This document shows, piece by piece, positions 1 through 56,346 of a DNA stretch of 56,346 bases. The notes beneath the pieces are model-generated. The model searched no databases, had not been told where the DNA came from, and was given only the letters and a program-made list of their open reading frames with translations. Source of the DNA: Porphyra umbilicalis (Eukaryota > Rhodophyta > Bangiophyceae > Bangiales > Bangiaceae); NCBI GenBank assembly GCA_002049455.2, contig KV919171.1, positions 1-56,346 on the forward strand, in the 5' to 3' direction. Within the stretch, counting starts at the first letter, position 1, and every line of letters begins with the position of its first letter. The position numbers and the translations under genes were made by a program.

Positions 1-1840
1 TCAGCCACGCTGCAAAGCAACCCCCCTCGGCAGGGCTGCGGCCGAGGCCGCATACCACGACCCCACAAGCCCTCAAGCTAAGAACATTCCCCGAGCTAAG
101 CTGCGGCCGTTGGCGCTAGTCATTTCCAGCCCAGAACAAAAGAAGCACAAGCTCCCAATGGTTGACTGCGGCCGCAGCCGCGAGCCACCCCCCGCCCAGC
201 CCGCGTGCAAAACACGCCCCCTCAGCTAGGCTCCGGCCGAAGCCACAAGCCACCACCTCCCAATCTCCCAAGCAGGACTGTTCCCGGGCTAGGCTGCGGC
301 TGCAGCAGCAGGCCATCATAGCCTCAGTCCCTTTGCAGAACGTCCCTCCGATGCAAGGCCGCGGCCAAGGCTGCAAGCCACCACCCCCCCAGACCCAAAG
401 CAAAGCAATGTCCCCTGGGCTAGGCTGCGGCCGCGGCCGCAGGCCACCACTCCCCCAGCCCATCTTGCAAAACTACCCCCCTCGGCTAGGCTGCGGCCGA
501 AGCCGCAAGACACCACCCCCTCATCCTCTCACAACACAAGTTCCCAGGGCTGGGCAACGGCGTCAGCCGCCAGCTACCGTCCCCTCAGCCCTCTTGCAAA
601 GCAACCCCCCCCCGCCCAGGCTCTGGCCGAGGCCGCAAGCCATCACCCCACTAGTCCCAAAGCAACGCGATGTCCCCAGAGATACGCTGGGGCCGCAGCC
701 GCAAGCCATCACCCCCCCAGCGCCCATGCGAAACAAACTCCCTCATCGAGGCTGCGGCGGGAGCCGCAATCCACCACCTCCCCATCGTCTCACAACGCAC
801 TATCCCAGGGCTACGGAGCCGTAGCCGCCCGCGACCGCCCCCTCAGCCCCATCGCAAACCTTCCCCCCCCGGCTCGGCTCTGGCCAAGGCCGCAAGCCAT
901 CACCCCCTACCTCAACAACTTTCACACCAAACGTTCGGCACCCATCCATCGCCCAGGGGCTAGGATGCGGACAACCGCCAGCCACCACCGCCGCACCAAG
1001 CGCTACGCACCCATTCACCCCCCCAGGCTAGGTCAAAAGCCAAGACCCCCGCACCAAGCGCTCCGCACCGGTCCACCCCCACAGGCTAGGCTGCGGTATT
1101 CCGCGAGCCAACACACCCGCACCAAGCGTTCGGTACCCATCCACCCCCGCATGCGCGGCCGCGAGACAACACCTTCGCACAAAACGCTCCGCACCCGTCC
1201 ATCCCTCCAAGGCTAGGCTGCAAATCACCCCGAGCCGAAACCCCCACACTAAACGCTACAGCTTTAGCCACCCACCCAATTCTATGCTGCAGAGCACCGC
1301 CAGCCGAAACCCCCGCACCAGACGCTCCGCACCCAGCCACCCCCCCAGGCTGGGCTGCGGTAAATCGCAAGCCAACACCCATGGAGCAAACCCTCCGCTC
1401 CCATCCACCTGCCCAGGCTAAGCTCCAGACAACCGTTAGCCAATACCTCCGCACCAAACGCTCCGCCCCGATCACCCCCCCCAGGCTAGGCTGCGGACAA
1501 CCTCGAGCCAACACACACGCACCACGTGCTCCGCACGCATCCATCTCATGCTGGGATGCGGCCATCGACGAGCTAACACCCATGAGGCAAACGCTCCGTA
1601 CTCATCCACCCGCCCAGGCTAGGCTGCGGAAAATCTCCAAACAGCACTCCGGCACAAAGCGCTCCGCACCCATCCGACCCCGAGGCTGGGCTGCGGAAGA
1701 CCGCAAGCCAACACCACCGCACTAAACGCACCTTACCCAACTACGTCTTCACGCCAGGCTACGGTAATCAGCCAGCGAACACTCATGCACTGAACGCTCC
1801 GGACCCATGCACCCCGCGCGACTGGGCTACGGAAGTGACC
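1..1840. repeat. Degenerate satellite, two related subfamilies
   Basis: The stretch is built from diverged copies of a unit of about 55-65 bases that contains GGCTAGGCTGCGGCC followed by CGCAAGCCA and a C-rich tail. From about 960 the unit changes to one with GCTCCGCACCCATCCACCC before the same GGCTAGGCTGCGG core. Copies differ by many substitutions, so the array is old. Open frames here run in several frames on both strands, as expected of a GC-rich repeat with few stops, and I see no gene. Confidence 0.8.
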
Positions 1841-1884
1841 AAGGCAACACGTCCGCACCAAGCGCTTGACACCCGTCCACCCCA

Positions 1885-2262
1885 ATTGGACGCGCAAGGC
1901 ATCGTTGTCGGTGCCGTCGGCAGTCCCTACCTAGGACGCGTACGGCGCCATTCCTGGCGCAGTCGGCAGTCCAAACCAACACAAAGCGGAAACGCACAGG
2001 GCACCGCTGTTGGTGCCGTTGGCTTTCCCCCCCGTGGGACGCGCAGGGCGCTGTCCTCAGCGCCGTGGGCAGTCCGTACCAACACTGAATGGAGACGCGC
2101 AGGGCACTGTTGCCGGTGCCGTCGGCAGTCCCCCCCTTGGGCGCGCAGGGCGCCGTTCCCGGCGCCGTCGCGGTCCTCACCACCACGAAACGGGGACGCG
2201 CAGGGCACCGTTGCCGATGCGGTCGGCAGTTCCCCCCCTTGGACGCGCAGGGCGCGCAAATA
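1885..2262. repeat. Third satellite array with a GACGCGCAGGGCACCG core
   Basis: Successive copies carry GACGCGCAGGGCACCG followed by TTGCCGGTGCCGTCGGCAG and then a stretch of C. Spacing alternates around 50-60 bases, suggesting a composite unit. It abuts the preceding satellite but shares no obvious core with it. Open frames across it on both strands look incidental. Confidence 0.7.
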
Positions 2263-2299
2263 TAGCATCGGTGTTCCCCTGGCAATGTCCCCATCCAAG

Positions 2300-4285
2300 C
2301 CCCATCAGTTCCAACCGGACACCTGATTCGATGGGCTTCGATGCCCACCGAGCACCCCCCCGATGGGGTCTCTAACGAAAGCTGACGACCTGGCCTGCTC
2401 ACGGCCGTCCACTGAGTTTGGCTGGCTCGTGAAAACAGCGCCCGCTGCCCTGTCAGAGACGTATGCCCTGTCCGCTTCTTCAAAAACCTGAGCGTCATTG
2501 CCACAAAGGGATGGGCCGCGCCTCCACGGCGATTTGAGAAGAGTGACTGGCCACCTCTTTTAGCTGCGTCGTCAGCGGCTCACCGACCAGCCAAACAAAT
2601 ATACCGATTCCGCTGAGACTGTCACGCACAGAAACTAGGCTGAAAGACGTGGCAGGTCGCCCGCGTTCCGCCGCCCCACCGCAAAGCACCAGACGATGGG
2701 CAATTAGTATTTCAAATCGAATGACATCGATAAAATATGTGTCGAAGAGCTGATTCGATTGAGTATAACTGTTTTACCGCCAAATGTGGATCACTCGATT
2801 GCAGGATACGTATATTCTGTATGCGGCCTTGTCCAGGTACAGTCTTTCTCCATTCCTGTAGCTTCTTTTATTATGCACCCCTGCATAGAAATGAGACATC
2901 ATTGCACTGGGAGGAAGGGCGATTCGGCCATCTTCTGCACGAAAAAACAGGGCTACTTGAGGATTCGTCAGGCGACGAAAAGGGTGGACAGCCTTTGAGG
3001 AAGACTGTATCTCGAATCTGCACGGTCGGACGGCCCTGCGGCACTCGCCATGAGCGTCCCAGATATCGATAGAATGCTTATCTTCATATGACTAAAATAT
3101 ATATATTCCACCTGGGTCAGGCCATCTGATTGCCGAGTCGCAATGCCTCTGTCGGGGGATCTGGCCCCTCTCCTAACAATTGTCGGGTGCCGCCGCCGCG
3201 CCACGGCAGGTACCGCTTTGCTCGTTCCCCCGGCCTCTCTGGGTGGCGACGGCCGGCTCTCTCATACCGGGTTTGTCCCGTCATTCGAGCCATCGAGCCT
3301 CACGCTGCCGTGAGCCTTCTCCCCCGCCGGCGGCTGCCCTTTCTTCTGGGTTCCTGTGCCAGGCCGTCAGGCGCCGCCCGTTCGCAAGACGCCGCGGCCG
3401 CTGTTGCCCGTTGCTCTCTCCCCTCGGTGGCTCCTCGCTGCGCCGGCGGCGCGGCTGGTGCGATGAGGGGCGTCCGCCGGCCGCCGATGCCCGGCGTCGG
3501 CGGATTTTCAATGCCCGCCGTCTCGTTGCAAGAGGACGACTGCCCGTTTCCGGTACGAGTGACGCAGCTGGACACCGTTGGTGCACTCCTCATGCGTGTC
3601 GGACTGCGTCCCGACGAGCTGGACGGCTCTTCTTCTCGACCGCTGCTTGTGAATTGTGCACGCACGCGGCCTGGGTGTGCGGGACCAAGCCAAGGAAAGA
3701 ACGCGGCTTAACGCAGCCAAGTGGTCCGTGGGCCCCCGGGAGGTGGGATGTGAAATTGGCGGCGGCGGCTCTGCCCCCGCCCACCACCCCCACCTGTGAT
3801 TGCTGCAGGCGGCGGCGGCCGCTGATGCGGCGGCGGCGGCCGTCGACGCCGCTTCGGCGTCAGCCGTCGACGCTACCCAAGCAGCTGGCGGGCGCTTTCG
3901 GGAGGGGGCTGATTGGCCGGGATCACTACGACGGCGGGCTGGTGGCGGAGGGCGACACGTCGGCCTCGACAGGAGCCGAGGGCCGGAAGCGATGGCTCCA
4001 GAGGTGGGGGCCGTGCGGTGGGGAGAGTGAAGTGTCTGAGGTGGCGGCAGTGTCATTGTCGCCGTCGGAGCCAGGGGATGCTGGAACGGGGTGTGAGGGA
4101 GTCGGTAGTGTTGACAGGCAGTCAGTTTGTATTCTCTTGGGTGGTGGGGGGGGCGATGCGGTGCACCACCGCCCGCCCCCATTGTAAAGCTGTTGAGGAT
4201 GGCGGCGATGGGAGAGTCCCGCGATTGTTGTCTTACGAAGAGGGAGTCTTTTTGCGTACAGATAACAGTGCAAGTTTATCTCGTT
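2300..4285. other. No convincing gene; lower-GC then GC-rich spacer
   Basis: From 2300 to about 3130 the sequence is of mixed composition with no convincing coding frame. From 3130 to 4190 it becomes GC-rich with overlapping open frames on both strands. The longest plus-strand frame (3180-4187) is rich in Arg, Cys, Pro and Ser with no recognisable domain, so I do not call it. Confidence 0.5.
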
Positions 4286-4288
4286 CTA

Positions 4289-6398
4289 TCACGTCTCCTC
4301 ATTCGTCACCGGGGCTTCCTTCCTTTCAGCAGCAAATGCTAACATCTCGGCTTCTCGCTCATGTGGTGGGAAAGGGGGACGCGGCAGGCCAGCTCGGTCG
4401 GCGTCTAGCGATGGTACCCGTGACTCAGCCTCCGCCAGCCACTCCTCCCAGGTAATGGCAACAGACCCAGAAATGCGCGTGACATGCTTGTAGCGCCAAA
4501 AGTGGTCGCCCATCATGACCGCGTGCAGCTCGACGACGTACTGCAGGGCGTCGGCATCCGTCATCACGCCCGGCTTTGTCATTGCCAAGATGTGTAGCTG
4601 GTCATACGTCCGCATCTCGCGACCCTTGTTGCCTCTGCGCGCCCACCGCCAGGACGACACCATCAGCCCGATGGAGGCCTCGGACATGCCCTTGAGGATG
4701 TTAGATGGAATACGCATGAAGACGTCATGGACGGAAGGCCACTTCTTCGTCTCCGGGTTGAAGTACGTCAGCATGATGCCGACCGCCGTCATCATGCGGA
4801 CCATCGTCCGGTCGTGCCGCCCCTTGCTGTCCAAGCTGCCAGCTTCGGCAGCTCCAGCTGCACGGCCCATTTCGGCCTTTGACGCGCCCACCGACTTGCC
4901 GCTTTTCTTGTGCGTCTGGGCGGGGTCTGCGCGGGCGGAACCGGGACGGAGCACTCTCATGAGCGCTGTCAGTGGCTTTTAAGACCGCCGAAACTGCCTT
5001 ACCACCACCAGGGCGCGAGCGTGCAGCCGATGTGTCGCCGCCGCCCTCCTCCGAGCCGTCGTATAAGAATTCCTCACCAGGAAAAATGGTTCCGTCTTGT
5101 CCGTCGGCTTCATTGATGGGACCGCCATCGAAAGAGGGCAGCAGGTCAGGGTTTGCACCGGGCATTGCGCGCGCGTCTTTTAGGTCAGACGCACCAAGAC
5201 CGGCGATTGCGCTGGCAAAGCCTGTCAGAGATGGCGACGGGGCGTCGTCGTGTTGCAACGTGTCGTTCACAGCCGCAGACGCAGCCTCCAGGGCGCAAGC
5301 AACAGCGTCCTGATCTCTTCTAGAAGGTGAAGGCGGGTTGCCGCAAACGTAGGCTCCGCCCGTGTTTCGGGCAGCGCAATTGCCCCACGCGTATGGCACT
5401 ACAGCGGGCGGCAGCGTGGCGACCACATGGACAGTTCCACCAGATCCGGCCAGCGCCACGTCCGGCGGCGACGCGTGCGGTGAAGAGGTAGAGTCCGCCG
5501 TCTCGTTGCCGAGCGTCGTATTGACGCCCCCCACGACACGGCCGGACCCGGCAGGCGCCGTGAGCGGCTGCAACGCGCGAGCTGGCGAAACGGCCGCCGT
5601 AGTGTTGGTGCCGTGCGGTGAGGTGCCTCCGCCGTCGACGCGGCCGGTCCCCGCAGGCCCCGCGGACGGCGGCAGCGCGTGCAGCAGCGCGGTGGGCGCC
5701 GTTGTGTTGTTTCCGCTGCCGGCGGGGCTGCCATCAGCAGCAGACGGCGGCAGCGCGCGCGGCGGCGCGGTGGGCGCCGTGGTGTTGTTGCCGCTCCCGG
5801 TGGGGCTGCCATCAGCAGCGGACGGCGGCAGCGCGCGCGGCGGCGCGGTGGGCGCCGTGGTGTTGTTTCCGCTCCCGGCGGGGCTGCCATCAGCAGCGGA
5901 CGGCGGCAGCGCGCGCGGCGGCACGGTGGGCGCCGTGGTGTTGATGCCTCTCCCGGCGGGGCTGCCATCAGCACCGGACGGCGGCAGCGCGCGCGGCGGC
6001 GCGGTGGGCGCCGTGGTGTTGTTGCTGCTCCCGGCGGGGCTGCCATCAGCAGTTCCATTCGTAGCTTTGCCTGCGTCGCTGGCGCTATCCTCGTCGGAGC
6101 AGCCGTCGGCAGTACCGGCGTCGCTACCAAACACCTCGCTCAGCTCCTCGCTGGTAGCCTTAGTAGCCTTCCCGCGAGCGCGCTTGCGACCTTGCCTCGA
6201 AGTTGGCTGGTTGGCTTTGAACTGCAGGTTGCGCTTCCGAGTTGCTTGCGCCTTCTTTGTAGCATCCACCCGTGAAGCTCTCAGCTCCATCCGTGTCATC
6301 TTGGTCTTCTTGCTCTTTGGTGCGGCGCTGTCGGACGCCGCCCCTGCGGCACCTCCAGAAGATCGGCCGGCAGGCATCTTTTGACAAGCAACGTACAC
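4289..6398 (-). CDS. Unknown protein with 26-residue tandem repeats, probably spliced
   Basis: I do not recognise this protein. The first part begins at 6398, has a Lys/Arg-rich stretch at about residues 21-73, an acidic patch near 84-102, then five tandem copies of a 26-residue unit containing NTTAPTAPPRALPPS (about residues 110-240). The second part (4965-4289) is in a different frame and is less biased, with features such as WPSVHD and FWRYKH that look like a folded domain. Removing a 37-nt segment at 5002-4966, which starts GTAAGG and ends CTGACAG, joins the frames exactly into about 690 codons. Such a short intron is unusual, so a one-base frameshift is the alternative. The repeats and lysine-rich start would suit a mobile-element protein, but that is inference. 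Confidence 0.6.
5680..6071 (-). repeat. 78-bp coding minisatellite, five units
   Basis: Five head-to-tail 78-bp units encode the 26-residue repeat of the surrounding gene. The central units are almost identical and the outer ones more diverged, as expected of unequal exchange. The period is a multiple of three, so copy-number change preserves the frame. Confidence 0.8.
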
Positions 6399-6399
6399 A

Positions 6400-7550
6400 A
6401 AGAAACGAGAAGAGGATAGATCCCAGCAGATATACAGTGGTTAGAACAGACGAACAAGCGCGCACTTGTAAGCACGAAAATCCTCCAACGGAAAACATGT
6501 GTTGCCATAGCGTCCATGGTCACAGAATAACAGCACAAACACTGTAATAGACGCGCAAAAACAACATTGCGTGCACACGCGGGAAAAAACATCACGCAGC
6601 AAGATGTCAAACAGATGGCCTCATCGTGTGGAAAGCACGTACCATGAAGAAGGGATGCAGCACGAAGCACCTTGCGGCAAACCACAATCAGATTTATGAC
6701 TCAGACCAAATGCGACTCTGTTGGAGCACCCCAACGGAGAAGAGCTGCGCACAGGCCAGTAAACAGCGCGTCAGGTACTCGCGTCACGAGGTGCTCCAAC
6801 AGCGTGCCCTTCGAAAGGGCGGCAACGACGCAACACCCGAGCGAGCAGAGCACCAAACGTGCCCTGCAATCCGGCATCTAATTGTAATGGCAAATACTCA
6901 GGCTGAGACCGACACGATGTGTATACACTGTCTCCGAAACCGACACGATGTGTATACACTTTCAGTATGGTTTCAAATGAGAGAAGCTCATTGAACCGTT
7001 GATGAAGTTTCTCATCTCTATGTCTAATTGTAGATCAAATTGTGAAACAGTACTAGAAAGGTCAATCGCAGCAATGCACTTCCGAAATTCACCCACATGC
7101 TGGCCTCGTCGCCGGCCCACAAACTGGGCCAGCCTCCCATGGCATCGTTTCTGCTTCACAGGCCCAAGCTGGAGCACACGCCAGTCTCCCGGGTCTGAAA
7201 AAAAAGAGAAACAGACAGATGAACATGGGACTACATACGCCACACGTGAACGCGACCACTAACAAGTGCCTAAGATCTGGAGTCCGACCGCGAGGCAAGT
7301 GCCGCACAATACTTGTGCACTTCGTTGTAAGGGAACGACGCACCGCAACTCTCACGGGCAGCTCGCTCCCGACGGAGAACAACACGCAAAGCGCTCCAGC
7401 CACCATATCTTGTGGCCGCCTTAGCGATTGCCCCGCGCTTGGACAGCATAGAAGAACACCCCCGCCCAAACAATTGCTTGTTTGATGCCATAGCAACACA
7501 TGTGGTCGACCCGCATACGAGCGTCTTGAGCGCCGGGGAGCCGTTGAGCC
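6400..7550. other. Intergenic, no gene seen; short direct repeat inside
   Basis: Mixed composition with no convincing coding frame. The string ACCGACACGATGTGTATACA occurs at 6908 and again at 6939. Each copy holds the 10-bp palindrome GTGTATACAC. Confidence 0.55.
6908..6960. repeat. Two 22-bp direct repeats with palindromic core
   Basis: Two identical 22-bp copies 31 bases apart, each containing GTGTATACAC. The layout resembles a double binding site, but no neighbouring promoter is evident, so a regulatory role is only a possibility. Confidence 0.5.
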
Positions 7551-7554
7551 CACT

Positions 7555-8244
7555 CTACCAGGAGTCCTGGACGGCATACAGCATCTTGTCCCAGTCCTTC
7601 GGTAGCGGAGGCAGCGTGAACGGCTTCACTTGAATCTTGACTGGCGCTCGAATTGGCAGTGAGCTTCCAGCGGATGGCTTGCGGCAATGGTAACAAAGGG
7701 TGCCCTGGTCGGTTGTAGGAGGTGATGCCGGCGTGTTTTCGACGCTCGACAGCGGGAGCGAACAGATGCCGTTCTGCTTGTCAGAGGGCTGGTCGGACGG
7801 GTTTCCATAGACTACTGCGGCTAAGACCTTGGCGGACATAGTCATCTGCGCTGGAAGCCCACGACGTGCCGCTCCACGGCGATGGTTGACCTCAAATTTC
7901 CCGATCTTGTTCTTGATTGCGTCACAAAGTGCCTTGGCGACGCGAGTGGGGGGCATCTGGGCTCCGTTTGCGGCGAGCGCTCTTGGGAAGCGCAGGTGAC
8001 CGTCGAGGTTTTCGGGCAGCTGCCTTGGGACGAAGGCGCGGTGCAAGGGGTTGATAGCTGCTGTCAGCGGAAGATGCGGGCGCGCAGATGCCACGTCAGA
8101 ACGACGTTCAGAACTAAGCGGCGGGTCATTCCGGCCACCTTGTCTCGTTGAAGAGGATGCCGGGTCTGACGCAGCACACGATGAGGCTTCACCTTGCATC
8201 ATTGCTCGTTGGCCAAGCTGGAGGAGCTTCCAGATGGGAGGCAC
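7555..8244 (-). CDS. Unknown 229-residue protein divergent from the recombinase
   Basis: Unrecognised. The frame begins at 8244 with MPPIWKLLQLGQ and has mixed, non-repetitive composition, unlike the shadow frames around it. The middle part (around AKALCDAIKNKIGKFEVNHR) is predicted by eye to be helical. The end has a CYHC pair that might bind metal. It is transcribed away from the tyrosine recombinase gene, with about 400 bases between the starts, so the two may share a promoter region and belong to one element. The coding call rests on composition and continuity only. Confidence 0.5.
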   Translation of the reverse strand: MPPIWKLLQLGQRAMMQGEASSCAASDPASSSTRQGGRNDPPLSSERRSDVASARPHLPLTAAINPLHRAFVPRQLPENLDGHLRFPRALAANGAQMPPTRVAKALCDAIKNKIGKFEVNHRRGAARRGLPAQMTMSAKVLAAVVYGNPSDQPSDKQNGICSLPLSSVENTPASPPTTDQGTLCYHCRKPSAGSSLPIRAPVKIQVKPFTLPPLPKDWDKMLYAVQDSW

Positions 8245-8409
8245 GTAGGTTGGGGACTGTGTTGCATCCTCAACGACAGCTGGACCCTCGTCTCAGAAAC
8301 GCTTATGTCGTTAAAAAGCACGACGGTGCGCGGCGGCTGGCGATACTGGCCAATCACACCAAGAGGAGCGCTCTGCCTGAGTCAGACAGCAAGGAAATCC
8401 CAATGTACG

Positions 8410-8423
8410 ATTGTACGTACAAT
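8410..8423. promoter_or_regulatory. 14-bp perfect palindrome between divergent genes
   Basis: ATTGTACGTACAAT is its own reverse complement and lies between the start at 8244 on the minus strand and the start at 8644 on the plus strand. It could be a binding site for an element-encoded protein; this is inference from position and symmetry. Confidence 0.35.
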
Positions 8424-8643
8424 TGTTTACCGATTCTCATACTTGTTGGGAATCTTCAATGCGTTGGGCAATGCCTCTGCCAGCCGTATACACGGCTATT
8501 AGTTGGGCGGTGAGGCTGTGTTTCGCCCCTTTGCCTTGCTCGCAGTGCTGTCGCCGTCCCAGTATTCGCTCCGTGCAGCCATCATTCGCTCGTGCGCGGA
8601 CACTCGCCGCAGCGGCCTGTGCGGGCTGCCGTGAACGGCAACC

Positions 8644-10155
8644 ATGGCATCCTCCACCAATTCGTCGACAGCGGTGCCGACGAGTTCGGATCTTCCCCAT
8701 TTCGCGATCGGTCGCCTTGCCAACACGCGTTACAACCGCACCAGTGCGGCTGGCCGCGATGCTTGGCTTGAGCACGTGCCGGCATCATCATCGTACGATG
8801 CCGTGGCACTTGCCAAAAAGACCGAGGAGGCAATGCGATCCGACAGCAGCGCTCAAGTTCACAAGGCGATGCGCGCCGACTACGTCGCGTTTTGTGCTCG
8901 CGGAGGTGTGGACCCTTTTGTTGTGACGTCAACCACCGCTGCGCATGTCGCAAACTTCTACAAGTACCGGACGAAGAACTTCCCGCTCGGACTGTCGATG
9001 GCCAAGCATGTCTCCGCTCAGATGACGCTGTTCTTCAAGGAGCTGGGCTGCTCGGGACAGTGGTCAACCGGCAAGGTGGGCATGCGGGACACGTATGTCA
9101 ATGGCAACCCAAACTACAGCGATGACGTCGCCAAGTGTAAGCGCGCCCATAAGGCCGCGCTTGCAGCGCAAGGCCGTGTCCCTGTTCCAATCGACGCGTT
9201 AGAGTACGGGCATATGTGTGTTTACTACGATCACTACATCAAGGACGAAGACGATGTTGCCCCTGCAAGGCTGTACCAGTTTGCGGCCATGATGGTCGCG
9301 ACGTTCAACCTGATGCGGTTTGATGAGGTTACAAAGATCCAGTACGTTGGGTGTCTTGTGCCAGTTTTTTTTTGGCTCTTTTTCATCGACGCACGTACGG
9401 TCGGGGTCGTCCGACTTCGAGCACTGGTGTGTTGTCATGATATCTCTAACTCGCAAGTGACACAAGCGTGGCGGACTACCACTACGCTGTCCCTGGCATG
9501 TGATGCCCACTTGAATGCTGGTATCTTGTACTCTGTTCATCTCAGGCGCGAGAATGTTTTGCTCACCGAGGACGTGTTTGGGAACCCCATGTTTCGAATC
9601 AACATCTTGCAGGGTACCAAGAACTCCCTGACTAGTCATCGTTACTATTTGGAAGGCGGCCCGGGCCTCGCTGGTGATCCTCGGGTTGACCCTGTCCTCG
9701 CCCTTGCCATGTACCTGCTGAAGCGCGGGGAGCTAGCGGGTCCCCTATTTGTGAATTTCAAGAATGTCGGTCGTGACGCGTACGAGATGGACCCGCGCAC
9801 GCCCTTGAAGGATGGAGCGTTTCTCAACGATTTGCGTGATGCCTTCGATGAAGCAGGGGTGGACTCTTACCGGTTTCTCGGTACGCACTCCTTCAAGCGC
9901 GGCGGCGTGCAGCTCTACCGTCTTCTTGGCGTTCCTGACCAAGAGATCAAGGAGCGCGGTCACTGGCAGACGTTCTCGGCGTATTTTGCGTATGTGCAAG
10001 CAAGCAATCGATTGGAGAAGCGATACACGTACACTACGGCGCAAGCGGCCTTGGCTGATGTAATTTCACAAGGAGGAGAGGTGACGGCTGGGGTGCTAGA
10101 AGAGCTGGGGATTGAGGTAGGGCCGCTGCCAAAGCAGGTCGCTCGGTCGAGCTGA
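8644..10155 (+). CDS. Tyrosine recombinase (Crypton/DIRS/phage-integrase fold)
   Basis: Predicted to cut and rejoin DNA through a 3'-phosphotyrosyl link. The start has good context (CAACCATGG). A 204-nt intron (9342-9545, GTACGT...CTCAG) interrupts the frame without shifting it; splicing gives 435 residues and reads MRFDEVTKIQRENVLL across the junction. Catalytic features are R225 (NLMRFDE), K258 in GTKNS, H347 in THSFKRGGVQL, H372 in ERGHW, and a tyrosine at 379 or 382 (AYFAYV). The box reads HSFKRGG, like HSLRRGG of DIRS and Crypton enzymes, but with Lys where the second Arg is usual. The N-terminal 170 residues fit a core-binding domain. No extra C-terminal DNA-binding domain is visible. 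It is followed on the same strand by a RecQ helicase gene. I am confident of the superfamily but not of the subgroup. Confidence 0.87.
   Translation: MASSTNSSTAVPTSSDLPHFAIGRLANTRYNRTSAAGRDAWLEHVPASSSYDAVALAKKTEEAMRSDSSAQVHKAMRADYVAFCARGGVDPFVVTSTTAAHVANFYKYRTKNFPLGLSMAKHVSAQMTLFFKELGCSGQWSTGKVGMRDTYVNGNPNYSDDVAKCKRAHKAALAAQGRVPVPIDALEYGHMCVYYDHYIKDEDDVAPARLYQFAAMMVATFNLMRFDEVTKIQYVGCLVPVFFWLFFIDARTVGVVRLRALVCCHDISNSQVTQAWRTTTTLSLACDAHLNAGILYSVHLRRENVLLTEDVFGNPMFRINILQGTKNSLTSHRYYLEGGPGLAGDPRVDPVLALAMYLLKRGELAGPLFVNFKNVGRDAYEMDPRTPLKDGAFLNDLRDAFDEAGVDSYRFLGTHSFKRGGVQLYRLLGVPDQEIKERGHWQTFSAYFAYVQASNRLEKRYTYTTAQAALADVISQGGEVTAGVLEELGIEVGPLPKQVARSS
9342..9545 (+). other. In-frame intron of the recombinase gene
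   Basis: Donor GTACGTTGGG, acceptor TTCATCTCAG, 204 nt and so a multiple of three. The residues it would encode are Cys/Phe/Trp/Val-rich and interrupt the conserved region just after the catalytic arginine, which argues that it is removed. Confidence 0.75.
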
Positions 10156-10159
10156 TCGG

Positions 10160-10606
10160 GGGCCACCCGTGTACCATGCCGTTTTTTCCCGCGTGTTCCC
10201 GGTCGTAAAGCAATCTTTGACGTACTTCCACAGCAAAACGTGTGTCTGTAGGATGTGCTGGGTCACTACACGCTCTAGGGGTCAATAGGACATGTAGCGT
10301 GAACGGGAAGCGAATTTGGTGGGCATGGACAACAGCTCTGAGCACGACAAGAGGGCAAAACAGTACGTCCCACTACATCTGTCATCGTATGCAGTAGATT
10401 TAGCATGCTAAGTATTGGATGTGCAGATCTCAGTGAACCATATTGCTACCTCAAATTGACCTGACAGTACTGAAGCGAAACCTCAAATTGTGCATTAAGT
10501 TCACACTGTGGTTTTTAATGCATGTGCAATTTGATGGTCGAAAGTTGTGCTGAGTTGTGCGCAAGCAAGGCGGTTCGAAGTCGCCGAGGCTCCCATTTAC
10601 GATGAT
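10160..10606. other. Spacer between recombinase and helicase genes
   Basis: About 450 bases, AT-richer than the flanking genes in its second half. CCTCAAATTG occurs twice near 10450-10490. No convincing frame; it probably holds the recombinase 3' end and the helicase promoter. Confidence 0.5.
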
Positions 10607-13011
10607 ATGGCCGCAGCGCCTGTCGTCAAGCGCCCCACTGGAAGAAGGGACGCTGTGGGGCTGTCATCTTCTTTGGTTGAGTGCACGACTGCCAGAAGCT
10701 GCGGCAATATGGACAAGGCGGCAGTACGGGCGGCTGCCTATGGCCTGTTGCGCAGCCGTTTTGAGCACGAGGACTTCCGGCAAGGCCAACTCGAGGCCAT
10801 TGTCTCCGTCGTGGACAAGAACAATCCCAATGTCGGCGTCTTGTCAGTTATGGGCACTGGACAAGGCAAGGTAAGACATTCGCCACAAGCGGGTCCTGGT
10901 GGCATCTTTTTTTTTCGTTGGAAGGGCGTGTTCCCGCGATTGGATTCCCTTACTGATGTGCTTTTGCTGCTCCGTTCAATGAGGTCTTGTTACTTGTGGT
11001 TTGCAGACCTTTGTAGTCGGTATTGCAGCGTTGCTGCTGCACAGTCGTAGGCGGTGGCTGACCGTGCTGCTGACGCCACTGAACAGCATCGGTCGGCAGC
11101 ACGTCAAGACTTTCCAGGACGCTGGACTGGACTGCGCCGGACTCTTCGGTTCGTCTACTGAGCTTGAGCGCACGCGGATTCATGCAGCAGTGACCTCGCG
11201 ACAGCTAGTCATCCTTGTTGCGTCCCCTGAGGCCATGGTCAATAACCCTGGGCTGCTAGGGGTGATCAAGACCATGGGCATTTGCCTCCTTGCCTTCGAC
11301 GAGGCGCACCTCTTTGACTCGTGGGCTCGCTGGCGCCCGGACCTTTCCCGGGCTGCGTCGCGCTTCGGTAGCTGCCGCCGGCTGGCCCTATTCGCGACGG
11401 TGCCGCTTGCTCAAGTCTCTGCTCTTCAGGACGCTCTCCACATCAACGAACCTCTGGTCTTTCATCGCGGTCCGTTCCTGCGGCGCAATCTGGTCATTCG
11501 TGTCATTGACCGTAACGCTGCGTACGCTTTTGGGCGCTCCAATCGCGTGGAGCAGTGCCGCGCTGACCTTGAGCACGCCCAGCGTGTTGCTTATGCCTTT
11601 CAGCTGGCCGTTTGCTGCCGGGCTGCCGGTGGCAACATGGTTGTTTTCACGTCGTCCCGGTCTGAAGCGGCGCGTGTTGATGCGGAGCTCCGATGCGCCG
11701 CGGAGGCTCTTGCGCGCCACGGCAGTTCGCGCGATGAGCCTCTTGACGTACTTGTGTACCATGCCGGTCTGGAAGATCTGGCGGCGACGGAGCATCACTT
11801 CGCCACGAACACGGGGATCGTGGTGGTAGCCACCATTGCGTTTGGAATGGGCGTGCATTGTGCCCATGTGCGAGCGGTGCTTCACTTTGTACGCACGGCC
11901 GACGCTCCTTGGTGTGGTTGTCGCACCTGTTATCATGTGTGGCTCTTGTTCGTGCACGCCTTCAGGCTTGCTATGTTCTGACCACTAACGACTCCTTCGT
12001 AGTTCTGTTTGTCAATTCTACTTCTCACTTGGTACACTGTGTGATTGCTGGGTTGGATTCTTTTATCCGTTTGACGACTGATTGCGCCTGTTGCGGCCTG
12101 GCCCCTGCGGCCTGGCTGCTGTTTGATCCGCTCGGGCGAAACAGGGAGGTGCGAGCTCCGTTTCAGAGTTTTCTCAACAGTTTGGTAGAGCTGGCCGTGA
12201 TGGCCGTCAAGCTGTTTGCGTATGTTTCTTCAACCCTTGCGACGCGGGTGGGGTCCGTCATGTCATCAAAGAGAACAAGATGACCGAGAGTGAGTCTTCA
12301 ACTCTGTTCAACAGAATCATCGAACACACGGCCGCGACTGGCAAAACATCGTTCATGCACGTCGCCGACTTCCGCGCTGCAGGCGTCGGACCGAAGCAAG
12401 TGAGCCGTGTCCTGGCCTGTCTACAGCGGCTGGGAGCGACAAGGGCTGGGCCCAATGTGCCTTGCCGAATCGCTGTGCGGCCGGACAAGAACCTCATGGC
12501 CGGATTTGCTGATCTCTCTGAAGATGCGCAGGCGTTGTGGATGAAGCACGTCATGCCGCAGCTACGGCGCCGTGGGGCAAGCAGGCCGCAGATTGCCAGG
12601 TTTGACGTTCGCGCTGTTTGTCGGGATTCTCCCTTCCTGGATCAATGTTCGGCGAGACCTTCGGCTGTCCATGGCGCTGTCAACGAGATGTGCCACGAAG
12701 GTGTTTTGGTCGTCGACAAGAGCGAGGACTATAGCGATGTCGTCCCGCTTGAGGTCCTGGCCAACATCGAGCAAGGCCGCTGGCCGAGGCGTCTTGTTGA
12801 CATCTTGCAGGAGGACATCGCAGCGGATCTTGATGTTCTGAGGGACGTGCAGTCCCTCCTGCAGTCGCGTGGCTGCATCAACCGTCAGCTAATCTCTCGG
12901 TTTGGTGCAGAGTCGGAGGTCGGCCTGTCTGTGCCAAACTGCTTGTGCAGTGGCTGTGTCCCTGACGGGCCCTATCTGCGTGCTCGTTGTCCTATTCTTC
13001 CTGAATTGTAG
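10607..13011 (+). CDS. RecQ-family DNA helicase, three exons
   Basis: ATP-driven 3'-5' unwinding enzyme of superfamily 2. Exons at 10607-10870, 11007-11916 and 12167-13011 join in phase to 672 residues. Introns are 136 nt (GTAAGA...TTGCAG) and 250 nt (GTTGTC...TTTCAG). Visible motifs are motif 0 (FRQGQLEAI, about 57-65), Walker A GTGQGKT (83-89) formed only by splicing exons 1 and 2, DEAH (186-189), motif V (AFGMGVHCAHVRAVLHF), and motif VI QQFGRAGRDG (395-404) at the start of exon 3. The region after motif VI contains NPCDAGG and then winged-helix-like sequence; a CLCSGC pair lies near the end. Starts at 10607 or 10709 are both possible. Its position behind the recombinase suggests a shared mobile-element role, but a host helicase caught by chance is not excluded. 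Confidence 0.85.
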
Positions 13012-14985
13012 ATGAGTTTGCTCTTTCTGTTCCTTGATGCGTTTGGCATGTATCCTCGGTACTCCCCTGGCTTGTTTCTGTTAGCAAATGTCCTTTTTCT
13101 GCATCGCACTTGTGTTGCCACTTGTCCCTTACATCTTGACGTAGTGCCATTCCTTGTGGGCCACTGCGATCGCGGCCACTTGAGCTGGATGCGCGGAGTT
13201 GGCGTACTACACGTCGCACGCCGGCCGGCAATCAAGCCCATATCTGATGCGTGATTGCGATTTGTATTGTGATTTGAAGGTGTGATTAGTGTTCGAGTTC
13301 TCATGGGATGGAATTCACATGTACAAAAGAGGCCCATATCTGATTTCTCGATAGAACGTCGGTATTCGTGGACCGTAGTCCATGTGGAGAGCCGCGAGCT
13401 TCTTGGGAGAAGATGCGTCTGGCAGCAGACGCAAGGGGGCCCCGGCACTCTCCAGCGTGACGGTCGTCACCACATGTTCTCAGAACGGGTGACGCCAGCG
13501 GGGTAATCGTCTGGTGTCGGCAGCCGCCGTCACCGGCGGCGGGGCCGCGTCCACGGCTGGCACCTTCCTGTTCCGGCTCTTCGGACGAGCAGGCGGTTGG
13601 CGGCGCGCAGGAAGGCGATGTTGCGTGAGGCAGGAAGGCGGCGGAGGCGGCATGGAGGGGCGTGGGGGTGGTAGGATGAAACGGCGGTGCCTCGACGCGC
13701 ATGGCCATCCCACCGCTGGTGCTGTCGGGCACAGGGAAGGTTCCCGCCCACATTTTGGCGCCGTGTCGTCATGGCATGCTGCTTTACGCTCCGCCTCCCC
13801 TACGATTGCCCCTCGCTCCAAGATCGGCTGTCGACTGGCAGTAGGGCGACTTTTGGCGGCTCCGACGTCGCCGCCGTTGTGTGGCCACCGCAATCACGGC
13901 GCCGCGCCGGCCGCGTCAGAGTGGGGAAATACGAGACATCTCGGAAGGCCTGCCAGTGGGCGGTGGCTGTCGTCGGTCGCTCCGTGGCAGCCGCGACGGT
14001 CCCGCATTTATGCCCAATGAGCAGCACGCACGTTATACACGCGGCTGTCGCCCACGGCACGCGCCGGCCGATGCCTGTCCGCGCACGACGGAGCGGGTGG
14101 TGGGGGATGATAGGGTGGCGGGCGGCGTGGCCGCCGCCGTCGCTTGTCAGGTATGTCTCTGCGCACGGCTGTGATCGGTGCTTCTATTGAACTGGAACGC
14201 AGATCGTTTTCGCTATTCACCCATGCTCGCAAGCACGCGAGCAACAGCATGTGGGAGCCAGCTCCGCGCCGACTGACACCGCCCACCAACACGCTGGCGG
14301 AGGTTGCGGTGCTCACGCCTTCTCTACTGCGGGCACGACCCCCCCCCCGCCATGCAAGCGACATCAGCGTCACCCCCGCTAAACGAAGCACCACCGCCCC
14401 ACGCCATACCCGAGGGCGAATGCGACGAGGGCAAAAGACTTCGAGGATCGCGTGGCTCGTGGCCGATATCGGCAGGCACGCTGGGGCTGTGTCGCCACAA
14501 CCGCTCGTACGTCTCGAAGTCGCAACCACGCCGAGAAGCACACTCCGACGAGCACAATCGACCCCTTCTGCGAACGCATGTTGTCTTGGCAGAAGGGTTT
14601 GCTGGCCGAGCGCATTTAATTCAAGTCACCACCTCATTCCTTGACATCAACCCCGATCGTCGCTTAGCCTTCGCGCTGTTAGGGCAGTCGTCCGAGATTA
14701 GCGAGCATCTCGATACGTACGAGTGTACGATCATCTGCGATCGATGTGCGATCATCAGCTTTCGCCTCGATTTGCCGTCAGGGCGTTGATAAGCATCGCA
14801 GCGATCGGCCAGATTGCTTGGTTCCAGGCACCCCCTCTGGGAAGCACGTTCCAGAGGCTGTAATGCGATTTGGGTTTCCCAGACAGCTATATCCCCAAGT
14901 TAAGGCTGCTCTTCTGGGTCTGAGCATTACATGGCAGGGATGAAAAGACAAGCTGCAACGTGCTAAAATATGAGTGGTCGATATG
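13012..14985. other. Spacer, no recognised gene
   Basis: 13012-13340 carries a direct repeat of GCCCATATCTGAT (near 13237 and 13336), which could mark the element boundary. 13430-14200 is GC-rich with overlapping open frames on both strands, none with a recognisable domain. 14200-14985 is mixed. No RNA gene was seen. Confidence 0.5.
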
Positions 14986-14990
14986 AATTA

Positions 14991-15111
14991 CCCCTCTCAC
15001 AGAGGTCGTAGAGGCCGAAACAGGGGACGTCCCCTGTTTCGGCCTCTACGACCCCTGTGAGGGGGGTGACACCCGTCTCAATTTCGGCCTGAGAAGGCTC
15101 TGTGAGAGGGG
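14991..15111. repeat. Foldback element with 50-bp perfect palindrome
   Basis: Bases 15004-15053 form a perfect palindrome; each arm includes GTCGTAGAGGCCGAAACAGG and the centre is GGGGACGTCCCC. Around it, CCCCTCTCACAGAG (14991-15004) recurs inverted at 15098-15111. I see no matching target duplication at the outer ends. It could be a small foldback transposon or a regulatory cruciform. Confidence 0.85.
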
Positions 15112-16336
15112 TGCCTGACGATCCAGGATGACCCGTGGGCGGTGACTTGATCCGACGGATCACGTCTTGCCCGCGCGTTGCTGCGCCCGTCGTCCGCAGC
15201 CGATTTTGTATGCGCCCGGGTGATCGCTGTGCCGTTGCCGTCTTCCAGTGGTGGGGCTCAATATGGCAAAGGAAAACAAAGACCGGACGTACGCTGTGTC
15301 GTACGGTAGTTGCACGGGTCAGTGTAGGGTCAGTGCAGGGGGGGGGGCGTGGGGGGGAGGGGGGACGCGCGTACGTCCGAAACACACGGCGGGAAACAAC
15401 GCTCATCCTCCCCCCCTATCCGCAAATATGCTCCTTTGGTCACCCCTGTGTCCTCCCCGCGGATACTCTTTCGTTCTTTTTCTCTTTTGCGAATACAAGG
15501 CAACCATAGCAAACATTGTCGTCGCGTTCCGAGGCACAGAGTGGGCATACTACTGCATCAAGACTGCCCCGCATCTTCATATGCAATGACGGTCGGGGGG
15601 GTGTGCCAGCGTTATGTAATGCTTCCAGCAGGTCCCCGTGCATTCGTCTAGGCAAGTGGGGAAAGAAGAGACAGAATCTGCAGTCCTTCTTTTTTTCCGA
15701 ACCACTTCCCGAGGGACACTGGCCATCTGTATGTAGATGTTGCTCCCTCGGCTACCTGTTTGCTGGTCAAAGAGCGTGCTCAGGAGTCGACGGTTCGTGC
15801 ACAAGGGTGCACAGCGCAAGAAAATGAGCCACAGAGCGCTCGGAGAGCATTACCGCAGTTGGATTTGTGGATGTCTTGTCCTTGTGTGGTGTGCATCTCG
15901 TCCGTGCCTGTCGGAAGCAGGTCTGATGCCACTTCGGTGCATGTCAACTTTCGTGAAAGGAGCTTGAAACAAGAACACCAGTAACGTCCCCTCGGGGCCA
16001 ATGAGAGCGGATGACCTCGTCCACGTTGTAATCTTCAAGAAACTTTGGATGTAGAATCTGACACTCTCCCTTGTGACCAATGAGCAGTCGTATTTGAGGG
16101 AGGAGCCAATCCAGGGCCGCAGTTCGCTTGAAAACCCAGAAGAGCAGGAACACTGGGTCTTAACTAGGCGTGGGCAGGCGGCCGTTGGGTGCGGTCGTCC
16201 GCCGCCTCTATTTAGATTTCTGCCCCTTCTTACCGTTGACTTGGTCCGAAGCAGGCAGAAAGGTGGCTCAGGGAGCTGCAATCGGCTGCTGACATGTCAG
16301 CAGCGCAGCGCTGTCGACAGCTGGGTCAGTCTCTAG
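15112..16336. other. No gene seen
   Basis: GC-rich and mixed stretches with only short incidental frames. Homopolymers occur around 15340-15365. No feature beyond the neighbouring repeats is supportable. Confidence 0.45.
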
Positions 16337-17192
16337 CAGGGTTGTAAGTTCATGTTGAATCTACAGATGGTTCTATGAATCAGGTTTATTTCAAGAAGCG
16401 AACCAAACCAAACGACAAACGACTTGGTTGTATTTATGATTAATTGCCCGGGCAGACAGGAGCTTTCGTTGACCCCTTCAAATTGATCAGCCAGGTGGTT
16501 CGGCGCTGTGCTGCCGCTCTGACTGCCTCGTTGCCATACCCCCTGCAGGTCAGTCGCGCTGAGAGTTCTGCTCCCAGACCCTCCTTCATGTCAACTGTTG
16601 CCAATCGGCTGTGTAGCACCCTAGGCGCTGAGTACGTACATCGATTCATCTGCTGTCAACGTGTGCGTGAATCATAGCCTTTTTTGGCTGGAGGATGGAT
16701 GAGTCGTGGTTGCACCCAGGATTGCGTAGAGTGCAGCAAGCTGCTTCTCGGACAACGGAGCATCCACTCGCCCTCAATGCCCCGTCTACACGTATCGGTG
16801 TTTGGTCCCTTCTGTTTGGTCCCCCCGACTCCGTTACTGCGCGGAGGCCCAGGCGGTTGTCAACGTCGCCGCCCCGGCGTCTGCTCGTACCAGTCGTTTG
16901 GATTGTGTCGCGGTGGTGGGGCAGGAAATCAGGGCTCTGTCTCCGGGACTGCAGTAGGCCTGCTATGCACACGCTACATCGGCTTGGCGACTCAAGCTCG
17001 ATGGAGCTCGAGTGAGACAACCCGACTTCGTCAAGCACAATCTCAATTATATTAAACGTGGCACACTAAGTATCACGTGGAACAAGTACGCCCTTTGACA
17101 TGTTGCGTTCAACCTGAACGCTCCAGCGTTCAAGTGAATCAGGTTGAATTCCGTTCATGTTTGGCAAACCAAACCAAACGCTGACAACCCTG
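16337..17192. mobile_element. hAT-like non-autonomous DNA transposon
   Basis: The left end begins CAGGGTTGT and the right end finishes ACAACCCTG, a 9-bp perfect terminal inverted repeat that starts CAGGG as in many hAT elements. The flanking 8 bases are GTCTCTAG on the left (16329-16336) and GTCTCTAC on the right (17193-17200), a 7-of-8 match of the length hAT transposases generate. The 856-bp body has no transposase frame. Subterminal sequence repeats TTCAACCTGA and its inverse at 17106-17150, plus AACCAAACCAAACG near both ends. This fits a MITE-like derivative mobilised in trans. Confidence 0.7.
17106..17150. repeat. Subterminal inverted repeat of the hAT-like element
   Basis: TTCAACCTGA and TCAGGTTGAA flank an inner inverted pair, GAACGCT and AGCGTTC. 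Subterminal palindromic motifs are typical transposase-binding regions. Confidence 0.6.
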
Positions 17193-17366
17193 GTCTCTAC
17201 TAGGCACCCGGTCAGTCATAGGGCACCCTCCCGGTACACGGGGGGGCGGCGGCGCCGCCCGCCTTGTGTACGCACGCGGAACCGACCGTAGGGGGTCGAG
17301 CCGCGCCCAGTGCGCTTGACTGTTGTAATTGTGGACGTAAACGCTACCGTACTCGGGGGATCCGCC

Positions 17367-19845
17367 TCACACCGCCCCGGCGCCGCCGGCGGGCGCGTCG
17401 GCGGGGTCGGGGCCCCCGTCGACGACCAGACTGGCGAGCACCTCCCCGTCGCTGTCCGTCGACACGGAGCCGGCGGCCGACGTGGCCGCCGACGCGGCAG
17501 CGCCTGCGCCCGCGTCGGCCTCGTCGCCGTCCGACACGTCGGTCGCCTCGTCGTCGACGCTGCCCGCCCCGTCGTCGCCATCCGCGTTGACGCCGCGGGC
17601 GTCGGCGGCCGCAGCGGCGGCGGCGGCGGCGGCAGCGGCAGCCGCGGCGGCGGGTGCGTCGGCCGCGTCCGCCCCACCGCCGCCCCCTCCGTCGGCCGCT
17701 GCGCCCGAAGCCGCCGCGGCGGCGTCCACATACGAGTCGACGGCCGCCGCCGCAGCCGCGGCGGCGGCCGCCGGGGGTAGCGCGGCGGCGGTGCCCCCCC
17801 CCTCCCCCCCGTCCATCGCCACGTCCTCGGCCTCGTCGTCGGTCGACAACGCCGGCGCCGGCGCCCCGGCACCCGTCGCCGCGCTCCCGCTGCCGCCGTC
17901 GGCCGCCCCCACCGCCCCGCCGGCGTCCCCTCCCGCGCTGCGCTGGTCCCCATCGTTCACCCCCGCCCCCCCCCCCCCCCCACCGTCATCCGGCTCCGCA
18001 CCCAAATCCATACCCTCTCCCCCACCCCCCACGGCACCCCAGGCACCCCCCTCCCCCCCCCCCCCCCAACCCCCCCCCCCCCCCCTCCCCCCCCACGCCC
18101 GGCCCCGACGGGCGGAGCACCCCCTCGGCCGCACGCCACGCGGCGTCCACCTCCCCCCCCCCACCCCCCCCCCCCCCCCGCCGCCGCGCGCCGAGCGCGT
18201 CGAGCGCCGCCCCAAACACCCCCGACCGGCCGCCCGCGGCGCGCCCCCCCCCGCCCCCCCCCAGGGCCACGGCGAGGAGGCCCGCCGCCGCGGCCACCAC
18301 GTCGACGCCCGCCGCCGGGTGGGCCACAACCGCCACGGCCGCCGCCTCGGCGGCGGTCGCGGCGGCGGCGCCCCCGCCCGCCACGGCGCCGCCGCCGCCC
18401 GCCGACGCGGCGGCGATGCGGGTGGCGGCGCGCAGGGCGGCGGCGGCGACCGCCGCCGCCCCCCGCACGTCGGCGGCGGTCGGGCCCGCACGCGGCAGCG
18501 GCGCCGTCACGCCGTCCATGTCGCCGCCGTCACCGCCGCCGTCGGTGGCGGCGGCACGGCGGCGGCGGCGTTTGGCGGCTTTGCGGCCGCTCCCGCCGCC
18601 CCCCGCCGCCGCTGCCGCAGCGGCGGTCGCGCCCGCCGCGGCTGCGGCGGCGGCCGCCGCCGCCCCCGCCACCGCGTCGAGGGCCCCCACGTACGCGGCG
18701 ACTGCGACGACCGCCGCCGCCGCCACCGCGTCGACGACCGCCGCCGACGAGGCGGTGACGGGCGCGGCGAGCGCCCACACCCCCCCGTCCCAGGCCGCGC
18801 CCGCCGCCGCCGCGGCTGCCGCCGCCGCCCGCGGCGACGCGTCGCGCAGCGCGGCCGCCACGGCCGCCCCAACGGGCCCACCCACGAGCGGCAGCGTCAG
18901 CCGCCGCGGCAGCTGGAAAAGGACCGTCGCAAGCGCGCGCACCGCGGCCGCGCGGAGCGCCGGCAGCGCCGCCGCCACCGCCGCGCCCGACGGCACCCCC
19001 GGCGCGTACGCGTCGACGGCCCGCACGGACAAGAGCGTCGTCAGCGGCGCCAACAGCCCGCCAACCGCCACGGCCACGGGCGGCGTGCCCGGCGGCGCCC
19101 CCGCCAGCCGCACGAGCAGCGCCGCGAGCGTCGCCGCGAGGCCGTCGGCGCGCGCCGACAGGGCGTCCGCCTCGGCCGCCACCGCCGCCCCATCCACGCC
19201 GGTCAACAGCAAGGGCGGCGCCCCCTCCCCCCCCACGCCCCTCCCCCCCCGGTCGTGGCAAGCGCCGCAACGGCGTCGGCCACCTCCCCGAGCGCCCCGC
19301 CGAGGCGGGCGGCCATGCCCGCCCCCGCCGCCGGCAGGCGCACCATCACCGCCGTGCCCGCCGCCCGCACACGCGCGTCGGGGTGGTCGAGCGCAGACGC
19401 GGGGAGGGACGCCTCCAACGCCCCCGCCGCCGACCGTGCGGGGGGCGGCAGCGACGACTGCGGGGCGGCGGCGAGCGCCGCCCGCGCCGCCGCCAGCGCG
19501 GCGAGGCGCGTGCCGACGCGTGCCCCGCCGTCGGCGAGCACCTCGGCGGCGGTCATGAGGGCCGCGGCGGCGGCGGTCGCGACGGCCGCCGCGGCGGCTG
19601 GGGGCCGCGGGGGGCCCCCGCCGGCGCGTCGACGGCGGCGGTGAGGGCGGCGGCGAGGAGCAGCAGCCGCCGCGGCGGGGAGGCGGGGAGGCGGGGGAGG
19701 AGGTGGGGGAGCGCCGCCGCGGCCGTAGAGGCGGGCGCAGCGCGGAGGCGGCCGAGGGTGGGGGGGGTCGCCTCGAGAGAGGGGTCGCCGGGGGAGGTGA
19801 GGGCGGCGAGGAGAGCGGCCACGTCGGGGGGGCGGCGGGCGCCAT
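17367..19845 (-). CDS. Ala-rich HEAT-like protein, possibly PELP1/Rix1
   Basis: Runs from the ATG at 19845 to the stop at 17367, through at least three reading frames. Recognisable stretches are DVAALLAALTSPGDP near the start, HPDARVRAAGTAVMVRLPAA, then a long segment with LPALRAAAVRALATVLFQLP, and an acidic C-terminal tail (DDEAEDVAMD, DDEATDVSDGDEAD). Helical repeats followed by an acidic tail, with PVAVAVGGLLAPLTTLL-type text, resemble PELP1/Rix1, which helps remove ITS2 during 60S ribosome maturation in the nucleolus; I hold this loosely. The first frame change coincides with the G7 run at 19826-19832, and C-runs at 18050-18180 probably lie in an intron or carry length errors. The opposite strand has longer open frames, but they are pure Pro/Arg/Ala. 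Confidence 0.5.
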
Positions 19846-20119
19846 GGTGCCGGGGGGGGGGGGGGGGGGGGGGGGGAGGAGACCAGGTGGCAGTGCGGGG
19901 GGGTGCTGCGCGGTGGCGACGGGGGGTGCGAGGGGGGTCGTATCCACCAGAGGGGGTGGGGAGGGACAAGTTGGACAGGGGGGAGGGGTCCAGGCCAACG
20001 GACACGAGCTGCAAGCCGCCCGCCGGAGGGTCGGGCGTCGACAACGCCGGCGCCGACGGCCGACGACGGTGGCGCCCCAGATTTTCGAGCAGGGGTTGGT
20101 CCATAAACCTTTACAGTCA

Positions 20120-21110
20120 ATATCCGGCTTTATGGGCTCCAGATATATGACGTGTCATACTTTAATTTTCAACAATGTGGCCGCGAACACTCGTCTGCAA
20201 GATCATTTCCCTGGCCTTTAGGACAGGGTGCTCTCAAAGTGTAGTGATGCACACATATACTTAGATCAAGGAACTTGCTCTCCGTTTCAGAGGTGGCAGT
20301 CTGCATTCGTGTCCTCAGGGATCTGAGGGCGTGTCAGCGTTGAAAGGGTCTAGGGTTGGGAAGAGCGCCCGGGGCGCTATTGAGGGGCGTTGTTAAGGCG
20401 CTGTTAGGGCGCTGTTAGGGCGCCGTTAACGCCCCGCGCCCCTCGACGCCGAGGCGCAGATAGGGCGCGCATAGAGCATGGATAATTCCACTATTTCAAG
20501 TTCATGATTGCCTGGTGCCCAGCACGCAGCTCCGGGTGATGGAGCTGGGAGTGGAACACGTTGTCAATGGGCCACAGCCTCTACAGGGGATCCGACGGGG
20601 GATGGCGGTGCCCACCGCAACCGCCGAGTCTCGCAGCGCAAGGCCGTGGGGCTGGGTGATGTCTTTGACGTGGTGTGGTACCTTGCGGCAGCAGAGCGTC
20701 TGTATGGTGGAGGGAGCTGTTGTAGGCGTGGTGGTGGTTGGGCTTGAATGCGAAGGAAACAAAGGCTGACGGGGAACCGGCAGGAGCGACCCCAGACTGT
20801 CATCATTAAATGGACAATTGGATCAACTAGCGGCTGCGATCACAGAAGAATCACGGAACAATAGGGTGCTACCTGCACTAATTCAGTGTTTATGGGTGCT
20901 ACTTGGGGCGTTTTGGGGGCGTCGTTAGCCTTCAGAAGGGCGCTGCTAGGGCGCCATTAGGGCGCGGTTACGCCCCACGCCCCTCACATAGGGGCGCGAC
21001 TGCGAACCCTAAAAGGGTCGCGATGACGCTGAAAAGCGAATAGAGTTACGCGGCTGAGAAGGACTGTCCTGCCACAAGGGTCACAGGGCCCAGACGGCGC
21101 CTGCCCCCCT
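20120..21110. repeat. Spacer with two copies of a GC-rich direct repeat
   Basis: A block rich in GGGCGC and ending in GTTAACGCCCCGCGCCCCTC lies at about 20370-20470. A related block ending GGTTACGCCCCACGCCCCTC lies at about 20905-21000. Between them is a small plus-strand frame (20515-20769) that resembles nothing I know. The paired blocks may be remnants of a terminally repeated element. Confidence 0.45.
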
Positions 21111-21112
21111 GC

Positions 21113-21583
21113 CCCCCCCCACCGCCCCGAGTTGCGCCTGGAGACCGCGTGCAGCGACTTCCGGGGTTCGAGGCGCCCGCGATGACCCGCGGGTGATCGT
21201 GCCTGCGCGCCAGCTTCTGTTGCGGCGGCACGTCGGCGGTTTCTAACGCCATCTCGCGGCACGGTTGAGGCGCCCCGTCGCGCGGCGGTCGATCCCATCC
21301 GCCCGCCCTTTCGCCTTGTCGGCCGCGCGCAGGTGCGCTGCGCGGCGGGGTGACGGCCCCGCCCGTAGGCGTTGCACCACGCCGGCCGGCCACCGCCGCC
21401 GCGGCGGCAGCGGCGGCACCCCTTTCCCCGCCCCACGCCCCCCCCGCCACGGCAACGTGGCTGCACGTGCCCCCGTGCATGCTCGCGGTCATGGAGCCGG
21501 CCGGCTTACCCGGTATCTATGCGTCGCCGAGCGCGCCACCGCCCTGAAGGCCAGGGTATTGCACGTACGTGCCTGGAAAATTC
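21113..21583 (+). repeat. First copy of a 470-bp interspersed repeat
   Basis: Matches 26563-27030 in the same orientation at roughly 80 percent by eye, sharing GCGGGTGATCGTGCCT-like text, CGCCACGGCAACGTGGCTG and the end GCCCTGAAGGCCAGGGTATT. Both copies keep the same small plus-strand frame (21350-21547 here) ending SPSAPPP and stop. Confidence 0.75.
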
Positions 21584-21888
21584 TAGATTCTTGAGACCTG
21601 GCCCCACCAGCAGCACCCCGGCAGAGCCCGAGTAGGAATCAAATTCCAGAATGGATGGACAGGCCGAAGCCTCCGTCTTCTGACCTTAGAGTATCACAGT
21701 GGAAACACGGCCACTACGTCTGGCCCACAGCGGCTGAATATGTCTTCTGATGGCCCACTAGGACCCTGTGAGAGCACAAATTGGGATCAAACTCCAGATC
21801 AAAATTTGGTCTGGAGTCAATATTGCATTAATTTGTTCTGTTTTCTTTTTCAAGGGCAGTATGATTGGAACATGCTCTTACAGTTGTT

Positions 21889-22138
21889 CTCTCAAAAACC
21901 TCACACTCCAACTGTTGCACAACTGTGTCAAATCGGCCCCTACGCCCTCGTGGAGGCCGTTTGGCAACAGTTTTGCAACAGTTGGAGAGTGAGACTGTTG
22001 GGAGAGCGGCTGTACAGTCGTTTCTCAAAAACCCCACGCTGCAACTGTTGCACAGCTGTTACCAATCGGCCTCTACGCCCTCGTGGAGGCCGTTTGGCAA
22101 CAGTTTTGCAAGAGTTGGAGTATGAGATTTTAGGAGAG
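21889..22138. repeat. Two tandem foldback units, period 133 bp
   Basis: Each unit (21889-22005 and 22022-22138) pairs with itself. The left arm contains CTCCAACTGTTGCA, and in the first unit the right arm carries TGCAACAGTTGGAG; the loop is near CTACGCCCTCGTGGAGG. Stems are about 50 bases with mismatches, like a small foldback transposon or a primary microRNA. The core CGGCCTCTACG also occurs in the palindrome at 15004-15053. Confidence 0.75.
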
Positions 22139-22280
22139 TGGCTGCACACCACCCAGTGTTCCAGCCCAAGGCGCACGACGTCGGCGGCATCCTCCTTCCC
22201 TGCCACATTGCGTTACTTGTAGGAGGGCGGTGCACAGCTCGGCGACACCAAACAAGGTGCGTTGCTTCTTGCTTGCCAGT

Positions 22281-23108
22281 ATGGACCAGTGTGCGGTCGA
22301 GCCTCTTCGTGTGCTGAGGAGTTTTGATGTGCTGAGCGGGACCTGGCCGAAGCTCCAATACAAGATGACGGTCGTTGTTGCCTCCAAAGGGCCGAAGCGG
22401 CTGTGCGCAACCACTGGCGTGCGTATAGCCAATCTTGGCGACGTCACCAAGCGGACCGATCTTCGCTTCGAGGTCGTCAACTACTCCGACATTTGCCCGC
22501 TGTTTGACGCCCGGCGGCACTCGGAGGCGGTTTTTGCTGCAGCATCGCCCGGGCGGGCGCTGTACGTGAAGGAGCTGAGCGTGTCGTCCTTCAGCGGCCC
22601 CGCTTCCATGCCTTACGCCAAGAAGGTTGCGACGCAGGAGACCTACGTGTGCGAGCTGCTGTCAAGAGCCGGCTCTCGTCACGAGAACCTTGCCCAGTAC
22701 CTCGGGTGTATCGTACGTGACGGGTGTGTGGCGGCTCTGGTCTTCCCCAAGTACTACGAGACGTTGGCGGAGCGGCTGGAGCGGGGGTGCGAGCCTGCGG
22801 ACGTTGCGGTGGTGGTCCGAGGGCTGCGGTCTGCGATCGCACACCTACACAGCAAGGGCCTGAGCCACAATGACATCAACCCGCACAACGTCATGTTTTC
22901 GGGACGGCAAGACACGACCCCGATCCTCATTGACTTTGACTCTTGTCGCGAGCTGGACGAGCCGCTGATCAAGCGCTGTACTCCCGGGTGGGGAGACCTG
23001 GATGCCACCACGGCGCGCCAGGAGCATGACGACAAGGCCGTGGAACTCATCGAGGCCCACCTGGAGAAGTATACGATGAACATCAAGGCTCAGGTCGGAC
23101 CGCTCTAG
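22281..23108 (+). CDS. Atypical protein kinase, 275 residues
   Basis: Contains the C-terminal half of a protein-kinase fold. The catalytic loop is SHNDINPHNV (H196-N197-D198), so the HRD arginine is Asn. The metal site ILIDFDSC (218-220) has DFD in place of DFG. A following PGWGDL stretch resembles the P+1 region. A possible beta-3 lysine is in ALYVKEL (about K97). The glycine-rich loop is not recognisable. The usual large C-lobe is shortened, ending about 55 residues after DFD. Such architecture is common in fast-evolving kinase-like families and in lipopolysaccharide-kinase-like folds. Start chosen at the first ATG (22281); the frame is open 51 bases further upstream. No neighbour explains its role. 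Confidence 0.75.
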   Translation: MDQCAVEPLRVLRSFDVLSGTWPKLQYKMTVVVASKGPKRLCATTGVRIANLGDVTKRTDLRFEVVNYSDICPLFDARRHSEAVFAAASPGRALYVKELSVSSFSGPASMPYAKKVATQETYVCELLSRAGSRHENLAQYLGCIVRDGCVAALVFPKYYETLAERLERGCEPADVAVVVRGLRSAIAHLHSKGLSHNDINPHNVMFSGRQDTTPILIDFDSCRELDEPLIKRCTPGWGDLDATTARQEHDDKAVELIEAHLEKYTMNIKAQVGPL

Positions 23109-23109
23109 C

Positions 23110-25600
23110 TCGCCGGTGTTGCGGAGACCGTTGGGGGGTGAGGGTTGCGCGGGGGATGCAAGTAGAGAAGTCCAATGTTGGATGACCCACACGATTTTAA
23201 AACATTTCGGGAGTAGGGCACAGGTTGCAGCGGGAAAGAATGGGTGTGCAGTATTCAAGAAGGCGCGAAGCGCAACGAACAGCCTCGGAGCATACAACCC
23301 CAAAACGCCGGGGCAAGGCAAGTACCATAGAGAAACAACACTACCCGACACGCCGGGACCGCCGACACCGGACCGCCCGCCGCTCGACGCGTCGAGGGCC
23401 GTGCCCCGCGCCGTCGCCACTGCCGTGCGGCGGTTCGCGCGGCCGCCACGGTGGCCGTGACGCCGGCAGCGACGGCAGCGGCACCGCCGCCCATGCAGCG
23501 CCACGCCCGGTGCCGGGGGGGGGGGGGGGGGGGGGGGGGACGGAGGGGCCGCTGGGTAGGGGGTGCGGACGGCACCGCCGCTACCGACGGCGACGCGGGG
23601 CCCGAGGGCGAGCGGCCGCCACGCGCGGCGCCACCAGACGACGCGCGCGGCGCCACCGCCGCGTCCGCGGCCGCGTGTGCGGTGCGCGTGTCTGCCCCCG
23701 CCCTCGCCCCGTGGCGCGGCCGTGGCCGCCCAGCTAGCCCCGGGCGGGGACACGCGGCGCGCGGCAGCGTCGGCGGCGCCGTCGGCGGCGGCACCCCCCC
23801 ACCGCGCCGTCGCCGGCCCGTGGCCACCCGCCGGCGACCGCAGCAGCGGCGGCGCCCGCCCCCGACGGCCCGTCGCCTCGTGCCGTCGTCCGCGCGCTCG
23901 TGCCAGCCGACGCGCCGCCGCCACGGGCAGAGGCGCCGACGCCGCCAAGGGATAGGGGCGAGGGGGCGCCCCCCGCCCGCCCCCCTCCCCCCGCCCTTTC
24001 CCCCCAGTGACCGCTCGCCGCGGCGCCGCGGTCTGCCCTCCCCTCGGCGCTGCTGCCGGCAGCGGGCGAGCGCCGCGCGTCCGTCACCGCCGCCTGCCGC
24101 GCCGGCGGGTGAGGCCGACGGCGGCCGTGTCGACACCGCCCGCCCGCCCGCCCCGACCGGTGCTAGTCGTAGCGGCGGCCGCGACCGGCGGTCGTGCGCG
24201 CGTGCGCGTGTCGAGCGCACCGCCGCCGCCGCCCGTGGCCACCCCCCCGTGGTGCGCGGCGGCACGGGCAGGGCGCACCCAAACGGCGGCGGCGCGACAC
24301 GGCCGTCGTCGGCCGCCACGCCCCCGCCCCCGCGCACCCACTCCGCGGCACCACCCGACGCCGACCACCGCGGTTGACGACGGCCGCGTCGGCTATCCCC
24401 CCGACCGGCACCCCACCGCCCCCGCCGACGGCGCTCCCACCGCCGCGGCGCGCGGCGCCCCACCCCCCACGACGACCACACGGGCGCCACAGCGGCGGCG
24501 GCGGCGCCGGCGGCGGCGGCCGCCCGCGCGACGCGGCGGCGGCGCCGACGCACGTTGCCGCCGCTACTGCGGCGGCCGAAGCGGCGAGCCGCACCGCCAC
24601 CACCCGCTGCAGGCACAGGGGGGGGGAGAGGGGGCACCGCCGCCGGCAACGCCGACGCTGTCCCCGTCGCCGGCGTGGGCGGCGGCGGCCGAGGCGCCGC
24701 CGCTCGCGACGCTGCGTCGTCGACGGCCGGCGACGGCGGCGGTGGCGCGGGGGGGGGGGGTGGGCGGCGTTGGCGGCGGGGGCGGGGGGGGGGAGGGATG
24801 GCCGTGCAGCCGCCGCGGGCGTGGCGGGCGGTGGGGGTCCGACCGTCCCGCCAGCCACGTGCCGCAAGGCGGTGGCACGACGCGCCGCCGCCTCCACCGC
24901 CGACGCGCGCGTTCGTACCGTCAGTCCCGCCGCGTCGTGATTTCGTCTTGGGGCACGAGATGCGTCCACGACCTGGATTCAAAGGCACGGCATGGCGACG
25001 GCGCGGCCCCTTTGCCAGAGTGCGGCGGCACCGCGCGGTAGTGACGGACCGTGCCGCACGCGTCCCGCACGCCGCCGTGGGCGCACGCGACCCGCGCGCC
25101 CCCCCCCCCACCCCCACCCCGTCATCACACCCCGCCACAACGACAGACCGCCCGCGGCGTCGGCGGCACACCCACCCCCCCGCCCGCCCCGTCGTGGCCC
25201 AGACGGGCGGGGTGGTCCGCCGCCCGCCGCCCCGGCGCGCCATGGCCAGACAGCGGGGCGACGCGGCGGTCTACGTCCCGCCCGCCGCCCCGCGCCCGCC
25301 GTGACGGGCCGCGGTGGTCGACGCCATGCCGCGCCGTTGACCGCCGTCGACGCCGGCCGCTGCCGTCGGCCGACTGGGTGCCGCGCCATCACACCCGCCA
25401 CGGCCGGGGCGGGGGCAGCGGCCCGCCGCCCCGCCGACGGCGCCGACCCCCGTCGAGCCGGCGGCTACACCCCGCCCGCCCCGAGACTGTTCCCCCCTCC
25501 GCCCCCGCCCCCCGCCGTGCCCCCCTCCCCCCCCCCCCACGGTCGTCCGGTCATGGGAGCCCTCCCCCGGCCTCGTCCTGCGGTCCGCCCCCCCCCCCCC
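23110..25600. other. Very GC-rich low-complexity block, no gene resolved
   Basis: Nearly all frames are open and yield Ala/Arg/Pro/Gly text. A minus-strand stretch near 24870-24969 (LTVRTRASAVEAAARRATAL) looks the most protein-like and could be an exon of an unresolved gene. A G-run at 23515-23540 and C-runs make frame tracking unreliable. Confidence 0.4.
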
Positions 25601-25619
25601 CCCCCATCGTCGTGCGATC

Positions 25620-26335
25620 GTGTCACCCCCCACCCCCCCCCCCCCCCACGTGGCGCACCGCCAATGCGTCTGGGCCGCCGCCACTGGCCGCGCAGCCCCC
25701 GTCGCGGCGGCCTTGCGCGCCGACCCCGCCCGCACTACGACCGCCATCGACGCGGCTGGCCGGTCGGCATTGCCCCTCGCCGCCGGCCGCGGCCACGACG
25801 CGGTCATGCGGCTGCTCCTCGCCGCCGCTGTGCGCCCCGACGCGGTGCCGCCCAGAACGGGTTGCCGGCAGACCCGCTGCGCTCGCCGAGGCGGCGGGCG
25901 GCGGCCACGCGGCCGTGACGCGCACGCTACTGGCGCGCGGGCGCGGGCGTGGGCGCCGCCTCGCCGGCGGGCGTGACGCCCGCGGGCCGCGCGGTCACCC
26001 ACCACCCGCCGCAGCGGCGGGCGCTCGTGACGCGCGCGGCGCTGGTGGCGTGGGGGGCGCCCCTGGGGCACCTGCCGCCGGGCGTGTCGGCGACGGGCAA
26101 GCCGCTCTACCCGCCGGTGTGTGCGTGGGGGGGGGGGGGGGGCGTCACCGTTGTGCCGGCCACCCCGCTGTCGTCGGCGGCGGCGCGGCGGGTGGCGGCG
26201 GCGCGCCTGTACGTGGAGTTGGGGGATGTGGCGGCGGCCGCGGGGTTGCCGCCGCCGCCACTTCCACCGCCGCTGCCGCCGCCGCTGCTGGGGGGGGCGC
26301 GGGGGGGAGAGCGCAGGGGTGGGGGGGAGGGAGCT
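25620..26335 (+). pseudogene. Ankyrin-repeat protein fragment with frame breaks
   Basis: Three consecutive ankyrin-like units can be read: one around VWAAATGRAAPVAAALRAD, one with DAAGRSALPLAAGRGHDAVM, and one with GRPAALAEAAGGGHAAVTRT. The third needs a frame change near 25855, and the following text (PAGVTPAGRAVTHH onward) needs another near 25945. The frame after that runs into a G-run at 26131. It may be a decayed gene or a real one with sequence errors; no start is evident. Confidence 0.5.
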
Positions 26336-26562
26336 CCCAGCGTGCACGTGTGGGTGGGTGACCGCGTCGCCGCCGACGGTCGCCGCCGCTGGCGCCGCCG
26401 CCGCGGCGGCTGCCGCCCCCGCCGCGGCTTCCAGCGTTTGCCGACGGCGGATAGGGGCGGGGCGGGCCGACCCCCCGCCGGTCCTTGCGCGGTCGCGCTG
26501 TGTCGGGCGGGCGCCCCCCGACGGGGCGGTGGGTGTGCCTCGGCCTCGGGGGGGGGGGCCCT

Positions 26563-27030
26563 CCCCCACCGCCCCAAGTTGCGCGCGGCGACCGCGCGCA
26601 GCGACTTTCGGGGTTCGACGCGCCCACAATGACCCGCGGGCGATCGTGCCTTTGCGCCGGCTTTTGTTGCGGCAGCTCATCGGCGATTTCTGACGCCATC
26701 TAGCGGCGCGGTTAGAGGCGCCCCGTCGCGCGGCGGTTGGTCCCACCCGCCCGCCCGTGCGCCGTGTCGGCCGCCGCGCCTGCCGTGCGCAGGTGCGCTG
26801 CGCGGCGGAGTGACGGCCCCTGCCGTGGGCGTCGCGCGTCGCCGGTGGGCCGCCGCCGCTGCGGTGGCGGCGGCGGCATCCGTTTCCCCGCCCCATGCGC
26901 CCCCCGCCACGGCAACGTGGCTGTACGTGCCCCCGAGCGCGCTCGCGGCTATGGAGCCGGCCGGCGTGCCCGGCGTCGCTGCGTCGCCGAGCGCGCCACC
27001 GCCCTGAAGGCCAGGGTATTGCACGCACGT
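26563..27030 (+). repeat. Second copy of the 470-bp interspersed repeat
   Basis: Direct-orientation partner of 21113-21583. The small frame 26810-27007 encodes MTAPAVGVARRRW... and ends SPSAPPP with the same stop position as the first copy, including the shared stretch SPPHAPPATATWL. Here it follows the ankyrin fragment, so it may have begun as a gene's 3' end. Confidence 0.75.
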
Positions 27031-30000
27031 GCCCGGAATTTATTAGCGAAGCTTCTAGTAGGGATCCATTCGCGTTCTCAACGCTCAGGCAGCCACGTTG
27101 CATGAAATTGATGGCCCTGGTCTGTTTGATGGTCACCCTCTAGGCCATGTGATTGGATGATCCCATCTGTACGCCCAATCACGCGTATCCACGTTTCAGC
27201 ATTCGATGGCCTACGATCGCTCTAGTCCAGAAGGATTACAAATGCGAGCGATTACAGCTTCCTCCAAAAGCGTTTACAGATGCCTTCCTGGAACCCCCAC
27301 TGTACTCCACACAAGAGCCCCGAAATGGTCAGCAGCGCGCATCTTTGCGGCCATATCAGCACCGCGTCTCCGCCCTCTTCCGTCGTCTCGCCATCTCGCC
27401 CCTCCGTCGGGCCTTTCACAGCACCCCTCCATCGTCGTCACCGCACCACCGTGCTCTCTCTTGGACGCGCTCGCCACATCCGCCCCTTTCTTTGCCCCCG
27501 CGCGCCGCATCCGCCCATTTCTTTCCCCCCCCCCTTCCCCCCCTCCGCACACCATGCACGTTGCGCTGCACTCAGGTACGTTTTTTCTTCAATGTGTTCC
27601 TCGTCCTTCCCCGTCCCCCCCCGAGCCCCAGCCGGGTTGTTTACTCTTCTGTTCTTCTTTTCTTGAGGCATCTGATCGCCTCTGCTGCCGACCTCCCCCT
27701 GCGTGTGGCGGCGCGCCGGGTGCTGCGCTTGTCTGCCTTGCTGACCATTTCTTTGTGCTGAGAATCATACGACAAAGATGAAGATACCAAATGGGGACCG
27801 ACAATGGGGACGCTTTAACTGGAGAAGACAAAGGGTCACAACAACAACTGGGAAAGAGGAAAGGGACCCAACGACGTCGTGGTCAGAAGAGTGAAGGAGC
27901 AGAACGAAAGGCCTCATTACAGTGCTGAAGCTCGGAATTCTATGGCAGCATCGAAAAGAGACGCTCCCCCGATGTACAACCATTATGCTGAATACTGCAT
28001 CACATGATAAGTTAATTGCTCTGTCAGTCATCCCAACAATATTTGTAGAATGGGTGAAGCACTCGCTCGTGTGACGGGAAACACATTTGGCGCCTTGGGA
28101 TAGAATCCTTATTGTTTGAGCAAACGTTATTTTGGAGTTGGACACACCGTTCGACTCAGCTCATCGAGATCTGTCCTGTGAGGCTATCTCCAAGTCAATC
28201 TGATCGAATGTCAAGAACTGGTGGATGCGCACTGGTGACTACTGGCTTTTTCCCAACCTGTGTGTCTGTGTTCTCACGAAAAGTGGAAGCTTCGCTACCT
28301 GGTCCCTGCCCTGGGGGACCAACTTGTACACTGCATGCATGTTGTTGTTGGTGCCATCCGGATGGCAGGGATATCCCTGCCAACGGGCGATGGCGAGTTC
28401 CAATCTGGCGGCTGCGCTAAGTTCTCGCATCAAGATCTGGGGTGATTCAGCAAGGCCCTTGCAGGTTCCATATTTCCCCCCCTTGAAGACCTGAAGAACC
28501 TGGTCATTTCGAAAACGATCTTGTGCGGCAATCTGATACGAAAAATCACTGTGTTCAGAGTGATCGGCGCGCTCTTTTTTGCATGCTCATGGGTGTGCCG
28601 CTGACAGGCTGCCGTTGAGACGGGGGTGACACGCCGTTCCCGGTCCGTTTGGTGTTGCTGATGGGCCCGTTGACCCCGACGGGAAAAGCCGGCCGCGCGG
28701 CCGCCGCGCGGTCCGCCGCGGCCGAGGTGCGCCACCCAGACGCGTCGGCGCCAGCCCACGCCCAGTTAAGACGGGTCAGATGCGGACATCAGGGTTCCGG
28801 CTCATCAATTGGCTACATAGGCTCATGTAAGCAGTTTCCAACGTGTTTCTCTGCTTTGGAGTACGTGTCAAGCATATTTTTCGTCGTGACTAACCATTAG
28901 CTCTCGTGTCTCAGAATCCCACCTGAGGAGGCCGTATCACATCTTGTGGGAGCCCCTTTTTTCGGGGTCTCTTGCACCGTCCGCCTCATTCAGAAAAAGA
29001 AAGACGGCCGACGCAACCAATCGCATGTTCGAGTCGTCTCCGCGCTGGCGCTTGATCGGGACACACCGCATCACCACATGTTCTTGTCCGGGCGGCAGTC
29101 GGCGGGGGGCACAGTGCCCAACATGCGGCTTCTCTGGAAAAAGAACTAGCGGCAGCAAAGCACGAGTGTCTAGTCACCACCCGCGTGCACTACCCGGCGC
29201 CCATGGCGAATTATTGACCAGCGGTGGACGGGCTCAGTGGGGCACTTTGTGTACCGTAAGCGACAGTTTCTTCTCCCCTGATATTCCCTTGCCCTGCCAG
29301 AAAAAAGTAGAAACTTTGGCTACCTACTTCACGCCGTGCCCCACCCAGAGGTGTCAGAATCGCGTAGCAAACCGTGTAGCATTGATGAGCGTGAAAAGCT
29401 CCATACGATTGTATAAACGACCGTAAAAGTACGTTCTGGTTCACGCTTGGTTCAGAGCCATGTGTATGAACCATCGCGCGCCCAGCGGCGGGGCGGGGGC
29501 GCCGGCGGACGACGACGACATGATACGACGGGAGGAAGCGACAGAAACTCCTCCGGCGCAACAAAAATAGGAAGAAGCACACACTGCGGTCTCAGCAGTA
29601 CAAATTCTAGGATCCGGCGGGGTCGGTGACGACGGTGGGGCAGGAGCAAGACCGACGTTCGTAGCAGGGGCAAGAAGATCGAATGCGCCGGGCACGTGTG
29701 GATATTCTTACGTGGCGGCTGTAATGCAGCAACGTGTCTCAATCCTGATGTCCGCCCTTAAATAACTGGGCGTGAGCCCCGCTCGCCGTTCCCTCCGCCG
29801 TCGCCTTTGCACTCGGTGCGTCGGCTCTCGGGACCCGGTGCGACGCCCCGGCGGCTCGCGGGGCCCAACCCGCCGCCCGGTCGACCGCCGCGCGGCGTGT
29901 CGTCCCCGCGCGGCGCCCCCGGCGCGCGATCGCGCCCCCGCCCGACCGCGCGGCCGGTCGGCCAACCCGCCCCGCCCCCCGCCGCCCGCCGCCCCCGCCG

Positions 30001-30135
30001 GCCGCGCGCCCACCCGCCGCCCGCCCCCCACCGCCCGCCGCCGTCGACGTTGCCCGCCGCCGGCGGTCGTCCCCCCCCCCCCCCCCCTCCACCTCCCTCC
30101 CTCCCCCCCCCCCCCCCCCCCTCCCCGGGTACCCC
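27031..30135. other. Long spacer; possible orphan first exon at 27554
   Basis: 27420-27553 is a pyrimidine-rich leader followed by an ATG (27554) and MHVALHS, then a donor GTACGTTTTTTC. This looks like a first exon with no identifiable continuation. 27780-29700 is mixed, lower-GC sequence without convincing frames. 29760-30135 becomes C-rich and probably holds the 5' region of the bZIP-like gene. Confidence 0.4.
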
Positions 30136-30141
30136 CCCACC

Positions 30142-30257
30142 ATGTCGCACTCGACCCCCCCTCGGCGGGCGCCGCCGGCGTCGCCGCCCTCTTCCGCCGC
30201 TTCCCCATGTCCCACACCCACCCCCAGGCGCCCGCGGCGGGCGTCGAGGCGGCGGCT

Positions 30258-30294
<37 letters not shown>

Positions 30295-32970
30295 ACGGGG
30301 CGCCCGCCCCTGCCGACGCGGCGGCGGGGGACCCCCCCCTCCCCCCCCCCCCGTTGCGGGCGCCCCCCCCCCCCCCCCCCCCCCTCCCCCCCCGCCCCCA
30401 CGAGACGGAGGAGGAGTTTGGGGAGGTGGCCGCGCACCTCGTGGCGCCCCGGCGGTCGTCTGAGGACTACCACCACCCCGTCGCGCCGCGGGCGCGGCGG
30501 CGGGGGCGGCGGTCGCGGCCGCGGCCGCCGCCGGGCGGCCGCCGCGGCGGCGACCCGGGGGCGTGGCGCCCAAAGGCGGCGGCCGCGTCGCCGTCGGCAA
30601 TGGCGGCCGAGGCGTGGGACGCGGCGGGGGGGGGGCGCGTCGAAAAGAGCGGGCGGGTGCTCGCCAGCCGCCTCGCCCGCCGCCGGTGGCTCCGCCAGTA
30701 CTTTGAGGGGGCGGTGCTCGTGCGTCCGCGGCGACGATCGGCGCCATGCCCGAACTCGACTTGATGCGGCGCTCCCACATGGGGTGGTCGTGGCTCCGCC
30801 CGGCGTCACCGCTTGCGCCCGCGCCGGCGGTTGGCGGGCGGAGCGGCGGCGGCGGCGGGGGGGCGCCGCGGGGGGCGGAGGGGGGGTCCTCCCTCGCCGT
30901 GCCCGTGTCGCCCGAGCAGCTGCACCTTTCAGTCACCCACACGCGCCTCGCCTGGTTTGCGTGTTGCCCGCCGCCGCTAGGGGGCGGGGGGGATTCGGGG
31001 CTGCCGCCGTCGCCGCTGCCGGTCCCGCAGCATCGGCCGCCGCCACCACCGCCGCCGCCGACCGCTGCGCCAAAGGAACCATTCACCACGCCAGAGGCGC
31101 GGCTGGGGCAGTGTTCGGTTGAGCTACTGCAAGACGACGGCAGCAGCGGCGGCGGGAGAGGCGGTGGGGGTCCACCCGCCGCTCCCCCCCCCCTTCCCAT
31201 TTGGACGACGCCGAGCAGGGGCCTATGGAGCTCGGCCCCGTCGTTGCGGCCTACTCGGAAATGATCATCCCTGTCACGTTTGACGCCGACGCGGGCCTCC
31301 TTTGCTGCCTGCTGCTCCGGGACCCCAACTCGCACTTGTCCAGGGGACTCACGCCGGGCACCTTTTGCCCGACCATCTTCCGCGCCATTGTCGACGTGCG
31401 CACGGCAGAGATGCTCGCCATGAGCGCGTCGGAGGATGGCGCCCTGTCGGTCGTTGAGCACACGCCCAGGAACGGGACATCCCACTCTGAGTTTTTTGTC
31501 GCCCGCGCGCCGCCGCCGACGGTCAATGGCCTCGACGGTGACGAGGGTGGCGATGGCGGCAGAGGCAGTGGTGGCCGCGGAAGCAGCGGTGGCGGCGGTG
31601 GTGGTGATGGTGGTGGTAGCAGTTGTGGTGATAGAGGTGCCGGCGGGAGCTGGGGAGGGGAGGATCTCGACGATGCGCTCGTCTCTCCCTTTGCCATGCT
31701 CTCCATCGCCGCGGCCCTCATGTCGTGCTCCGCGCCCGTGTCAACGGTAGAGAGTGCGGCGATCACCGCCACCGCCGCCATCTCATCGGCCGTCGCCGCC
31801 ACGGTGGGGGTACCCAACAGCCTCGTCTCCATCCTCGACAGCTTCACCGGCGTGTTTGGCGCGTCGGTCGCCCCACCGCCCGATGCGGTCGGCCACCCGG
31901 CCGGCGTTCCCGGCGCGCCGCCGGCAGGGCACCCGCCCGGCCCCTCCAACACCCTTTGCGCGGTCATCCGAGACGGCTGGTCTGACCCGCATGTCGTCGC
32001 GACGATTCGCGCGCGTGCGCTGCGTATGCATCCGGTGCAGCCGTTGCGGCTACGTGTGGGCGCGGCGGGTGCCCCCCGGCGGGGTGCCGCAGCGGGGGGG
32101 GGGTTGCTTATCGCTGGTGCGGGGACCGCCGCGACGGCAGCGGGCGCGACGGCGGCGGGTGGCTGCGGTGGCGCGGTCTCGATGTCGGCCGGTGCGCGGT
32201 GGTCGCTCGACAGAGACGGGGAGGGGGGGGCAGGTCGGGTCGCCGCCGACGGAGCTGAGGGGGAGAGCGGCGGCTCCCGAATGCGTCGGCAGTCGCCGTG
32301 TCAACCTCGGGCGCGGGGAGGGGGACGGCCGACCACCCGCCGGCCGGCGCCCGCGCTGGTGGCCCTCGCACCCGCACCGGCGGCGCTTCCACCCACGCCG
32401 CTGTCGCCGCACGCGCGCCCGCCCTCCCGGCGGCGCACCGACACACCGAGCCGCGACGGTCTGTCGGCGGGGCCCGCCGTCGCCGCCGCCGCCCCCGTCG
32501 CTGGCGACCATGCCGCCGCCTCTGGCGCCGCCGCCCCACCGACCACCGCTGCTGCTGCGCCCACCGTCGCCGCCACGGCTGGCGCTGCCGCCAGTGTGCC
32601 TGGCGCGGCGGCCGCCCCGCCCCCCCTCCAAAGGGCGCCGTCGCCCATGGCGCGCACGGGCCCGCGGAAACGCAACCTCCCCCGTCGCCGGGGCATCGAC
32701 TTGGCCGAATTGGCCGACGAGCGGACGCGCGCGCGCATCCTCCGCAACCGCGAGGCGGCACGGGCGTCCAACTTGCGCAAGCAGGCGGCCGCGCGGGCGG
32801 CAGCGGCGGCGGCATCGGCGGCGGCGACGACGGCCACCGAAGAGGCCACCGACGCGGCGGCCGCCACCGACGTGGCCGTGGGAGTGGCGTCGCCCAGCAG
32901 TGGGAGCGGCAGTGGCTCGACGGCGGCATTGCCCGCCGCGCCACGATGCGGAAGGGGCGTGGAGCCATGA
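30142..32970 (+). CDS. bZIP-like transcription factor, GC-rich, frame-broken
   Basis: Starts at ACCATGTCGC and ends at 32970. Near the C-terminus, RARILRNREAARASNLRK matches the bZIP basic region, with the invariant Asn and the two alanines, but Asn replaces the usually invariant Arg eight residues on. The following zipper positions are nearly all Ala, so a normal leucine zipper is not visible. The main 589-residue frame begins near 31201 and includes SEMIIPVTFDADAGLLCCLL and PGTFCPTIFRAIVDVR, an unassigned conserved-looking domain, then Gly/Ser and Pro/Ala linkers. Upstream text (VAALFRRFPMSHTHPQ, MPELDLMRRSHMGWSW) is in other frames. The breaks lie at the C-run near 30160, near 30736 and at the C10 run 31184-31193. 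DNA binding in the nucleus is inferred. Confidence 0.6.
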
Positions 32971-33295
32971 CCGCCGGCGGTGCGCCAGGGTCTTGGCTGG
33001 GGGGCGGCGGTGGGGGTGGCGGGGACGCGGACAGTCTGCCGCTGCAGCCAGAGACTGGCGGCATCCCCCACGCGCCGCTGGGGAGCTATCCCGCAAGCGG
33101 CGACGAGGCAATAAGCCATCAATGATCGTGTCGAGTAGGCCGCGGCGGCCGCCGACGGCGGCGGCGGTGCCAGCCACCCCCCCGCCCCGCCCCCGCTGCC
33201 CCGGCACGCGCAGTGGGAAGAGGCGACCGACGGGGCCTTGCAGCCGCCGCAGTAGGTCCCCCATGTTGGGCAGCGGCATGCAGGTACAGATTCGT

Positions 33296-33411
33296 GATCG
33301 GTATGCCGATCATCATTGTGGGCTTTATAGAGGGCACCGATGGCAAGTACGGACTCGTGATCGGTGTGCCGATCATCATTGTGGGCTTTATAGAGGGCAA
33401 CAACTACAGAT
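33296..33411 (+). repeat. 63-bp repeat array, left flank of protease cassette
   Basis: One full copy at 33296-33358 and a partial one from 33359, with core GATCGGTATGCCGATC then ATTGTGGGCTTTATAGAGGG. The plus-strand frame encodes PIIIVGFIEGTDGKYGLVIG. Related copies lie on the far side of the protease cassette, at 39098-39290. Confidence 0.85.
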
Positions 33412-34475
33412 TCGTGACAATGCCACAAAAAGCACAGAAGCGCAGTGGCACGGCACTCCATGTCAGATACCGCGTCCCACGTCGCAACCACACTCGCTGG
33501 CGTGCTCCTCCGCACAACACCCGGTACTCCGCACACGCAAGTGCAACTCATTGTCGCAAACGAATGAATTGGAAACGTACAAGTCGGTTGGCAACAAGAT
33601 CGACCGGGCCCCCGTCCTTGGCGACGCTTCTTGTCGGCGGGAGCGGGGCCGGGCACGGCCGACGGCGCCGGCGCCGGCACGGATGCGGGCGCTCGTCGGC
33701 GGCGGCGCCGGCGGGCGACGCGGCGTTGGTCGGCAGCAGCGCCGACGTGCACGGGGGTCTTGCTTGGCGGCGGCGGTTGTCTTGGTCGGCCGCGGCGGCA
33801 GGGACAGGGGCGTTGGTCGGCGGCGGCGGCGGCGGGGAGAGCCGACGGAGTCCCCGGCGTCGGCAGCTAGGGCCCCGGGTGGCGGTGGCGGCGGGGGCGT
33901 GCCCGTGATTTCCGCGGCGGCGGCGGGAGTCTGGGTTGGTGGCGGCGGGGGTCTTGGTTGGCGGCGGGGGGGGTCTCGGTTGGCGGCGGCGCCTACGGGG
34001 GCGGTCGCGTTGGTCGCCGGCGACGGCGGGGACGGCGACTTCGGTCGGTAGGTGGCGGGGGCAGGGGTCTTGGCCGGTAGCGGGGACGGTGGCGGGGACG
34101 GCGCACGGCGTCGGCGCCGGCGGGGATGCGGGCGTTGGTCGGCGGCGGCTACGGGGACCGCAGCGTCGGTCGGCGGCGGGGACGGGGACAGGGGCCTTGG
34201 TCGGCGGCGGCTACGGGGGCGGCAGAGTCGGTCGGTGGCGTCGCCGGCGGACACGGGGGCGTCGGTCGGCGGCGGCGGCGGGGGACGGGGCGGGGGCGGC
34301 AGAGCTGGGAAACAGCGGCCTACCGCGAAGGGGCCGTGGCCTGCAATTCAGCAGGTGCGGCTACCATACACATGGAAATAAATACACGCCCGAGAATCAG
34401 GGCGGGGAGGCTGTGCTGTGGCGCGCAGTCCGCACAGACCTCACCCCGCCGCCATGGCGAAAAGTTTTCCGGTAC
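33412..34475. repeat. Degenerate GGC-rich minisatellite
   Basis: From about 33630 to 34310 variants of GTTGGTCGGCGGCGGC alternate with GGGGACGGGG-like text in irregular units of about 25-45 bases. Open frames on both strands are by-products. No gene is seen. Confidence 0.6.
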
Positions 34476-34479
34476 ACAT

Positions 34480-35337
34480 CTAGCAACGGTCGACCTCCAG
34501 CGCTACCAAGGCGTCGCGAACTCTAAGAGGCATCTCGTCTCGATGAGGGTGCACCCGCAATCGTCGGATACGTTGATACATACGCAGCTCCTCGCGACGG
34601 ACAGGGGTCATCCTCCCTTTGCGAGCTTTCGGCATGTTCCTGCCACTCTTGCGCTGCCACTCTTTGAACGCGTTGAGGGTGGCAAGGCACCAACGATGGA
34701 ACCTCCGAGAAGAAGAATTCCCGACGTCCCAGACGAATCCTACGGAGGTCAGCTGCTCGCCCCACACCGAGTCCGGTCCAAAAGGCTGGTGGGACGTTCG
34801 GAGCAGTCGCACGTCATACCCCAGGTTGCGTGGGAAGACGGGGTCTTCGTAGGCGTCGGGGGGAGCTGGATGACAGTGGCCTGTAGCGTCTTTGAGGCGC
34901 AGCAATGCGCCAACCAGGGCCCGACTTGCGGCTGGACCTTGCAGCGTGCCACGAGAAGCAGCCAAGACGTTTGCGCACTTGTGCGTCGACGGGTCGTTCT
35001 CATTGTAGATGCCACCGCTCGTCGCGATGAGGCACGCCTCGACCCTCCAGGCCCACCACGACGCGCGCACGGTCAACATGGACGAGTCCTCCCACCTTGC
35101 AATCACGACAAAATAGCAGTGCTCTGGCCGCCGCAGGAGCCGAAACAGGCGGCCAGGAACCTTCTGAGTGATGTTAAACCCCGCGGCCCCGCTCGCGCAC
35201 TTGTTGCTTTTGTTGATCTTGCGAGCACTCTCTCGGTGATAATTCAACCGCACCTTCCCCCACCGCGAGCGGCCGTTGTACTCCTCCTCGTGAACTGAGG
35301 GGGAATTTGGGTCCCAGTAGAAGATGGTGTACCCCAC
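34480..35337 (-). CDS. Unknown protein C of the protease cassette
   Basis: Unrecognised, 285 residues from the first in-frame Met, with balanced composition (KVPGRLFRLLRRPEHCYFVV, WEDSSMLTVRASWWAWRVEA, NLGYDVRLLRTSHQPFG) and a basic C-terminal tail (GRNMPKARKGRMTPVRREEL). It overlaps the end of the acidic frame upstream by about 94 bases and is in the same frame as the protease frame. The readable text appears to begin before the Met (VGYTIFYWDPN), so it may be the C-terminal part of a larger protein interrupted by shifts, not an independent gene. Confidence 0.55.
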   Translation of the reverse strand: MGYTIFYWDPNSPSVHEEEYNGRSRWGKVRLNYHRESARKINKSNKCASGAAGFNITQKVPGRLFRLLRRPEHCYFVVIARWEDSSMLTVRASWWAWRVEACLIATSGGIYNENDPSTHKCANVLAASRGTLQGPAASRALVGALLRLKDATGHCHPAPPDAYEDPVFPRNLGYDVRLLRTSHQPFGPDSVWGEQLTSVGFVWDVGNSSSRRFHRWCLATLNAFKEWQRKSGRNMPKARKGRMTPVRREELRMYQRIRRLRVHPHRDEMPLRVRDALVALEVDRC

Positions 35338-36038
35338 AAGATGTTGCGCGATGATTCCCGCGGCTCAAGATGCAGGTCCTCAGGATCCTCGATACCCCAA
35401 GCCGGTTGCACACCCGAGCCGACCGCGTTGTCGACCGCAGCCCGTTTTGCTTGTACGCGCCTCCAGATGTGCGCGCGTCCTTCGTCCGGGGGGGGGGTAC
35501 CAGCCACCGAGCAGATTTCGTCAAGCCGCGTCACCCCTACTTGGCCGGGACGGATCTCGTTCTTGTGCAACAGCCCCACACGAGTGTCTTCGTCATCACT
35601 GTCGGAGTCATCGTCGTAGTCGACATCGGCACCGCTTTCGGCGTCGTCGCCACCCCTGTCAGCGTCGCAACTGACGACGTCGTCGTCGACACCATTGTCA
35701 GCGTTGTCGTCGTCGCCGCTGTCGGGGTCGGCGTGGTGGAGCCCTTCGGAGCCACCCCCAACTGGCGTTGAGGGCACCAAAGGCTGTGCCAGTGGCGGCG
35801 TCCATGGAGGCGCCAATGGTGGTGGCTGGGCGGCCACTACCCTGCCATCTGCAGGGGTGCTGTCGATCTTGGGCTGGGCGAGGGCGATCGTATGAGGCTC
35901 TCCGGCGTGGCCGCCTTCGTGGTTGACGTGTTTGCCCTTAGTCGAGAGGCGCTTCACATCAGCAACAGGATTCAGGGGCAGGGGGTTGTCGTCGATCAAC
36001 GCACAGTACGACTGGTCGATGTGAAGAGCTTCCGCCAT
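35244..36038 (-). CDS. Acidic protein B of the protease cassette
   Basis: 264 residues with a long Asp-rich segment (about 100-150), followed by balanced sequence with GQVGVTRLDEICSVAG and HIWRRVQAKRAAVDNAVG. Its ATG lies inside the end of the protease frame, with an 80-base overlap and a one-base frame shift. Either it is a separate overlapping gene started by reinitiation, or it continues the protease protein after a frameshift. No homology is recognised. Confidence 0.5.
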   Translation of the reverse strand: MAEALHIDQSYCALIDDNPLPLNPVADVKRLSTKGKHVNHEGGHAGEPHTIALAQPKIDSTPADGRVVAAQPPPLAPPWTPPLAQPLVPSTPVGGGSEGLHHADPDSGDDDNADNGVDDDVVSCDADRGGDDAESGADVDYDDDSDSDDEDTRVGLLHKNEIRPGQVGVTRLDEICSVAGTPPPDEGRAHIWRRVQAKRAAVDNAVGSGVQPAWGIEDPEDLHLEPRESSRNILWGTPSSTGTQIPPQFTRRSTTAARGGGRCG

Positions 36039-38046
36039 TGCCGTGGAAAGCCAGTGCCCGCTTCATGAACACCCGGTATGCCAACGTGTCGAGCGCCGGC
36101 GCGTTGTGGACGTCGCCTCCCTTCAGGTGATACGCGCCCCAGTAGGCCATAAAAATACCACAATCCGGTTGCACCTGCTGTTGCAAGGTTGGTGGGGAAG
36201 TCTTGATCATCCACTCGCCCGCCACAAAAGAGGCACCCACCGCCGAGGCCAGAAGCGACATCCACCACAAAACGAGGCCCGCCAGCCGCCGCTCTTCCAC
36301 TGCGTGCGCCGCCAGGTCGATCGGGCTCGCAGCCGATGGCCGCAGGCTGTCCGCCATCGACACCGTCGGGGGCGTGGCCTCCCCGTCGACTGCACACAGC
36401 GTCCAATGGTCAGCTTTAGTGTCGGACCCCGGGTGATGTAGCGGAAGGGCAAAGCGGCCCCAGTTATAAGGGTCGACGCGAGAAGCCATGGTCGCGGCAA
36501 CGTTGTCTCCCAGCGTCGTAGGCCGAGGTGTCCGTCTGGCCAGCCCGACGATACTGGGCCACACGTAGGTGGACAACCACACAACGCTCCGGCTAGCTGG
36601 TCCAGGCGGCAGTCGACGCTCGACGCACACACCAAAGGCATTAATGGCGTCGTCGTCCAGCCAACGGTACAGGGAAGGGTCAGAAAAGATGCGCAAGAAG
36701 GAGGACGTGATGTCGACCCCTCCCACGACGCACTTGACCGGGACGGGGGGGGGTGTACGTGGCGGGGACACCGCGCACTGCCTCGACTTGAGCGGCAACA
36801 GACACAGATTTGGGTTCTCTGGCAGTGGCGGCTTTTCCGCACGCCGCTGGACCGACGTACGAGCGTCTCCCCCGTCCGAGTCATCCGTCGAGGAGTCCAG
36901 GAAGCCCACCAAGCGCAGCAGAGCGTCGGGAATGGAAGTACGCCGTGCGGGAGGCGACTCAAACGCCGGCGGTGGCGTCGGCTTCCCGACGGGTGGCGCT
37001 GGAGGCGACAGCGGTTCTGACTTGTCGACCGTTCCGAGCGAGCCCTGCAACGCCCCTACGGATGACGCTTCGGCGTCAAAGTGGCACACCGCCGTCGACG
37101 CGGGTGCCGTGGGCGCGAGAGCTACCGTCACTTTGGGCGTTGGCGACGCTGGCGCCCACGCAACAGTTGCCGGCACGCAGTCCGCATCAGCAGCAGCCGC
37201 ATCTCTTCCACGCTTTACCGTCCGCTGCCGAGCCCTTGCGGTTTGACAGGCAGGTAGGAGGGGTGACAGGTGTCCACCATCGTCTTCAATTGGGCCCGCG
37301 GCGCTGGTGTGCGGCAAAACGGCCTCGATGACGTTGGCCAAGCGACTTGTATGCACGCATTGCAATCGGATCGCCTCCTCCATGATCTCCAGCCGTGTCA
37401 ATAGAGACTTGTCCGCGACAACAGCCACTTCAGCGGTGGGACCGCGGACGGCACACCCAGCTTCCGGGGTTACGCTGGAAAGCGTGCCCTCCATCGTGTC
37501 GTCGGCGGGTGTCGGTAGTCCAACCCGTGATGAGCTTGGTAGCCCCACGTCACTGCGTGTCTCCGCGGCAGGGCGCTCACAAGGGGGCTCGATGACGCCA
37601 GCAGGGGCCACGACATTGGCCGCAGACGACGGCACACTTGCTCCAGGCGGCCCGCCAATGGCAGCAGGGGCCACGACGTTGGCCGCAGAGGACGACACAA
37701 TTCCACCACCAGTGGCGCTTTCGCCAGGCAGTAGGGTCCCCACAGCGTCCTCCATGTCGACGGTCTTCCGCGTCTGCTGCAGCTGCCAACTTTGTCGGAG
37801 TTGGTCGTTCTTGGCCGCCCTTTGCCGTGCTAGCTCCTCATGCGTGGCTTTGGCAGTGGCATGTGCTCGCTCGGTTTGGAGGATGTAATCAAGCAACTCG
37901 ACTCTCCCCGCGGGGGTCAAAGACGTATGCGACAGTTGAGAGTTGAGATGCACGAGCTCCCGAGTCATCCGTGTTGCCCGATCACGTGCCGACCGCTCCT
38001 CTTTGGTTTGGGGGGCTCTTGGTGGCCGCCGTCCACGTGCAGGCAT
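35959..38046 (-). CDS. C48 (Ulp1/SENP-like) cysteine protease
   Basis: 695 residues. The N-terminus is basic and coiled-coil-like (ARDRATRMTRELVHLNSQLS), followed by an Ala/Val/Pro-rich linker with repeated SSAANVVAPA. The C-terminal third is the peptidase: WLDDDAINAFGVCVERR is the usual entry segment, then H547 (KADHWTLCAV), D566 (SMADSL), an oxyanion Gln in LQQQVQPDCG and nucleophile C629. The triad is intact. Cellular C48 enzymes cleave SUMO or NEDD8; in plants, algae and oomycetes many are carried by DNA transposons. The company of two unknown overlapping frames and the flanking 63-bp repeats favour a mobile-element origin here. Start taken at the first Met. Confidence 0.85.
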   Translation of the reverse strand: MPARGRRPPRAPQTKEERSARDRATRMTRELVHLNSQLSHTSLTPAGRVELLDYILQTERAHATAKATHEELARQRAAKNDQLRQSWQLQQTRKTVDMEDAVGTLLPGESATGGGIVSSSAANVVAPAAIGGPPGASVPSSAANVVAPAGVIEPPCERPAAETRSDVGLPSSSRVGLPTPADDTMEGTLSSVTPEAGCAVRGPTAEVAVVADKSLLTRLEIMEEAIRLQCVHTSRLANVIEAVLPHTSAAGPIEDDGGHLSPLLPACQTARARQRTVKRGRDAAAADADCVPATVAWAPASPTPKVTVALAPTAPASTAVCHFDAEASSVGALQGSLGTVDKSEPLSPPAPPVGKPTPPPAFESPPARRTSIPDALLRLVGFLDSSTDDSDGGDARTSVQRRAEKPPLPENPNLCLLPLKSRQCAVSPPRTPPPVPVKCVVGGVDITSSFLRIFSDPSLYRWLDDDAINAFGVCVERRLPPGPASRSVVWLSTYVWPSIVGLARRTPRPTTLGDNVAATMASRVDPYNWGRFALPLHHPGSDTKADHWTLCAVDGEATPPTVSMADSLRPSAASPIDLAAHAVEERRLAGLVLWWMSLLASAVGASFVAGEWMIKTSPPTLQQQVQPDCGIFMAYWGAYHLKGGDVHNAPALDTLAYRVFMKRALAFHGNGGSSSHRPVVLCVDRRQPPAPESCC

Positions 38047-38813
38047 ACCGTCTGCACCAGATGATCAACCCATGAACATATTCGCGTACACGACCAAGAC
38101 ACGTGCAGGCCAATAATACACAGGTCAGTCGCGGGAATGGGCGAACATGGACGGGACGTCTAAAGAGCAAGTCTAATGCAGAGGTTCACATAAAAAACCC
38201 GTGCTAGAGACGACACTGTGGAGCACAGGTGTTACCGACAAGCGTACCATTTCCACCAGCCATGACGGTTCTCGGTGGAGAGATGACCTGAAATCAACAC
38301 CTCTACACGCGGCGATCGAAAAAGAAGTGTCTGATAGCCGTGGAGTAATGGATGTGATACAGCAAGTGCAGAACGTGTCAGGAAAAAAATCAAGGAGCGA
38401 CCCATCCGGTGAGTTCAAAGCAGCGAACGGAAATGACATTCAGAGCAAGAATCGTGCCGGGATACAGATCACCATCAGGAGATTTCAAGCTCAGAGTCAG
38501 TTGTCGTGAACCAACGCGCACGCCACAAGATGTACACACACCGGAGGCCCACGCACGGTGGTGCATTGTCAAACACGCACCAGAGGCCCACGTGGAACGT
38601 ACTGTGGAGGGGGGATGGGGGGCCGTGAGAATGAAGGGCTGGATTGTGAGTGGAGTGACGGGCTGGATGGCGAGTGGAGTGCGAAGGACAGTGCTATTTA
38701 TACATTCACTGCGGGCCATCGGCAGCCCACGGAGCCTGCGGCGCAGGCCGCGCGCGCTGACACGCGGCCCGTGGCGCGTGCGGCATCAGCGGGGCGCGGT
38801 GGCGGTGCAGCCT

Positions 38814-39115
38814 GGACACTCGGGACCACCGCACAGTAGCACCTGAACGAACCGCGGAGAGGGTCGAAGCGGCCGGCGATTGGTCAGCGAGTGGCGGAGA
38901 AGCGCCCGATTGGGACGCCCAATGCGCGTCATCCCGCTTGGGAGAGACCAAGACAGGGGCGCCTGCAGCAACCAATGGGCGCAGCTCATCCCGATTTCTT
39001 GGACACTCGGGACCACCGCGAAGTAGCACCTGAACGAACGGGGGAGAGGGTCGAGGCGGCCGGCGATTGGTCGGCGAGTGGCGGGGGAGAGGCGCCCGAT
39101 TGGGACGCCCGATGG
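38814..39115. repeat. Direct duplication, period 187 bp
   Basis: GGACACTCGGGACCACCGC begins at 38814 and again at 39001. The copies match for about 110 bases through GGCCGGCGATTGGTC to CGCCCGATTGGGACGCCC. The second copy runs straight into the 63-bp array. Confidence 0.8.
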
Positions 39116-39290
39116 GCATTGTGGATTTTTTACAGGGCACCGATAGCAAGTATGCACTCGTGATCGGTACCCCGATCGGCATTGTGGATTTTTTACAGGG
39201 CACCGATGGCAAGTATGCACTCGTGATCGGCACCCCGATCGGCATTGTGGATTTTTTACAGGGCACCGATGGCAAGTATGCCATCGGTGC
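39098..39290 (+). repeat. 63-bp repeat array, right flank of protease cassette
   Basis: Three copies with starts at 39098, 39162 and 39225, core GATCGGTACCCCGATCGGCA then TTGTGGATTTTTTACAGGG. The plus-strand frame reads GTPIGIVDFLQGTDGKYALV, matching the left-flank array at most positions and in the same orientation. The first copy is one base longer. Confidence 0.88.
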
Positions 39291-39640
39291 ATTCTCATCG
39301 TATTGTATATTTTTCTCTCTGCATTCACCGTTCTTTGCCCACGCCCACCCCGTCCCTTCCAGGTGGAGTGCTGACTCGCGTGAGCCTGGGGCGGGAGTGT
39401 CTCCCGGAGAGGGCATACTGTCGCCCACAGTGCGTGCCACGCGGCGAACTGGCTGATTTTCCCCCGTTTTCATTGGTCGCATCTGCCAGTGCGAGCAACC
39501 CGCCCCCGGGTCTCTCGGGCGGGCACCAACTGTGGGACACTGCGGGCAGTATAATAGGGTCGGGCCCAGTCTCGGCCTTGGCAGCGAGGCCGCACTCACT
39601 TGTCAACGCTCGGCGCATGCTGTAACCGCACGACCCCACG

Positions 39641-40723
39641 ATGTCGCGGTTTAGTGACGTCTCTGGGACGCCCTCGGGGGGGGTGCGTGCCCCGCCGCTT
39701 GGCAGCGGTCGCAGGTCGGGGGCCCCTCGCACTCCCTCTGGGGGGGGGGGGGGGCCTGAATTGCCCATAGGGCCGGGCGGCGGGGCGGCGCCAGCGGGCG
39801 GGGCGGCGCCGTCAAGCCGTCTTCTCCTCCCGCCCCGGCCCTCTCCCCTCACCGCTTTTGGGGCCGGGCGGCGGGGCGCGCCCGCGGGCGGGGCACCATC
39901 GGCGGGCCGGGCACCGTCGGCGGGCCGGGCACCGTCGGCGGGCCGGGCACCGTCGGCGGGCCGGGCACCGTCGGCGGGCGGGGCACCGTCGGCGGGCGGG
40001 GCACCGTCGGCGGGCGGGGCACCATCGGCGGGCCGGGCACCGTCGGCGGGCCGGGCACCGTCGGCGGGCGGGGCGCCGTCGGCGGGCCGGGCACCGTCGG
40101 CGGGCCGGGCACCGTCGGCGGGCCGGGCACCGTCGGCGGGCGGGGCGCCGTCGGCGGGCCGGGCACCGTCGGCGGGCGGGGCGCCGTCGGCGGGCGGGGC
40201 GCCGTCGGCGGGCCGGGCGCCGTCGGCGGGCCGGGCGCCGTCGGCGGGCCGGGCGCCGTCGGCGGGCCGGGCGCCGTCGGCGGGCGGGGCGCCGTCGGCG
40301 GGCGGGGCGCCGTCGGCGGGCGGGGCGCCGTCGGCGGGCGGGGCGCCGTCGGCGGGCGGGGCGCCGTCGGCGGGCGGGGCGCCATCGGCGGGCGGGGCGC
40401 CGTCGGCGGGCGCCGACTCCTCGTCTTCTGGGAGTGGTACGAGCATGTCCCAGACGCCTCTACCGCCCGCCGGCCTGTGTGGCAGACTAGCGCGCCTCCC
40501 TTTGCCGCGGCTGCGCTACATTGGCGCCGTAGTCGCTCGCCTGCTGCACGAGCGGGCGCAGGAGGATGCGCTGGCGAAGATGGTGGTGGCGGAGCAGGCT
40601 CGTCAGAGTGCGACATGTGAGGAGCGCGCACAGAAGCGGGCGCGGGTGGAGCTGCAGCGGGCCGCCACGGTTTTTAATCACATGAAGGCGTGGGAGGGGG
40701 GGCAGGGGGGTGGTGGGGTGTAG
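39641..40723 (+). CDS. Hexapeptide-repeat protein of unknown function, 360 residues
   Basis: Unrecognised. A short N-terminal part (MSRFSDVSGTP) leads to a Gly/Pro/Ala-rich region, then about 29 copies of APSAGR or APSAGG (residues about 85-257), and a C-terminal helical region (GRLARLPLPRLRYIGAVV, then ERAQEDALAKMVVAEQARQ), ending with FNHMKAW and a Gly-rich tail. The non-repetitive, charged C-terminus is the best evidence that this frame, and not the equally open opposite strand, is coding. A TATA-like AGTATAATAGG lies about 90 bases upstream. A host gene or an element gene are both possible. Confidence 0.65.
   Translation: MSRFSDVSGTPSGGVRAPPLGSGRRSGAPRTPSGGGGGPELPIGPGGGAAPAGGAAPSSRLLLPPRPSPLTAFGAGRRGAPAGGAPSAGRAPSAGRAPSAGRAPSAGRAPSAGGAPSAGGAPSAGGAPSAGRAPSAGRAPSAGGAPSAGRAPSAGRAPSAGRAPSAGGAPSAGRAPSAGGAPSAGGAPSAGRAPSAGRAPSAGRAPSAGRAPSAGGAPSAGGAPSAGGAPSAGGAPSAGGAPSAGGAPSAGGAPSAGADSSSSGSGTSMSQTPLPPAGLCGRLARLPLPRLRYIGAVVARLLHERAQEDALAKMVVAEQARQSATCEERAQKRARVELQRAATVFNHMKAWEGGQGGGGV
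39893..40413 (+). repeat. 18-bp minisatellite, about 29 units
   Basis: Unit GCACCGTCGGCGGGCCGG with two common alternates (CACC or CGCC; CCGG or GGGG). The first copies use the CACC and CCGG forms, the last ones CGCC and GGGG, so variants are clustered as expected from slippage or unequal exchange. Every unit preserves the hexapeptide frame. Confidence 0.92.
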
Positions 40724-40899
40724 GTGGGTGGGTCCGGGGGGACGCGGGCGTCCTGGGGGACGCGGGAGACGAGAGAGAATCGGTCTGGACGAGACAGTAG
40801 GGTCGTCCCTACCCTACATATTTTTAGACTCGCATTCTAAACCGCCAGTGAGCGTAGAAGCTGCCGTGTCAGTGTCGTCGTCGTTGCAGGTAGGCAGTC

Positions 40900-41785
40900 G
40901 GCCGGCAGTGACGGACGGGTGGGTGGCGACCCGCTCCGCCGCCGCGGCGGTGGCCGCGCGGATGGCCGCCGCCGCCGCCATGACGGCGGCGGGCGCCCCC
41001 CCCGCGCCGTGGCGCCGTCAGCCACCGCCACCGCGGCTGTCAACATCCGCAGCGCTGTCGCGCCGACGAGGGGCACGACCGGCGGCTCACCGCCGGCCCC
41101 GTCGGCCACGCACCCGCCGACGAGGGCGGCGACGGGCGGCACGGCGGCGGCAGACGCGGCAACAAGGACCGCGTCGGCTTGTGGGGGCGTCAAGGCGGCG
41201 GTGCGGAGGATGGCGCCGAGGCGCAGCAGCTCCCCGTGCAACGCGTTTTGGCGGCCGCGGCCGCGGCCGCTGCCGCCGCCGCCCGCCGCAGCGGCGGCGG
41301 CCGCCGCCGCCGCCGCGGTCAACGGACCCCGGCCGACGCGTTCGAATTCGGCGGCGACTGCCGCGGGCGGCGGCCCGCACGCGGCGGCGGCGGCGACGGC
41401 GGCCCGCACGCGGCGGCGGCGGCGGCGGTGGCCCGCCGCAGCGCGTCGGACGGGTCGCCGAGAACCCGCCGCACGAGGCCGTCGAGGCGCGCCACGGCGG
41501 GCGGCGGCGGCGCTTGCGGCGGCGGCCCCGCCAAGCCGAGCATGCACAGCAGCGGGTGGAGGCGGCGGCGGGCGCCGCTGCCGCCGTCGCCGCCGCCGCC
41601 GGCCGCACCCGGACCCGCCGCCGCCGTCGCGTCGGCGAGGTGACCCGCCAGCACCTCCCCGAGGCGCGGGTGCGCCGCGAGCACCACCGCGACCGTGGCG
41701 GGGGCGCGCGCCGTCATGGGCGCCGCCTCTGGCGGGGGGGCGGCTGCGGCGGCAGCAGCGGCGGTCGCGGGAGAGGCGGACACCC

Positions 41786-41816
<31 letters not shown>

Positions 41817-42060
41817 GCCGACCGGGGCGGTGGCCCACGCCGCGTCGGCGTCTGCCTCCTCCGCGGCCGCGTCGGATGCGTCGAGGGGGTCCCCCTCCCC
41901 CCCGCCAACAGACCGCAACGCCACGGCGGTGAAGAGGAGCGTGCCGCTGTTGCAGACGAGCCACACGGGCGAGCCGAGGTGCGTCAGCGCCAGCCCGACG
42001 GCCGGCGTCACCGCCGCCCGCAAGCCGTCGGCGACGACCGCGCTCAACTTTGGGGACAAT
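40900..42060 (-). pseudogene. THADA/TRM732 (DUF2428) fragment
   Basis: THADA/Trm732 partners the tRNA 2'-O-methyltransferase FTSJ1/Trm7. Matching text appears in family order: KLSAVVADGLRAAV, then SPVWLVCNSGTLLFTAVALR (the family has RN where CN is seen), HPRLGEVLAGHLADA, RLHPLLCMLGLAG and, in a second frame, RQNALHGELLRLGAILRTA. The frame changes near 41340-41430 inside an Ala-codon repeat. Long Ala and Gly runs pad the loops. Only about 350-400 residues are present, whereas the family has well over 1,000; the N-terminal two thirds and the end are missing. The left and right limits abut unrelated sequence, so this is a displaced fragment or part of a gene with distant exons. Confidence 0.65.
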
Positions 42061-43830
<1,770 letters not shown>

Positions 43831-44018
43831 GCTTGCGACGGTTGGGGGCGGGCAGGTGATCGGCAGATAGGGCGGGGGAGGGGAGCGGGCGGTTGTACGG
43901 AATGGACAAGGATGACAGAGGTGCGCGGAGGCGGTGAGAAGCAAGGCGTGCAGGAGTGAGAGACGCGCTGGTCACAAGAGTGCTCGTCGTCGGTACGTAC
44001 GAGAGGTGGCGGCTGCAG

Positions 44019-44027
44019 CATAAATAG
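44019..44027 (-). promoter_or_regulatory. TATA-like box upstream of GDH
   Basis: Minus-strand CTATTTATG, about 190 bases before the GDH start codon. The position fits a promoter with a 5' leader. Confidence 0.45.
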
Positions 44028-44172
44028 GCCAGCAGGTTCAAAGAGAACCAGCGCCAGCAGAGCCTGCACGCAGTGCCAACAAGCGAAGGCCCGGTCGCGC
44101 AAGGTGCGGCATGCGCCCGCCAGCTTTCTCGCGACATTGCCCCCCCGTCAGAGGGGGTTGATCGGGCGAGAA

Positions 44173-44192
44173 ACGGGTTGCATGCAACCCGT
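44173..44192. promoter_or_regulatory. 20-bp perfect palindrome upstream of GDH
   Basis: ACGGGTTGCATGCAACCCGT is fully self-complementary and is followed by a second TGCATGCA. It lies about 150 bases upstream of the TATA-like box, where an activator or repressor of nitrogen metabolism could bind. The function is inferred. Confidence 0.4.
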
Positions 44193-44890
44193 TGCATGCA
44201 GCGCGCTCAGGGCGGTCTGGGGGCGGCTGCCGGCAGTCTCGCATCAGCAGAAAGAGAGAAATCGCTGGAAGTACAATCGTGTCAACGTTCCTTGCATGGG
44301 CACGGTGATTGGCCACACGACCGAGAATCGTTCACTCTCAGCGTGCTGATTGGTGTGCCCTGCAATCTCCTGCAATCTAATGTTCCATTCTCCTGCTATA
44401 GACCCAACGTGCACCACACGAGCCTCGACGTTCCACACTCTCGAAAACGGCTGGACCGGATCACGGTCGGGGATTGGACGGTGCGGCGAATGCAGCTGAC
44501 ATCTGTGCGTCCCGCCTCCGCCGGCAGGCGGGCGCGCGGCAACGTCTGTGCACGGCGAGCAGGCGGCGGAGCAGAGCGCAGGCGCGGGCCGCCTGCGGCG
44601 CCACGTCGCCATCGCCAGTCCGACAGCCGGGCTTGGCTCGCCTTCCCCAATAGCAAAGCCGTGTCGAGCCGTGCCACCTTTGTGGGATGACAAAAACGGA
44701 CACAGTAGACGGCAGCGGATGGCTACAGCAAAAAAAGACACAACACACCAGCAAACGCAAGAGACGGGGACAAGAACAGAAACAAGTCGCCCACGGGCGA
44801 CTCCATTGATCAACCACGACGACAGGCTTTCTACGTGGCCCCACGCTCGAACAGCCCATCGACGGGCAGCCCCCATCAACCGACGCGCTC
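44193..44890. other. Spacer, no gene seen
   Basis: Open frames across this stretch are short or Arg/Pro/Ala-biased. It separates the GDH 5' region from the GH31 tail. Confidence 0.45.
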
Positions 44891-45265
44891 TTAAACGGGC
44901 ATGTCGTCCAACGCCGCCGGCACCTGCCGCAGCCACAACCCCCCCAGGAGCTCTTCTCCCACCCACGGGGTGACGGGGAGCCCGTCCGCGAGCCGCCGCA
45001 CGTCGACCCGCCGCCACAAGCCCGGCGGCAGCCACACGTCCCGGGCGCGGGCGCCCTGCCTGACCACCGGCGCGACGAGCACGTTTGGGCCGAGGAGGAA
45101 GGCGTCGGCAATGCACAGCACGTCGTCCTCCAGCGGCGGTGTCGGCTCCCCCCCGTCCACGTCCGCACCGGCGTCGGCGTCTGCCCCCCACCACACTGGC
45201 CGCATGATGGGCACCGCCGCCTCGGCGGCCGCCGGCGCGGCAGCACCCGCCAGATTAACAATGAG
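44891..45265 (-). pseudogene. GH31 alpha-glucosidase C-terminal fragment
   Basis: Family 31 glycoside hydrolases release alpha-linked glucose. The fragment carries the segment after the catalytic barrel: VPIMRPVWW, DAFLLGPNVLVAPVVRQGAR and RDVWLPPGLWRRVD, ending DMPV and a stop (TAA, 44893-44891). Only about 120 residues are present, and the sequence upstream is low-complexity, with the head of the LtrA gene on the other strand close by. The nucleophile-bearing barrel is absent, so the fragment cannot be active alone. It is either the last exon of a gene whose remainder is elsewhere or a relic. Confidence 0.75.
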
Positions 45266-45565
45266 TGCGTTGAGGGGGGGGGGGGAGGGGGGGTCGGCGG
45301 TGGCGCGCGTGGACAGAGGGGATGTGGGGGCGTTTTTTTCCGGGGGGGGGGGGTTGGGGGTCGGCGCGCCGACGGCGCTGCGCGCTGCGGCTGCCGCCCG
45401 TTTGGGGGGGAGTCGGCACGCGCTCGACGGCGCGGGCACGCGCTCGACGGCGCGTCTGCACGTGCCGGGCGGGCGTGGCGCACGGGGTGGGTGGGAGGTC
45501 TGACATGCGCGCCTTGCCCGTTGCTCCGTGGCCGGCGCCTGCTGCGGTGTGCCGCCCCGCCCCAG

Positions 45566-46159
45566 TGAGCTGTTTTTGGACCTGGTACGTGCTGTGGCGC
45601 GGGTGGGAGCGCGCCGTCGTGCGGCGGGAGCGGCGGCACGCGTCTGCCAGCGGGGGGGGGGGTGCGTGGCCGCCCGCGCGCCGCGCGCGCCGCGGCGGGG
45701 CACGGCGACGGTGACTAACCAGCGCCAACGCCGTCGCACTCGGTCGCGCCTGCCTGTGGCGCGGGGGGGGGGGGGGCGCCGCGCGCAGATCCTCGTTGCC
45801 ACCATTGCCGTCTTTGGCCACGAGCTCCGCGTCGCCATCACGTGGGCGGCGGTGGAAAAGTTCTTCCTCCTCTTTGCGGCCGTGTGGTGCGTGTGGGGGG
45901 CGGGCGGGGCCGGGGGGGGGGGGGGGGGGGGCGTCGGCGTCGCGGCGCGCCGCGCGTCGATGCCGTGGGTGGCGCGCAGAGGGGGGGGTCGACAGACCGA
46001 CGGCAAGTGCCGCCGCTTGCTGCCGCTGCCGCCCGCCAGTGCCGGTGGCGGCGGCGCACCGCCGCCGCGGGGGGGGGTGTCCCGCCGCGCCACCGTCCTG
46101 ACGCGGTCGCCGGTGCGGTGCGCGTGTGCCCGTGGGCGCGTCCCCCCGCGCCCTTGCAC

Positions 46160-46202
<43 letters not shown>

Positions 46203-48465
46203 GGTTGCCCCTTCCCCCCCCTCTCTCTCCCCCCCCCCCCCCCCCGCAGGTGTGTGTGGCGCGACGCGGCCATCCTCTTCAACGCCTTTGGGTCGACGGG
46301 GGACTTGCTGGAGAAGCTCTTTGTCTTCCTCACCGTCCTCATGCTCTGCGGCGTCGGCGTCGGCGCGCACAGCGCCTTTGGGGCGACGGCCGCGTGGGTG
46401 GGCGCCTGCGCCTTTTTGGCCCTCCTCTTCATCGCCGCCACGGCGGCGCTCTTTGGCAGCCGCGAGCCCCGCCTGCGCGCCGCGTCGGATCCGGGGCCCG
46501 CCGGCGGGCGGCGGTCCTGGCGGGCGGTGCTCGCAACCAACTATAGCGTCGCGTCGGCGCTTGTGGCGGCGGGCACGGCGGTGCCCTACCTCGCCGCCGC
46601 CGTCGTGGGCACCCGCAGCCGCCGCGCGGTCGTGGGCTTGTACTGGGGGGGGGCGGCGCTGAACCACCTCCGCGGCACCCTCTTTCCCATTGTGTACCGG
46701 CGGGTGGCGGCGCGGAACCCGGCGTCGGTGATGCCGGCGGTGAATATCGAGGCGCTGACGGAAAAGGTGGGTGGGGGCGGGGGGGGGGGGGGGGGGGGGT
46801 GTGGGTGGGGCGACGCGGTCGGGCGTGGTGGGGGGGGGGGCGGGGGGGGGGGGTGGCGGGTGCCATGAGACCTTTCCCGTGTGTGTCTGCGGGTGTCTTG
46901 ACACGGCCTGCTGGGGGGAGCATTGGGCTCTTTTGATGGTCGGATCCGCCTGTTGTCGGGTGCACGGGCGGCCGTTCTGACCTTGCGTGCGTGTGTGGCG
47001 CGGGTGCGCTACGACGGTTTTGCGGTTGGCCTTCCCGGGCGTCTCTTTTTGTCCTTGCAGTATGCGCTGCTGACGCTGAGTACGTTGGTGTTGTCGTTTG
47101 CGGGAGGGACGGGAGCCAGGAGGGGAAGCGGAAGAGGGCCACGTAGCAGAGGTCGACACTCGGCCGTGTCACGCGCATGGCGTGGCCACGCGCGAGCGCT
47201 GTCAACCGCTCTCATGTGCTGCGACTGACATGACATCCAGCGCGCTCTCTGCCGCACGCGTTTATGTGTTTGATGCCGACTTGCTGGTGCACCCGCCTCT
47301 CTCCGTTCCCGCCCGCCCCTCCCCCCCTCCAGTCGTCATGGGGGAGGCCCTCTTGGCCATCCTCTTTGAGGCGGGCACCGTCCTGACGCTGCCGCTGGAA
47401 ACAATCTCCATCGGCCGCCTGTACGCGTCGACGCTGTTTGGCGTGGCCCTCTCCTACGCCTTTAAGATCCTGTACCAAGACGTGGACAACCGCGTCTTTA
47501 AGCGGGGCCTCCACGCCATCCGGTGGCACCGCCACGCGGGCGTCTTGTGGTCGTTTTGCCACCTCTTTTTCCACGCCGCCCTCATCCTGTCGGCCACCGG
47601 CCTCGGCCTCATCCTCCGCGCGGCGACCATCATCGTGCCGCCCGTGACCGTCGCGGATGCGGTCGTGCGGGCGGGTGGCGGGGGCTCGGTCGCCGCCGGC
47701 GCCGCCGGCGCCGCCGACGGCGTGGCGGCTGCGACGGAGCTCCGTGGCGCGACCGTCTCGTCGACCATCCGCTGGGTGTTTACGTCGGGCTCCTTTGGCG
47801 CGCTGCTCGTGCTCGTCGTCCTTGCGGCGACGCACAAGTCGGGCCCCCGCGCGGCGACGCGGCGGTGGCGCCTGCCCGTCCGCGCCGCCGTTTCGGTCGC
47901 GGGCCTCGTCGGCCTGCCGCTGGCGGGGGAGCGCCTCGACCCGCTGGCGCTCCTCGGCATTGTCGCGGGGCTCATCTCGGCCATGGCCGTCGTCGAGTTT
48001 ATCCTCGTGGAGATGGACCGCATCGGCTGGTTCCGCTCTGAGTTGTCCGCGTCGACAGACGCGGGGGGCTCCTCCGTTGGTGGCGCCGCCGAGCGGGCGC
48101 CGTTGGACGCGGTGCCGTCGGGCGACAGCATCGACGCGGGTAAGGAGGCCGACGCCGACGACCCAGAGGCCGACGGCGGCGGCCGCCGCGCGGCGGCGGC
48201 CGCCGACGCGGCGGACGCGGGGGCAACGTCGAGCTCCGCCACCTCCTCCGACGCCGAGGCGGCCGAGCCGACGGACCTGTCGGCGGGCGCCGCGGGCGCG
48301 CCGGTGGGCGCGACGGCTGCGGGCGCCGACGGGGCGCCGCACGGTGCCGGCGGCGCGCACCGGGCCGATACGGTGCGGGCGCGGGGGGATGGGGACAACA
48401 CGCTGCACTTTCAGGCGTTTGCGGCGGGGGAGGGGGCGGGTGCCTGCAAACCGTGCCCGTTTTAG
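45566..48465 (+). CDS. LtrA-like multi-pass membrane protein (5' end unresolved)
   Basis: Member of the low-temperature-requirement A family, integral membrane proteins of unclear biochemical role. Exons at 45566-45584, 45789-45886, 46250-46766, 47061-47079 and 47333-48465 join in phase to 595 codons including the stop; at least one earlier exon must supply the start. Splicing rebuilds family motifs in order: ELFLDLILVATIAVFGHEL, FFLLFAAVWCVWRDAAILFN, FGSTGDLLEKLFVFL, NIEALTEKYALLTLIVMGEA and LLAILFEAG, with many hydrophobic helices. Exons 1 and 4 here are only 19 nt. Donors are mainly GTACGT. The third intron boundary follows a 37-T tract and a long C tract. After the last helix there is an Ala/Asp/Ser-rich tail of about 130 residues. 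The order of motifs makes the family call strong. Confidence 0.82.
46165..46201 (+). repeat. 37-base T homopolymer in an LtrA intron
   Basis: An uninterrupted T run lies about 50 bases before the acceptor at 46249, followed by C-rich sequence. It forms an extreme polypyrimidine tract and is likely to vary in length. Confidence 0.8.
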
Positions 48466-48839
48466 GGTGGCGGGCGGGGAAGTGGTGGGGCGGTGGTGGG
48501 GCGGGCGCTCCGGGCGCAGCGCTGCCGTGGGGGCTGTACCGCGTCGGGCGGGGGCTCCCTTGGCGCCGCGTCCGGTCAGAGGGCGGGCGGTGTGTCAGTG
48601 TGGGGACGAGCTTGTACGGGCTACGAGGCGACGGCGCGGTGGGCAGGGCGGCGGCTTTGCGTGCCACCGTCCACCAGCGTCGCGGCCGGCCGGTTTTTTC
48701 ATCGGCCTCATGACTAATGACCAGGGTCTTGTATCCTCCGGTTGCATTTGTCGTTTGCACCTCTGCGTGCATCGCCGGTGCGACGGGCGCTATCGCACGC
48801 CCCCACCAGTGCCGCTTTCCCGCCGCCGTCCACCCGCCC
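48466..48839. other. Spacer after LtrA
   Basis: G-rich 3' region of the LtrA gene and the unresolved end of the convergent RidA gene. No separate gene is seen. Confidence 0.45.
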
Positions 48840-49345
48840 CTCCCGCTTCCGCGGGGGCGAGGGTCTCCAAAAAACGGCTGCCCGACGGCCACCGCCGCCT
48901 CCACCTCCAGCCGCAGGCCCGCCGCCGCCAGCGCCGTCACCCCCACCCATCGTCGCCGCCGGTGCGTGGGGCGCCCCCACGCCCAGCGCGCGCACCGCCG
49001 CGGCCGCGTCGGCGCCGACGCGCGGCGGGCTCCCGGCGTCGGCGTCGGTGCCGCCGCCGCCGCCGCCGCCCGCCGGCGGGGTGTCAAAGAGAGGGGTGAT
49101 TTTGGGGAGGTCCGCCGTCGACGTGTGGAGCGCGGCGAGGGCGGCGTCGGCGTTGGCCTTGGACTTGGACGGCCTGCGCTGCCACCGTGCTGCCGACGAC
49201 CTCACCGGTCGGGCCGAGCGCCGTTTGGCCGGCCATGTACGCCGTCGCCGTGGCCGTGTCGACGGTGATTTGGGAGTAGTTGCCTCCGCGGGGGGGGCAC
49301 GAGCGTCTTGGGGTTGAGGCGCACGATGCGGGGGAGGGGCGCCAT
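48840..49345 (-). CDS. RidA/YjgF family deaminase, frame-broken
   Basis: RidA proteins hydrolyse reactive enamine/imine intermediates of amino-acid metabolism. From ATG 49345 the text reads MAPLPRIVRLNPKTLVPP, then RGGNYSQITVDTATATAYMA, GQTALGPTGEVVGSTVAAQA, then ANADAALAALH, and later VGVTALAAAGLRLEVEAAVA, which is the family order from entry strand to the C-terminal (VEVEA) strand. Three frame changes are needed: at the C8 run (49290-49297 on the plus strand), near 49158-49170, and near 48950-48965. The first disappears if one base of the run is removed. The stop is not resolved. Either the gene is decayed or these are sequence-length errors. Confidence 0.7.
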
Positions 49346-50135
49346 GGTGTGGGGGAGGGGATGCGCGTCGTGGGGTGGACGACGATGTGAGGGGAGCCGG
49401 TGTCTGACCCGTCTCGGTCGGGTGGACGATCAGGGCCGGAGCGCCACACTTTGAATCGCCGTCGTGCGGGGGCGTGGCGCCCTCCCAGCGCCCGCCGGTC
49501 GCGGTCAGGGGCGCGCACGGGGCGGGGGGGGGCAGCACCGGCGCGTGCCAATGACCGCGGCGGTACTGCCGCCTACGCGTCGCATGGGGGGTGCCATCAT
49601 GGTGATCACCGTTGGTTGGGAGCGGTCCCGCGGCCATCATGGCCGTGGGACCGCTCTCTGGTGATCACCATTCGGATGCGTGCCGGCGGATCAAGCCCAG
49701 CGTTGCTGTGGGTATGGGAGAATCGAGAAAAACGCGGTGTACACACAGAGCACCAACAATCGCAGACGTCCCCCTTCGGAGGGATCAACCACGTCGGTAT
49801 TAATCCTAAGCTCGCTGCGGCAACCGCTCCCCCGCTACAGTGTGTACAGTATTCGATTACATACAGTAGTGTGCGTCCCATGCCAGGTGGTCGTATTAAT
49901 AGACCATCTACTCTCTTAAAGACGCTTGTAGGCTACTTTGTCCGTCCGCGACCACCCCGGATTGCTGATCGTTCAACAGTGTCAGTTTTCACACCCGATT
50001 CCAGCCACTGGGCCAGTGTTCACAGGCACTAGAGTAATTCATGACACGGCATGCACATGAAGTGCGGGTCGGTCGGAATTTCAGCCCCCATGACAGATTT
50101 ATTTCGTCCAAAAGTAGTCTCAGCGGTGGTCGTCG
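49346..50135. other. Spacer with one foldback
   Basis: Contains the inverted repeat at 49600-49670 and otherwise no convincing gene. Composition falls towards balanced after 49680. Confidence 0.5.
49600..49670. repeat. Imperfect 71-bp palindrome
   Basis: TGGTGATCACC at 49600 pairs with GGTGATCACCA ending at 49670. Inside, GAGCGGTCCCGCGGCCAT pairs with ATGGCCGTGGGACCGCTC with one mismatch. It is a hairpin or small foldback element. Confidence 0.8.
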
Positions 50136-50146
50136 TTGGTGGGTGG

Positions 50147-50515
50147 GGTGGGGGGCATGGGTCGGGTGGGGTGCCGTGATCGCGGCGGGGTCGGGTGGGT
50201 GCGGGTAGGGTGGGGGGGTGTGGGGTGGGAAGGGTGTGGGGTGGGAGGGGTGTGGGGTGGGAGGGGTGTGGGGTGGGAGGGGTGTGGGGTGGGAGGGGTG
50301 TGGGGTCGGGGGTGTGTGGGGTGGGGGTGCGTTGGGTGGGTGGTGTGTGGGTGGGGGGGGTGTGGGGTGGAGGGGGTGTGGGGTGGGGGGGTGTGGGGTG
50401 AGGTGGGGGGGGGTGGGGTGGGGGGGTGGGTGGGGGTGGGGTGGGGGGGTGGGGGGTGTGGGGGGCGTAGGAGGCGGCGCGGGGTGGGTTGGGGTGGTGT
50501 GCGTGTGCGTAGGGC
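50147..50515 (+). repeat. G-rich 17-bp minisatellite
   Basis: Units of GGTGTGGGGTGGGAGGG (50210-50310), degenerating to GGGTGGGGTGTGG variants on the right. The plus strand is almost free of A and C and has many GGG or GGGG tracts, so it should form G-quadruplexes. Gly/Val/Trp-rich and Pro/His/Thr-rich frames across it are by-products. Confidence 0.9.
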
Positions 50516-51511
50516 GGGGTCGGTAGGGTGTGCAGTGTGTAAGACGCGAGGCGAGGCGGGTTCGGATGGCGTGGATGTGGGTAGGGTCCGGTGGTTGGAG
50601 TGTATGGGGTGGGGCATGTGCGGTTGTTGTAGTGGGGTGAGCTGTGCTTGGACATACAGGTGGGCTGGGCTGGGATGAACCGGGAAGAGTACACCAGGGT
50701 GCTGTGTCGGTATTGGCATGATGAAGGCGCAGTACAGGAGTGTGATGAAGAGTGTTCGCATGAAAAGACACGCGCGCGTCCTGTCGTCATGGTGACACCT
50801 GCCATGTTACTGAATAGTGTCCGGTCTTATAATTCAAAGTGCCCTCCAGGCGCTAGCCGACCACCGGGCACTAGTGGGGTATATATATAGCCCATCAGCG
50901 TGCCATGATCTGGACGGCCGGGACGCGAGGATGTCATGCGCTCAGCAGACGATTCACAGTTCCCCACGTGGGCCACTCGGTTGGACTTGCCAGGAGAGCT
51001 AGGAGATGACTGCACGAAGTTCTCGATTAAATAGCAGGCAACTACTTTGTAGATCAAGTGGCGCTGACCTCGGTCTCACGAGCATGCAAACTTTGCACTT
51101 GCAAGTCTGTCAGCTCTTTGAGCTGGTGTCAACTGCGGTGGCCGCCGCGGCCCACGTGGGTCGACCTCCGCAGCCCGCCGCGGTCGCGCTGGCCGCATCG
51201 CCCCCGCGGGCGCCGTAACCGACGCCGCCCCCCGCGCGCCCTCCCAAAACCCCCGCTCGACGGGGCGTTCCGTCTTTTTTTTCCACACAAGACCTCCTCG
51301 CCCGCCCCCCGCACGGACGTCGACCGCTGACGGTGCCACCCACCGACGCGACGCCGACGCCTGCTCGACGACCACGCCCCTGCCGATGCGGACGGCCTTT
51401 GCCGCCGCCCCGCGGCTGCTGCCCTTGTGCCGCCCGCGGGCTCTACCGGCACCTGGGGTCGGTCGCGGCTGCTGCCACCGTCGCTCCCCCTTGCCGCCAC
51501 CGCCGCCCGCC
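50516..51511. other. Spacer with a strong TATA string
   Basis: No gene recognised. TATATATATAG at 50880-50890 would suit a promoter reading right, but the next start codon is about 620 bases away. From 51120 the GC content rises into the leader of the oxidoreductase gene. Confidence 0.45.
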
Positions 51512-52905
51512 ATGTCCTTGTCGGCGCCAGGGGACGAGGCGCTGCCACCGCTGCCGTCCCCGCTGCGGTGGGTACGTCCAGACCGTCCATGGCTGGCGAG
51601 ACGGACGTCTGCTGCTTCCGTCGAGGCATTTTGGACTTTCCAACTGACCCGACGCTGACGCGCCGCCATTGTCCGTCCTGGTGTTTTCCATTGCTCTTGT
51701 TGCTTGCCCCCCCCCGTCGATGCCAATGTTCTTTCCCGGCCCTACGCCTGTGATTCCTCCCTGCCCACAGGGCATCATCGGTCCTGGGGATGTGTGCGTG
51801 CACAAGTCTGGCCCTGCCTTTGCCCGCGCGTCGGGTTCGACCATCGTGGCGGTCTCCAAGCGCACCCCCGGCGCCGCCGCCGCATTCGCCGCCCGCCTCC
51901 CCGGCGGCGGGGCGGGCGTGGCGGCCTACACCGACGCCGCCAGCCTCTTTGCCGACGCGGCCGTTGACGCGGTGTACATTGCGACCCCCCCGGGGCGCAC
52001 GCCGCCCTCACCGCCGCTGCCGCCGCCGCCGGCAAGGCCGTGTACGTGGAAAAGCCCATGGCACGGTGCGGCGCCGAGGCGGCGGCCATGGCCGCCTCGG
52101 TCGGCGGCGGCCGCCTCGCCATTGCCTACTACCGGCGCTCCCTCGCCAAGTACGTGTGGGTGCGGTCGCTCCTCGGTGGTCCCGCAGCGGCGGGCACCCT
52201 CCCCGCCGGCGGGGTGGTCACCCCGTCCTCTGCGCCCGTGCCCGCGGCGGGGTGCCTCGGCACCCTCACGGGCGTGACGTACACGTATGTGGGGGACCAC
52301 CCGGCGGGGGGCGTCGGCTGGCGGGACGACCCGCCGGTCAGCGGCGGGGGGATGATGCTGGACGTGGGCGTGCACGTCGTCAACCTGCTGCAGCAGTGGT
52401 TTGGGGAGGACCCGACCGTGGAGGGCACCCCGAGGCGACGGCGGACCCGGCGTCGGGGGTGGAAGCGACCGTCGCGTTCCGCCTGCGGTTCCCCCCTGGC
52501 GGGTGCGCGGCCGCCGCGGGCGGGGTGGCGGCCGACTTTTCGTTTGACTTTTGCGCGGGCGCCGCCGCCCGCAAAGTCGACGAACTCGTCTTGACGGGCA
52601 CGGCCGCGTCGGCCCGCCTGTCGGTCCTCGGCGTGCCCGGCGCGGTGACGGTCACGCCCGCGGATGGCGGCGCGCCGACGGCCGTGTCCTTTCCCGCCCC
52701 GGCGCACGTGCAGCAGCCGCTCATCCAGGCGGTCGTCGACGAGTGGACGGGCGGGGCGGGTGCGCCGCGCCAGCCGTCGCCGGCGGGGCCGGCGGTGCGG
52801 ACGAGTGAGCTCGTCGATGAGGTGCTGCGGGGGGTGTACGGGCCGCGGGGGATGGGCTTTTGGGAGACGTGGACCAAGCCGGTGGGGAGGGGGGCAGGCA
52901 CGTGA
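51512..52905 (+). CDS. Gfo/Idh/MocA family NAD(P)-dependent oxidoreductase
   Basis: Predicted dehydrogenase acting on a sugar, inositol or similar polyol. Exon 1 (51512-51571) encodes MSLSAPGDEALPPLPSPLRW; the intron 51572-51770 (GTACGT...CCCACAG) joins it to GIIGPGDVCVHKSGPAFARA, giving the Rossmann entry RWGIIGPGDV. Further landmarks are AVDAVYIATPPG, GKAVYVEKPMA with the family's EKP lysine, MLDVGVHVVNLLQQWFGED, and VQQPLIQAVVDEW near the end. About 398 residues, near family size. Two frame changes are needed, at the C7/G4 junction 51985-51995 (one base too many) and the C-run at 52428-52431 (one too few). Both are homopolymer positions, so the gene is probably intact in life. The substrate cannot be told. 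Confidence 0.85.
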
Positions 52906-53497
52906 GAGAGGGTCTGTCCCACTTTTTTCGTACCTGTCGTTTCCCTTGTTCCGACTGCTTCCGCCGTGGGGCGTCGAATTGGACGCGGCCGGCAGCGGCG
53001 ACGTCATCGGTGCTGTCCGCGTCGCTATGTCCCACAGATTTGAGGGCATCATCTGAATCGAAGGAGACGGGGTAGGAGGCCAGTGGGCAAAAGTCAGACG
53101 TCCACTCGCGGCAGAGCGACTCTGCACTGGCGCGACATGGGTCGATGGACCACCCCGGTGGTCCCAGACGGGGTCGTGCCCAGACGGGGGGAAGGGGTGG
53201 CGCCTCTCGACAGCGGCGTACCTTGGATAGAAATATTGTAATTCAGAGTCAACCCGTATTAATTCAGCCACCAAAGTCGTCGAAACGGCTGATCCGATCA
53301 TCAAAACACTGCTGTCCGTCTCGCTGTCTCCGTCACTGTCGACTGCCGCTACGACACCCTCCGGACGGCATCCCCTCGCGGCCTTCCTGCGAGCCCGCCC
53401 CCTCCGCGTGGATCCCCGACACCTCCCCTCCCCCGCTTTTTGTCGCTCGAGTTTCACCCCCTTCATCTCCGATTGCACCGTCCCCCTTGGCTTTGCG
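52906..53497. other. Intergenic; 5' region of the proteasome gene
   Basis: No gene seen. 53380-53497 is C/T-rich like other leaders in this window and probably forms the beta-5 promoter and 5' UTR. Confidence 0.5.
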
Positions 53498-55038
53498 ATG
53501 GCGTCGGCGCCGAGCTTGGACTTTTTGTCCACCTCATTTTCTCTGTCGCGCACAGATGACGCACGTCTAACGCCGCTGCAGCAGGGCACCTCCTCGGCGA
53601 TTGCGCTGCCGATGGTGGACCAGGTATGCTGGGCTCCTGGTTCCTTCTACTGCTGTACCATGGCTCGTTGATTCATTGGGCGAAGGTGGCTGGCGTTGCG
53701 AAGCTTGCCAAGGGGAGGGTCGGTTCGGGTGTGCTCGGCCAGTGAGGATACCGATCTGAGGGCAGGACGATGTTTGCTGGGCATCTCAAGGCAGGCAGGC
53801 GGGTTGTGGTGTCGCCGTCCAGGAGCTGAGCCTTTCCGTGTGATTGACGGCTGGTGCTGCCGCGCCATTTGAGCGGGCCGGCGGGTGGTCGTCAACGAGG
53901 GCGACCGGGGCTGCCCAGCGTGTGGACGTCGCGTGAAACCTGCAGGCCGGCAATCGCGGCTCCGTAGGGCGTGGAGACGAGCGCAGGCACACGCGTTATG
54001 TAGGTGTTCAGCCGGTGTGCGGTATGGGCCTGACGGTTGGCATTCAACTCTACAACGAGACGAGTCCACTGACACTGCGATTGCGGCTGCTGTTATTCTG
54101 CTGCCTGCTCGGGGTGCCTTTGTGTGGCTGCTCTGTTCCTTGCTTCTGTTGCTGTGCGATTCTCGCTTTATCTGTCCTGTTCGGCGTCGCACCCGCAGCC
54201 GGCCAACTTCCTCCGCGATGCCTTTGCCGGCGCCTCTGAGAAGGACCGCCTGCACTTTGCTCACGGGACCACAACTCTGGCGTTTGTCTTCCAGGGCGGC
54301 ATCATTGCCGCCGTCGACTCGCGCGCGTCCATGGGCCAATACGTAGGCTCGGGCACCGTGAAGAAGATCATTGAGATCAACCCGTACCTGCTCGGCACCA
54401 TGGCGGGTGGCGCCGCGGACTGCTCGTTTTGGGAGCGGGACCTGGGCCGCCGCTGCCGGCTGTACCAGCTGCGCAACAAGCAACGCATCAGCGTCGCAGC
54501 GGCTTCCAAGCTCCTCGCCAACACCGTCTACGGCTACAAGGGGATGGGCCTGTCCATGGGCACCATGATCATGGGGTGGGACGTCTCTGGCCCGCACCTG
54601 CACTATGTTGACTCGGAGGGTACGCGCCTCAAGGGCCACAAATTCTCTGTCGGCTCCGGCTCGACGTACGCGTACGGCGTGCTCGACGCCGGCTACTCGT
54701 GGGATATGGGCGTGGAGGAGGCCATCACCCTTGCGCGGCGCTCCATCTACCACGCCACCCACCGGGACGCGGCCAGTGGCGGCGTCATCAACGTGTACCA
54801 CGTGAAGGAGGGGGGTTGGGTCAAGATCTCTTCGGATGACATGATGATCATCCACGAGCAGGTCAAGGCGGAGAAGAAACTGGTCGACGACGCGACGGCG
54901 GCCGCGTTGGGGACGACGGCCGAGGCGGGGGAGGGGGCGGCAGCCGGCTCGCCACCCGACCCGACGTCCGCGCAGGATACGGGTGACGCGTCGGCGGCGT
55001 CTCGGGGGAATGTCCCGCCGCCGGCGTCGGCAACCTAG
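53498..55038 (+). CDS. PSMB5: 20S proteasome subunit beta type-5
   Basis: Chymotrypsin-like catalytic subunit of the 20S core. Exon 1 (53498-53623) encodes 42 residues of propeptide; a 575-nt intron (GTATGC...CCCGCAG) leads to exon 2 (54199-55038). Total 321 residues. The propeptide is cut at HG|TTTLAF, leaving catalytic T66 (Thr1), D17 in [10 protein letters not shown] and K33 in GTVKKIIEI, all at canonical spacing. Other family text includes [30 protein letters not shown] and [20 protein letters not shown]. After the normal end there is an extra Ala/Pro/Ser-rich tail of about 50-60 residues. No frame breaks occur in this gene, unlike its neighbours. Confidence 0.96.
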
Positions 55039-55340
55039 GCCTGTGATGTGGGTGGGGTGGGTGCGTGGGTGCATATGCGACGACCATCGGGAGTGCACGG
55101 GGCGGCGGTGTACCCGTGCCGGGCGGGGTGCCCCGCCGCGGGCGGCGCCCGTACGAGGGGCAGCAGCCAGCGGATGTGGGCGTCTGTCGCTTCTTTTTGT
55201 GTGCAGAGCAAACCAATGTAAATGTGTGACAATGGTGAAGACCCGGTGAGCGAGGGCGGTGGCCCGTGTATCCGCGACAGCCGCGGATGCCGCCGGCCGT
55301 GCCCCCGCGCGCTGTGGCACGCTGCCGCACACCACCCCGC
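55039..55340. other. Convergent 3' spacer
   Basis: Short spacer between the ends of two convergent genes. No separate feature is seen. Confidence 0.5.
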
Positions 55341-55342
55341 CG

Positions 55343-56346
55343 TCACGCAAACCCCTTGCGGTCCTCCACGGCGACCGCCACGTACGGCTTGCCCGTCGCC
55401 ACGTCCTTGCGGAGCACCGCCCGCAGGTTGACCGCAATCCGCCCGCGCGCCCGCTCCGCCTTGACGGCCGCCTCGACGCGCGCGCGGGTGGCTTCCCCCG
55501 GCGGCGCCGCCGCAAAGCGGGGCAACACCGCCTCATTCACGTACTTTAACTGCGCGTACACGTCGCCAACGGCAGCGTCGAGCGTCTTGAGCACCGGCGG
55601 GCCCTGCGCCGCCCGCGCCGTTGCGGCAATGCGCGCCACGCCCGTCAGCGCCTGCCCCGGCCCCGTCGAGAGGAGGAGGGATTGGGCGACGCCGAGCGAC
55701 GCGTTGGCCACCCACAAGAGCACCACGCCGGCGGGGAGGCCCGCCACGGCGGGGAAGAGGAGGATGGTCATGCCTTGCGCGCCGACGCGGAGGGCGCCGC
55801 TGTCGAGCAGCCGCCGCCACGCCGTCCACGCGTCGACCTTGCCGGGGGGCGCGGCGCCGCCCGCCGCCGGCGCCGGTGGCGGCGATGCGGCGCCCTCCTC
55901 GGGACGCTTGCCCGCCAGCGCCCCCCGCTGCAGCATCCCAAGCACGAGCACCGCATTGACGGCCGGCAGCACGCCGCTGCCGTCGGCGGCCGCCAAATCC
56001 CGCCACCCCGCCGCCCACCCGCCCGCCGCCCAGCCGTCCTCCCCCCGCAGTGCGAGCGCGCGGGCGCCGAGCGACAGCGCCACAAACCCCGGTATCTGCA
56101 CCGCGAGGTGCCACGGCGCCAGCCGGCCCGGCGACGTGCCGGCGGCGGCGAGCGCGACGCGCCGCAGGCGGCGGTGCGTGAGCCACTTTTGGGGGAGGGA
56201 CCCGCCCGCCCGCCGCACAAGCGCAGAGATGCGGGCGAGTTCGGGGGCGGCGGCCGACGCGGACGCGGCCGCCCGCGCTTGGGCAATGGCCAGGGGCGCC
56301 GACGCGCCGCGGAGGAGGAGCGCCGACGTGACGAGCGTCGCCGACC
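55343..56346 (-). CDS. OXA1/COX18/YidC-family membrane insertase, 5' partial
   Basis: Inserts proteins into the mitochondrial inner membrane (OXA1, COX18) or thylakoid (ALB3). The frame is open to the window edge, so the start lies outside; 333 residues are visible. SALLLRGASAPLAIAQARAA and PELARISALVRRAG match the first conserved helix and loop; HLAVQIPGFVALSLGARALA is the second; ILLFPAVAGLPAGVVLLWVA followed by NASLGVAQSLLL is the diagnostic pair of helices ending in Gln. The loop between is Ala/Gly-rich and longer than usual. The tail is basic and mixed. COX18-like and OXA1-like assignments cannot be separated on this fragment. It converges on the proteasome gene. Confidence 0.85.
   Translation of the reverse strand, partial: SATLVTSALLLRGASAPLAIAQARAAASASAAAPELARISALVRRAGGSLPQKWLTHRRLRRVALAAAGTSPGRLAPWHLAVQIPGFVALSLGARALALRGEDGWAAGGWAAGWRDLAAADGSGVLPAVNAVLVLGMLQRGALAGKRPEEGAASPPPAPAAGGAAPPGKVDAWTAWRRLLDSGALRVGAQGMTILLFPAVAGLPAGVVLLWVANASLGVAQSLLLSTGPGQALTGVARIAATARAAQGPPVLKTLDAAVGDVYAQLKYVNEAVLPRFAAAPPGEATRARVEAAVKAERARGRIAVNLRAVLRKDVATGKPYVAVAVEDRKGFA

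Follow-up and report, generated by a model that had tools for sequence, protein, structure and literature searches.

A probable giant tyrosine recombinase transposon with a RecQ helicase gene near its right end in Porphyra umbilicalis

Introduction

Near one end of a contig of the red alga Porphyra umbilicalis a tyrosine recombinase (YR) gene is followed by a gene for a RecQ-type helicase, which raises the question whether the two belong to one mobile unit and, if so, where this unit begins and ends. The DNA analyzed (the window) is a stretch of 56,346 nucleotides of contig KV919171.1 (C411 in our numbering), and the genome searched for related copies comprised 84 Mb in 665 contigs. The original prediction was that of a compact mobile module, made up of both genes and bounded by positions 7555 and 13011. 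The analysis indicates that the window very probably holds the right end of a DNA transposon of ~40 kb, mobilised by its own YR. Features are collected in Table 1.

Table 1 Features of the element and its target (window positions, unless a contig is given)
Feature	Position	Strand	Remarks
Right-hand part of giant element	1..14902	+	collinear chain, 97.6% mean identity to C77 copy
Element gene remnant	4725..6440	-	914-aa open frame in C77 copy
78-bp minisatellite, 5 copies, in the 4725..6440 gene	5662..6052	.	varies between copies
Diverging ORF beside YR	7555..8292	-	245-aa open frame here, 340 aa in C77; no Pfam match
Tyrosine recombinase gene	8644..10155	+	exons 8644-9341, 9546-10155; intron 9342-9545
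RecQ-family helicase gene	10607..13011	+	exons 10607-10870, 11007-11888, 12145-13011; 670 aa
Conserved right-terminal region, ...GGCACCCCCTCTGGGAA...CTATCCCCA	14680..14897	+	recognisable in divergent subfamilies
AGTTA at right junction	14898..14902	+	same 5-bp repeat at left end of other copies
Target: 1.28-kb repeat, 14-bp terminal inverted repeat CACGCCTAGTTAAG	14898..16172	+	element inside its left terminus
C48 (Ulp1-like) protease ORF	C77:141124-143145		Pfam PF02902, E 3e-5, above cut-off

The recombinase and helicase genes

Both predicted enzymes proved to be encoded by real genes, which contain introns, lie on the same strand and are separated by 451 bases. Removal of a probable in-frame GT-AG intron from the YR gene yields a protein of 435 amino acids with Arg225 (9316-9318), His347 (9886-9888), His372 (9961-9963) and Tyr382 (9991-9993). 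Box II reads H-S-F-K-R, with a Lys at the usual place of the Arg and an Arg one residue further on (K350/R351), and this form is common to most of the aligned YR relatives. The helicase gene codes for a single protein only after excision of two introns (10871-11006 and 11889-12144), which restores the Walker A motif GTGQGKT. The expectation that both enzymes keep their key motifs held for this Walker A motif and for the R, H, H and Y residues of the YR, and needs to be qualified for box II. The predicted gene diverging from the YR gene is present as a minus-strand ORF (7555-8244), a shortened form of the 340-aa frame of C77.

No Pfam family was matched at the cut-off or at E 0.1 by the spliced YR and six of its relatives; neither GCR1_C nor DUF3504 was therefore detected in these seven sequences. 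The structures ranked first for an AlphaFold model of a 390-aa YR relative from Pyropia yezoensis were Cre and other YRs, at low Foldseek TM-scores (0.20-0.24 for the Cre matches, by model length). This model is confident in its N-terminal half only, and a second one, covering the YR catalytic domain, was of poor quality, with a mean pLDDT of 46. Since the catalytic half scored low in both models, assignment of the catalytic fold rests on the sequence motifs. Solved structures searched with a profile of the YR family yielded no match, and against phage families one of two YR relatives matched integrases, though only weakly (E 0.011 and 0.057). Taken together, the R, H, H and Y motifs and the fold match of the relative to Cre identify the gene at 8644-10155 as encoding a tyrosine recombinase.

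Among solved structures the helicase is matched best by an ATP-dependent DNA helicase, E. coli RecQ (1oyw, E 8.3e-30). Pfam DEAD and Helicase_C were matched above cut-off; the matches to TIGR01389 (E 1.4e-47) and TIGR00614 (E 3.8e-47) did not reach the curated cut-offs of these families. Judged from these helicase motifs and its RecQ-type sequence, the 10607-13011 product is a RecQ family helicase.

Extent and ends of the element

The YR DNA was found at 98-99% identity in three other contigs, and homology between the copies reaches well past the two genes, from the contig start to position 14902. This stretch corresponds to bases 19396-40126 of a 40.1-kb copy in contig C77, from which it differs by the absence of ~5.2 kb in the window 2113-2255 region, for the most part GC-rich repeats, and of ~0.6 kb near 4937-5662. 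Contig C411 thus starts inside the giant element; its first bases fall within minisatellites. The complete C77 copy occupies 124456-164581, both AGTTAs included, and a copy of 44.5 kb runs from 329116 down to ~284662 in C1. Both lie well inside their contigs, of 273 and 971 kb. Walking leftward in these two copies, identity was mostly 93-98%, and several copies are 97-99% identical across long stretches. C21 harbours a copy of 10.4 kb which has both ends and no YR match. Copies with common flanks (C429 and C355; two in C160) are possibly alleles or tandem copies, so that there may be fewer independent insertion events than were counted.

The right end is 2-6 kb away from the YR and RecQ genes; the YR gene starts 6 kb from it and reads outwards. 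By sequence comparison, the two genes are situated near one end of a mobile element of ~40 kb, and the outer limits of 7555 and 13011 had to be given up. A compact 5-kb element, as the two-gene module would have been, was rejected on the same extent of homology.

At the left, copies at C77:15052, C32:228133 and C43:179482 break at the same point as the copy at C77:124456. Of the loci matched by the first 466 bases, ten, the query counted, begin at one exact base (|AGTTATCCC...), and an eleventh begins one base further in. A 24-base left-end pattern gave ten matches with at most three mismatches, six of them exact, while the reversed control gave none. The left end of a second subfamily was looked for and not found.

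The right end, ...CTATCCCCA-AGTTA, is common to the window and the copies in C77, C110 and C1. Beyond it C110 diverges within a few bases and C1 within ~30, while the window and C77, each inserted in a copy of the 1.28-kb target repeat, therefore stay alike up to 16172 and then diverge. A similar end, ...CTCTAACCCCCAG, was found in the second subfamily (C383, C429, C75, C355 and C177), and eight further right ends were read on seven contigs. All 17 right ends (12 places and the five of the second subfamily, some possibly allelic) stop at the corresponding point and have GNTA across the junction; a second-subfamily piece at C75:113500-116500, which diverged earlier and has no end inside, was left out. 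The copies in C77, C1 and C21 carry AGTTA at both ends as a direct repeat of 5 bp. No terminal inverted repeat was found, the 150-bp ends of the C77 copy sharing no inverted 8-mer.

The target site

Immediately left of the element both C77 and C1 read ...CACGCCT, and to the right AGTTA-AGGCTGCTCTTCTGGG and AGTTA-AGCCTGCTCTTCTGGG, respectively. When rejoined, these flanks form the terminus of an unrelated 1.28-kb transposon, both ends of which read CACGCCTAGTTAAG. Ten element-free copies of this repeat were sampled from 17 further matches; the terminus was exact in seven, present with at most one mismatch in nine, and absent in one. The 1.28-kb repeat at 14898-16172 had been considered as a part of the element. 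This was rejected, the repeat being found alone elsewhere and constituting the target. The 11 left flanks fall into six that terminate in CACGCCT or ACGCCC and five of unrelated sequence. A second-subfamily copy in C177 lies in the same kind of terminus, entered from the other end of the 1.28-kb repeat. At the level of sequence, AGTTA within the terminal inverted repeat of another transposon is shown to be occupied by two fully bounded large copies. Mobility, which the original prediction had only supposed, is now well supported by near-identical copies (97-99%), by exact common ends with differing flanks and by occupied versus unoccupied target sites.

These junctions also bear on the idea that a chromosome segment with a host RecQ gene and a stray recombinase was copied by segmental or subtelomeric duplication. 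Subtelomeric RecQ repeats, described as telomere-linked, are known in fungi (PMC4522978), and the window contig begins in minisatellites. However, the copies share their ends to the base at many unrelated flanks, those in C77 and C1 are interior, and their flanks rejoin to a transposon terminus. Duplication, which we regard as very unlikely, was rejected on the exact shared ends.

Linkage, co-divergence and selection

Genome-wide protein searches placed a RecQ gene at most 2 kb downstream of the YR gene at at least 20 of at least 27 YR loci, and within 20 kb at at least 22 of them, always downstream and on the same strand. The counts cover the best 97 of 100 YR candidates and the best 66 of 104 RecQ candidates and are lower bounds. 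The 27 loci are those with matches of ~44% identity or more, one match of 42% belonging to a counted locus. Matches of 22-40% were left out, most of which resemble other YR families; at least two of these weak matches (C281, ~3 kb; C7, ~15 kb) have a RecQ match nearby. Occurrence of the two genes apart, single-copy and between conserved host neighbours would have counted against a mobile module; instead the pairing recurs. The C48 protease gene lies at most 40 kb from a YR at 15 of 21 loci, a number that omits matches of 23-30% (other C48 families), short N-terminal pieces and matches to a shared domain only. Two of the six loci away from a YR, in C32 and C166, bear the left end of the element. 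This genomic distribution makes RecQ and the C48 protease recurrent members of the element.

Seven loci with complete YR and RecQ genes were compared, C123 being left out; three of these are near-identical, as are two others, leaving four lineages. Pairwise identities of YR and RecQ correlate with r 0.992, a value reached in two of 5040 permutations, and the two genes thus appear to have travelled together. RecQ diverges faster, with ~38% identity between groups against ~60% for the YR. Comparison of second-subfamily copies with C84 gave dN/dS values of 0.04-0.06 for the YR and 0.09-0.16 for RecQ, with synonymous sites at or near saturation. Near-identical copies differ by few changes and gave 0.13 to 1.83, the C110 copy being represented by its surviving RecQ pieces only. 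Such a pattern is what a transposon lineage would be expected to show, with selection while moving and decay once landed.

RecQ may stand outside the transposition machinery of a YR-mobilised element, as cargo or as a factor in anti-silencing or repair, but this is rather doubtful. Its faster divergence is what an accessory gene might show, whereas its position close behind the YR at most of the counted loci and the purifying selection on it between subfamilies argue against such a role.

Other genes of the element

Besides YR and RecQ, 34 open frames of at least 150 amino acids were recognised, many of them overlapping antisense frames, and 15 of the 34, some in their window form, were scanned against Pfam. 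The C48 protease was the sole domain found at the cut-off in these 15. The C-terminal part of the 914-aa protein of the C77 copy contains a domain of 106 amino acids shared with the C48 protease ORF (31% identity). Reverse transcriptase, RNase H, DDE, capsid, packaging and polymerase domains were all lacking among the 15 frames. The DIRS label that had been attached to the recombinase is disfavoured, given that these frames hold no reverse transcriptase.

Most RecQ-bearing DDE families have terminal inverted repeats. The RecQ gene might belong to a DDE-type transposon, Kolobok- or Academ-like, in which the YR would be a passenger and the 5-bp AGTTA a target duplication; RecQ is indeed encoded by Academ and KolobokH elements, and by Kolobok-1_CCri of a red alga (PMC3627910, PMC9587614). 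Against this, no inverted ends and, in the scanned frames, no DDE domain were found, and the YR is the usual neighbour of RecQ and under purifying selection; this interpretation is highly improbable.

The chance that the locus is an integrated virus-like element and not a transposon is slight in the extreme. Polinton-like viruses of algae can reportedly carry a YR, but neither inverted ends nor, in the frames scanned, viral domains were found here.

Proposed mechanism and meaning

The element would work like a Crypton. By analogy with known YRs, its two ends would be brought together in a synapse and the YR would recombine both AGTTA copies, releasing the element as a circle with the predicted junction ...CTATCCCCA-AGTTA-TCCCTGCCAGGAAACG.... 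The YR would then join this circle to a new AGTTA (GNTA) site. A second way to interpret AGTTA is as a target duplication of 5 bp; the absence of inverted ends and, in the frames scanned, of a DDE domain speaks for recombination at a common core instead. For RecQ our guess is that it most likely serves in recombination itself, unwinding DNA or acting on the junction, with a part in strand exchange or branch migration. The original suggestion, of a helicase coupling the excision of circular DNA to replication or repair, is likewise conjecture. Alternatively, it might help to repair the gap left by excision of a long, GC-rich, repeat-laden stretch of 40 kb.

Giant many-gene YR elements are best documented in fungi (Starships). 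We see an even chance that the present elements form a separate Bangiales lineage of giant YR transposons, a counterpart of Starships arisen independently from Crypton-like ancestors, with YR-RecQ and the C48 protease as its core and with the terminal inverted repeats of another transposon family as targets. An unrelated red-algal set with defined ends, target and helicase partner would show that such elements evolve repeatedly, and would make the role of RecQ for a YR transposon directly testable. It also matters for the annotation of seaweed genomes, in which genes for the YR, RecQ and the C48 protease might otherwise be mistaken for host genes.

Comparison with known systems

No YR-RecQ transposon was found in literature titles and abstracts, a coverage that excluded most subscription journals and preprints. 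Searching for tyrosine recombinases in red algae, Pyropia or Rhodophyta returned only PMC3627910, the available part of which describes no YR-RecQ transposon.

Academ, KolobokH and Kolobok-1_CCri, the last from a red alga, resemble the element in having a RecQ helicase inside a eukaryotic transposon; the element differs from them by a YR in place of a DDE transposase and by the lack of inverted ends. Fungal subtelomeric RecQ repeats likewise are multicopy RecQ genes with repeats nearby, unlike the interior, exactly bounded copies in C77 and C1.

Starships are giant fungal YR transposons with a DUF3435 (PF11917) captain leading at the 5' end, and some families insert into other transposons (PMC12134995). 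The element shares with them its giant size (40.1 and 44.5 kb), a YR, short direct repeats, other transposons as target and accessory genes. However, there is no 5' captain: the YR gene lies ~6 kb from the right end and is transcribed towards it, with RecQ following, and DUF3435 was not matched in Pfam by the YR and its six relatives.

Cryptons lack terminal inverted repeats; they have a YR, terminal direct repeats of 4-6 bp (5-6 bp in CryptonS) and a proposed circular intermediate, and some oomycete Cryptons (CryptonF) encode a C48/Ulp1 peptidase; the groups reported are from animals, fungi, oomycetes and one diatom (Kojima and Jurka 2011, PMC3212892). The element resembles them, above all CryptonS and oomycete CryptonF, in its YR, short terminal direct repeats, lack of terminal inverted repeats, C48 gene and the occurrence of non-autonomous derivatives. 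It differs in its size of ~40 kb, its several further ORFs, the recurrent RecQ partner, the H-S-F-K-R box II and the lack of detectable Pfam similarity. Its placing beside Cryptons is one by features. The best reading of the sequence is that of a Crypton-like YR transposon which may have grown to the size of a Starship, with RecQ as a conserved partner.

Copies and probable incomplete relatives of the element

Left ends of the element, which carries a tyrosine recombinase (YR) and a RecQ helicase, occur, among other places, at seven loci on other contigs of the genome. Among the matches listed in the genome-wide YR search, none lies on five of these contigs (C32, C43, C126, C166 and C135), and none is close to the left ends on C29 or at C77:15052. 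These seven loci, known from their left ends alone, are read as probable truncated or non-autonomous relatives of the element. In the C110 copy other sequence substitutes for the left side, the switch being located inside a 78-bp minisatellite. The fully bounded copies on C77 and C1 contain approximately 4-5 kb extra, GC-rich and laid out as a large inverted repeat, in the part matching the minisatellites of the window.

Location of the element's left ends, the C110 copy and repeats
Feature	Sequence	Position	Characteristics
Left end	C32	228133
Left end	C43	179482
Left end	C77	15052
Left end	C126	38822
Left end	C166	134574
Left end	C29	227736
Left end	C135	119068
C110 copy	C110	573-8665	1-kb deletion within RecQ
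Minisatellites	window	166-2255	units of 66-68 and 102 bp
1.28-kb target repeat	window	14898-16172	14-bp terminal inverted repeats CACGCCTAGTTAAG
Palindrome in target repeat	window	14990-15067	78 bp, 95%
Second repeat	window	16337-17193	~856 bp; starts near CAGGGTTGT, finishes near ACAACCCTG

Target repeat and neighbouring repeat

The genome search revealed at least 17 further long matches to the target repeat. The second repeat was found in at least 21 further places (94-97 % identity) and, because of the sequences near its start and finish, is perhaps a small DNA transposon.

Related recombinases

One predicted database protein, P0013, has a YR end fused to a stretch resembling a RecQ fragment (Pfam Helicase_C, E 0.029, below the cut-off). 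This joining suggests that the YR-RecQ gene order is also present in another sample. The matches listed in the genome-wide YR search further include a second set of recombinases, 22-40 % identical (C15, C78, C40:245k, C91, C37, C585, C41:173k and others), mostly with no neighbour among the RecQ matches listed, the exceptions being C281 and C7. This set perhaps represents DIRS-like or other Crypton-like elements.
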